Of a stretch of DNA of 46,975 nt, positions 1-46,975 are shown one piece after another. The notes below the pieces were generated by a model. The model saw only the letters and a program-made list of their open reading frames with translations. It ran no database searches and was not told where the DNA came from. The DNA is taken from the NCBI GenBank assembly GCA_903845365.1, contig CAIMXI010000451.1, positions 1 to 46,975 on the forward strand. Direction: 5' to 3'. This stretch comes from an uncultured Geobacteraceae bacterium. Lineage in GTDB: Bacteria; Desulfobacterota; Desulfuromonadia; Geobacterales; Pseudopelobacteraceae. Each line of letters starts with the position of its first letter. The first letter of the stretch is position 1. Both the position numbers and the translations under genes were made by a program.

Positions 1-138
1 AATGATCAACGCCGTATCCTCATATTCGTCCCGGGCATTTACATCTATTCCTGCTGTGAGTAGCAGTTCCCGTAACTGTGTGAGCTGGCCATATTTTGCG
101 GCATGCATCACCATTTTCACGCTGTCTGATGTAGTCAT
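1..138 (-). CDS. Ankyrin-repeat protein, N-terminal 46 residues (runs off window)
   Basis: Reading the minus strand from ATG at 138 gives 46 residues with no stop before the window edge. The pattern (MHAAKYGQLTQLRELLLTAG, then IDVNARDEYEDTAL) is the classic ankyrin helix-turn-helix followed by the start of the next repeat's TAL motif. A very strong purine-rich ribosome binding site (GAGGGGGGG) lies six bases upstream of the ATG, supporting both gene and start. Ankyrin repeats mediate protein-protein contacts; the specific role cannot be told from 46 residues, and no signal peptide is visible in the part seen. Confidence 0.75.
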   Translation of the reverse strand, partial: MTTSDSVKMVMHAAKYGQLTQLRELLLTAGIDVNARDEYEDTALII

Positions 139-252
139 AATCCCCCCCCTCACTTTTCATTCGCCACTATGTATGTATCATCTTAAATTCATGCGGTTTT
201 TAATACACGGTTTCAGCACTACAGTCAACTGGAAGGTATGTGGACACACACA

Positions 253-408
253 ACACCATCATCCGAAGATATTACCATTACCAGGAGGCTAATAGAGGCA
301 GGAGAGATTATGTGAATCAGGCTACTGGATCACATTATTGTAGGAGACGGTACTTATCTTTCTTTTACTGAGAGAGAGGTTTACTGTAGGGGAGAAGGCC
401 GCTCTTGA
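253..408 (+). pseudogene. RadC-family (JAB/MPN) C-terminal remnant
   Basis: This plus-strand frame reads TPSSEDITITRRLIEAGEIM, stop, then IRLLDHIIVGDGTYLSFTER before a TGA TAA at 406-411. That matches the conserved end of RadC/DUF2466 proteins (SxEDxxxTxRLxEAGxxLGIxLLDHxIxGxGxYxSxxERG). The usual Gly of the LGI motif region is replaced by an in-frame TGA, and the catalytic HxHPSG part upstream cannot be recognised, so this is a decayed fragment of about 50 codons. RadC-like genes often travel with genomic islands. A terminator-like hairpin follows it directly, consistent with it being the 3' end of a former gene. Confidence 0.6.
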
Positions 409-431
409 TAATATTCAGGGGCGGTCTTTTT
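395..431 (+). terminator. Rho-independent terminator-like hairpin after the radC remnant
   Basis: Arms 395-404 (AAGGCCGCTC) and 419-428 (GGGCGGTCTT) pair with two G-U pairs and are followed by TTTTT at 427-431. A closely similar hairpin on the other strand lies at 36010-36042. Confidence 0.6.
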
Positions 432-482
432 ATAGAGGGGTAGCAAAGACATTAGAGGATACGTGAGAGGATACGGTAAACA

Positions 483-525
483 AAAGGCAAAGAAAAAGGA
501 CTTAAGCAATTAGGCCTAAGTCCTT
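483..525 (-). terminator. Terminator of tRNA-Gly
   Basis: The nine-base arms 496-504 and 517-525 (AAGGACTTA/TAAGTCCTT) are perfectly complementary. On the minus strand the stem starts about nine bases after the tRNA 3' end and is followed by TTTTTCTTT. A T-run (TTTTTTT) also lies on the plus-strand side, so it could act in both directions. Confidence 0.75.
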
Positions 526-533
526 GATTTTTT

Positions 534-608
<75 letters not shown>

Positions 609-622
609 TTGCGAGGCTTCGT

Positions 623-651
623 TGTATAGCAAATTGAATAATTGGTGTCAA
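623..651 (-). promoter_or_regulatory. Sigma-70 promoter of tRNA-Gly
   Basis: On the minus strand TTGACA (651-646) is followed after exactly 17 bases by TATACA (628-623), seven bases or so before the expected start of transcription and about 15 bases before the mature tRNA 5' end at 608. Confidence 0.8.
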
Positions 652-678
652 TGTTTTTTAGCACTCTGTCGCTATTTT

Positions 679-1875
679 TCAAGAATCTGCGTTAAGTCTC
701 ATCGACAGGAGCGTTCTGTAAATCGACTCCAACTGCAGAGATCTGCTACTCCAGGAATGCATATTGACTGCTCTCTCTCTGACTCTTTTAGAAAGAGATA
801 TCATAGCTTCACTGTCGCAAAGTGAAGCAACAATAGTGTCTGCCAACGCAGCACAGTTTCCATGCTCTACGTAGATTCCGGCTTCACCCAGTATCTCGCG
901 GTTGATGTTACTTTCGAAAGAGACCGTCGGCACTCCACACGCCATATAGTTGAACAGTTTCCCGTTGGCCTCAGTTAGAGCCAATTTTGGTGAAACGGCA
1001 AGATCCCCGGCGCTTAGGAAAAAAGCTGCCCGCTCATATCGGATCCGTCCGGTGAAGATAATTACGTCATCGATGCACATCTCTACCGCCTTTCTCCGAT
1101 ATTCCTCGTCGGGAAATCCCATAAGCAGAAAGCGCATATCGGAGTATTTGCCCCTAAGCAGAGAAATCGCATCCAATAACAGATCAACCCCTTGGTAGCG
1201 ATTGAACAGACCCAGATAGACAACCAGCTTCACATTATCCGGTATGCCGAGCTCCCGGCGCGCTTCGCTTCGGGGGTACGGGTGGAACACCTCGGTGTCT
1301 ACGCCGTCAATGAGATTGATTAACCTTCCGGGTGATATTCCCCAATCAGTAACAAGCTCCTGTCGGCCCTGATCAGAGCTGGTAATTATGAGATCCGCCA
1401 GGTGGTTAATAGCATGCTCGAACCATTTAAAAATATGTGTGAGTGGTGATCTCTTATTTAAAAAGCCATGATTGATGGATTCCCCGGTCAAACTGCCCTG
1501 ATAATCAAAGAGAAGCGGTCTGCGGATAAGGAGCTTGAGAAAATAGCCTATCAATGCTCCTTCGTGAAGATGAGCGTGAATGAGATGGGGGCGAAATATG
1601 CGGGCTACTACGAGTGACTTCCAGAGCAGTAGTATATCAAGATACGGCTTATGCCAGGAAGGGCCGGCTTCAAGTTTGTTGTACCACGGAATGCGCGGCG
1701 TACGTTCCACCCGCACCCCGGGCATATCTCGACCTATGTGGTAGGTAACAATACAGACTTCGTGCCCCAGCTTCGTCAACGCCCTCGCCTCTTCATATAT
1801 TCTGACGTGGCACCCCCTGTCAGAAAAATAAGGGGTTGGGGCGACCATGAGGATGCGGAGAGCATCTTTAGACAA
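679..1875 (-). CDS. GT4-type glycosyltransferase
   Basis: A 398-residue GT-B fold glycosyltransferase of the GT4 (group 1) family. The N-terminal half begins with the ILMVAPTPYFSDRGCHVRI motif, typical of the acceptor-binding domain with its glycine-rich first loop. The C-terminal half has the nucleotide-sugar domain (KLVVYLGLFNRYQGVDLLLDA and SPKLALTEANGKLFNYMACG). In many relatives the last motif reads KLFEYMACG; here the Glu is Asn. The start is TTG with AGGA six bases upstream, and it overlaps the end of the preceding GT2 gene by eight bases, implying translational coupling. It is the last gene of a three-gene set probably building a surface glycan or glycolipid. The sugar and acceptor cannot be told. 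Confidence 0.88.
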   Translation of the reverse strand: MSKDALRILMVAPTPYFSDRGCHVRIYEEARALTKLGHEVCIVTYHIGRDMPGVRVERTPRIPWYNKLEAGPSWHKPYLDILLLWKSLVVARIFRPHLIHAHLHEGALIGYFLKLLIRRPLLFDYQGSLTGESINHGFLNKRSPLTHIFKWFEHAINHLADLIITSSDQGRQELVTDWGISPGRLINLIDGVDTEVFHPYPRSEARRELGIPDNVKLVVYLGLFNRYQGVDLLLDAISLLRGKYSDMRFLLMGFPDEEYRRKAVEMCIDDVIIFTGRIRYERAAFFLSAGDLAVSPKLALTEANGKLFNYMACGVPTVSFESNINREILGEAGIYVEHGNCAALADTIVASLCDSEAMISLSKRVRERAVNMHSWSSRSLQLESIYRTLLSMRLNADS

Positions 1876-2812
1876 GATTTATCCTGTCTTTAACGACGTA
1901 AATTGGTTTTCCTTGCGACTCAAAGTAGGTTCTGGCATTAAGTTCACCAAGCAAGCCGAGGACAATAAACTGAACACCCATAAACAGTAAAAAAGCGGTC
2001 AGAATCAGCAGAGGATTTCGATTCATGCTGAAATTTTCAATTAATTTCATGTAGAGCGTCATTGTACCGGTTCCAGCGCCAGCCAGAATGGTATAAACAC
2101 CCCACTTTCCGAAGAGTTGAATCGGCTTGGTTGAGTAAGCCATCAGAAACTTCACCGTCATCAAATCGAGAACAACCCGTAGAGTTCGGGAGATACCGTA
2201 CTTACTTACTCCATGCAGACGGGGGAAATGGTTGACCGGCAACTCGGTTACTTTGGCGCCAAACTGGGAGGCCAGCGCCGGAACAAATCGGTGCATTTCA
2301 CCATACAGATTTATACCGTCAAGAACCTCCCTGCGATACGCCTTGAGCGTACAGCCGTAGTCGTGGAGATGTACGCCTGTGAGGCGCGAGATGAGGGCAT
2401 TGGCGAGCATAGAAGGAATTTTGCGGGTTACAAAGGTATCTTTGCGGTCGCGACGCCACCCTGATACGACATCATACCCTTCATGAATTTTTTCAACCAG
2501 ACGAGGAATATCTGCCGGATCATTCTGCAGATCCCCATCCATCGGAATAATGATATCACCTTTAGCATAATCAAAGCCGGCTGACATAGCGGCAGTCTGA
2601 CCAAAATTTCTGCGAAATCTGATGATCCTCAGGGAGACATCCTCATGCGCTAGCCTGGACAGCACCGTATACGAGCCGTCAGAAGAGCCGTCATCAACCA
2701 TAATTATCTCATACGAGCAGCTCATGGATTGCAGCGCTGATTTAAGCGCTAAATAGAGCGCTTCGACATTATCCCGTTCGTTATATACCGGGACTACAAT
2801 ACTTACTTCCAC
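1868..2812 (-). CDS. GT2-family polyprenyl-phosphate glycosyltransferase (DPM1/ArnC-like)
   Basis: This is a GT-A fold GT2 enzyme of about 314 residues. The N-terminus carries VSIVVPVYNERDNVEAL, VDDGSSDGS and PMDGDLQNDP, the nucleotide-sugar and metal-binding motifs. The C-terminal third has two hydrophobic segments (around WGVYTILAGAGTGT and LLILTAFLLFMGVQFIVLGLL), as in ArnC/DPM1-like enzymes that charge undecaprenyl phosphate at the inner membrane. A GTG at 2824 is possible, but GTG at 2812 has GGAG six bases upstream and is chosen. It sits 15 bases after the preceding glycosyltransferase and overlaps the next one, so the three are probably co-translated. The donor sugar is unknown. Confidence 0.88.
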   Translation of the reverse strand: MEVSIVVPVYNERDNVEALYLALKSALQSMSCSYEIIMVDDGSSDGSYTVLSRLAHEDVSLRIIRFRRNFGQTAAMSAGFDYAKGDIIIPMDGDLQNDPADIPRLVEKIHEGYDVVSGWRRDRKDTFVTRKIPSMLANALISRLTGVHLHDYGCTLKAYRREVLDGINLYGEMHRFVPALASQFGAKVTELPVNHFPRLHGVSKYGISRTLRVVLDLMTVKFLMAYSTKPIQLFGKWGVYTILAGAGTGTMTLYMKLIENFSMNRNPLLILTAFLLFMGVQFIVLGLLGELNARTYFESQGKPIYVVKDRINLV

Positions 2813-2827
2813 GTTATTCTCCACCAG

Positions 2828-3838
2828 TTAACGTCGCGCAGAGAGAGATCGAACGTTTGCATAATCAAGCTCGCTGCGTGTTTTTTCAAGAAAATTTTCA
2901 CCAAAACTTTTGATTTTCGTTATCAGAATAGAGCTGTCACACACCTGCTCCGGTTTTCCGCCAAGCAATCCCCGGAGAATACCCAGTCCGTTAGCAACGT
3001 GCATGAGTGGATATATTCCGATCAGAAACAGATAAAACAGACGCCCGCTCCTGATCACTATCCGAATGGAACTGAAAAGAGCCGAAGTCAGATATATCAC
3101 GAGCGGCGCAAGCAGTAAATCATACTTTACTCCTGCCAACGCAATCGCCAGATATATGACAAAAAACAGTGGAATGAAACTGGGTACCGGATACTTTGAG
3201 GTGATCAAGCTCTGTTGCCCCCTGCCCCGCCCATACCCGAAGATCTGACGTACAAACGCCTTCAGGGAGCGTCGCTGACTCCGGTATACAGAAAAAGAAG
3301 GGTCATGAAGCAGTGTATAACCGGCTGACGTGACCCTTTCCAAAAATTCATTTTCTTCATTTGGATACAAACATTCGTTAAAACCATTCAAGTCGATAAA
3401 AACGGTGCGTCGCACTGCGAGGTTACAGAGGATAAGTTCCTTGTCAGTTGTCTCACGAATCTGGCCTTCTGAACGATAACGGTTGAGGACCACTCCGGAA
3501 CCAAAGACTGAAGATAGGGCGGCTCCGAACAGCCTCTGCAGCGATGTATCATGTTCGGGTGTAATTGAAGGTCCGCCAACTACTGCAACCAACGGGTCAT
3601 TCATTCCTGCGGAGCAGCGAGCAAAATTTTCAGGAGCTATCAGGGAATCATCGTCAAGGAAATACAATATATCACCTGCGGCCTCCCGCGCAGCACGGTT
3701 GCGCTGCAGGCTCGGAGCATTTCCTTCAGCAAGCATAACCTCATACGGCTGATCTTCCGGAATGATAGTTTTAAGATGCTCAATAGCCGCAACATAGCCA
3801 CCCGGCTTGACAGGTATAATTATCGAAAACGAGTACAT
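2828..3838 (-). CDS. GT2-family glycosyltransferase with C-terminal membrane segments
   Basis: A 336-residue GT2 enzyme. It starts MYSFSIIIPVKPGGYV and has LYFLDDDSLIAPENF (the DXD-type metal site), CNLAVRRTVFIDLNGF and NEENEFLERVTSAGY, the usual acceptor-side ED-type motif. Three hydrophobic stretches follow from about residue 220 (FIPLFFVIYLAIALAG, YDLLLAPLVIYLTSALF, LFYLFLIGIYPLMHVANGLG), so it is membrane bound. An upstream in-frame TTG at 3853 abuts the terminator T-run. ATG at 3838 has AAGG six bases upstream and is preferred. First gene of the three-glycosyltransferase set. Confidence 0.85.
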   Translation of the reverse strand: MYSFSIIIPVKPGGYVAAIEHLKTIIPEDQPYEVMLAEGNAPSLQRNRAAREAAGDILYFLDDDSLIAPENFARCSAGMNDPLVAVVGGPSITPEHDTSLQRLFGAALSSVFGSGVVLNRYRSEGQIRETTDKELILCNLAVRRTVFIDLNGFNECLYPNEENEFLERVTSAGYTLLHDPSFSVYRSQRRSLKAFVRQIFGYGRGRGQQSLITSKYPVPSFIPLFFVIYLAIALAGVKYDLLLAPLVIYLTSALFSSIRIVIRSGRLFYLFLIGIYPLMHVANGLGILRGLLGGKPEQVCDSSILITKIKSFGENFLEKTRSELDYANVRSLSARR

Positions 3839-3851
3839 AGAAGCCTTATAC

Positions 3852-3874
3852 AAAAAAAACCGGGCATACCCGGT
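3852..3874 (-). terminator. Rho-independent terminator of resB-ccsA
   Basis: Minus strand: perfect six-base stem ACCGGG/CCCGGT (3874-3869 with 3864-3859) with a four-base loop, followed by eight T (3859-3852). It separates the cytochrome maturation genes from the glycosyltransferases, and its position right before the GT2 gene supports the internal ATG start of that gene. Confidence 0.85.
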
Positions 3875-3913
3875 CTGAAAAAACTTATATAATTAAAATC
3901 GTATTTTAGGCAT

Positions 3914-3947
3914 GAGCTCAGAGGTTTAAGAACCACTGAGCTCTTTT
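3914..3947. other. Strong hairpin between ccsA and its terminator
   Basis: GAGCTCAG-A-GGTT (3914-3926) pairs with AACC-A-CTGAGCTC (3931-3943) around a TAAG loop, twelve pairs with one A-A mismatch. TTTT follows on the plus strand. It may be a 3' stabilising hairpin for the ccsA message or a plus-strand terminator. Confidence 0.5.
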
Positions 3948-3967
3948 GAATCTGGGCATTGAGGATG

Positions 3968-4825
3968 CTACTTTGCACTACCACCGTAACTATGCAGGCC
4001 TGAGAGGAGCAGATTGACCCCGAGATAGCAGAAGATCGTCGCGGCAAACCCAATGACTGAAAGCCAAGCGGTACGTTTTCCGGCCCACCCCTTGGTGATG
4101 CGGGCGTGCAGAAAGGCTGCGTAGACAAACCAGACGATTAATGACCACGTCTCCTTCGGATCCCAACTCCAGTAGGTTCCCCAGGCATAATTAGCCCATG
4201 CCGCACCGGTAATAATACCTAGTGTAAGGAGCGGGAATCCGATCATGATAGAACGATAGTTAAGGTCGTCCAGCACCTTCAGCGGGGGGAAAAGAGACAT
4301 GAGGCCGCCTGCCTGAGCCGAGGTACTGGTACCTTCTATGGCGGTTTTGATCAGGTACATTATCGATATTCCACAGGCTACAGCAAATGCAGCATAGCCG
4401 AGAAAACAGGTAATTACGTGGTACAGCAGCCAGTTACTCTGGAGCGCCGGAACAAGCGGCTCGATGCCGGTATTCATGCCAAGCTGTGCCCAGGCCATAG
4501 CCAGCAGAGCAAACGGCACGACAAAGGCGCCGACTACTCGATATTTATAGCGAATGTCAATGTAGACAAACAGCAGGATTATCGTCCAGGAAAAAAATAC
4601 GATCGATTCATACAGATTGGACATCGGCGCATGTCCAACACCCATGTCATATGACTCTTTCCAGCGTAGCGCTATAGCCACTGTCTGGGCAGCAAGACCG
4701 GCATACGCAATGAGACTCCCAGCCAGGCCTACCGATTTGTTCTTGCTGGCAAGAAAAGCAAAGAACACAACCGTCGAGAGCAGATATGCAAAGGTTGTTA
4801 CGTTAAAAAGCATGGAGCTGTTCAT
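3968..4825 (-). CDS. ccsA: Cytochrome c biogenesis protein CcsA/ResC
   Basis: A 285-residue polytopic membrane protein of the heme-handling (WWD) family used in system II cytochrome c maturation. The diagnostic tryptophan-rich motif WANYAWGTYWSWDPKETWSL is at about residues 209-228, flanked by histidines (LLYHVITC, FLHARIT, LLSGLHSYG) that would ligand heme. About eight hydrophobic segments are visible. With ResB it exports heme and attaches it to CXXCH apocytochromes on the outer face of the inner membrane. It is 17 bases downstream of resB, with GGAGG upstream of its ATG. Geobacter-type bacteria carry many multiheme cytochromes and usually several copies of this system; which cytochromes this copy serves is unknown. 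Some annotations call this family CcsB. Confidence 0.93.
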   Translation of the reverse strand: MNSSMLFNVTTFAYLLSTVVFFAFLASKNKSVGLAGSLIAYAGLAAQTVAIALRWKESYDMGVGHAPMSNLYESIVFFSWTIILLFVYIDIRYKYRVVGAFVVPFALLAMAWAQLGMNTGIEPLVPALQSNWLLYHVITCFLGYAAFAVACGISIMYLIKTAIEGTSTSAQAGGLMSLFPPLKVLDDLNYRSIMIGFPLLTLGIITGAAWANYAWGTYWSWDPKETWSLIVWFVYAAFLHARITKGWAGKRTAWLSVIGFAATIFCYLGVNLLLSGLHSYGGSAK

Positions 4826-4842
4826 AAATCAGGTAACCTCCG

Positions 4843-6207
4843 TTAGATTTTTACTTCCTGAAATTTTTCGGAAATATCTTCAAACTGCATCTGAAACGCA
4901 GCCTGGTTTTTGCTGGCATTTCCGTAGATACGGGCATGCCCCTTTGTAACAATAACCCAGATCCGCTTATGCGACATAAAAAATGCGACAAAAATACCGA
5001 TCACCATAAGTGTACATCCAATCCATACCACCCAGACACCGGGGTCTTTAGCGACCTGCAGACCGGTATACTGCTTGGCGTTCGACCCTTCATAGCCAAA
5101 AATGAGGGCATCACCGCGCTGAGCGTTGACTTCCGGGAAGTTTTTAAAGGCGATGAAGGTAAGCGGAGCCGCGCCTTTAGGAGTCACCTCAATGCGGGCA
5201 GCCGGACCGGAAAAACCGGGTGCGAACTGGCGAACTTCCTGCGTTGCCTCCAGCAGTTTGAAGAGTGTACCATCCATCAGGGTAACAGGAACTCCTTCAC
5301 GAACAGTCAGTTTTTCGACCGCACCGCCGTTTCTCGGGGTTACTGAAATGAAGTGTTCACTTCCTTCGCTGGCCTGGCCATAGCTGGATTGATAAAAAGT
5401 TATCCCCTTGTAGGTCATCGGTTCATTGACAATGACCTTTACCTTCGAATAACCGGGAACCGGTTTGCCGTTTTCAAGAACGGTCAAAATACTCCTGAAC
5501 TCTTTTGGTGCGCCAGTGGTGTAAAAATCCACATTGAATTTTTCACAGAGCACTTCAAAGCCAAGCGGCATCTGTTCCCCATTCTGCTTTTGAAAGGCTT
5601 TGACGCTGGCTCCCTCAACAATGGTGACATAGCCTTTATATCCGGCCAGAGAGCCGATAATTGCCCCGATAAAAATGACCAGTACACTTAAATGGACAAC
5701 ATAGACGCCAAGACGGCACCATGCTGTCTTCTGTGCAAACAGATGATAATCGCCGCTCTGTTCCGTGATAACCGGTGCGGAAAACTCTTTCGCAAGAAAA
5801 TCGGTCAGGCGTTCCTTCCACTGTTCAGTATCTCCGGAAAACTTCAGCTCTTTTTTCAAAGAGAACGAGTTACGCGCCCCCTCCCCAAGAACGAGAGTCG
5901 GCTCGCTGATGAATTTAAATACGTGCGGCAGACGCTTGATCGAGCAGGAAACCAGATTCAGGCTGAACACATACAGCAGGGCAATGAACCACCAGGAGTG
6001 GTACATGTCAAAGAAACCGAGTTTGGTATAGATCTGCAACTTGGCGGAACTAATCGTGGCAACATATTCCGGTGGTAGCGCACCCTGGGGCAGAATAGTC
6101 CCGATGATTGAGGTCAAAGCAAGGGAAATGAGAAGAGAAAGGGTCAATTTAAGCGAACAGAATAAATCCCAGACGGATGTAGCAAAACTTTTATCGGTAG
6201 TAGCCAA
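4843..6207 (-). CDS. resB: Cytochrome c biogenesis protein ResB
   Basis: ResB/Ccs1-family membrane protein, about 454 residues. Hydrophobic segments lie near the N-terminus (LTLSLLISLALTSIIGTIL), around WWFIALLYVFSLNLV and YVVHLSVLVIFIGAIIGSL, with a long periplasmic domain and a final segment (VWVVWIGCTLMVIGIFVAFFMS). The motif SWWFIALLYVFSLNLVSCS and the conserved His before the third segment fit the family. Start: TTG at 6207 has GGAG seven bases upstream; a GTG further up at 6240 has no such site. ccsA follows 17 bases later, so the two form the usual ResB-CcsA operon. Confidence 0.92.
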   Translation of the reverse strand: MATTDKSFATSVWDLFCSLKLTLSLLISLALTSIIGTILPQGALPPEYVATISSAKLQIYTKLGFFDMYHSWWFIALLYVFSLNLVSCSIKRLPHVFKFISEPTLVLGEGARNSFSLKKELKFSGDTEQWKERLTDFLAKEFSAPVITEQSGDYHLFAQKTAWCRLGVYVVHLSVLVIFIGAIIGSLAGYKGYVTIVEGASVKAFQKQNGEQMPLGFEVLCEKFNVDFYTTGAPKEFRSILTVLENGKPVPGYSKVKVIVNEPMTYKGITFYQSSYGQASEGSEHFISVTPRNGGAVEKLTVREGVPVTLMDGTLFKLLEATQEVRQFAPGFSGPAARIEVTPKGAAPLTFIAFKNFPEVNAQRGDALIFGYEGSNAKQYTGLQVAKDPGVWVVWIGCTLMVIGIFVAFFMSHKRIWVIVTKGHARIYGNASKNQAAFQMQFEDISEKFQEVKI

Positions 6208-6279
6208 TGGAATCTCCAGACAATTTATGAAAATACACACCTGATGGTTCGAGTCACTAAATCAAAAATTAACTTTTGG

Positions 6280-6319
6280 ACAGTACCCCAAATTCTAAAA
6301 AAAATGTACTGTTTTTTTT
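6280..6319 (+). terminator. Hairpin plus T-run upstream of the PLP gene
   Basis: ACAGTAC (6280-6286) pairs with GTACTGT (6306-6312), followed by eight T. No plus-strand gene lies before it in this region, so it may be a leader attenuator or a barrier to antisense transcription. The A-rich loop makes it a weaker candidate. Confidence 0.35.
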
Positions 6320-6416
6320 GCTTTTTCATCATTTCCAATTTTCATTACAATGATGACTTTCATTTTTGCAACCGTCGTGTATACTCTACCGCGAATGAGC
6401 ATTACTCTAATAAGAG

Positions 6417-6443
6417 ATCCTCTTCCGCACACAGGAAGGGGAT
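6417..6443 (+). promoter_or_regulatory. Leader hairpin just before the ribosome binding site of the first PLP gene
   Basis: ATCCTCTTCC (6417-6426) and GGAAGGGGAT (6434-6443) form ten continuous pairs with one G-U around a seven-base loop, ending ten bases before the GGAGGG of the 6464 start. TATACT at 6380-6385 is a possible -10 box, without a good -35 box. No T-run follows, so it is not a terminator by itself. I do not recognise a SAM or other known riboswitch core here. Confidence 0.4.
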
Positions 6444-6463
6444 TTATACATCTGGAGGGTACA

Positions 6464-7597
6464 ATGAACATTGCAACTCAGGCCGTACAGATCGGCCTGG
6501 AATGGGACAATCGAACCGGTGCCGTCACTGTTCCGATTTATCAGACGGCCACCTTCAGGCATCCTGGACTTGGCCAAAGTACCGGTTATGATTACAGCCG
6601 CTCCGGCAACCCGACCCGGCAAACTCTGGAAGACGGCATCGCGCGGCTTGATGGTGCTGCTCGCGGCTTTGCTTACGCATCCGGCATGGCAGCGATTGCC
6701 AACCTGCTGCTGCTCTTCAAGTCCGGGGATCACCTGATCGTGACGGAAGATCTTTATGGTGGCACCTGTCGCCTGTTTGACAAGATTTTCACCCAGTACG
6801 GGCTATCTTTCAGCTATCTGGACACCAGCAATATCGCTGAAGTATCTGCGGCAATCTTGCCATCAACAAAAGCGATTTTTATCGAAACCCTGACTAATCC
6901 ACTCCTTAAATTCGCTGACCTTCGGGCGATTTCAGCCCTCTGTAAAAGCAATAACCTGCTGTTAATTGCCGATAACACCTTCCTGACACCGTACCTCCTC
7001 AGACCGCTCGATATGGGCGCTGATATTGCTCTCTACAGTGCGACAAAATATCTGGCAGGGCACAATGACACCGTAGCTGGACTGGTTACCGTCAAGGATC
7101 CGGCTCTGGCGGAACTGGTATATTTTCACCAGAATTCAGTCGGTGCCGTTCTGGGACCTCAGGATTCCTGGCTGACGATTCGTGGCATTAAAACTCTAGC
7201 CATCCGTATGGATCGGCAACAGGAGAATGCAGGACGCATTGCCGAGTGGCTTGCAGGACACCCCCGCATAACAAAAGTATATTATCCCGGCCTGAAAAAT
7301 CACACCGATCACAATTTGATGGCACGCGACTCCCGTGGTTTTTGCGCCATGATCGCTTTTGAGGTTGACAGACACGAGCTTGTTGAACAAATTCTTATGA
7401 AGACAAAACTCATCTCGTTTGCCGAAAGCCTGGGGGGAGTCGAAAGCCTGATAACTTTCCCGCAGGTACAGACACATGCCGACATTCCGCCAGAACTGCG
7501 GGCCAGACTCGGAATTAATAACCTGCTGCTCCGCCTGTCTGTCGGGATCGAGGATTGTGATGACCTTATTGAAGATCTGCACCAGGCAATTGATTAA
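6464..7597 (+). CDS. Cystathionine gamma-synthase/beta-lyase family PLP enzyme (first copy)
   Basis: A 377-residue fold-type I PLP enzyme of the Cys/Met metabolism family. Visible are YDYSRSGNPTR (phosphate-binding), ASGMAAIANLL, the Asp contacting the PLP nitrogen in LIADNTFLTPYL (D170) and the Schiff-base Lys195 in SATKYLAGHND. The family covers gamma-synthase, beta-lyase, gamma-lyase and O-acylhomoserine sulfhydrylase; motifs alone do not fix which. ATG at 6464 has GGAGGG eight bases upstream; upstream in-frame ATGs (6350 and on) precede the family's conserved N-terminus. A second gene of identical protein length and clear similarity lies 409 bases downstream, so this is a tandem pair, possibly splitting the synthase and lyase steps of transsulfuration. 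Confidence 0.9.
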   Translation: MNIATQAVQIGLEWDNRTGAVTVPIYQTATFRHPGLGQSTGYDYSRSGNPTRQTLEDGIARLDGAARGFAYASGMAAIANLLLLFKSGDHLIVTEDLYGGTCRLFDKIFTQYGLSFSYLDTSNIAEVSAAILPSTKAIFIETLTNPLLKFADLRAISALCKSNNLLLIADNTFLTPYLLRPLDMGADIALYSATKYLAGHNDTVAGLVTVKDPALAELVYFHQNSVGAVLGPQDSWLTIRGIKTLAIRMDRQQENAGRIAEWLAGHPRITKVYYPGLKNHTDHNLMARDSRGFCAMIAFEVDRHELVEQILMKTKLISFAESLGGVESLITFPQVQTHADIPPELRARLGINNLLLRLSVGIEDCDDLIEDLHQAID

Positions 7598-7627
7598 CTG
7601 CGAAAGGCAATAGATTAACAACGAAAA

Positions 7628-7975
7628 GCAATAGAACGCGGAAAAGACGGATTGAACGGATAAAGGCGGATTAATAACGAAAACCTTTGGAACCTATTGA
7701 AAAACTAGACAGAATCAGGCTTAACTCTATTGAAAACAGCAGTTCACGAACCACAGAGCAACTGAGCAACAGAGAAATCAGACAATTACATCAACAACAG
7801 GCATAACCAAAATTGTGAATGATTTTTTTCTGGTTTTAACCTGAATTCTTCCTTGTTTTTGCTCTGTTGCTCTGTGTTTCAAATGCTTTTTATCAGATTG
7901 AATCGATTTTACCCTGAATTGCTTTGGTTCAATCCGTTTTTATCCGTTCAATCCGCCTTTTCCGTGTTCTATTGC
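7628..7975. repeat. Long imperfect inverted repeat between the two PLP genes
   Basis: Outer arms 7628-7672 and 7931-7975 are 45 bases each with 41 complementary positions; three of the four differences are G-U in a plus-strand transcript. Inner arms 7752-7769 and 7859-7876 (CACAGAGCAAC... against its complement, one mismatch) lie within. Three imperfect direct copies of a GGCAAT(A/T)GATTAAC-type unit (7585-7640) lead into the left arm. The 409-base gap contains no convincing gene. It resembles intergenic palindromic repeats dispersed in bacterial genomes. Confidence 0.85.
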
Positions 7976-8006
7976 AGCAAAATTATGATTCGATTCCGGA
8001 GGTTTC

Positions 8007-9140
8007 TTGAAACTTGCAACCAAACTGATCCACGGTGGACCGACAATTGACCAGCAGACTGGTGCCATCGGAATACCGATCTACCAGGTATCCACCTATC
8101 GCCAGACATCTGTAGACCAATTCAGTAAATACGATTACGCCCGTGGAGACAACCCGACTCGTGAAGCCCTGGAAGAAACAATTGCCGTGCTGGAAGGGGG
8201 TACGCGCTGCCTCGCCTTCGCTTCTGGAATGGCTGCCATCTCAACCACTTTGATGATTTTCTCCCCCGGCGACCATCTTGTTGTTTGTGATGATGTCTAT
8301 GGTGGCGCCTACCGTGTGCTCTCTACGATATTCAGCCGTATGGGGATTACAAGCAGTTTTGTCGACGCTACCAGCCTGGCAGAGATTGAAGCTGCAATCC
8401 GCCCAGAAACAAAGGGAATCTATCTTGAAACACCTTCTAACCCTCTCCTGAAGGTTACAGACTTGCGCGGAGCTGCTGATATTGCGAAGCGTTACGGCAT
8501 TATAACTTTAGTGGATAACACCTTCATGACCCCATACCTGCAGCGCCCGCTGGAACTCGGCTGTGACATCGTCCTGCACAGCGGCACCAAGTTCATCAAC
8601 GGCCACAGCGATCTCCTTTGCGGCTTCGCCGTAACGGATAACAGTGAGCTTGGGCAGCGTATCCGCTATATCCAGAATGCCTTTGGCACCGGGCTTGGAC
8701 CGCAGGACTCCTTCCTGACGCTGCGCGGCGTCAAGACACTCAAAGTCAGAATGGATCAGAGTCAGTTAAATACAGAGAAAATTGTGGCATGGCTGAAACT
8801 GCACCCACGCATAAGTGTCGTCCATTATCCGGGACTTCCCGAACATCCGGGTCACGCGATTCATAATGCCCAGGCGGATGGTCCGGGTGCAGTTTTTTCA
8901 TTTGAACTTGATTCGTACGAAACGACCAAACGACTGCTGGAAAATTCACACCTGGCCGCTTTTGCCGTCAGCCTTGGTGGGGTTGAAAGCATCATTTCCT
9001 ATCCGGCAAAAATGTCACACGCCTCGGTACCGAAGGAAGAGCGGGAACGAAAAGGGATTACCGACACCCTGGTACGACTCTCCGTTGGCCTGGAAGACCC
9101 GGATGATTTGATTGCCGATCTGCAGCAGGCTATTGGATAA
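8007..9140 (+). CDS. Cystathionine gamma-synthase/beta-lyase family PLP enzyme (second copy)
   Basis: A 377-residue PLP enzyme of the same family as its neighbour at 6464. It has YDYARGDNPTR, ASGMAAISTTL, VDNTFMTPYLQRP (D170) and Lys195 in HSGTKFINGHSD, and the C-terminal SLGGVESIISYPAKMSHA signature common to the gamma-synthase/lyase branch. Start is TTG with GGAGG at 7998-8002. It is followed three bases later by the ThiS/ThiF-like gene and then mnmA, so it leads a sulfur-handling operon. Likely reactions are cystathionine formation or cleavage; substrate choice cannot be read from motifs. Confidence 0.9.
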   Translation: MKLATKLIHGGPTIDQQTGAIGIPIYQVSTYRQTSVDQFSKYDYARGDNPTREALEETIAVLEGGTRCLAFASGMAAISTTLMIFSPGDHLVVCDDVYGGAYRVLSTIFSRMGITSSFVDATSLAEIEAAIRPETKGIYLETPSNPLLKVTDLRGAADIAKRYGIITLVDNTFMTPYLQRPLELGCDIVLHSGTKFINGHSDLLCGFAVTDNSELGQRIRYIQNAFGTGLGPQDSFLTLRGVKTLKVRMDQSQLNTEKIVAWLKLHPRISVVHYPGLPEHPGHAIHNAQADGPGAVFSFELDSYETTKRLLENSHLAAFAVSLGGVESIISYPAKMSHASVPKEERERKGITDTLVRLSVGLEDPDDLIADLQQAIG

Positions 9141-9143
9141 GGT

Positions 9144-9947
9144 GTGCAAATAAAACTCAACGAAAAAGCATTCTCCGTTGAAGCTGGCCTAACACTCGGT
9201 GCTGTTGCGGAACTGCATAAACCTATTGCCGATGTCCTGATCCTGAACGGTTTTCCCTCCACACCAAACACAATTCTGCATGACGGCGATGAACTCTTCC
9301 TTATAAAACGTGGAGAAATTCCAGCGGAAGACGAGCTGGAAGGATTGATGGCGGCTCGACACACACCAGGCGTTCATACCCGCCTGAAACAGGCGGTGGT
9401 CGGCATTGCCGGCGTGGGGGGGCTTGGTTCTGCGGTGGCGGTTGCCCTGGCACGAGTAGGCGTTGGCAGGTTGGTGATAGCAGATTTTGATGTTGTAGAA
9501 CCCTCCAACCTTAATCGTCAGCAGTATTTTACAGATCAGATAGGGCGCTATAAAGTAGACGCGCTGGTCGAAAACCTGCAGCGCATCAACCCATATATCA
9601 CCGTACAGGCACATTGTACCCTCCTCACCCCGGATAATATTCCGCTGCTGTTCGCCGACTGTTATATTGTGGTTGAGGCATTCGACCGGGCCGACATGAA
9701 GGCAATGCTGGTAAACAGGGTTCTCGAAGCAATGCCGCAGAGCTGTATTGTCGCCGCATCCGGAATGGCCGGCTACGGATCTAACAACAGTATCGTCACA
9801 CGCAAAATTTCACAACGCCTCTATCTGGCAGGAGATTCGGTTTCGGAAGCCAGGCCGGGCAGCGGCTTGATGGCACCACGCGTCGGGATCGCAGCACATC
9901 ACCAGGCCAATCAGGTAGTCAGGATAATTATGGGAGAAGAAACTTGA
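9144..9947 (+). CDS. ThiF-family E1-like adenylyltransferase with N-terminal ThiS-like domain
   Basis: 267 residues. Residues 1-57 form a beta-grasp ThiS-like domain (MQIKLNEKAFSVEAGLTL ... NTILHDGDELFLIKRGE). Residues from about 83 on form a Rossmann E1 domain: GIAGVGGLGSAVAVALARVG (nucleotide loop), IADFDVVEPSNLNRQQY and EAFDRADMKAMLV, with SGMAGYG near the end. ThiS-type carriers end in Gly-Gly, which ThiF adenylates; here the carrier-like domain runs on through KRGEIPAEDELEG without GG, so it cannot itself be charged in the usual way. Start GTG, three bases after the PLP gene. It overlaps mnmA by four bases. It may act on a separate carrier in thiamine or sulfur amino acid synthesis; the neighbourhood favours sulfur transfer. 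Confidence 0.85.
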   Translation: MQIKLNEKAFSVEAGLTLGAVAELHKPIADVLILNGFPSTPNTILHDGDELFLIKRGEIPAEDELEGLMAARHTPGVHTRLKQAVVGIAGVGGLGSAVAVALARVGVGRLVIADFDVVEPSNLNRQQYFTDQIGRYKVDALVENLQRINPYITVQAHCTLLTPDNIPLLFADCYIVVEAFDRADMKAMLVNRVLEAMPQSCIVAASGMAGYGSNNSIVTRKISQRLYLAGDSVSEARPGSGLMAPRVGIAAHHQANQVVRIIMGEET

Positions 9948-11002
9948 AAATAGCCGTTGCCATGAGCGGTGGCGTTGACTCCTCTGTTACTGCTGCGCTG
10001 ATGAAACAGCGAGGGCACGAAGTAATCGGAATCACCATGCGCCTGTTTGCTCCGCAGAGCGGCGGCCCAGGTTCAGCCGTACACGATGCTGCGGTTGTAG
10101 CCGGACATTTAGGCATTCCACACCACGTTGCCGACTTTTCAGCAGATTTCAGCAGATTGATAATCGGTGACTTCATCGAAGAGTACCGGGCTGGACATAC
10201 GCCCAACCCATGCGTTCGCTGCAACCGCTACATTAAATTCGGGCTGTTGCTCGATACCGCTCGTGAACTGGGTGCCGATCTTCTGGCTACCGGGCATTAC
10301 GTCAGGAAAACAGTTGACCCGGACGGAACCTGCCATTTAAAAATTGCTGAATACATCAGAAAAGATCAGTCGTATTTTCTCTACACTCTGACTCAGCAGC
10401 AGTTACGGCAGGTTATTTTCCCGCTCGGTACGATGACAAGCAAGGACGAAGTGCGGCGTCTGGCGCGCGAGTTTGCCCTGCCGATAGCGGAGAAAAGCGA
10501 TAGCCAAGAAGTCTGTTTTATTCCGAATGATGATTATGTGGCTTTTTTGGAAGGGAGCGGAGAGTTAGGCTGCTCCGACGGCGATATCACCCACCTGAGC
10601 GGGCAGACGGTCGGCCGCCATCATGGTACGCACCGCTACACGATCGGTCAGCGCAAAGGACTCGGCATAGCCTGGAGCGAACCGCTGTATGTGGCGGCAA
10701 TTGACGCCAAAAAGAATCTGATCATCGTAGGTGAACAGCAATCTGTGTATGCAGACGGCCTGCTGGCAGAAAAGCTCAACTGGATCGTCATGCCGGAAGT
10801 AGAAACATTTGCCGCAACCTGCAAGATCCGCTATCGCCATCAGCCGGTAGTCTGTCAGGTGCAGCTATTGGAGGGTGACAACTGCGAGGTCACCTTTGAC
10901 CAGCCTCAGAAAGCTGTCACTCCGGGGCAGGCACTTGTTTTATACCGGGGAGATGAGGTGCTGGGTGGAGGCAGAATTGTGAGTGCGCTACATCGTCAAT
11001 AA
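9944..11002 (+). CDS. mnmA: tRNA-uridine 2-sulfurtransferase MnmA
   Basis: 352 residues. It makes 2-thiouridine at position 34 of tRNA-Lys, Glu and Gln using persulfide sulfur and ATP. The PP-loop SGGVDSSV is at residues 8-15, the first catalytic Cys is at 93 (NPCVRCNRYIKF) and the persulfide Cys is at 191 (SDSQEVCF). GTHRYTIGQRKGLGI and a C-terminal beta-barrel domain follow, as in full-length MnmA. Start TTG overlaps the stop of the ThiF-like gene (TTGA), so the two are translationally coupled. Its location behind two transsulfuration-type enzymes and an E1-like protein groups sulfur-handling functions in one transcript. Confidence 0.95.
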   Translation: MKIAVAMSGGVDSSVTAALMKQRGHEVIGITMRLFAPQSGGPGSAVHDAAVVAGHLGIPHHVADFSADFSRLIIGDFIEEYRAGHTPNPCVRCNRYIKFGLLLDTARELGADLLATGHYVRKTVDPDGTCHLKIAEYIRKDQSYFLYTLTQQQLRQVIFPLGTMTSKDEVRRLAREFALPIAEKSDSQEVCFIPNDDYVAFLEGSGELGCSDGDITHLSGQTVGRHHGTHRYTIGQRKGLGIAWSEPLYVAAIDAKKNLIIVGEQQSVYADGLLAEKLNWIVMPEVETFAATCKIRYRHQPVVCQVQLLEGDNCEVTFDQPQKAVTPGQALVLYRGDEVLGGGRIVSALHRQ

Positions 11003-11028
11003 ATTCACGTCTAATACGGAGTCCTTCC

Positions 11029-12009
11029 ATGTTCGTCATACATTTATGCCTCTGCCTCTGCCTGATAGCTGCAACAGCCAGCCCTGTTTTTGCCGCAAAT
11101 ATCGTTACTTTTTATCGTGACGGAGCCCTGTTTCAACAGGAAGCCATCGCACTGAAGGGAGTGGTTGATCTACCGCTGGCTGCCGACATGCTGGAGAACA
11201 CCCTCATTGTTGTTCCTGCCGCAAGCACAACAATTATCGGCGTAGAAACGGTACAGAAAGAAGCGGTTAACAGCACCGGGAAGGAGCTTGAAGCGTTGAC
11301 CGAGCAGCGGCGAAAACTGGAAGACCGCTTGCAGGCATTGGACGCGCGTGAAGCGATCTTTACCACCGCTGCCAAATCACAAAGCGGTAAAGCACCGCGA
11401 AAAACTAAAGCAAATCCGGATCCGATGCAGGCCATCCGACAAGGCACCGACTTTGCCATAGCACAACTGGAGGCTGTTTATACCGCTCGCCGCAAGACCA
11501 CGCATGAAATGCAAAAGATTGATACCCGCATTTCAGCAATCAGAAAGAGCAATCGACCGTCAACAGCTTCGCTGCGGATCGCGGTATCACCACAGAACGG
11601 TAAAGTGACAGTCCGTTATGCAACGGCAGAGCGTGGCTGGCAACCGGAGTACAATATATATCCTGAGAAAAACGGGACGGCTCGGCTCCAGCTTTCCGCG
11701 CGGGTGTCAGCTACTCTGAATGGCTATCAAATCCGGGTTTCGCCAGCCCAGCTTGCCGATTACGCCACCGCTGAAACAGTGCCGGTTCTGACTGGACGTG
11801 CGGTTATTGACACCTATCGTCTGCCACTTGTGGATGAACAGTACTCCGAAAGTGTGTACCAGCATTTTTCCGCCAGGATAACCAACAGTACTCCTCACTA
11901 CCTGCCTCCAGGGGAGTCGGGACTGTACAGGGACGGCGCTTACAGGGGAAAATTCAGGTTTGAGGGGATTTCGTCCGGGCGAAGCAGAATGATTTCATTG
12001 GGGAAGTAG
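11029..12009 (+). CDS. Exported DUF4139/DUF4140-like coiled-coil protein
   Basis: 326 residues with a signal peptide (hydrophobic CLCLIAATASPVFA, cleavage near AFA/ASPVFA-A). It has a short beta domain with VTFYRDGALFQQEAIALKG, a coiled-coil region about residues 85-175 rich in Glu, Arg and Lys, and then KVTVRYATAERGWQPEYNIY, which is the hallmark of DUF4139 proteins (xWxPxYxL). The family usually runs past 450 residues, so this copy is short at the C-terminus. It is likely periplasmic or outer-membrane associated; function of the family is not known to me. It starts 27 bases after mnmA with GGAG in front of ATG, so it is probably in the same operon. Confidence 0.65.
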   Translation: MFVIHLCLCLCLIAATASPVFAANIVTFYRDGALFQQEAIALKGVVDLPLAADMLENTLIVVPAASTTIIGVETVQKEAVNSTGKELEALTEQRRKLEDRLQALDAREAIFTTAAKSQSGKAPRKTKANPDPMQAIRQGTDFAIAQLEAVYTARRKTTHEMQKIDTRISAIRKSNRPSTASLRIAVSPQNGKVTVRYATAERGWQPEYNIYPEKNGTARLQLSARVSATLNGYQIRVSPAQLADYATAETVPVLTGRAVIDTYRLPLVDEQYSESVYQHFSARITNSTPHYLPPGESGLYRDGAYRGKFRFEGISSGRSRMISLGK

Positions 12010-12057
12010 AGCAATAGTAACGCAATACTATCTCCAAAGCAGCCTGCTACAAAAAAA

Positions 12058-12468
12058 TTACAGACCCGCGCCTTTTGATTTTATGAAAACTCCGTACTCA
12101 GAATCAGTTTTAAGGATATGGTCTGTTAACCAGTTCTTCAAAAACATCAAGAGTTCCAAGGATAGATTGAGCTTACCCTGGTTATAATCCCTCTTAAATT
12201 CAATCATGGCAGTACGAAATTTATCATGTTCCGCTGAATGCTGATCAAGCCTTGAATAATTATTATTATCCATCCACAACTCTTCCATATAAAAATGATA
12301 GGAAGCGTAATCAATTAAATCTTCCAGAACAGCACCGAGCACCTCAGAAGGCGCTTCCGCTGTGTAATCGTCATAGACTTTGTTTATCAAACTGACGAGA
12401 CGTCTATGGTGATCATCAAAATTTTCGATGCCAAGTTCAAAACGGCTTTCCCAATCAATAAAAGGCAT
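12058..12468 (-). CDS. Bacteriohemerythrin
   Basis: 136 residues, the usual length of a single-domain bacteriohemerythrin. All diiron ligands of the family are present: His21 (DDHHRRL), His58 and Glu62 (HFYMEE), His77 and His81 (QHSAEHDKF), His117 and Asp122 (HILKTD). It binds O2 (or NO) reversibly. It lies 17 bases after the hybrid kinase gene with an AAGGAG ribosome binding site, so the pair is probably one operon in which the hemerythrin stores, delivers or senses oxygen next to a soluble signalling kinase. The gene is convergent with the DUF4139-like gene. Confidence 0.95.
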   Translation of the reverse strand: MPFIDWESRFELGIENFDDHHRRLVSLINKVYDDYTAEAPSEVLGAVLEDLIDYASYHFYMEELWMDNNNYSRLDQHSAEHDKFRTAMIEFKRDYNQGKLNLSLELLMFLKNWLTDHILKTDSEYGVFIKSKGAGL

Positions 12469-12485
12469 TTGATCTCTCCTTCAAA

Positions 12486-14432
12486 TTAAATACTTGCCAT
12501 CAATTTCTTCAATGCTTCTTCAGCCACATCATATTCATAATCAGCCACCGCTTTGGCGACTTTCTTTACTCCACCTGCCAGAGAGGTGCCCTTTATCAAT
12601 GTCTGCAATTCATCGACGGTGTCGGATGCTTCGGTATCCATATCCGCCAATTGGGCGGCAAGTCGGTCAAGCAGCGGCTGCACTTTATCCATGTCCAACT
12701 CGGCCACTGCACAGCTTGCAGAATCAGATTCTCCAGTTTTTGTCGCGACATCGCTGTTTTTTGGCACGATCCACTTTGCAAGCGTAGCAAACATCTGTCC
12801 TACATCAAGCGGCTTGGCAATGTGATCGTTCATGCCGGCTTCAACAACCTTCTCCTTGTCCCCTGCCATGGCGTTGGCGGTCATGGCGATTATCGGTGTA
12901 TCCTTGAACAACGGGTTTTTGCGAATCTCTCTGGTGGCCGTATAACCATCCATCACCGGCATCTGACAATCCATCAGGATACCGTTGAAAGCCGCATCTC
13001 CAACCAGAATATCGAGCGCTTCCTGTCCGTTGTTTGCCAGCACTACTGTCATTTCGGCATTTTCCAGCAACTCCATAGCCAATTCCTGGTTCATCGCATT
13101 GTCTTCGACCAGCAGAACGCGGCTTCCGGCAAGACGCCCCAAGGCTTCAGTCATATTATCGATCTTCTCATGGGGACGTGACTCCGTAGTGCCCCCCTTG
13201 CCAAAAACCTCGTCCGCCCCCTTCTGCAGCCCGAATCTGGCGTGGAAATGAAAAATAGAGCCTTTGCCAGCCTCGGATTCGACCCAGATTTTGCCATCCA
13301 TCAACTCAACCATTTTTTTCGAAATAGAGAGCCCCAATCCGGTACCGCCATACTTGCGCGTCGTAGATGTATCTGCCTGACTGAAGGACTGGAACATTTT
13401 GCCGCACTGTTCAGGGGTCATGCCGATGCCGGAATCCTTAGCCCAGAAGTGCAGCATAATGGTATCTTCGGTTCTGGACACTGGCTCAACACCAAATACA
13501 ATCTCACCCGTCTCGGTGAATTTAACGGCGTTACTGCCAAGATTGAGCAATATCTGACCAAGTCGCAGCGAATCTCCGATCAGCGCCACCGGAACATCTG
13601 GGGCGATCTCGATCCGCAGCTCCAGCTCCTTCTCCTCCACCTTCATCCCGACAGTATTCTCCAGATACTCCATGACATCCTCAAGGCGGAAGTCGGCGTA
13701 CTCAATCGTCATCTTGCCGGCCTCGATTTTAGAGAAGTCGAGTATGTCATTGATTATGCCGAGCAGGTTACCTCCTGAGCGATGCACTTTCTCGATATAG
13801 TTGCGCTGTTTCGGGTTAAGGTCTGTCTGAAGTGCCAGATGTGACATGCCGATGATGGCATTCATAGGGGTGCGTATCTCGTGACTCATGTTGGCAAGAA
13901 AGTCACTCTTCGTCTTGGTCGCCTCCTCGGCCAGTTTTCTGGCCACATCCAGGTCTTCCAGGATGTTTAACGTAGCCCTGCGCGCACTGCCCATTGCAGC
14001 AACCTGTTCCTGCAGCTTCTGCGTTGTCAGTTCCCGCTCCTGAAAGGCGTCTTGCAACTGCCGGGACATGCTGTTAAACGCCTCCGAAAACTCACCCATA
14101 AACTCGATCTTATGGCCGTAATCTCCTTGAGCAATCTGTTTTGTGGTCCAGGTCAGATTTTTCAGACTTGCATGCAGGCTCTTTAAAGAGTGCCCTATCA
14201 CCGTTTTTAACTTTGGGGTGGAGAAGTCGATGTCCCCACCACCAATCCGGTAGGCAATGCTAGCGGTTTCGTTATATTCATCGACGAACCTGTTGATATA
14301 GTCGACCGCCTGCCTGATCTCATTATCCGGGTAATCCTCCGGCAATTCTATCTTACCGGGGTTCTTGCCCTTTAAAATCGAATGAAAGACCGCCGTAATC
14401 CTGTCGATGTCTTCTTCTTTTACCTGAAGCAT
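12486..14432 (-). CDS. Soluble hybrid sensor histidine kinase (HAMP-like, HisKA, HATPase, REC)
   Basis: 648 residues with no membrane segment. Order: N-terminal helical region (1-80); HAMP-like linker about 85-135 ([30 protein letters not shown]); coiled coil to 175; HisKA with phosphoacceptor His184 in [15 protein letters not shown]; HATPase_c with [17 protein letters not shown] (332-338) and [13 protein letters not shown] (362-374); receiver domain 438-555 with VEDN (442-445), phosphoacceptor Asp488 in [10 protein letters not shown] and Lys540 in IAKPLD. The last 90 residues are helical but show no Hpt histidine motif. No sensory domain is recognisable, so the input probably comes from a partner protein. 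Bacteriohemerythrin follows. Only a weak ribosome binding site precedes the ATG; just upstream is a 29-base match to the end of a V4R gene. Confidence 0.92.
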
Positions 14433-14438
14433 AATTTA

Positions 14439-14467
14439 TTGTCCGTTCATGCCGATTTTACTTCGAA
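14439..14467. repeat. 29-bp match to the 3' end of the V4R gene (left boundary of accessory block)
   Basis: 28 of 29 bases equal positions 22726-22754 in the same orientation. In the right copy this is the last codons and stop of the V4R gene (FEVKPA, stop); here the same reading would give FEVKSA, stop, immediately before the kinase start. It is either a remnant of a V4R gene that once preceded the kinase or a duplication made when the intervening 8.3 kb arrived. Confidence 0.8.
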
Positions 14468-14510
14468 AATGAAACTTTCTGGGTTCACGGACATCCTGTC
14501 CGTTTTTCTT

Positions 14511-14574
14511 CTCGTTCCCACGCGCTGCGTGGGAATGCAGTTGTGGCGCGCTGCGCCACGAGTTGAAAATCAGT
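14511..14574 (+). repeat. Partial copy 1 of the palindromic element (left end)
   Basis: Two adjacent hairpins, CCCACGCGCTGCGTGGG and TGGCGCGCTGCGCCA, then GAGTTGAAAATCAGTG, match the left ends of the copies at 20186 and 21150. At 14586-14600 GATCCAGCAGGAAAA matches an internal part of those copies, but inverted, so this copy is rearranged and short. Confidence 0.85.
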
Positions 14575-14620
14575 GCATATTTCTTGATCCAGCAGGAAAA
14601 CGGTTTGGCATATATTTTTC

Positions 14621-14704
14621 GTAGGCCGGATCAAGCGAAGCGGATCCGGCATCGCTGCCAATGCCATCATTGTCGCCGGATGCGCTACGCTTCATCCGGC
14701 CTAC
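14621..14704. repeat. REP/BIME-like double palindrome
   Basis: Arms 14621-14642 and 14683-14704 are complementary over 22 bases with two mismatches. Each half is a hairpin itself: GCCGGATC/GATCCGGC (14625-14650) and GCCGGATG/CATCCGGC (14675-14700). The layout and core resemble enterobacterial REP pairs. With copy 1 of the other palindrome it fills the 340-base gap between the kinase and the propeller gene; no coding sequence is seen there. Confidence 0.8.
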
Positions 14705-14772
14705 AACTGCAAATACTCAATTTCATGCCGTGCAAAGATTATCACTCCGTCCCTACGGGACTTAAAGCAACC

Positions 14773-17700
14773 CTACAACCCTAAAAAGCTGTTGATCACC
14801 TTCTGCACTTCAGCGATTGATACGCTACTGTTGTTGTCCTGATCCACACAAGCTTCCACCGACTTCAATCCTAGGAACATATTGATGGCACTTTGCACTT
14901 CGGCAATGGTGACGGTTCCGTTTGCGTCGCAGTCTCCCGTTTTACTTATTAATGTGGTTATCGAGGCCGAACAGGTAGCCATTGCTCCGCCGTTTGTGCC
15001 GGCACAGGTCCAATCCCAAGGGCCGCTACCAGAGACGGCTGATGCAGTGCCGGTTGTACAAAGACTTGCAGTTGGTACGGTGGTTACTGCTATGCCGTTA
15101 CTAGTGCCACAGACACCGTTGACCGGTGAGGCATAGATTACGTTCCTTGTTACGCTGCTACTGTTGCCTGCTTCATCAGTTGCCTTCACCGTGATCGCAA
15201 ATGTTCCTTCAGATGGAATGGTGAGTTTCTGTGAGAAAGTTCCACCGGTTACGCTAGGTGTATAGGTCTGGTTGTTGAAACTGATCGATACCGTCGGGTT
15301 GGTTAGTGTGTCGCTGACGGTGCCATTTATGGTGATGCTGTTCTGGTTGATGGTGACATCCTGAATTGGATAGGTGATTGCCAGAGACGGCGTAGTGTTG
15401 TCGTATGTAACGGTTCGGACGGCACTGGATGAATTACCCGCCAGGTCGGTTGCCGTGATGGTGATGCTGTTGATGCCGCTGGCAAGGGTGATAGCTGCAC
15501 TGTATCTGCTACCAGTTATGGTGGCGTTCACAGGTGTGCCGGTGTTGAGCGTGACTGTTACAGTTGATGTTTCGTTGATAGTCCCGGTAATGGTTGCCAG
15601 AGACTGGGCGGTCATGCTGTTGTCAGCCGGGGCGGATACGGTAAGAATCGGCGCCGTTATGTCCAGTGTGATGGAGCGGGTGTCGGTTGTTGTATTTCCA
15701 AGTATATCCGCGGCAACTGTTGTGATGGTGTTGGCTCCGGCTTGCATTGTGACTGCATAACTGAAAGTGCCGTTAGTGATCGTGGCAGTTGTGTTGTTGA
15801 CCTTCAGGCTGGCGACTCCTCCACTATCTGAAACAGTGCCGGAAATATTCAGGGTGGCGTTATTCGTGATTGCGCCATCTGCGAGGGTTGAAAGCGCAAG
15901 TATTGGTCCTGCAATATCTACAATCACACTGACGCTCTGGGTAGTTGAGATATTACCAACATTATCCTTGGCCCAGGCGTACAGGGTTTTATTTCCTGCT
16001 GTAGTGAAGTTGTAGATCTTTGGAGCAGTGGCGCTCCAGCTACAACCGGTTGAGCTGTTAGTCTCGGTTATGCAGTAACCGCTGACGGCAATGTTATCAG
16101 TTGCTGTGAAGGTTGTTACCGGCACGGTTAGCAGTGAGCTGGTCGGTATAGTGAAGGCAGTAACAACAGGTTTGGTTACATCCGGCAGGGTGATCGTTGT
16201 AGTTGCGGAATAACTGTTAGAAATGTTCCCAGTCAAATCGTTTGCCCAGGCGTAGAGGGTTTTGGCGGTTGCGACACCGTCAGGCATACCGGAGAAAGTG
16301 TAGCTGGTTTGTGCAGGTAAATACCAAACACACCCGGCGGCGCTGTTGGTTTCGGTCAGACAATAGCCGATAACGCCTATGTTGTCAGTTGCCGTTAAGG
16401 ATGAAACCGCAACGGCAAGTGTTGTTCCAGTGGCAGGGATTGTAAGCGATGTGACAACAGGTTTTGTCGCGTCCGGTATAGTAATGATTGTTGATGCAGA
16501 AAAGATGTTTGAGATATTCCCTGACGCATCCTTTGCCCAGGCATAGAGTGTCTTTGCGGTTGCGATACCGTCAGGAATGCCGGTGAAGGTGTAGCTGGTC
16601 GGCTTTGTAGTACTCCAGCCCGTTGTTGATACCAAAGGTGCTGATGCACTTTCCGTTATTAAGTAGCCGGTGATGGCAACATTGTCAGTTGCGGTAAGTG
16701 ATGATACGGCAACAGCAAGTGTTGTGGCTGTTCCCGGCAAAGTGAAAGCAGTAATTACAGGTTTTTGAATATCGCTGAATGTAGCGGCAATTGTGTGGTT
16801 AGCAGTAACGTTGGTAATTGTGTAGCTGTTTGCTGTAACTGATGACAGTTTGTCAACGGTGTTGTCACTGAAGGTGGAAAGTTGATACCCGCTGACCGGC
16901 GTAATGGTACAAACAGAATTAGAACCGTAAGTTACAGGGCTTGTGCAGTTTAACGGGACGTTAGCGCCGTTGACGCCGGTCGTAACAGTATATGTCTGGA
17001 TGTTGGCGGAACAATTTGCATTTGTTCCGCCATGTAGGCCACTACATGTCCAATTCCATAAGTTGCCAGAGGTGGTGGCAGAGGATGCTGTGCCGGGTTC
17101 GCAGAGGTTAGCTACGGGTGCTGTGGAGAATGTCTGGTTAAGGGATGTACCACAGACGCCGTTAATCTTTGCAGTAAATTCCGCTCCAACGTCTTTTGTC
17201 GCATCCATAGTAACGGTGCAAGTCCCGGTTCCGCTGCATGCGCCACTCCATCCGGTAAAAGTACTACCGTTATCTGCTGGCGTGGCAGTTAGTGTGACTA
17301 CCGTACCAGAGGCGAATGCAGCACTACAGGTTACACCACATGATATGTTGGCTGGGGATGAGACGACGGTGCCTGCTCCCGTACCGCTCTTTGAAACGGT
17401 GAAAAATTCAAATGGTCCAGGTAACGTTTTAAAAACAGCACCCCCAAACGTACCGGCATAAGCTGACTGAGGTGTGGCTTGGTCAATCGCAAGAGAACGA
17501 ACTGCGTATGTGTATGTAAGCCCCGTGTTGACTGCACTCCAGATGCTCCCACCATTAAGAGATTTGAATGTGCCTCCATATGTACCGGCATAAACGGTCT
17601 CGGCGGTAGATGGGTCAACCACAAGGGACAATACATATGTGTCTGTCAGTCCTGAATTGACAGCACTCCAGCTTGTTCCACCGTTAATTGTTTTAAAGAC

Positions 17701-19446
17701 ACCTCCAGTATAAGTCCCTGCATAAACTGTTTGGGAATTGGTTGGATCTATGACCATTGAAAAAACATCTGTGTCTATCAAGCCGTTATTGAAAGCCACC
17801 CAACTTCCGCCACCATCAACTGACTTGAATACGCCAACGTAGCTATCAGCAAAAGTTGTTGTTGCTCCCAAATATAAAGTCTCCGGGTTAGCGGGATCAA
17901 TCACAATAGAAGTAACAAATGTATACGACCCCAAATACAGAGGATTGTCGGAGGGTTTATAGAGTCCGCGACTGGCATAGTCCCAGCTTGCCCCACCGTT
18001 TACGGTCTTGTATACACTACCTGAATAATGATCTAATGCTCCTGGTGTTCCTGCATATATAGTTTGAGGCGTTGATGGGTTTATCACAAGGGAAGTGATA
18101 CTTTTGCTTGCAAACCAAGTGTTGGGGGCGACCAAGTTTGTTCCCATATTATTAATAGCACTCCAATTTGTCCCACCGTTGACGGATTTGAATATTCCAC
18201 CATTCGTTCCAGCATAGATAGTCAGTGGTGTACTCTGTTCAATAGCAAGTACATTGACATTTGTGTTTGTAAGCCCGTTGTTGACGACACTCCAACTTGA
18301 CCCGCCATTCAATGACTTGTAAACGCCAGCATATGTTCCTGCATATACTGTAAGGGGTGTGGACGGGTCAAGCGCAATAGTATTGATATTTGTGCCTGTC
18401 AGTCCGGTGTTACTGGCATTCCATGCACCACCACCGTTTGTGGTTTTAAAGACACCCCCCAAAGTCCCTGCATAAATATTTAATGGTGTGGCTGGGTCGA
18501 TGGTGAGGGACCAGACTGATGTATTTGCAAGCAGTCCTGTATTAACTGCGCTCCAGCTTGTTCCCCCGTTTGTGGACTTAAAGACGGAACCATTATTTGC
18601 CCCGGCGAATAAAATTTGGGGTGTTGATGGATTAATGGCAAGGGTGTCGATGTATGTAGTTGTCAGCCCGGAGTTAATGGCAACCCAGTTCCCTCCACCG
18701 TTGATAGACTTGAATATACCTGCAGTTGTTACGGCATAGATCGTCTGTGTAGTGACCGGATCAATTTCAATAAACTGAACGTATGAATTACCGTATGCAT
18801 CTGTCAGCCCAGTGTTGACAGCACTCCAGGTCACTCCACCATTAATTGACTTGAATACACCACCAGGACTTGTCCCTGCATAAATCGTCTGTGGTGTTGT
18901 AAGGTCAATTTTGATAGCATTGATGGCCACGCTTGACTGAAGACCCGTATTAAAAGCACTCCAGTTTGCGCCACCGTCAATAGACTTGAAAACACCACCG
19001 TCTGTCCCTGTATAGATGGTCTGGGGGCTGGCTGGGTCAATGGCAAGCGAACGGACAAAGGTGTTGGTCAATCCAGTATTTACAGCTCTCCAGACCATCC
19101 CGCCATTGATTGATTTGAAGACACCTCCTTTCTCGGTCCCAGCATAGACCGTCTGCGGGGTAGATGGATCAATTTTAAGTGAATGGACTATTTTATTTGT
19201 CAACCCTGTATTAATCGTGCTCCAATTTCCACCAGAGTTAACAGTCTTAAAGACACCTCCACCTTCTGTCCCCGCATAGAGGGTTTGTGGAGTAACAGGG
19301 TCAATGGCAAGTACCCGAATATCTCCTCCGTACGGACCATTTACTTGCTGCCAAATGGTTGCAGCGTGGGCATCTCGAAGGATAAAAGGTGAATTTAGTA
19401 GAGTAAATAGTAGGGGGATAGTAATGAACAAAATGATACTTTTCAT
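14773..19446 (-). CDS. Giant secreted beta-propeller/Ig-repeat protein with C-terminal dockerin
   Basis: 1557 residues. Signal peptide at 1-28 (hydrophobic core, then AHA-A). Residues about 30-680 hold 13 BNR/sortilin-like propeller blades, each ending in the VFKSxNGGxxWxxxNxGL pattern preceded by IDPxTPQTxYAGT. About 683-760 is an InlB-B/list-type repeat ([25 protein letters not shown]). About 760-815 is a Cys-containing NGVCGT...WNWTCxGxxGGTNAxC module, repeated near the end. Residues 880-1130 have three TATDNxxxxGYxxTE...[14 protein letters not shown] repeats, and 1160-1440 Ig-like repeats with [11 protein letters not shown] and SAPADNSMT starts. The last 55 residues form a type I dockerin pair of loops ([13 protein letters not shown] and [13 protein letters not shown]). 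Start ATG has GAGG upstream. Probably extracellular, calcium binding, adhesion or carbohydrate related; no catalytic domain seen. Confidence 0.88.
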
Positions 19447-19551
19447 CTGCGCCTCTGTTTATAACAAATTATATAGCGTTTTTTGCAAAAACTTGCGGTT
19501 TTGGTTAACTGGGGGATCCTAGCGCACAGTATTCACTAACTTTCAGTGTTT

Positions 19552-20142
19552 TCATGCATGATCCTTTGCAAAGGTCAACCGCATGCGTCCACCCAAGCTC
19601 GGACAGACAAAAGCCAAGTCAGGTGGTGGTGTGAACAAGCTCGGTGGTGGTTCTATGCTTCGAACTTCTTCGCCGTCACGGTAGTAGTAAAGAATAAGAA
19701 GGAATATGCCAGCCATTGCGTTGAGTAGATTCATCAAATTTGCACTCGCGAAGTGCTCGCCCCTTTGGTGTTTTACTTTGTTGTGGGCTTGCCACCATTC
19801 AGGGGTCTCGTTGTTCAGCCAACTACTCCAAGGATGAAGTTCCAGGCCGTAACGCGGTATTGTAACGATTGATCTCTCAATTTCGGGAAGGCAGCGACGC
19901 AGCACATTGCGATATTTTTCTATATTATCTACTTTGGTGGTACCATCAACTTGGTTGCAGAGCAGTTTTGCAACCACATCCACTTCCGATGCAGTAGCCA
20001 AGAAGAGATGAGCTATTTCTACTGAATACGTCCCAAAATTACTACTCGTGAATTCGACAAACCTCGACAACCGTTCAACGTCGGATTCGAGCGCTAAGAA
20101 ATAATTCCAATGGAGCAAGCTCTTTGTTTCTGAAATTTCCAT
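19552..20142 (-). CDS. Hypothetical protein, 196 residues
   Basis: I do not recognise the family. The protein starts MEISETKSLLHWNYFLALES, is mainly helical by composition, has one hydrophobic stretch near residue 145 (NAMAGIFLLILYYYRD) and a basic, proline-rich tail (PPPSLFTPPPDL). The segment WWQAHNKVKHQRGEHF looks like a conserved functional patch seen in some hypothetical proteins of accessory regions. There is no obvious ribosome binding site before the ATG. It sits alone between the propeller gene and a palindromic repeat, in the most variable part of the window. A real but lineage-restricted gene is likely from its codon pattern and length. Confidence 0.6.
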   Translation of the reverse strand: MEISETKSLLHWNYFLALESDVERLSRFVEFTSSNFGTYSVEIAHLFLATASEVDVVAKLLCNQVDGTTKVDNIEKYRNVLRRCLPEIERSIVTIPRYGLELHPWSSWLNNETPEWWQAHNKVKHQRGEHFASANLMNLLNAMAGIFLLILYYYRDGEEVRSIEPPPSLFTPPPDLAFVCPSLGGRMRLTFAKDHA

Positions 20143-20185
20143 TAGTTACGAAAATAGTGATCATTCATTGGGAAGAACCTTTTTT

Positions 20186-20420
20186 CTCATTCCCACGCGC
20201 TGCGTGGGAATGCAGTTGTGGCGCGCTGCGCCACGAGTTGAAAATAAGTGAAGCCCCGTTATACGGCCATCTACAGGTTTTCTCATTTATACTTTGCTAA
20301 ATGTGTTGCACGACAGTTTCACTTTTGCACAGTCGAGACCAATATTGTGATTCTTTTCCTGCTGGATACTGGGCGCAGCGCGCCTTAACTGCATTCCCAC
20401 GCAGCGCGTGGGAACGAGAG
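20186..20420 (+). repeat. Copy 2 of the ~230-bp palindromic (MITE-like) element
   Basis: The ends are inverted repeats of roughly 45 bases. The left end holds CCCACGCGCTGCGTGGG, ATGCAGTT and GGCGCGCTGCGCC; the right end (20371-20420) holds their complement in reverse order, ending GTGGGAACGAGAGG. Between them is a unique core (CTCATTTATACTTTGC...). No open reading frame of interest lies inside. It is repeated in direct orientation at 21150, on the other side of the toxin-antitoxin genes. Confidence 0.88.
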
Positions 20421-20487
20421 GCAAACGCAAAACCGCTTGCGCAGCGACTGTAAGTATCTCAGACGAAATAAAATTACAAAAACATAT

Positions 20488-20787
20488 TCAGTTTAAAGCG
20501 CCATGCAACGCCTTCATTGCAGTTTCCGGTTCTCGATCGAATATAGTCAACAATGCTACCGCCGCGCCCGTAGGATTGCGCCGGTGTTGCTCCCAATTTT
20601 GCACCGTCTTTACCTTTACACCGATCAAGGCGGCAAAGACCGCTTGAGAAAGCCCGGTTTTTTCCCGCACCGTCTTTGCATCAGGCGTTTCGGCGGTGAA
20701 CACTCGGGACGGCTGTATCTCACCTTTGGCAATAGCAACAGCCTCTTTCATGCTCTGATGAAGTTGATCGAAAAGTATCTTATCCAT
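20488..20787 (-). CDS. Antitoxin, NadS/HigA-like helix-turn-helix protein
   Basis: 99 residues. The C-terminal half is a Cro/C1-type helix-turn-helix (TVREKTGLSQAVFAALIGVK, then KTVQNWEQHRRNPTGAAVALL). The N-terminal MKEAVAIAKGEIQPSRVF segment is typical of NadS-type antitoxins. It overlaps the toxin gene by eight bases and lies downstream of it, the HigBA-type order with toxin first. It should neutralise the toxin by binding and repress the pair through the palindromic operator upstream of the toxin gene. Confidence 0.88.
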   Translation of the reverse strand: MDKILFDQLHQSMKEAVAIAKGEIQPSRVFTAETPDAKTVREKTGLSQAVFAALIGVKVKTVQNWEQHRRNPTGAAVALLTIFDREPETAMKALHGALN

Positions 20788-21103
20788 GACGTTCCAGCTC
20801 CTTTACTAATGCCTTGAGTAGAGCTGTCTGCTCCGGTTCAAGGTTTTCTTTCTTTGCCTTGGTATATGCCAGCAGCATATAAGTTTTGTGTTTGGATGTT
20901 TGCCAGTAGTAAATCAACCTTGCTCCACCGCGTTTGCCTGTGCCGGGGAGGGCAAAGCGAAGTTTCCGAATCCCGCCACCTCCCGGAATCAGGTCGCCTG
21001 CTTGCGGATTTTTGGCTATATCGTCTTGCAGTAAACGATAGCTGTCATCCGGTAACAGTTCGTTTATCAGCTTGGTGAATACCTGCGTCTCAATAAATTC
21101 CAT
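20780..21103 (-). CDS. RelE/HigB-type toxin
   Basis: 107 residues starting MEFIETQVFTKLINELLPDDSY. The family core is visible: GDLIPGGGGIRKLRFALPGTGKRGGARLIYYW, followed by MLLAYTKAKKENLEPEQTALLKALVKEL. Relatives are ribosome-dependent mRNA endonucleases in which Lys/Arg/Tyr residues of this core act in catalysis. An upstream ATG at 21124 would sit in the middle of the operator palindrome; ATG at 21103 has GAGGA a few bases upstream and is chosen. First gene of the pair. Confidence 0.88.
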   Translation of the reverse strand: MEFIETQVFTKLINELLPDDSYRLLQDDIAKNPQAGDLIPGGGGIRKLRFALPGTGKRGGARLIYYWQTSKHKTYMLLAYTKAKKENLEPEQTALLKALVKELERHG

Positions 21104-21112
21104 GTTATCCTC

Positions 21113-21135
21113 ATTATCCGCCATTGGCGGATAAT
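21113..21135. promoter_or_regulatory. Perfect palindromic operator of the toxin-antitoxin pair
   Basis: ATTATCCGCCA (21113-21123), a central T, then TGGCGGATAAT (21125-21135): eleven perfect pairs of inverted symmetry directly in front of the toxin ribosome binding site. Type II pairs usually repress themselves through such a site, bound by the helix-turn-helix antitoxin. Confidence 0.8.
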
Positions 21136-21149
21136 GTCAAGAATAGTTT

Positions 21150-21373
21150 CTAGTTCCCACGCGCTGCGTGGGAATGCAGTTGTGGCGCGCTGCGCCACGA
21201 GTTGAAAATCAGTGAAGCCACATTATACGGCCATCTACAGGTTTTCTCATTTATACTTTGCTAAATGTGTTGCACGACTGTTTCACTCTTGCACAGCGAG
21301 ACGCAAACATTCTGATTCTTTTACTGTTGGATACTGGGCGCAGCGCGCCATATCTGCATTCCCAAGCAGTGCG
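21150..21373 (+). repeat. Copy 3 of the palindromic element, interrupted at its right end
   Basis: It matches copy 2 (20186-20420) over the whole length with scattered changes, including both left-end hairpins and the CTCATTTATACTTTGCTAAA core. The right end stops inside the last hairpin (CCCAAGCAGTGCG) and resumes at 21715 (AGCAGCGCGTGGGAACGATAGG), because a 341-bp element sits between. Together with copy 2 it brackets the toxin-antitoxin genes in direct orientation. Confidence 0.88.
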
Positions 21374-21714
21374 CTCATCGTTATACATAAGACTGAGGCT
21401 CTTGCAAAAAGTCATTCCGGCACGTTTTTGGCCGGAATCCAGTTTCTAACTGCCTGAAAATCTGGATCCCGGATAGAAGCCTTCCGGGAAGACAATCTTT
21501 TTGCAACAGGCTCATAAGTCTGTAACAGACTCACTTATATGATGGCTTTTCCTGGGAGCGCGGACATCCTGTCCGTATTCGGGTGTCTTTTTTGCCCGAA
21601 TAAGTTTTTGACTTCAAAAGTGATTCAAGCGATACACCCGCTTGAATACGGACAGGATGTCCGTGTTCCCAGGAATGTCTGCCATTTGAAGACAAACTTG
21701 TGTATAACGATGAG
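21374..21714. mobile_element. Nested 341-bp non-autonomous insertion with terminal inverted repeats and 9-bp target duplication
   Basis: Terminal inverted repeats 21374-21391 (CTCATCGTTATACATAAG) and 21697-21714 (its complement with one change). Flanks are AGCAGTGCG (21365-21373) and AGCAGCGCG (21715-21723), a 9-bp duplication with one mismatch. Inside are two further palindromes: 21395-21411 with 21497-21513 (TTGCAAAAAG core) and 21550-21585 with 21635-21674 (GGACATCCTGTCCGTATTC core). No transposase is encoded. The second core also occurs near 14488-14502, next to copy 1. Confidence 0.8.
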
Positions 21715-21826
21715 AGCAGCGCGTGGGAACGATAGGCAAACTTAATATGCCATCGATCGGATTATTCACGATTGCGGAACATTTGGTGTCAGGCTGCCAA
21801 GATTGCAAGTTAATTAAAAATCATCT

Positions 21827-22708
21827 TCAGGCAGACTTTATCTCTCCCAGGCTCAAGCCAGTCGCCTGTATTATTATATCAATCGCGACGCCTGCGAGCT
21901 TCAGATTACGGGCAACTTCTATATTTCGTTTCTCAATCCCCTTCTCAATCCCTATCGCAATCCCCTTCTCAACACCTTCCATTACTGCTGTTTTACTGGA
22001 ACTCTCAGCGATACGACGATCTTTGATAAAATGCTCAAATATATCACGCTTTTCTTTTGACAGCTTCAGAATATCAAGTTCTTTAGCCGCTTTTCGTAGA
22101 CCTTTGGCGCTAAAACCGTCTGGTATTTCTGAGCTCTTCAGGAAATAGATCCACTCATCCAGAGAATCTTTGGCTAAACCATCAAAATCATTCACCTTCA
22201 AGATATAGTATTCTGGATAAATGTCGGCAACATTGATAATTTCCGGAAGGTTCTTCTTCTGAACGGAGGAGAGTCTCAGGATATCATGCTTATGAATACC
22301 TCTGAATTCGTTGACTCCCTTATAGATGTAGTCTTCACCCTGACCCAGGTCAAAGTAGACAATGTTGATCGATATTACTTTCCGCACCTGATGGTAATCA
22401 AAGCCGGATACCATATAATCCGTTATCAGTTTGCTCGCGCCGTAAAGCATCCGGTGGAAGTAATCAAACTGCCCTTCGACCTGAAGCTCAATCAGGATAA
22501 GTTCGCCAGCAGCGGCTTCGGCCAGCAAATCCACGCGATTGGATTTATCGTCGCAGGTTTGTTTGTTGCCCTCGCTTTCGAGGATGTTTTTTATCTTTAT
22601 CTCCTGCAACAAAAGCTCTGAAAAAAACCCCTCCAATATTTCAAAATTGGCCTTGTTACGCAGCAGATTCTTCAATGCCCAATCAAAACTGACAAGCTGT
22701 CTCTTCAT
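21827..22708 (-). CDS. Rpn-family PD-(D/E)XK nuclease (recombination-promoting nuclease/putative transposase)
   Basis: 293 residues. It begins with FDWALKNLLRNKANFEILEGFFSELL, the family's N-terminal signature. The nuclease core has NRVD60 followed by LILIE74LQ76VEGQFDYFHRMLYGASKL, the D-(x)13-E-x-Q arrangement of Rpn/PDDEXK_2 proteins. The C-terminus has low-complexity EGVEKGIAIGIEKGIEKRN repeats, as in relatives. Rpn proteins cut DNA and raise RecA-independent recombination; some act in phage defence. Start ATG has GGAG upstream, 25 bases after the V4R stop. The gene sits in the block of palindromic repeats, just inside its right boundary. Confidence 0.87.
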   Translation of the reverse strand: MKRQLVSFDWALKNLLRNKANFEILEGFFSELLLQEIKIKNILESEGNKQTCDDKSNRVDLLAEAAAGELILIELQVEGQFDYFHRMLYGASKLITDYMVSGFDYHQVRKVISINIVYFDLGQGEDYIYKGVNEFRGIHKHDILRLSSVQKKNLPEIINVADIYPEYYILKVNDFDGLAKDSLDEWIYFLKSSEIPDGFSAKGLRKAAKELDILKLSKEKRDIFEHFIKDRRIAESSSKTAVMEGVEKGIAIGIEKGIEKRNIEVARNLKLAGVAIDIIIQATGLSLGEIKSA

Positions 22709-22725
22709 TGGTTGACTCCTGTATT

Positions 22726-22754
22726 TTGTCCGTTCATGCCGGTTTTACTTCGAA
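22726..22754. repeat. 29-bp right boundary copy at the V4R gene end
   Basis: Differs at one base from 14439-14467, in the same orientation. It covers the last codons and stop of the V4R gene and a few bases beyond it. Confidence 0.8.
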
Positions 22755-23258
22755 GCGGCAAACCCTGTCTCCAGAGCACCAGCAATCCACTTCCTTGACA
22801 TCGAATTTTTTACCGGAAAATTCAAATAGAATCCCTGCAATGAAACCTTCGTCGTAGGTGCAGATTGTTTCATCAGAAATAGGCAGACCAGAACAATCCA
22901 GGTCTTCGGCAACTGTCAGAGTAAACTCCATTTTTTCAAAGTCGGCCGATTCGACTCTCAATATTCCGATTTTCAGAGTAGCCAGAAGATCCTGCAACTC
23001 TTTGACAAAGAGGTTGAAATCGCTCTTCTCTTTGATCAAATTCTTAAACAGTTCCTTGCCAGCCAGCTCTCCCGCTTTGTAATATATTTTTTCAGCGGTT
23101 TCGGTGTCGAACTCCTGAATAATAACGTCCCGCAGCGTAAACTGCATGAGCCGGTAGACCGCCACATCCATTGTTCCACCAAGATTCGGTCGGCCAGCCG
23201 CGATATCCCCTATCATGCTCCAATCAAACATCGCCTCGTCTCTTTCTTCTTTAAACAT
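22734..23258 (-). CDS. V4R-domain protein
   Basis: 174 residues with the V4R (4-vinyl reductase) fold: GTMDVAVYRLMQFTLRDVIIQEF, then AEKIYYKAGELAGKELF, and a C-terminal CTYDEGFIAGILFEFSGKKFDVKEVDCWCSGDRVCRFEV. V4R domains bind small ligands, often hydrocarbons or tetrapyrrole-type compounds; the Cys-x-Cys...Cys cluster near the end (DCWCSGDRVC) is typical of the domain and could bind metal. Start ATG at 23258 has AGGAGAA a few bases upstream; an ATG at 23324 does not. The protein has no output domain, so it could be a sensory partner for a separate kinase. Its 3' end is repeated in front of the soluble hybrid kinase. Confidence 0.85.
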   Translation of the reverse strand: MFKEERDEAMFDWSMIGDIAAGRPNLGGTMDVAVYRLMQFTLRDVIIQEFDTETAEKIYYKAGELAGKELFKNLIKEKSDFNLFVKELQDLLATLKIGILRVESADFEKMEFTLTVAEDLDCSGLPISDETICTYDEGFIAGILFEFSGKKFDVKEVDCWCSGDRVCRFEVKPA

Positions 23259-23606
23259 GGTATTCTCCTTTTCCTGTATTAGTGATGCGGCAATTTCAAA
23301 ATAACCATTTTTGTATAAATTCACTACGGCTCAGAGCCACAACCAAGGAGGCAGGTCATAAGAAAGTCTATCACATTTGTTGGTACGGATGAGATCATAC
23401 CCGTTGACGGAAATCTATATTCATAAATTTAAAAATACAAGGCAAATTATCTTCTGCCGGATCAGTCGAGTGATTAGCTGCCGGAGAGGTTGAGAAAATA
23501 TGAAACATGGTTGGAGCGGAGTATGGTTTTGGCGGGGTGGAGATGCAGTAGGATTTCACATATCTCCAGCATTAGTTGTCGTAGCATGGAACTGTTTATC
23601 ACATAC
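23259..23606. other. Intergenic region upstream of the V4R gene
   Basis: About 350 bases with no recognisable gene on either strand, no clear terminator for the RIO gene and no repeat shared with the rest of the window. It should hold the promoter of the V4R gene; a GAATTTATAC-type -10 region lies near 23310-23325 on the minus strand, but without a convincing -35 box. Confidence 0.4.
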
Positions 23607-24455
23607 TCACGCGGATTGTGCAGCTCTGATCAGTGTTCGCTCGTGCAAAATCCTGGCATAGTCAATTTCGCGCATGACCCCTTTCACATCAGCCGGAACA
23701 TCACTCTGCTCAAAGAGTCCGGTCAGTTCGGAGGTTACGCTCAGTTTGCCGGTTGAATACAGCTTCCATATTTCACGCCCGTAATCTGTCGATAGCAGTT
23801 CAGGAGCAAATCGCCCGAAATAGGCGGTGATATTTGCAACATCACGTTCAAGCATGCTGCGGGCGTTGTTATTTTTTGAAGCATTAATCGCCTGAGGCAA
23901 GTCGATTATCACCAGTGCGGCTTGATCAACAAGCACATTGTACTCTGACAGGTCTCCATGGATAATTCCGGCACAGAGCATCACAACAATATTTTTGATC
24001 ATTTCATGATGATATTCGCGCGCCTTCTCTCCAGTTAACCTGATATCGTTTAGTCTTGGAGCAGGATTCCCGTCGGCACCTTTCACTAATTCCATCAACA
24101 GAATGCCGTCAGCGTAGTCATAAACTACAGGAACTCTCACGCCTGCTTCCGCCACTGTTCTTAGCGCATCCACTTCCGCATTCTTCCAGGCATCCTCTGT
24201 TTCTTTACGTCCGTACCTGGTGTTTTTTTGCATCGCCCGAGCCTGACGACTGTTACGCCCTTTGCGCCCTTCCTGATACTGTGCCATCTGACTGAAACTG
24301 CGCATACGAACGTCTTTGTAGACCTTGGCACAGCAGAGCTCTCCCTTTGACTGGACAACATACACATCTGCTTCTTTGCCGCTCATCAAACGGGAAACAA
24401 CTTCATCAACCATACCGTTACGAACAAGTATTTCAAAACATTCCGGAGTTTTCAT
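23607..24455 (-). CDS. RIO1-type serine/threonine protein kinase
   Basis: 282 residues. It has the RIO signature in place of a full P-loop (MSGKEADVYVVQSKG), the nucleotide Lys in LCCAKVYKD, the catalytic loop HGDLSEYNVLV and the metal-binding Asp of VIIDLPQAI. The N-terminal VRNGMVDEVVSRL helix and the basic QYQEGRKGRNSRQARAM stretch are typical of the bacterial branch. RIO kinases act on few substrates and in bacteria their target is not established. A C-terminal extension of about 60 residues follows the kinase core. The gene is monocistronic, with a weak ribosome binding site. Confidence 0.9.
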   Translation of the reverse strand: MKTPECFEILVRNGMVDEVVSRLMSGKEADVYVVQSKGELCCAKVYKDVRMRSFSQMAQYQEGRKGRNSRQARAMQKNTRYGRKETEDAWKNAEVDALRTVAEAGVRVPVVYDYADGILLMELVKGADGNPAPRLNDIRLTGEKAREYHHEMIKNIVVMLCAGIIHGDLSEYNVLVDQAALVIIDLPQAINASKNNNARSMLERDVANITAYFGRFAPELLSTDYGREIWKLYSTGKLSVTSELTGLFEQSDVPADVKGVMREIDYARILHERTLIRAAQSA

Positions 24456-24497
24456 AGATAGTGTCCAAACCTGTTACTCTCGTCATACATTAAATGA

Positions 24498-24524
24498 AAG
24501 GCCCGATGTAGTGCACCGGGCCTT
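24498..24524 (-). terminator. Terminator of the kor operon
   Basis: AAGGCCCG (24498-24505) and CGGGCCTT (24517-24524) form an eight-pair stem 25 bases after the korC stop; on the minus strand it is followed by TTTCATTTAA, a weak T-run. Confidence 0.65.
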
Positions 24525-24548
24525 CCTAAAAACAGCTTACAAGTTATA

Positions 24549-25097
24549 TTACTGGGCGCTGGCGGCCAGAGCCTTCTCATAACCGATGCTGAATGCTTTC
24601 CTGTTCAGTTCAATAAAAGCCTCCGGTACGCTTGAGAGCACTGCTTTTTCGGCATTTTCACGACTTACCTGACCTGTCAGGGCAACCATTGCACCAAGAG
24701 CGACGATGTTGGCAACTATCTCACGACCAACATCATTTTTTGCAGTATTGATAATCGGGAAAGAAATCGTCCTGAAATTGCCTGGTGGCACAATTTTGAC
24801 CAAGTCAGAGTCAAGAAGCAGAACGCCCCCTTCTTTTAGGTCATGCGAATATTTGTTAGCGGCTTCCTGAGTCATTGCGAGCAGCGCGTCGCACGCTGTT
24901 ACTTTCGGATAGTCAATCGGGCCGTCAGAAATAATTACTTCTGATTTTGATGCTCCGCCACGTGCTTCCGGACCATAACTTTGCGACTGTACGGCCTGCT
25001 TCCCTTCATAAATAGAAGCGGCTTTGGCCATAATAATTCCGGCGGTGATGAGACCCTGCCCACCTGAACCGGAAAACCTGAGTTCATATCTTGACAT
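24549..25097 (-). CDS. korC: 2-oxoglutarate:ferredoxin oxidoreductase, gamma subunit
   Basis: 182 residues. The POR/KOR gamma-domain signature is near the N-terminus (RFSGSGGQGLITAGIIMAKAA) with QSYGPEARGGASKSEVIIS after it, and ALLAMTQEAANKY downstream. It is the last gene of korDABC; the complex converts 2-oxoglutarate and CoA to succinyl-CoA, CO2 and reduced ferredoxin, replacing the NAD-linked dehydrogenase in anaerobes. ATG at 25097 has GGAG upstream; an ATG 48 bases earlier precedes the family's conserved start. Confidence 0.94.
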   Translation of the reverse strand: MSRYELRFSGSGGQGLITAGIIMAKAASIYEGKQAVQSQSYGPEARGGASKSEVIISDGPIDYPKVTACDALLAMTQEAANKYSHDLKEGGVLLLDSDLVKIVPPGNFRTISFPIINTAKNDVGREIVANIVALGAMVALTGQVSRENAEKAVLSSVPEAFIELNRKAFSIGYEKALAASAQ

Positions 25098-25125
25098 GAA
25101 TATATCGCTCCTTTTCCTGTAATTG

Positions 25126-25947
25126 TTACTTTGAAGCCTTGGCACGCTCTATAACTTTTGCGTACTCGGCAGTATACTCAGGCTTGGTCACGTCCTTGTA
25201 GAGAACACCGGTAAGAACCTTGCCCTGCAGTTGTTCGGCAGTCATTTTTTCTGCGGCTTTAACCGGCACGGCAATCTCTTTCAGGCGGTTCATCATCTCG
25301 ACAACCGACTTGAATTTGTTACGACGGCCATATGTTGTCGGGCAGTCATCGAGGATCTCAACAACCGAGAAACCTTTATGCTGAACTGCCTCTACGATCA
25401 ATTTATCAATCTGGTTGGCATGGAATGCCGTGCCACGGGCAACAAAAGTAGCACCGGCACCTTTTGCCAGTTCTACGATATCAAAGCAAGGATCCGGGTT
25501 ACCATATGGTGTAGTTGACGCTTTGTGACCGGTTGGTGTACAAGGGGAAAACTGGCCGCCGGTCATGCCGTAGATGTAATTGTTCATGATGATGTAGGTC
25601 ATGTCGATATTGCGGCGACATGCGTGAATAAAGTGGTTACCACCGATTGCGGTTCCGTCGCCGTCGCCACCAACCAGAATAACATTCATTTCCGGTCTGG
25701 CCATTTTTAAACCGGTTGCAAATGCAGCGGCGCGACCATGCGCTGTATGGAGAGTACAGCAGTCAATATAACCTGGAAGACGAGAAGCGCAACCGATACC
25801 GGAGAGAATAGCGGTCTCTTCTTTTTTCAACTTCAGGGTATCCATTGCACGGATAAGACCCTTCATAACGATGCCGTGACCGCAACCAGGACACCAGATG
25901 TGAGGCAACTTGCCTGGGCGAAGCCATTTTTCATATTCAAATGCCAT
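25126..25947 (-). CDS. korB: 2-oxoglutarate:ferredoxin oxidoreductase, beta subunit (thiamine pyrophosphate)
   Basis: 273 residues. It carries WCPGCGHGIVMKG near the N-terminus (cluster or cofactor-contacting Cys), and the thiamine diphosphate motif VILVGGDGDGTAIGGNHFIHACRRN. MTGGQFSPCTPTG and EILDDCPTTYGRRN are typical of the KorB branch. ATG at 25947 with AAGGAGG upstream is the family start, and follows the korA stop by one base. A much longer in-frame extension (to 26061) overlaps korA and is rejected. Confidence 0.95.
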   Translation of the reverse strand: MAFEYEKWLRPGKLPHIWCPGCGHGIVMKGLIRAMDTLKLKKEETAILSGIGCASRLPGYIDCCTLHTAHGRAAAFATGLKMARPEMNVILVGGDGDGTAIGGNHFIHACRRNIDMTYIIMNNYIYGMTGGQFSPCTPTGHKASTTPYGNPDPCFDIVELAKGAGATFVARGTAFHANQIDKLIVEAVQHKGFSVVEILDDCPTTYGRRNKFKSVVEMMNRLKEIAVPVKAAEKMTAEQLQGKVLTGVLYKDVTKPEYTAEYAKVIERAKASK

Positions 25948-25948
25948 G

Positions 25949-27082
25949 TTATATAACCTCCTTAATCTTAGCAAGGATCTGATCCGGATTGATCGGTTCA
26001 CCATCAACACGGAAAATTCCGAGAACCGGAACCTTGCCCTGCGCACAACGCTCAAGTTCAAGTGAACACATCCCGAGGTTCATCTCCGGAATAACGATCC
26101 CTTTGACCTTACCTGCCAAAGCCTTGATCTGTTTATCAGGGAACGGCCAGAAAGTTTTTATTCGGAACATGCCTGCTTTGATACCCTGCTCACGGGCAAT
26201 ATTGACCGCATAACGCGCCGAGCGGGAAGTACATCCGTACGCAACAACTGCAACGTCGGCATCGTCAAGCAGATACTCTTCAAACTCAACGATGTCATCT
26301 GTGTTTGCAACAACCTTACGAACCTGACGTTCTTCCTCAGCCTGAACAATCTCGGCCTTGGTGGTTGGGAAGCCGTCCTGCATCTTGTTGAGTCCGGTAA
26401 CGTGGAACTTATAGCCTGAACCAAAAGTGGCTAAAGGGGGCACATCGCCGAAGCTTGTGTCGTATGGTTTGTACTTTTCAGGTGGTACCGTCGGAGCTTT
26501 ACGCGGAATGACTTCAATTTCGCCCGGTTCGGGAAAAACGATACGTTCACGCATATGAGCTACGATTTCGTCGGGCATAACCAAAACCGGGGTACGATAT
26601 TTTTCGGACAGGTTGAAGGCACGAATTACCATTTCATACGTTTCCTGAACGGAAGCCGGAACGAGGCAAATGGCAGGATGGTCACCATGTGTTCCCCATT
26701 TGGCGCACATAACATCAGATTGGCTGGGACCGGTAGGCATACCGGTCGAAGGACCGCCGCGCATAACGTTGTATACAACGCATGGGATTTCGGCGATGCA
26801 GCCGTAGCCAATAAGTTCCTGCTTCAAAGAGAGGCCGGGGCCTGAAGTTGAGGTAAGTGCTTTAGCTCCGGCAAGCGCGCCGCCAAGAATTGCCGCCATG
26901 GCAGCAATTTCGTCTTCCATCTGCAAAAACGCTCCACCGGTTTTAGGCAGTTCTATGGATAGAACCTCTGAAACCTCTGTTGAGGGGGTAATAGGGTAAC
27001 CTGCAAAGAAGTCGCAACCGGCGTATAATGCACCATATGCGGCAGCTTCATTACCCTGAAGAAACGCTACTTTTTTGGACAC
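25949..27082 (-). CDS. korA: 2-oxoglutarate:ferredoxin oxidoreductase, alpha subunit
   Basis: 377 residues. N-terminal half: NEAAAYGALYAGCDFFAGYPITPSTEV and FLQMEDEIAAMAAILGGALAGAKALTSTSGPG, the pyrimidine-binding domain of POR/KOR enzymes. MRGGPSTGMPTGPSQSD and AKWGTHGDH fit KorA. C-terminal half: VVAYGCTSRSARYA and GMFRIKTFWPFPD (CoA-side domain). Start GTG at 27082 with AGGAGG nine bases upstream. It lies 21 bases after korD and one base before korB. Confidence 0.95.
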   Translation of the reverse strand: MSKKVAFLQGNEAAAYGALYAGCDFFAGYPITPSTEVSEVLSIELPKTGGAFLQMEDEIAAMAAILGGALAGAKALTSTSGPGLSLKQELIGYGCIAEIPCVVYNVMRGGPSTGMPTGPSQSDVMCAKWGTHGDHPAICLVPASVQETYEMVIRAFNLSEKYRTPVLVMPDEIVAHMRERIVFPEPGEIEVIPRKAPTVPPEKYKPYDTSFGDVPPLATFGSGYKFHVTGLNKMQDGFPTTKAEIVQAEEERQVRKVVANTDDIVEFEEYLLDDADVAVVAYGCTSRSARYAVNIAREQGIKAGMFRIKTFWPFPDKQIKALAGKVKGIVIPEMNLGMCSLELERCAQGKVPVLGIFRVDGEPINPDQILAKIKEVI

Positions 27083-27103
27083 TGTTCATTTCCTCCTGTA
27101 AAT

Positions 27104-27301
27104 TTAATCGGTTATGACTTTAATAGCGAAGTCAGGACAACGCAGTTCACACTGCATACATTTGATGCAGGCTTCAAGATTCTTGACAGAGACATAGAAG
27201 CCTTTCATTTCAAGCACATCTTTGGGGCAAAATTCAACACAGATATGACACCCCTTGCAGTACTTCTCGTTAATCTCAATTATTGGCAATGTTTTTTCCA
27301 T
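27104..27301 (-). CDS. korD: 2-oxoglutarate:ferredoxin oxidoreductase, delta (2[4Fe-4S]) subunit
   Basis: 65 residues with two four-cysteine motifs: CKGCHICVEFCP and CIKCMQCELRCP. It carries electrons within the complex to external ferredoxin. First gene of korDABC. GGAG lies ten bases before the ATG. The gene follows mdh across a terminator, so the kor operon probably has its own promoter in 27302-27350. Confidence 0.95.
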   Translation of the reverse strand: MEKTLPIIEINEKYCKGCHICVEFCPKDVLEMKGFYVSVKNLEACIKCMQCELRCPDFAIKVITD

Positions 27302-27350
27302 CTTAGAAAGACTCCTTTATTCCGAAATAAAAGGTGGTAAATACAGGCTC

Positions 27351-27394
27351 CAAAAAGTAGCAAAAGAAGGGCGCATGCTCCACCCTTCTTTTGC
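27351..27394 (-). terminator. Terminator of mdh
   Basis: GCAAAAGAAGGG (27360-27371) and CCCTTCTTTTGC (27383-27394) are perfectly complementary over twelve bases; on the minus strand TACTTTTTGG follows. It lies 28 bases after the mdh stop. Confidence 0.85.
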
Positions 27395-27421
27395 GGACTT
27401 CCAGAGACCTGGAATAGTAAA

Positions 27422-30681
<3,260 letters not shown>

Positions 30682-30815
30682 TTAGTTTTTAATCAAAAAG
30701 TCAGGGACTCATTGAATAGAGTAAAACGGATTATTTCAGGTCTGCGAGGTAGATAATTTTTGATAAAACTATAAGTTATACCGATACTTACAGCCCTAGT
30801 AAAAATCCTGTATAC

Positions 30816-30842
30816 ATTATACAAAACCTGTTTACCTGTCAA
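30816..30842 (-). promoter_or_regulatory. Candidate sigma-70 promoter of icd
   Basis: Minus strand TTGACA (30842-30837) and TATAAT (30821-30816) both match consensus, but the spacer is only 15 bases, so activity may need an activator or a shifted box. The leader to the icd ATG would be about 135 bases. Confidence 0.5.
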
Positions 30843-30897
30843 GGGAAATTAAGAAAAAAGAGCGTCTGAAGGCATTTCTCGAAACAGGTAACAACGA

Positions 30898-31590
30898 TTA
30901 TTTCTGGCCATTTTTGACTGAATAGCGACGCGCTTCATCTGCATCGATGCGGCTGAAGTTTCTTGGTATGGTAATAACCTGGCCTGGCCAAAGTCGCTTT
31001 GGATCACGGATCTGGTCGCGGTTGGCACGAAATATAATCGGCCAGAGTGATGAATCGTTATAGATTTCTGATCGTGCCGAAATTTGTGGCAGCGTTTCAC
31101 CGCGTCGCACAGTATATGATCCAGGCAAGACAGGGATCGGCATTTTGCTTTTTTTAACTGCAGGCTGTGCTGTTTCGGCGGCAACAGCTTGTTGCTGAGC
31201 CTGCCTGAGCAGTTCAGCTTCACTTCGCAGCCGTTGTTCTTCTTTTGTTCTGGCAGTAAGTTCTTCAACGAGCCGCTGTTTTTCAGCAGCGCGCTCGTTT
31301 TTTACCCGGCTAACCTCTGATTGAAGCATTTCAGCTTTCTGCAATGCCAGTTGATAATAGCTGTCTGCACCACTGTCATCTTTTCTCACATGGTAGAGAG
31401 CTTCACCATGTTCAAATGTATCCAGCAGACTGCGATACTCCTGCGGAAACAGTTCTGGTGCTTCGGTTCGCCCAAGTTCTTCAACATAAGGCACTGTTTT
31501 GCTACGCCAGGTAGGAACCTGTCCGGAGCAGGCCGTCAGGATTGCACTCAAAAACAGTATGCAAAAAACCTGAAGGCCCGTTCTCAGCAT
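30898..31590 (-). CDS. LysM-domain lipoprotein
   Basis: 230 residues. Lipoprotein signal peptide ends in LTAC-SG (Cys21). A charged helical, coiled-coil region runs from about residue 70 to 135 (KAEMLQSEVSRVKNERAAEKQRLVEELT). A LysM peptidoglycan-binding domain is at 160-215 (YTVRRGETLPQISARSEIYNDSSLWPIIFRANRDQI, then GQVITIP). Likely an inner or outer membrane-anchored protein that grips peptidoglycan. The gene begins two bases after the aspS stop and is the last of the lepA-lepB-aspS set. Confidence 0.87.
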   Translation of the reverse strand: MLRTGLQVFCILFLSAILTACSGQVPTWRSKTVPYVEELGRTEAPELFPQEYRSLLDTFEHGEALYHVRKDDSGADSYYQLALQKAEMLQSEVSRVKNERAAEKQRLVEELTARTKEEQRLRSEAELLRQAQQQAVAAETAQPAVKKSKMPIPVLPGSYTVRRGETLPQISARSEIYNDSSLWPIIFRANRDQIRDPKRLWPGQVITIPRNFSRIDADEARRYSVKNGQK

Positions 31591-31592
31591 GA

Positions 31593-33380
31593 TCAGGCTT
31601 GTTGTTTTTCAGCCAGTCGAATACCGAGTTCCCGGAGTTGCTTATTATCGACCGGCGATGGAGCCTCTGACATCATACAGGTACCCTTCTGAGTTTTCGG
31701 GAAGGCGATAACATCGCGTATCGAGTCGCTTCCGGTCAGCAACATAATCAGACGATCCATACCAAAGGCGATTCCGCCGTGCGGCGGTGTGCCGAAATCA
31801 AGAGCGTCAAGCAGGAAACCGAATTTACTGCGGGCATCTTCAACGGTCAATCCGAGCAGTTTGAACATAAGAGATTGAACCTGTTCCTGATGAATTCTGA
31901 TGGAGCCGCCGCCAATTTCATTACCGTTCAACACCAGGTCGTACGCTTTGGCTCGACAGCGGCCAGGATCTGATTCAACAAATGCGACATCTTCATCCAT
32001 CGGAGCGGTAAATGGGTGGTGAACCGCAGACCACCGTTTTTCCTCGTCATCCCACTCAAGCAGCGGAAACTCGGTTATCCATACAAAACGGTAATTATCC
32101 TTACTTATCAGTTTAAGCAGATTCGCCAGATGGTTGCGCAGCTTGCCGAGCGAATCATGGACTATCTTTGGTTTATCTGCCACGAAAAAGAGCAGGTCAC
32201 CCTCTTCAGCCCCAAAGATAATGTTCATGATGGCAATTTCTTCAGCAGTAAAGAACTTGGCAACAGGAGAGTGCCACTCCCCGTTCTCGATTTTGACATA
32301 CGCCAGTCCCTTTGCGCCGTAAATCTTGACGAATTCAGTCAGATCGTCGATCTCTTTACGGGAGAACTTCGCGCACCCCTTGGCATTGATACCTTTAATT
32401 ATCCCCCCTTTTGAGGCAACGTCGGCAAAAACTTTAAAACCGGAGAGCTTCACTAAGTCAGTCAGATCGCACAGTTCCATACCAAAGCGAAGATCAGGAT
32501 TATCGAGGCCGAAACGGCGAATTGCTTCGGCATAGGTAAGGCGTTCAATCGGCAATTGAACCGTAACTCCCTTTACCTCGGCAAAAACACGCGCCATCAG
32601 TCCCTCCATAACCGTAATAATATCCTCCTGGTCAATGAAGGACATCTCGCAGTCGATCTGGGTAAACTCCGGCTGGCGATCGGCACGCAGATCTTCGTCA
32701 CGGAAACAGCGAACGACCTGGAAATACTTATCAAAGCCGGAAATCATCAAAATCTGCTTGAAAATCTGTGGTGACTGCGGCAGGGCATAGAAATGTCCCT
32801 GATTTATACGGGAAGGTACAAGAAAATCACGCGCCCCTTCCGGGGTTGATTTGGTAAGAAATGGGGTTTCCAACTCTAAGAATCCGTTATCCGTAAGGTA
32901 TGATCTGGTCAACTGAGCGACCTTTGAACGGAGGATCAGGTTATTCTGCAACTGCGGTCGGCGAAGATCGAGATAACGGTACTTCAGGCGGATATTTTCA
33001 TTGATTTCGCTATGTTCATCCAGCATGAACGGAAGCGGTTTGGAACGATTGAGAAGTTTGCACTCGATCACCTGAATTTCAACCTCGCCGGTTTTCATGT
33101 TCGGGTTGACAGTACCTTCAGGACGGAGTATCACCTGGCCGCGAACCGCCAGAACAAACTCGCTTCGAACTGACTCTGCAACAGCGTGCCCGGACGGATT
33201 TACTTCCGGATCAAATACGACCTGTGCTATTCCTTCCCGGTCGCGCAGATCGATGAATATCAGCCCGCCATGATCACGGCGGCGCAGAGCCCAACCCATC
33301 AGGATTACTTCACTGCCGACATCGGCAGCCTTCAGATCACCGCAGTAATGCGTTCGTTTCCAGTTTCCAAGTGTATCCAT
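31593..33380 (-). CDS. aspS: Aspartyl-tRNA synthetase
   Basis: 595 residues, the bacterial length that includes the inserted GAD domain. The N-terminal OB-fold anticodon domain ([22 protein letters not shown]) is followed by class II motif 2 ([22 protein letters not shown]) and motif 3 ([17 protein letters not shown]). ATG at 33380 with GGAGG upstream is chosen over the ATG 15 bases earlier. Whether it also charges tRNA-Asn, as in bacteria using GatCAB, cannot be decided here. Confidence 0.96.
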
Positions 33381-33412
33381 AGCTAAAACCTCCATTCCAG
33401 ATTAGTGTAAAA

Positions 33413-34078
33413 TTAGTTTATCAGCCTTCCGATATTCTCGAATCGTGGCATAAGTTTGTCGCGATCCCAAGACCAGTATTTAATAAAGGCAAGCCCTTTG
33501 ATCTGATCTTTACGGACAAATTTCCAAAAGCGGCTATCGTAGGAACGATCCCGGTTGTCCCCCATTACGAAGTACGAGCCAGGCGGCACCGTAACAGGAG
33601 CAAATGTATCCCGAGGATTCATCTCTTTAGGGATGATCTCGTTTTCTTTATGCACTTCATGCGGATTTTCATACAGTTTGCCATTTACATAAACCTTCTT
33701 TTCTTTTCCTTCCACCACATCACCCGGGACTCCGACTACACGCTTGATAAAATCCTTGCTCGGATCTTCCGGATATTCGAAAACGATTACGTCACCCTGA
33801 CGCGGGTCGCGAATCGTCAGAATCTTTTTGTCAAGAAAAGGAATTTTAGTGCCATATATAAATTTGCTGACAAGCAGATGATCACCAATTGCCAGAGTAT
33901 CTTCCATGGATCCGGAAGGGATTTTAAACGCCTGAACAAGATACGTGCGAATTACCAGCGCCAGCAGGATGGCAATTATTATTGATTCGGCATACTCACG
34001 AAGCAGGCTCTTCTTTTTTATCTGCTCCTGGGGTGCCGGAGCCAATTCAGCCTGAGGTGAGTCCTGATGCTCTTCCAT
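33413..34078 (-). CDS. lepB: Signal peptidase I
   Basis: 221 residues with one N-terminal membrane helix (about 31-50). Catalytic Ser57 in FKIPSGSMEDTL and Lys112 in DFIKRVVGVPGD form the Ser-Lys dyad; GDNRDRSYDSRFW is the conserved box E. ATG at 34078 with AAGGAA upstream; TTG 15 bases further up is the alternative. It cleaves signal peptides of exported proteins at the periplasmic face. It lies 26 bases after lepA. Confidence 0.95.
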   Translation of the reverse strand: MEEHQDSPQAELAPAPQEQIKKKSLLREYAESIIIAILLALVIRTYLVQAFKIPSGSMEDTLAIGDHLLVSKFIYGTKIPFLDKKILTIRDPRQGDVIVFEYPEDPSKDFIKRVVGVPGDVVEGKEKKVYVNGKLYENPHEVHKENEIIPKEMNPRDTFAPVTVPPGSYFVMGDNRDRSYDSRFWKFVRKDQIKGLAFIKYWSWDRDKLMPRFENIGRLIN

Positions 34079-34104
34079 GCGGTTTCCTTTCAAAATAGAG
34101 TCGG

Positions 34105-35901
34105 TCAGTCGACCTTTAAAATTGCCAGAAATGCCTCCTGCGGCAACTCTATGTTACCTACGTTTTTCATCCGTTTCTTCCCCTCTTTCTGCTTCTCCAG
34201 CAACTTCCGCTTACGGGTGATGTCCCCGCCGTAACATTTTGCCAGAACATCCTTACGCATAGCCTTGACTGTTTCTCGGGCAATAATCCGGCTGCCGATG
34301 GCCGCCTGAATTGCCACCTCAAACATCTGCCGTGAAATCAGCTCTTTCATCTTTGCGACAAGGTCACGACCACGGAAATACGCTTTATCACGGTGCAGGA
34401 TCAGTGACAGAGCATCAACCACCTCACCGTTGATCATGACATTCATCCGCACCAGATCACTCTGCCGGTATTCGAGGTGTTCGTAATCGAGCGATGCATA
34501 GCCTCTGGTGATTGATTTGAGGCGATCATAAAAATCAAGCACAATTTCGTTCAACGGCAACTCATAGATGATCATGACGCGCGTCGGCGTCAGGTACTTG
34601 ATTTCGCGCTGCACACCGCGCTTATCTTCGCAGAGCGCCAGCACACCGCCGACAAATTCATTCGGAACATGGATGTGGGCAAGAATGAACGGCTCTTCCA
34701 GAAACTCAGTGCTTTGCAGCTCCGGCATCTGATTGGCACTCTGAATGGAATATACATCACCATTCATCTTATGCACCCGGTAGACAACAGTCGGCGCCGT
34801 GGTAATCAGCTCAAGCGAGAACTCTCGCTCCAGACGTTCCTGGACGATTTCCATATGCAGCAGACCGAGAAAACCGCAACGGAAGCCGAAACCGAGCGCC
34901 AGCGACGTCTCCGGTTCGAAGGAGAATGAGGAGTCGTTCAGCTTCAATTTAGCAAGTGCGTCGCGTAACTGCTCGTACTGAACGGTGTCTATCGGGTATA
35001 AACCGGAGAACACCATCGGCTTGACTTCCTTAAAACCACCCAACGGGACTTCGCACTGTCGATGTAACAAAGTTACCGTATCACCGACTTTGGCATCGGC
35101 AACATCCTTTATGCCGGCGATAATGAATCCGACCTCTCCCGCAGTCAACTCGGCGATTTCAGTCATTGCCGGTGCAAAAACTCCGATTTTTAGTGCTTCA
35201 AAAGAGCTGTTGGTAGACATCAACTGAATCTTGTCACCCTTTTTGAGCGTACCGTCAAAGATACGCACCAATATGATGACCCCCTGATACTGATCATACC
35301 AGGAGTCAAAGAGCAGCGCTTTGAGTGGAGCATCCGCGTCCCCGACCGGAGGGGGAATTTTTGAGACAATCTGTTCAAGTATCTCATGTGTGCCGATTCC
35401 CTCTTTGGCACTGGCAAGTACAGCATCGTGAGCATCAATGCCGATGATATCCTCAATCTCCTGCTTGACCCGTTCCGGGTCGGCTGCAGGAAGATCGATC
35501 TTGTTCAAGACCGGAAAGACCTCCAGGTTAATATCTAGCGCCAGATACACGTTAGCCAGAGTCTGAGCCTCAACCCCCTGGGAGGCATCAACCACCAGCA
35601 GCCCACCTTCACAGGCAGCCAGAGAGCGCGAAACCTCGTATGTAAAATCAACATGTCCGGGAGTATCAATCAGGTTAAGTACGTAGTCGATGCCGGCATC
35701 AGAGCGATAGTTAAGACGCACGGTCTGGGCTTTGATTGTAATGCCACGCTCACGCTCCAGATCCATTTTATCAAGGAACTGATTCTGTTTATCACGGTCG
35801 GATACGGTTCCGGTGTACTCAAGAAGCCGGTCAGCCAGGGTTGATTTGCCATGATCGATGTGGGCGATAATGGAGAAGTTACGGATTCTGCTGGTTTTCA
35901 T
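34105..35901 (-). CDS. lepA: Elongation factor 4 (LepA)
   Basis: 598 residues, the usual length. It begins [26 protein letters not shown] (G1), with [12 protein letters not shown] (G3), VLNKIDLP (G4), and the LepA-specific C-terminal domain ending [14 protein letters not shown]. It is a ribosome-associated GTPase acting in translation. ATG at 35901 has AAAGGAATTC upstream. An in-frame extension to 35979 adds a hydrophobic segment foreign to the family and is rejected. First gene of lepA-lepB-aspS. Confidence 0.96.
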
Positions 35902-36009
35902 GAATTCCTTTGCGATCAAAAAAATTAAGACTGCGAAGGATAAATAAAGATGGCTGGAAAGTAAAGCTAAAACGGCCATCTCGGCACAATCAGCAACCTT
36001 CTTGACAAG

Positions 36010-36042
36010 AAGACCGCCCCTCTGAATACCAGGAGCGGCCTT
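36010..36042 (-). terminator. Terminator-like hairpin after the broken kinase gene
   Basis: AAGACCGCCCC (36010-36020) pairs with GAGCGGCCTT (36033-36042) with G-U pairs on the minus strand. It is almost the same as the hairpin at 395-431 after the radC remnant. Its T-run is weak (TCTTCTTGTC). Confidence 0.55.
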
Positions 36043-36107
36043 CTCTCAAGTTGAACCTGGCCCCGCCGGTTTAGCCAGGATCATGATCCTGCCCAATAAT
36101 AATAAGT

Positions 36108-36619
36108 TCACTTCCCGTCAAGTACCTCGCGAAGCTTGGAAGCTATGGCAAACAGCGAGAACGGCTTCTGTATGAAGTGAACTTTTTCATCAAGTACGCC
36201 ATGCCGTGAAATGGCATCGGCTGTGTATCCGGACATGAACAGGCATTTGAGCTGCGGATTGATCGACAGAATCACTTTCGCAAGGTCTGCTCCGTTCATT
36301 TCCGGCATAATGACGTCTGTCACAAGTATGATGATCTTCTGTTTGTACTCTTTGGCATATTTAACAGCTTCGTTTGGCGTACTTGCAGGCAGCACGGTAT
36401 AGCCCAGCTCTTCAAGCATGGTAATGGTTGTATTAATATGGCAGGTTCATCTTCAACAAGCAGTACGGTTTCATGGCCACGCCTGAGCGGTTCCGATGAT
36501 TCTTCCGGCTGAAAATCACCGCTGTCTCCCGAATATTTTGGGAGATATATCGTGAACGACGTTCCATTATTTGGCTCACTATACCGCACTTCCTTCCCGC
36601 CGTAAAAGACCAAGCGCAT
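36108..36619 (-). pseudogene. C-terminal remnant of a hybrid histidine kinase, truncated and frameshifted
   Basis: The minus strand from about 36600 reads GGKEVRYSEPNNGTSFTIYLPKY, the final part of a HATPase domain, then ETVLLVEDEPAIL, the start of a receiver domain. At about 36431-36436 one base is missing; shifting frame restores NTTITMLEELGYTVLPAS, LVTDVIMPEMNGADL (phosphoacceptor Asp), FMSGYTADAI and FIQKPF to a normal receiver end. All of the kinase upstream of the HATPase tail is gone at about 36600-36618, where a plus-strand permease fragment begins. A separate 103-residue ATG reading frame (36108-36419) covers only part of the receiver and is unlikely to be a functional regulator. Confidence 0.85.
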
Positions 36620-37382
36620 GCTCTCTCACAGACGGGAATACGTCGGCAACGTCCTGGCGGCTCTGCTTGGCATCGTGACCCCTTTCTGCTCCTGCTCTGC
36701 AGTGCCGCTCTTCATCGGCTTTGTTGAGTCAGGTGTACCGTTGGATGTGACCTTCTCGTTTCTCATATCTTCACCAATGGTGAACGAGGTGGCGCTGATA
36801 ATGCTCTGGGGGCTTTTCGGCAGGAAGATCGCAATTATCTACATCTACACCGGTTTTGTTGTGGCCATTGTCGCGGGTATCGTCATAGGTAAACTTAAGA
36901 TGGAAAAGTATATTCAGGACTACGTATGGGAAATGCAGGTCAGTAATGCCGAGATAGTACCGTTAAACTTTCGAGAGAAACTGAATTATGCTCGTGAATA
37001 CACCCAGGAACTGCTGACAAAAATCTGGCCCTATGTGGTGGTCGGAGTTGGACTGGGAGCCTTTATCCACGGCTATGTGCCGCAGGATTTTTTGGCGCGC
37101 TGGGCTGGGCCTGATAATCCCTTTGCTGTGCCAATTGCAGTTGCTCTGGGAGTACCGCTTTATTCCAACGCCGCCGGAGTAATCCCCATTGTCCACGCCC
37201 TGATGGAAAAAGGAATGGCGATCGGTACAGTGCTGGCGTTTATGATGGCGGTCACTGCGCTGTCATTGCCGGAAGCGATTATTCTCAAGAACGTCTTGAA
37301 AAACCGGCTTTTAGCGGTATTCTTTGGCATAGTGACGGCGGCTATTATTTGTGTCGGCTACCTGTTTAACGCGATTCTCTGA
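36618..37382 (+). pseudogene. ArsP/DUF318-type permease, 5'-truncated
   Basis: 254 residues, compared with 300-350 in this family. It starts within the family's conserved region (GNVLAALLGIVTPFCSCSAVPLFIGFVESGVP), so the first membrane segments are missing. SSPMVNEVALIML, FREKLNYAREYTQELLTKIWPYVVVGVG, GVPLYSNAAGVIPIVHALMEKG and MMAVTALSLPEAIILK are intact, with about six hydrophobic segments. In-frame TAA at 36603 and no ribosome binding site before the ATG at 36618 suggest it is not expressed from its own start. Family members export trivalent organoarsenicals or related compounds. The truncation abuts the kinase remnant on the other strand. Confidence 0.8.
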
Positions 37383-37469
37383 GGTTCTGAATATGTCATC
37401 ATCTGTTGACACCCAATTAACAGGTAAATGTATCGTTTCATGTTTACAGGTTTGAATTTCAGGTTTGAA

Positions 37470-37498
37470 TTGACTTTTAAGATACCTTGTTCTACAAA
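37470..37498 (+). promoter_or_regulatory. Candidate promoter of purM
   Basis: TTGACT (37470-37475), 17 bases, TACAAA (37493-37498), about 25 bases before the purM ATG. Two direct copies of CAGGTTTGAATT precede it (about 37447-37471), a possible regulator site. Confidence 0.5.
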
Positions 37499-37522
37499 CA
37501 TCCTCCGTAAAGGGGAGATTAT

Positions 37523-38575
37523 ATGAGTGATATATCTGTAACCTATAAAGATTCCGGGGTTGATATAGCCGCCGGAAACAATTTTGTAAATCTGATCAAA
37601 CCGCTAGTTAAAGCCACGTCACGACCGGAGGTACTTGCGGACATCGGTGGATTTGGCGGTTTGTTTGCCCTTAACACAGCCAAATATAAAAATCCCGTTC
37701 TTGTTTCAGGAACCGACGGGGTAGGAACAAAGCTTAAGGTGGCGTTTCTTGCTGATCGGCATGACACGATCGGTATTGATCTTGTTGCCATGTGCGTAAA
37801 TGACATAATCGTTCAGGGAGCTGAACCGCTTTTTTTTCTCGATTATCTTGCAACCGGAAAGCTACTGCCGGAGAAGGCGGCTGAAGTTGTGAAAGGTATT
37901 GCTGAAGGGTGCAAACAGGCCGGTTGTGCTTTGATCGGCGGAGAAACGGCTGAAATGCCCGGCTTTTATTCTGAAGGAGAATATGACGTTGCCGGGTTTG
38001 CCGTCGGAGTGGTTGACCGGGATAATATCATTGACGGGTCGTGTATTTCTGTTGGCAACAAGCTGATCGGGATAGCATCGAGCGGATTACACAGTAACGG
38101 TTACTCACTTGCCCGGACTTTGATATTTGATCGTTTAGGACTCACCATACATGACGAATTCCCTGGTTCCGGAGTTTCTGTCGCTGATATGCTTCTGACT
38201 CCAACACGGATATATGTCCGATCCATCCTCAACCTGCTGAAAGATTTTTCCATAAAAGGGATCGCCCATATAACCGGTGGAGGATTGCTGGAAAATGTTC
38301 CCAGAATTCTTCCGAAAGAGTGCCAGGCTCATATCAATATCAACAGTTGGGCGCACTCCAATTTTTTCAATGTGTTACAGAAGGCCGGAAACGTTGAGCG
38401 CGACGAAATGTACCGCACCTTTAATATGGGTATAGGTATGGTTCTTGCGGTCGCTGCAAATCAGGCGGAAGAGATTATTTACCGCCTGAAGGGTCTTGGA
38501 GACACTGCGTGGGTAATTGGTGACATTGCCATCTGCAGTACTGGTGAAGAGCGGGTTGTCTTGGTGGAGGAGTAA
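37523..38575 (+). CDS. purM: Phosphoribosylformylglycinamidine cyclo-ligase
   Basis: 350 residues. Typical PurM stretches: [19 protein letters not shown] at the start, [61 protein letters not shown] and [14 protein letters not shown]. It closes the imidazole ring of AIR in purine synthesis. The ribosome binding site GGGGAG is nine bases upstream. First of a tight purM-purN-nadB-aroQ run. Confidence 0.96.
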
Positions 38576-38578
38576 GTT

Positions 38579-39199
38579 ATGGCAGGCAACGCGCTCTGTC
38601 GTTTGGGGGTACTGGTTTCCGGAAGCGGTACCAACCTTCAGGCAATTATTGATCGAATTATTGCTGGTGAAATCAGAGCTGAAGTTGCCTGCGCCATCAG
38701 CAACAGAGCTGATGCGTATGCTCTTACGCGCGCCGCCCGGCATGGTATACCTGCTATTGTCCATGAGCAGACAGCATTCCCCGACAGAAGGTCCTACGAT
38801 GAAGCAACGGTCGAAATTTTCCGCTGCTATTCGGTAGAACTGGTGATTCTGGCCGGTTTTATGAGAATTCTGACCGATGTTATGGTTGACGCCTTTCCAA
38901 ATGCAATCATGAATATTCACCCTGCCCTATTGCCGGCCTTTCCCGGCCTCCACGCCCAGCAGCAGGCGCTTGACTACGGCGTACTCTTCTCCGGCTGCAC
39001 CGTCCATTTTGTCGATTGCGGCACCGATACCGGCCCGATTATCCTGCAATCGGTTGTTCCGGTTGAGCAAGATGATACCGAAGAATCTTTAACCTCACGC
39101 ATTCAGCAGGTTGAACATCAAACTTTTACCGAGGCGATAAAGCTGTTTGTGGAAGGAAAAATTCAGATAGAAGGGCGTAAGGTTCGCAGATTACCGTGA
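38579..39199 (+). CDS. purN: Phosphoribosylglycinamide formyltransferase (folate dependent)
   Basis: 206 residues. SGSGTNLQAIID at the N-terminus, LAGFMRIL, the catalytic Asn-His pair in IMNIHPALLPAFPGLHAQQQAL and the catalytic Asp in DCGTDTGPII are all visible. It transfers a formyl group from 10-formyltetrahydrofolate to GAR. ATG is three bases after the purM stop, so the two are coupled. Confidence 0.95.
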   Translation: MAGNALCRLGVLVSGSGTNLQAIIDRIIAGEIRAEVACAISNRADAYALTRAARHGIPAIVHEQTAFPDRRSYDEATVEIFRCYSVELVILAGFMRILTDVMVDAFPNAIMNIHPALLPAFPGLHAQQQALDYGVLFSGCTVHFVDCGTDTGPIILQSVVPVEQDDTEESLTSRIQQVEHQTFTEAIKLFVEGKIQIEGRKVRRLP

Positions 39200-39223
39200 C
39201 GTTATCTCCTCAAGGGAAACAAT

Positions 39224-40819
39224 ATGCGCATTGAAAGTGATTTTCTTGTAATAGGCAGCGGTATAGCCGGACTCTCCTTTGCCCTACAGGCAGCCGACCA
39301 TGGCAGTGTTGCCATTGTTACCAAACGTGATATTTCTGAGTCAGCTACAAAATATGCGCAAGGCGGTATCGCTTCCGTGTATTCAGCCGATGATTCGTTT
39401 GATGCTCATGTCGAGGACACGCTTGTCGCGGGAGCCGGAATCTGCCATGAAGATGTTGTAAGAATGGTTGTTGAGGAGGGCCCACAAACTATCCGCAACC
39501 TGATTGAATGGGGCGTAAAGTTTACGACCAGCGGCAAAACCTACGACCTGACCCGGGAAGGGGGACATAGCGCACGGCGTATTCTCCATGCTGAAGACAT
39601 CACCGGACGTGAAATTGAGCGGGCTCTGGTCGAAGCGGTCAGACAACATCCAAACATTGTCATCCATGAAAATCATATCGCCATTGACCTGATTACCTCT
39701 GCAAAGATTAAACTGCGCCAGATGGAGCAGAACCGCTGTCTTGGAGCGTATGTTCTTGATATTTCAGGAGACACGGTAGTGACCTTCAGCTCTAAAATTA
39801 CCATTCTAGCCTGTGGAGGCGCCGGAAAGGTTTATCTGTATACCTGTAATCCGGACATCGCTTCCGGAGATGGTGTAGCCATGGCGTATCGAGCCGGAGC
39901 CACAGTTGCCAACATGGAATTTATGCAATTCCACCCAACCACACTGTTTCATCCACTGGCAAAATCATTTCTTATTTCTGAAGCGGTTCGTGGTGAAGGG
40001 GCGATCCTGCGCCGACACGATGGCACCGCATTTATGGAGAAATATCACAAATTGAAAGATCTGGCACCCAGGGATATTGTCGCCAGAGCCATAGATAACG
40101 AGATGAAAACCAGCGGCGATGACTGTGCTTTCCTTGACATTACTCACGAACCTGCTGACGTTGTCCGCAACCGTTTTCCCAATATATACCAGACCTGTAT
40201 GGATTTTGGCCTCGATATGACCAAAGAGTGGCTTCCGGTCGTTCCTGCCGCCCATTATCTCTGTGGAGGAGTAGCGGTTAATTTTGATGCTGAAACAGAT
40301 ATTCCCGGTCTCTATGCTATCGGTGAAACGGCCTTTACCGGTCTGCACGGAGCCAATAGACTGGCCAGCAACTCACTATTGGAGGCTGCCGTGTATGCCG
40401 GTCGCGCATTCCGGCATTCAAGCAGGGCTATGCCTTTATTATCTTGTGATCATCGGAAAATACCGGTTTGGGATTCCGGTACCGCTACTGACAGCGACGA
40501 GATGGTGGTGGTCTCTCAGAACTGGGATGAAATACGAAGAACAATGTGGAATTACGTCGGTATAGTCCGATCTGATAAACGTCTGGCGCGAGCCATGAGT
40601 CGCATAAAGTTGATTCAGGGGGAAATTGATGAATATTATTGGAACTTTAACGTCACATCGGATTTGATAGAGCTTCGTAATATCGCAACGGTGGCAGAAC
40701 TGATCATTATCTGTGCGCAACAGCGCAAGGAATCGAGGGGTCTCCATTATAATCTGGATTATCCGTTCCTTGATGATAAGAATGGTAAAGTGGACAGCTT
40801 TGTGAAAAAACAGTTCTGA
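39224..40819 (+). CDS. nadB: L-aspartate oxidase
   Basis: 531 residues. FAD-binding [18 protein letters not shown] at the N-terminus, KYAQGGIAS (family signature), [43 protein letters not shown] and [32 protein letters not shown]. The C-terminal helical domain ([19 protein letters not shown]) is also present. It oxidises aspartate to iminoaspartate, first step of NAD synthesis, with fumarate as a possible acceptor in anaerobes. AAGGGAAA precedes the ATG. It lies 24 bases after purN. Confidence 0.95.
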
Positions 40820-40833
40820 AAGAAGGAGTAACC

Positions 40834-41112
40834 GTGGATATCAATGAAATTCGTAAACGGATTGATCTTCTTGATGATGTGCTGCTTCGAATTTTCAATG
40901 AGCGTGCCAGATTAGCTCTTGAAATCGGCCATGCTAAAAAAGGGCTTAATCTCCCAGTCTTTGATCCGGCGCGTGAGAAACGGATTTTTAACCGCATGAA
41001 GGATGAGAACCCCGGGCCACTGGATGATGGGGCAATCGTCAGGATGTTTGAGCGTGTTGTTGACGAATCCCGGCGTCTGGAGCGGATTATGTCACATAAA
41101 GAAGAAGATTAA
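40834..41112 (+). CDS. Chorismate mutase, AroQ type (monofunctional)
   Basis: 92 residues, all helical. MDINEIRKRIDLLDDVLLRIFNERARLALEIGHAKKG matches the AroQ helix 1 with Arg11-type and Arg28-type and Lys39-type residues, and FDPAREKRIFNRMKDENPGPLDDGAIVRMFERVVDESRRLE the rest. It would turn chorismate into prephenate for Phe and Tyr synthesis. Start GTG has AGGAG eight bases upstream. It follows nadB by 14 bases. The small ferredoxin-like gene after it resembles another DAHP synthase regulatory appendage. Confidence 0.9.
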   Translation: MDINEIRKRIDLLDDVLLRIFNERARLALEIGHAKKGLNLPVFDPAREKRIFNRMKDENPGPLDDGAIVRMFERVVDESRRLERIMSHKEED

Positions 41113-41127
41113 GGGGGAGCGCATATC

Positions 41128-41337
41128 ATGTTGATTATCATGAAGACGCATGCCGCAGAAACAGCACTTGATTCTATAAAGGAATATCTGATTACCCGCG
41201 ACTTTGATATACACCAGTCAACAGGAGCCAACCGCACCATCATAGGTGTTATCGGTGATACCGAAACGTTGGATGACCATGAAATTGAAATCATGGAGGG
41301 AGTCAGTCAGGTAGTGCGAATCAGGAGAGATGATTAG
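41128..41337 (+). CDS. Stand-alone DAHP synthase N-terminal (ferredoxin-like) domain
   Basis: 69 residues: MLIIMKTHAAETALDSIKEYL ... SITGANRTIIGVIGDTETLDDHEIEIMEGVSQVVRI. The pattern LIIMK...TIIGVIGD...GVxxVVRI is that of the ferredoxin-like regulatory domain which, in Thermotoga-type DAHP synthases, precedes the catalytic barrel and senses Tyr or Phe. Here it stops after about 69 residues (RRDD, stop) and no catalytic barrel follows in any frame; the next gene is rpsT. A strong GGGGGAG precedes the ATG, so it is translated as a separate protein. Probably a regulator or partner in aromatic amino acid synthesis; role not demonstrated. Confidence 0.7.
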   Translation: MLIIMKTHAAETALDSIKEYLITRDFDIHQSTGANRTIIGVIGDTETLDDHEIEIMEGVSQVVRIRRDD

Positions 41338-41398
41338 CAACAGGTTCCGGCAGTTATCGTCATGATTCGTAGATCCTCGGATATGAATGACAATTTTC

Positions 41399-41428
41399 TT
41401 GACACAACTTACTGGATAGTGCTAGATG
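41399..41428 (+). promoter_or_regulatory. Weak candidate promoter of rpsT
   Basis: TTGACA at 41399-41404 matches consensus; the best -10 candidate 18 bases later (TAGATG, 41423-41428) is poor. It lies 50 bases before the rpsT start. Confidence 0.35.
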
Positions 41429-41478
41429 GCAAATTCAATTTTGTTACTTAACTAAGAGAGAAAATTTGGAGGTGTAGC

Positions 41479-41742
41479 TTGGCTCATCATAAGTCAGCAA
41501 TCAAGAGGATCAAACAGACTATAAAGAAAACTGCACGTAATCGTCATGCCTCATCGACGCTGAAAACATATATCAAGCGTGTTCGTGAAGCGGTTGAGTC
41601 AAAAGACAAGGATGCGGCCGTTGCCGCTCTTAAGGTAGCTATTCCTGTTATTGACGCAACAGCGACAAAGGGTGTCATACACAGCTCGACTGCATCGCGC
41701 AATGTTTCCCGCCTTACAAAATTGGTTAATACGCTTGGCTAA
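41479..41742 (+). CDS. rpsT: 30S ribosomal protein S20
   Basis: 87 residues. [23 protein letters not shown] at the basic N-terminus and [21 protein letters not shown] at the end are the S20 pattern. The start is TTG with GGAGGTG upstream at 41469, a common start for this gene in many bacteria. It binds 16S rRNA in the small subunit. Followed by its own terminator. Confidence 0.97.
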
Positions 41743-41773
41743 TTTATAAATTCATCACTGGTTAAGATAATTT

Positions 41774-41819
41774 GTCATCCCCGATAACGATAACGGCGTT
41801 CGGGGATGACATTTTTTTT
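41774..41819 (+). terminator. Terminator of rpsT
   Basis: GTCATCCCCGA (41774-41784) and TCGGGGATGAC (41800-41810) are perfectly complementary over eleven bases and are followed by ATTTTTTTT. Confidence 0.95.
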
Positions 41820-41829
41820 GCAGATAGAC

Positions 41830-43002
41830 TCAGTTCTCCCTTGCCATATCAAATCGTCGGAAATATTCCAGACGGCACCAGTTTTCGACGTCAACCAGCG
41901 ACTGAAACGCTTCACGAAAATCGTTTGTTCCGATGCTGAATACTCCGTGCCCATAGACAATTGCCGTTCCGGTAGTTCCGATTACCGGCGGGACGTTTTT
42001 GGCTATGCCGCCGGCACCTATTTCGCCTGCAACTACCGGGGTCTCTCCCAAATAACGAACTTTAGTGCAATCCTTCCAGCAGTCCGTAATGTGACACGAC
42101 ACTTTTTCCTCACATATCATGCTCATTACCACCACAAAACGCGGGTGACCGTGCAAAATAGCCCGACAGCCGGTTGTCTCAAAAATAGAACGGTGAGCAA
42201 CCAGCTCGCTGGATGCGGTGATTCCGACCGTTGAGCTGTTTTCAAAGGGAACCGGATCAATGCAGCCGGGGAGTTCGTCCAGGCTCGATGCAGTCTGCGA
42301 AATATAGATCAAGTTGCCGTTTGAATACGAAATATTGCCAAAAAAAGAATCAACCAGCCGCCTCTGCACGGTATATCGCCCAACAGCGACAATCTCATTC
42401 AGGATGGCACTCTTTTCAAGCAAAGGACCTGATTGAAACAGAAGCCCATCGGCTGAAAGGGGGAGGAGCAACTCGCGGCGAAAATGTCCGAAAGCCTCCT
42501 CTTCGCCTGGAATCATAAAGCCGCATTCAAGAATATCTTCCAGATATTTAATATACGTCGAATGAAAAACCGATGACCAGTTGATATAAGCCTGTTCGAC
42601 CGTCAATGCCCCGACAGCCATAATTCCTATACCTTCAACGATAATCCCCTTGCGGTTCCCCAGCAGTAAGGCAATTGTCTTCTCAAAATCAGATCCGAGT
42701 GCATTTTTGCGAACGATGGGAATATCATGCAGAAACGTCCTGGTTTCTGTGTCGCGGGGAACGACGGTCTGCTCAAGAGTGCCGGATCTCTGAATGAGGA
42801 ATTCTGCAAACGGCAGCGAGGGTGTTGCTGCTACCAGGGCGAGACAGTTGAGGTGGGAGAGTACCCTTTCAGCCAGAGCTGCCAGAGCCGGTTCTCCCGC
42901 TGAAATCATGATATCATCCTGAGCAGCAAACGCGATCTGCCCAGACAGTGCAGAACCATCTGCAACCATTTTAGCACTGTATTTTGCTATCTGGTCACGC
43001 AT
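41830..43002 (-). CDS. Class II aldolase/adducin-family protein with an extra N-terminal half
   Basis: 390 residues. The C-terminal half (about 200-390) is an aldolase II/adducin domain: GRYTVQRRLVDSFFGNISYSN, the metal His pair in AILHGHPRFVVVM, GAGGIAKNVP and YGHGVFSIGTNDFREAF. The N-terminal half (about 85-160) has GRKGIIVEGIGIMAVGALTVEQAYINWSSVFHSTYIKYLE, which reads like a degenerate copy of the C-terminal part of the same domain with the metal histidines lost. Family substrates are sugar phosphates such as fuculose or ribulose phosphate. It overlaps the M23 peptidase stop by one base (TGATG), so the two are coupled. Specific substrate unknown. Confidence 0.8.
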   Translation of the reverse strand: MRDQIAKYSAKMVADGSALSGQIAFAAQDDIMISAGEPALAALAERVLSHLNCLALVAATPSLPFAEFLIQRSGTLEQTVVPRDTETRTFLHDIPIVRKNALGSDFEKTIALLLGNRKGIIVEGIGIMAVGALTVEQAYINWSSVFHSTYIKYLEDILECGFMIPGEEEAFGHFRRELLLPLSADGLLFQSGPLLEKSAILNEIVAVGRYTVQRRLVDSFFGNISYSNGNLIYISQTASSLDELPGCIDPVPFENSSTVGITASSELVAHRSIFETTGCRAILHGHPRFVVVMSMICEEKVSCHITDCWKDCTKVRYLGETPVVAGEIGAGGIAKNVPPVIGTTGTAIVYGHGVFSIGTNDFREAFQSLVDVENWCRLEYFRRFDMAREN

Positions 43003-43892
43003 CAGGGGATAGAGGCGGGAAGATTGGTAAACAGGATTGAACCGTCTGAAAGGGTTTCACTCCTGAAGCGGGCGGCACGATGACTGCTGGCGACAAGTGG
43101 TAATTTCGGGAGGGTCACGCCGCTGTCAGGAAGAAATGCTGCCGTGATGTTTTTACCGTCCTGCCAGGCCTCAAAGTGGAGATGCGGTCCGGTTGATCTT
43201 CCTGTAGAACCGGACAGGGCCAGTATACTCTCAGCAGAAACCTGTTGCCCCTCTGCGACCTTGATGAGACTGTTGTGGGCGTATAACGTAATAATACCAT
43301 TGTCATGTTCAACAACAACGGTATTGCCGTACCCGGAACGGCTGCCACTATAAACAACAACACCGGAAGCAATCGCATTAACGGGAGTGCCGGTCGGGAT
43401 TGCGATATCAACGCCATTGTGATGTCGCCACGCGCCATCAATCGGGTCAATTCTCATGCCGATTTTAGATGTTATCGTACCACCGACAGATGGTAGATGA
43501 GGTCCGAATATATTTTGTTCCTGCTTTTGCTGTGGTAGTGACGCCGTTACCGCTTTCAAGGCAATTTCATCCAGAGAAATATTGTGGCTCTTCTGTCTCT
43601 TAGGATTTGAACGCTTACCAGAGGCGGTGAAAGGCTTGTCGCTGATGATTACAGTGGCTCTCTTATCGCTTGGCGCGTCGGTAAAAGTTTCTACGCCATC
43701 GATTGTGACAAATCGGTAAATATCTGCTTTAGCAAAACTGTTTACAAGGCACAATAAAAGTGATAGAGGCAGGAAGCTGAGGCGGTGTTGTATTAACCCA
43801 AGTATAAAATTATGAAAACGGTGTGCAGTCAATTCTGCTTGTTGTTCGCGATTTTTTCTGATACTTAAATTCATGCAGGCTATATAACTCAT
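43002..43892 (-). CDS. M23-family peptidase (LytM domain), exported
   Basis: 296 residues. A hydrophobic segment at 37-55 (RLSFLPLSLLLCLVNSFAKA) serves as a signal or anchor. A DUF4124-like stretch follows (ADIYRFVTIDGVETFTDAPSD). The LytM/M23 domain spans about 130-245: GMRIDPIDGAWRHHNGVDIAIPTG (zinc His and Asp), VVEHDNGIITLYAHNS and GPHLHFEAW (zinc His). All metal ligands look present, so it may cut peptidoglycan peptide bonds. The start is uncertain; ATG at 43892 or 43874. The next gene overlaps its stop. Confidence 0.88.
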   Translation of the reverse strand: MSYIACMNLSIRKNREQQAELTAHRFHNFILGLIQHRLSFLPLSLLLCLVNSFAKADIYRFVTIDGVETFTDAPSDKRATVIISDKPFTASGKRSNPKRQKSHNISLDEIALKAVTASLPQQKQEQNIFGPHLPSVGGTITSKIGMRIDPIDGAWRHHNGVDIAIPTGTPVNAIASGVVVYSGSRSGYGNTVVVEHDNGIITLYAHNSLIKVAEGQQVSAESILALSGSTGRSTGPHLHFEAWQDGKNITAAFLPDSGVTLPKLPLVASSHRAARFRSETLSDGSILFTNLPASIP

Positions 43893-44513
<621 letters not shown>

Positions 44514-44543
44514 TTTAATACTAAACTTAGAGAGGAGTAACAG

Positions 44544-45956
44544 ATGACACCAAAGCAAGTAGTAGAATTTGCAAAAGAAAACGGCGCAAAGATGGTTGAT
44601 TACAAATTTATGGATTTTATCGGTACCTGGCAACATGTGTCAGTACCTATTTCCGAGTTTGACGAGGACACCTTTGAGGAGGGACAGGGCTTTGACGGTT
44701 CATCTATTCGCGGCTGGCAACCGATCCACGCCTCTGACATGATCCTTCTTCCCGATCCGACAACCGCAAAGATGGATCCATTTATCAAGGTTCCAACAGT
44801 ATCCATTATTTGTGATATTTTCGATCCTATCACGAAAGAGGATTACTCTCGCGACCCGCGTAATATTGCAAAAAAAGCTGAAATGTATTTGAAGTCAACA
44901 GGGATTGGCGACACCGCCTACTTTGGACCGGAAGCAGAATTTTTCATTTTTGATGACGTTCGCTACTCCTCAACCACCAACCAGTCTTTCTTTGCCGTTG
45001 ATTCTTCTGAAGGCACCTGGAACAGCGGCCGCGAAGAGTTTCCTAATCTTGGTTACAAGCCGCGCCACAAGGAGGGGTACTTCCCCTGTTCACCGGTAGA
45101 TTCCCAGAATGATCTGCGTAACGAGATGGTCGAAGTGCTGCAGTCAGTCGGTATCCGTGTTGAGTGCCAGCACCACGAAGTTGCAACCGGTGGCCAGGCT
45201 GAAATTGATATGCGCTTTTCTTCATTGGTAGATATGGCTGACCAGCTTCAGTGGTTCAAGTATATCATTAAAAATGTTGCCTACCGCAACGGCAAAACCG
45301 TAACGTTCATGCCGAAGCCGCTTTATGGCGACAACGGTTCTGGGATGCACTGTCACCAGTCAATCTGGAAAGACGGGCAGAACCTGTTCGCAGGTGACAA
45401 ATACGGCGGGCTTTCCCAGATGGCGCTCTGGTATATCGGTGGAATAATCAAACATGCCAAAGCACTCTGCGCTATTACCAATCCGACGACCAACTCCTAC
45501 AAACGACTGGTTCCCGGTTTTGAGGCTCCGGTAAATATGGCATATTCAAGCCGTAACCGATCCGCTTCGCTCCGGATTCCGATGATGTCAACCAACCCTA
45601 AAACCAAGCGTGTTGAATACCGTACTCCGGATCCGTCATGTAATGGTTACCTGGCATTTGCAGCAATGTTGATGGCAGGTCTTGATGGCGTGGAGAATAA
45701 AATAGATCCGGGTCAGCCGCTTGATAAAGATATTTACGGACTCTCCCCGGAAGAGTTGAAGGATATTCCATCTGCTCCGGGTACTCTTGAAGAGGCGCTT
45801 AAATGCCTGAAGGATGACCACGAGTTCCTGCTGAAGGGTGATGTATTTACCCCGGATGTAATCGAGAAGTGGATCGAGTACAAAATGGAGGCTGAAGTTA
45901 ATCCGGTTCGTATGCGTCCGGTTCCACTCGAGTTTGAGCTGTACTACGATATTTGA
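44544..45956 (+). CDS. glnA: Glutamine synthetase type I
   Basis: 470 residues. [14 protein letters not shown] (N-terminal latch and loop), [59 protein letters not shown] and SASLRIP are conserved active-site segments. Tyr398 in [12 protein letters not shown] is the adenylylation site of the beta subfamily. AGAGGAG precedes the ATG. It makes glutamine from glutamate, ammonia and ATP; shares the sigma-54 promoter with glnB. Confidence 0.97.
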
Positions 45957-46050
45957 CAAAATGGGGCATTTTGAACCAGTTAGAACGTTTTTGAAATAGA
46001 AAGAAATAACAAGATAAAACATATATTTATAGCTTGACTTAGTGCCAATT

Positions 46051-46087
46051 AGCCGCTAACCTTTGAGAAAGGATTAGCGGCTTTTTT
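46051..46087 (+). terminator. Terminator of glnBA
   Basis: AGCCGCTAA-CCTTT (46051-46064) pairs with AAAGG-A-TTAGCGGCT (46068-46082), followed by TTTTTT. Strong stem. Confidence 0.93.
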
Positions 46088-46105
46088 AATTCCAGTCCTT
46101 CTTAA

Positions 46106-46236
46106 TTCCTACGTAGAAACGTTTTATTCCTGATTTTGGGGCTTTTTAAGTAGGAAAGTAGCAAAAAAAAAAGCTGGTTTGAAGCTGCGTAATTATCTGA
46201 ATTAAAGGCACAATATGTCATTTTCCTACTTAGAAA
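46106..46236. repeat. Three short repeats upstream of the integrase
   Basis: TTCCTAC(G/T)TAGAAA occurs at 46106-46119 and 46223-46236 in direct orientation, and the related TAAGTAGGAAA at 46147-46157 is inverted. They could be arm-binding sites or an operator of the integrase. No second copy of glnA or a tRNA end is nearby. Confidence 0.5.
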
Positions 46237-46246
46237 AGGGGACGCC

Positions 46247-46837
46247 ATGCCAAGAGTAAAATTGACAAAGAACGAGATTGACACCAAAATCAAATATTCT
46301 GACAAAGGCCAAGTGATTTATTGGGACACCGAAACGCCCGGGCTGGGACTTGTTGTCGGCGCAAAAACCAAGACTTTTATCCTCCAGCTCGACGTCCGAG
46401 ACGCCGACGCAAAGAGTGGTTATAAGACCGTTAAGAAAACTCTTGGCCGTTTTGGTGCCGACCTTACACTCGAGCAGGCTAAAGAAATGGTACGGGGCGG
46501 GGTTGACAGGGAAACCGGCATAGCTGTTTTAGGGCAACGTATTAAGCTCAGAATGGGTGATCCTGTCAGCAGTGGCGACAATGTGACACTTGGGGAGCTT
46601 GTCACGATGTACTTCAAAGAGACGAAACGCCGGGACGGTAAAGACCGCCGGGATACTTCCGTCACAAGGCATAAAGGAAACATCGAAAAAGATTACGCTT
46701 CATGGCTCAATATGTCGCTCAAAGAGGTAAACGCAATTCCCTCCGATGTTGTCATTGCATCATTTCAGCTCCAATCAGAAGGCCGTCCACAAATGGCACG
46801 GCTTGCCGCTGTAATGCTCTCAGCGGTAATACGTTAG
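46247..46837 (+). pseudogene. Phage-type integrase, N-terminal part only
   Basis: 196 residues. It begins with a DUF4102-like arm-binding domain (MPRVKLTKNEIDTKIKYSDKG...WDTETPGLGLVV, then LGRFGADLTLEQAKEMVRGGVD) and enters a SAM-like core-binding domain (VTLGELVTMYFKETKRRDGKDRRDTSVTRHKGNIEKDYASW). It stops after AAVMLSAVIR, with no catalytic domain (no R-HxxR-Y motifs). Past this point the sequence belongs to an IS21 istB fragment on the other strand. GGGGA precedes the ATG. It probably marks the edge of a lost island just after glnA. Confidence 0.8.
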
Positions 46838-46974
46838 CCGAGTTCGTCGAGAATGAGTACTTGTGGCGAGAGGTACTTTTTGAGTTCGATTTTGAGTTTA
46901 CTGGCTGCCTGTGCCGCCGCAAGTGTATTGATAGCATCTACCGCTGTTGCGAAGAGTACCGATTTACCGGCAAG
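46834..46974 (-). pseudogene. IstB-like ATPase fragment (IS21 family)
   Basis: Minus strand reads LAGKSVLFATAVDAINTLAAAQAASKLKIELKKYLSPQVLILDELG and then a stop. This is the helper ATPase of IS21 elements (GHxVLFxTAxxLINxLxxA...LKxYxxPxLLxIDELGY). The family goes on with YLPxDKxGA...; here it ends at LDELG where the integrase fragment ends too. Continues beyond the window at its N-terminal side. Confidence 0.78.
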
Positions 46975-46975
46975 A

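Follow-up and report, generated by a model that had tools for sequence, protein, structure and literature searches.

A secreted propeller protein of a Geobacteraceae bacterium ends in a dockerin-like tag shared by 32 proteins and is probably part of a non-cellulolytic cohesin-dockerin assembly

In clostridial cellulosomes, type I dockerins on the enzymes and a scaffoldin bearing a different C-terminal dockerin make up the type I/II layout. Cohesins and dockerins are also known outside cellulose degraders, where they are mostly unexplained. One such case is NagJ/NagH (PDB 2ozn), which we take to be a non-cellulosomal pair joining glycosidases. For freshwater Planctomycetes, the available text of PMC6461901 puts forward a “Planctosome” hypothesis with M12B and M14 peptidases and a lamin-tail anchor, likened to simple cellulosomes. 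The scaffold-like proteins of ANME, in the accessible parts of PMC9012536 and PMC10553843, combine a dockerin with up to 5 cohesins, and their cargo includes ABC-transporter binding and S-layer proteins. A system of the kind reported here is not described for Geobacter relatives in the titles and abstract openings among the literature matches listed; an earlier mention is possible.

The window analysed here is a stretch of 46,975 nucleotides from an uncultured Geobacteraceae bacterium, whose draft assembly (the source genome) comprises 511 contigs, with contamination put at 3.1%. It contains a single ATG open reading frame at 14773-19446 with the layout given below, in which copy numbers refer to 31 copies of the terminal tag in the source genome, leaving out one tag (C471, 546 aa) missed by the pattern and a duplicate of the same gene from an overlapping locus.

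14773..19446, minus strand: dockerin-tagged propeller gene, 1557 aa (ORF reading, Pfam and NCBIfam domain scans)
19363..19446, minus strand: Sec-type signal peptide, residues 1-28, ending in DAHA (by eye)
17377..19350, minus strand: 13 Asp-box/BNR-like blades and a degenerate 14th, Sortilin-Vps10/Ycf48-like, about residues 33-690 (motif scan; PF15902, E 3.8e-22; 14th blade and outer limits by eye)
17167..17346, minus strand: InlB-B-type repeat (PF18998), residues 701-760 (Pfam scan)
17011..17163, minus strand: Cys module 1 (NGVCG...C...W.C.G..GG..A.C), residues 762-812 (motif scan)
15916..16734, minus strand: three TDN/OmpL47-type repeats, about residues 905-1177 (TDN at 918, 1018 and 1114; NF047446, E 2.2e-12; outer limits by eye)
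15136..15909, minus strand: three Ig-like domains (Glucodextran_B/Big_13), about residues 1180-1437 (Pfam scan; outer limits by eye)
14971..15120, minus strand: Cys module 2, residues 1443-1492 (motif scan)
14776..14937, minus strand: C-terminal dockerin-like tag (“tag A”), 54 residues, 1504-1557 (tag search, alignment, structure model and structure comparison)
14899..14934, minus strand: calcium-loop pattern 1 (position 1 D and position 12 E, each in 31/31 copies)
14809..14844, minus strand: calcium-loop pattern 2 (position 1 D in 28/31 copies and N in 3, position 12 E in 31/31)

The first-pass annotation had described thirteen propeller blades, Cys modules, TDN repeats and Ig-like repeats, and ORF, motif and domain scans bear this out. 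The 13 Asp-box motifs extend over residues 68-636 as the regular blades of a BNR/Asp-box propeller. Over the cut-off are Sortilin-Vps10, Flg_new_2, Glucodextran_B and Big_13 in Pfam and the OmpL47-type domain in NCBIfam; the NCBIfam F510_1955 glycosylhydrolase model scores 180.2 (cut-off 175), spread over six repeat stretches, and the scans found no peptidase or clear catalytic domain in the protein. The best explanation is a secreted propeller/Ig rod with a divergent dockerin as its last 54 residues. Downstream of the gene lie a histidine kinase gene and a hemerythrin gene and, beyond these on the plus strand, tRNA_Me_trans, ThiF and Cys/Met-metabolism genes. A limited look at the accessory block suggested earlier found these neighbours and a palindromic repeat on both flanks. 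Promoter-like sites were rarer than in shuffled sequence (4 vs 8.6), and the promoter/terminator scan was uninformative.

The terminal module combines two 12-residue calcium-loop patterns with a helix after each. Its structure model (60 residues, pLDDT 90) is loop-helix-loop-helix, with helices only at 17-27 and 47-57 and none ahead of either loop, as in dockerins, which duplicate a calcium loop and F-helix, without an E helix, in about 55-65 residues. In a Foldseek comparison with PDB chains, ranks 1-20 were dockerins (TM 0.54-0.69, with weak E-values of 0.13-1.2) and the first calmodulin-type chain followed at rank 21 (TM 0.38). All 27 entries listed by VIA-align were likewise dockerins (Z 2.9-6.9, where Z below 8 can reflect a common arrangement), the NagJ/NagH dockerin of Clostridium perfringens standing second (Z 6.7, rmsd 2.1, 54 aligned). 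The two halves of tag A are related by internal symmetry (in a typed consensus, 15 of 23 aligned positions are identical), and in the portion of PMC5429695 available the two-fold symmetry of dockerins is tied to dual binding. Pfam Dockerin_1 does not match tag A, in which Pfam sees only EF-hand families, and we therefore call the tag divergent, or dockerin-like. The terminal two-loop module of the earlier description stands, with the correction that Dockerin_1 does not match it. As a tag detector in the source genome Dockerin_1 was dropped, since it gave four weak matches, three of them tag-B-like (see below), and missed the tag of the window.

The propeller protein is not a lone oddity; it belongs to a set of 32 tagged proteins, and two kinds of tag occur in the system. 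Full-length tag A occurs in 32 copies on 32 proteins of the source genome, far beyond chance (weakest E 3e-17), seven of the tagged ORFs being cut. In 28 of them the tag is C-terminal (27 exactly, one a residue short), and in the other four it is internal or near the N-terminus with 106-644 residues following. Mean identity among 31 of the 32 copies is 84% for amino acids against 51% at third codon positions, and the median dN/dS is 0.068 over 280 of 465 pairs, the other 185 being saturated or failed; tag A is under purifying selection. Two cysteines are invariant in 31/31 copies of the source genome and both absent from the copy of genome G075, and both loops retain their acidic ligand positions in the 31 copies. 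A rough signal-peptide heuristic gave Sec-like starts for 16 of the 24 complete tagged ORFs besides that of the window.

The window itself lacks a cohesin, as the first-pass annotation had stated (best profile match E 0.92 over reading-frame stretches of at least 40 residues). That annotation had proposed searching the genome for cohesins and further dockerin proteins, and had named the lack of any cohesin, together with a C-terminus that binds no calcium, as grounds for rejection; the first of these fails, since the source genome holds 10 Pfam cohesin matches, 9 over the cut-off, next to the 32 tagged proteins. Six places match the extracellular-type class that co-occurs with the tag. A 1243-aa protein on contig C471 carries two cohesins, as a scaffoldin carries several, and has a further dockerin-like tag (tag B) at its end. 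Contig C510 encodes three cohesins, one ending a 6542-aa giant and two on small proteins, one of these cut by the contig end. A further cohesin is fused to a secretin (C102), and a lipoprotein-like one on C41 bears three haem motifs. A related cohesin yields a good structure model, for which all 50 PDB matches listed are cohesin entries. In a model of one natural cohesin-tag tandem (L128) the tag part is of low confidence (residues 149-190 under pLDDT 50), and the model carries no information on docking. What we take by eye to be lipobox-like N-termini on small cohesin proteins of C39, G018 and G002, and presumably an SLH-like tail on the scaffoldin of G372, hint weakly at surface anchoring.

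Bare presence of a cohesin was uninformative as a test, since PF00963 was found in 56/58 genomes, source included, most of the frames being about 790-930 aa or about 420-500 aa long; by length these are assigned to secretin fusions and to a second class, the one on C102 of the source genome being checked as a secretin. We therefore used a profile (A3) built for the extracellular-type class and scored tag presence at E<=1e-8. Across 141 genomes of the order, this cohesin occurs in 13/14 genomes with tag A and in 5/127 without it (Fisher p 1.5e-13), and, without the six genomes that seeded the cohesin profile, in 7/8 against 5/127 (p 4e-8); cut-offs were used as set, and both values overstate independence because the genomes are related. 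The remaining tag genome, G031, has one tag fragment and no cohesin of the extracellular-type class. Five genomes (G018, G021, G024, G037, G107) have the cohesin and no tag at the cut-off; the first four carry a degenerate tag, and G107 has none in its 13-kb locus either. Tag and cohesin lie at most 500 bases apart on one strand in 8/11 genomes entered, these being the 13 without the source genome and G084, with G025 represented by seven C6 tags only; in G074, G077, G025 and G084 they are not close neighbours. Cohesin proteins ending in tag B occur in 12 of the 13 genomes that have both tag A and the cohesin, five of the 12 having supplied the tag-B seeds. One carrier was found outside the order (G372, of another class, with cohesin-tag-cohesin within one ORF), counts of this phylum search being lower bounds with part of the first-look candidates scored in some genomes. 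The named relatives of the source are Geobacter-like, hence Gram-negative.

The cargo of the tag is mixed (the 6542-aa protein was scanned over 4569 aa). C13 peptidase domains are found on 9/32 tagged proteins, with the DHG and GxC(Y/F)SG dyad kept in all eight C13 segments inspected; one protein has an S8 and another a C1 peptidase, 12 have Lcl_C domains, 6 have propellers, and many are long Ig/InlB/PKD rods. Two of six tagged proteins scanned in G025 have C13. No peptidase family was found in any of eight tagged or variant-tagged genes that adjoin cohesin genes of other genomes, which counts against degradation as the common role. The system shares with the clostridial cellulosome a set of near-identical dockerins at the C-termini of numerous secreted proteins, cohesin scaffolds with a dockerin-like tag of another kind at their own end, and internal two-fold symmetry of the tag. 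In contrast to the cellulosome, the Pfam lists of the 32 tagged proteins contain no glycosidase catalytic family or cellulose-binding module, and the tags are carried, among others, by peptidases of families C13, S8 and C1, by propellers and by proteins with Lcl_C domains. Further differences are that no protein in the tag genomes read has more than two cohesins of the tag-A type, that the relatives are Geobacter-like Gram-negatives, and that the tag has a Cys pair and does not match Dockerin_1. NagJ/NagH differs in joining glycosidases rather than proteases, adhesin-like proteins and propellers. The Planctosome, as far as it is set out in the available text of PMC6461901, shares a cohesin/dockerin set without a cellulose link, an adaptor bearing both modules and peptidase cargo, and differs in its peptidase families and anchor; the 32 near-identical tags and the second tag class belong to the present system. 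ANME and syntrophic SRB likewise have non-cellulosomal, extracellular cohesin/dockerin proteins in anaerobes, while the accessible parts of PMC9012536 and PMC10553843 contain no reference to dozens of proteins sharing a near-identical tag.

The analysis directly yielded the tag family with its degree of conservation, a dockerin-like model of the tag, the second tag, and cohesin genes that co-occur with the tag and often adjoin it. From these we infer that the propeller protein is probably an exchangeable subunit of a two-tier, non-cellulolytic, cellulosome-like cohesin-dockerin assembly. Tag A would plug, presumably with calcium, into cohesins that the organism itself encodes: the pair on the 1243-aa C471 protein and the three on C510. 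The 31 other tagged proteins, which include the C13, S8 and C1 peptidases, the other propellers and the Lcl_C proteins, would compete for these cohesins, which would yield an assembly of exchangeable parts. The C471 protein ends in tag B, and so we propose that it may serve as an adaptor scaffold docking onto a different cohesin. The assembly might hold proteases and adhesin-like proteins near cell and substrate. The first-pass annotation had suggested attachment to a surface cohesin: cohesin attachment is the likeliest reading, given the genomic cohesins, their co-occurrence and adjacency and the dockerin-like model, and the surface part is faintly indicated.

That annotation had offered a calcium-dependent fold cap instead, an EF-hand-type module stabilising the C-terminus of long repeat proteins and binding no partner. 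Pfam does report EF-hand_1 and not Dockerin_1, the loops keep their acidic ligands, and the invariant Cys pair could form a stabilising disulfide. However, the model lacks the helix preceding the loops, dockerins take the first 20 places among its PDB matches, ahead of calmodulin-type chains, and the association with cohesins would be left unexplained; because the tag spans proteins of differing make-up and is not C-terminal in 4/32, we regard such a cap as very unlikely. The four displaced tags also speak against a C-terminal sorting or export signal for a secretion machine, with cohesins co-travelling for another reason, as does the tag of G004 directly behind its signal peptide (residues 44-97 of 1049). 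The 27 exactly C-terminal tags do resemble sorting signals, and a cohesin-secretin fusion exists in the source genome, but with PF00963 near-universal and the tag in 14/141 genomes, the secretin cohesin alone cannot be the reader of the tag; this explanation seems unlikely.

A serious possibility that falls somewhat short of an even chance is a true dockerin whose assembly acts chiefly as an adhesive matrix, between cells or in a biofilm, rather than in degradation. The Lcl_C proteins, the long rods and the eight peptidase-free cohesin neighbours favour it, and the available portions of PMC10553843 and PMC9012536 consider a possible role in adhesion or surface attachment for the cohesin/dockerin proteins of SRB and ANME. 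The nine C13 proteins of the source genome with the dyad kept in the eight inspected, the S8 and C1 proteins and the C13 domains of G025 point the other way. Adhesive and degradative roles may both hold at once.

A bolder version of the exchangeable assembly, which we think rather improbable, is a two-code extracellular machine of Geobacter relatives, in which tag A would join proteases, adhesin-like proteins and propellers to adaptors, and tag B would dock on a cohesin already built into the cell's machinery, either the secretin-fused one or the three-haem-motif cohesin of C41. If true, dockerins would couple export to assembly at the surface and possibly to electron-transfer surfaces. Independently of this, 32 near-identical tags, matched cohesins and a second tag make the role of non-cellulosomal dockerins testable with small recombinant modules, and would point to the probable partner of numerous large secreted proteins of Geobacter relatives that are so far uncharacterised.

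The propeller gene (window 14773-19446, minus strand) is an uninterrupted frame of 1557 aa with an ATG start, and its product has a Sec-like N-terminus. The layout proposed in the first-pass annotation was recovered in full: 13 Asp-box blades, two Cys modules, three TDN repeats, Ig-like domains and a 54-residue final module, here called tag A. The window was also said to encode no cohesin, and a profile search of its six frames agrees (best E 0.92); no second copy of tag A was found in the same frames (next match E 0.44). NCBIfam assigns the protein to the F510_1955 glycosylhydrolase family with a score of 180.2 against a cut-off of 175, taken over six repeat stretches, and we would not rest a claim of activity on this score. 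The neighbours are ordinary: downstream are genes for a histidine kinase and a hemerythrin, upstream is a 196-aa gene without Pfam match. Also upstream lies a PD-(D/E)XK family transposase gene (window 21827-22708), and a palindrome flanks the propeller gene on both sides:

window 14513-14537, palindromic repeat CATTCCCACGCAGCGCGTGGGAA
window 20188-20212, the same repeat
window 20392-20416, the same repeat
window 21154-21176, the same repeat

Genome-wide this palindrome has 15 matches at one mismatch or fewer, four of them in the window; two more are on contig C322, some 1 kb away from another gene with the tag. The repeat is a possible mark of a mobile cassette.

The last 56 residues of the propeller protein were searched against the genome that encodes it, a 5.51-Mb assembly in 511 contigs (99.6% complete, 3.1% contamination). 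The check for other dockerin-type proteins proved productive, as tag A is not a one-off but a family: the 39 matches comprise 32 full-length copies (E <= 3e-17) and 7 fragments or weak matches. The tag forms the exact protein end in 27 of the 32, stops one residue short of it in one and is followed by 106-644 residues in four. Across 31 of these copies mean amino-acid identity is 84% versus 51% at third codon positions, and the median Nei-Gojobori dN/dS is 0.068 (280 of 465 pairs, the others being saturated or failed). If the copies were the product of recent duplication alone, their third positions should still agree; a common binding partner would explain the residues that were kept. Both loop-end glutamates and the cysteine pair are invariant in 31 copies and the remaining loop ligands nearly so. 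Beyond this genome the cysteines can be absent as a pair (G075). Broken or partial copies of the tag were found at four places:

C262:21786-21911, broken or partial tag A
C262:23137-23211, broken or partial tag A
C254:18399-18491, broken or partial tag A, roughly 300 bases past an intact gene with the tag
C471:14250-14300, broken or partial tag A

These remnants suggest that the tag was copied as a cassette.

Pfam describes tag A as EF-hand-like, and Dockerin_1 does not match it. A structure model for which the window's tag was combined with 18 relatives (mean pLDDT 90) has two helices only, each immediately after a loop, and none before the first loop. The best 20 PDB chains in Foldseek are all dockerins, with weak E values (0.13 to 1.2) for a very short chain, and the first calmodulin-type chain follows at rank 21 (TM 0.38). 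With a second aligner all 27 entries shown are dockerins, at Z 2.9-6.9, values which alone can mean a common arrangement. On these results we call tag A a divergent dockerin.

The protein had been suggested to attach to a surface cohesin, and cohesins are indeed encoded in its own genome, where PF00963 matches at 10 places, 9 of them above cut-off:

C102 (L065:7503-9926), secretin ending in a cohesin
C498, PF00963 match in a 470-aa frame
C41 (L066:6211-7092), cohesin fused to a lipoprotein-like protein, 294-aa frame with three CxxCH haem motifs
C471, two extracellular-type cohesins in one 1243-aa protein
C510, extracellular-type cohesins at the end of a 6542-aa protein, beside a tag, and in two small proteins, of which one is truncated at the contig end
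C39, two extracellular-type cohesins with a degenerate tag

The haem-motif fusion is of interest in a relative of Geobacter. On C471 the order is a tagged S8 protease, the two-cohesin protein, a 482-aa protein and a tagged 546-aa protein. The cohesin part of a related tandem (locus L128) gives a good fold prediction, and the 50 PDB entries listed as matching it are cohesins. In at least 9 of 58 genomes a frame about as long as the C102 secretin and a second cohesin frame (~450 aa) lie 5-7 kb apart.

Tag and cohesin also occur together across genomes. Using one fixed cut-off each (tag A, E<=1e-8; A3, the profile of the extracellular cohesin class, E<=1e-10), tag A was found in 14, the cohesin in 18 and both in 13 of 141 genomes of the order (Fisher p 1.5e-13, optimistic since the genomes are related). 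When the six cohesin-seed genomes are left out, 7 of 8 tag genomes have a cohesin versus 5 of 127 others (p 4e-8, optimistic for the same reason). In the sole tag genome without cohesin, G031, the tag is a fragment that contains a stop. Of the five genomes with cohesin only, four hold a degenerate tag, and in the fifth (G107) the tag search saw none. Among 395 genomes sampled evenly from the phylum, tag A was found in at least 2 and cohesin in at least 4, lower bounds with candidates scored in part in some genomes. The only tag A carrier found outside the order, G372 from another class, has both in a single 1054-aa ORF:

L196:5189-8350, cohesin-tag-cohesin protein of G372

Since neither profile took any sequence from G372, this genome is the cleanest independent test. 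Read by eye, the tail of this protein is reminiscent of S-layer homology repeats, and the protein looks like an anchoring scaffoldin. G195, from another family of the phylum, has at least nine A3 matches (C2:123388-135874, C1:1357482-1360766), four of them in one 2203-aa frame. Tag A gave no match there at E<=1e-8, and its cohesins are possibly a separate scaffoldin system.

Adjacency agrees with co-occurrence. Tag and cohesin lie less than 500 bases apart on the same strand in 8 of 11 genomes tested (exceptions G074, G077 and G025); by coordinates the propeller protein's own genome does so too and G084 does not, giving 9 of 13. They share an ORF in some of these genomes and are neighbouring genes in others. 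Among single-tag genomes (G007, G074, G092, G114, G116; the G031 fragment left out) the cohesin adjoins the tag in 4 of 5.

In 12 of the 13 genomes with tag and cohesin (exception G002) a cohesin protein ends in a second conserved, dockerin-like tag B. Five carriers seeded its profile (the C471 protein, G025, G004, G007, G082), and the other seven (G116, G092, G114, G075, G074, G077, G084) were found with it; tag B by itself is widespread (49 of 58 genomes, this one included). In a cellulosome, the primary scaffold takes up its cargo through cohesins and is anchored through a dockerin of another kind; the module layout here is the same.

The Pfam scan covered every one of the 32 tagged proteins, the 6542-aa protein over 4569 aa and with 7 ORFs cut, and within this scope no glycosidase catalytic family was listed. 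Peptidase_C13 is present in 9 of 32, always above cut-off, with His and Cys motifs kept in all 8 segments inspected; S8, C1 and metallophosphatase occur in one protein each, Lcl_C in 12 and propellers of four kinds in six, including three Sortilin/BNR types with that of the window. Six tagged proteins scanned in G025 include two with C13 and three with Lcl_C. Eight tagged or variant-tagged genes adjoining cohesin genes in other genomes have Ig-like, prealbumin-like, fn3 or RCC1 domains and no peptidase family. Protease cargo is thus marked in the propeller protein's own genome and in G025, and it may not be general.

Closest among published ideas are the planctosome (PMC6461901) and the cohesin/dockerin proteins of ANME and SRB (PMC9012536, PMC10553843); the dual-binding argument for dockerins comes from PMC5429695. 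From the sequences we infer export, binding, calcium, stoichiometry, anchoring and role, and the following working seems most likely. Sec and a further route across the outer membrane would export the propeller protein, whose propeller and Ig domains would make up a rod or binding surface. Tag A would plug with calcium into a C471- or C510-type cohesin, in competition with 31 other tagged proteins, and the assembly would gather proteases with adhesin-like proteins in the extracellular space.
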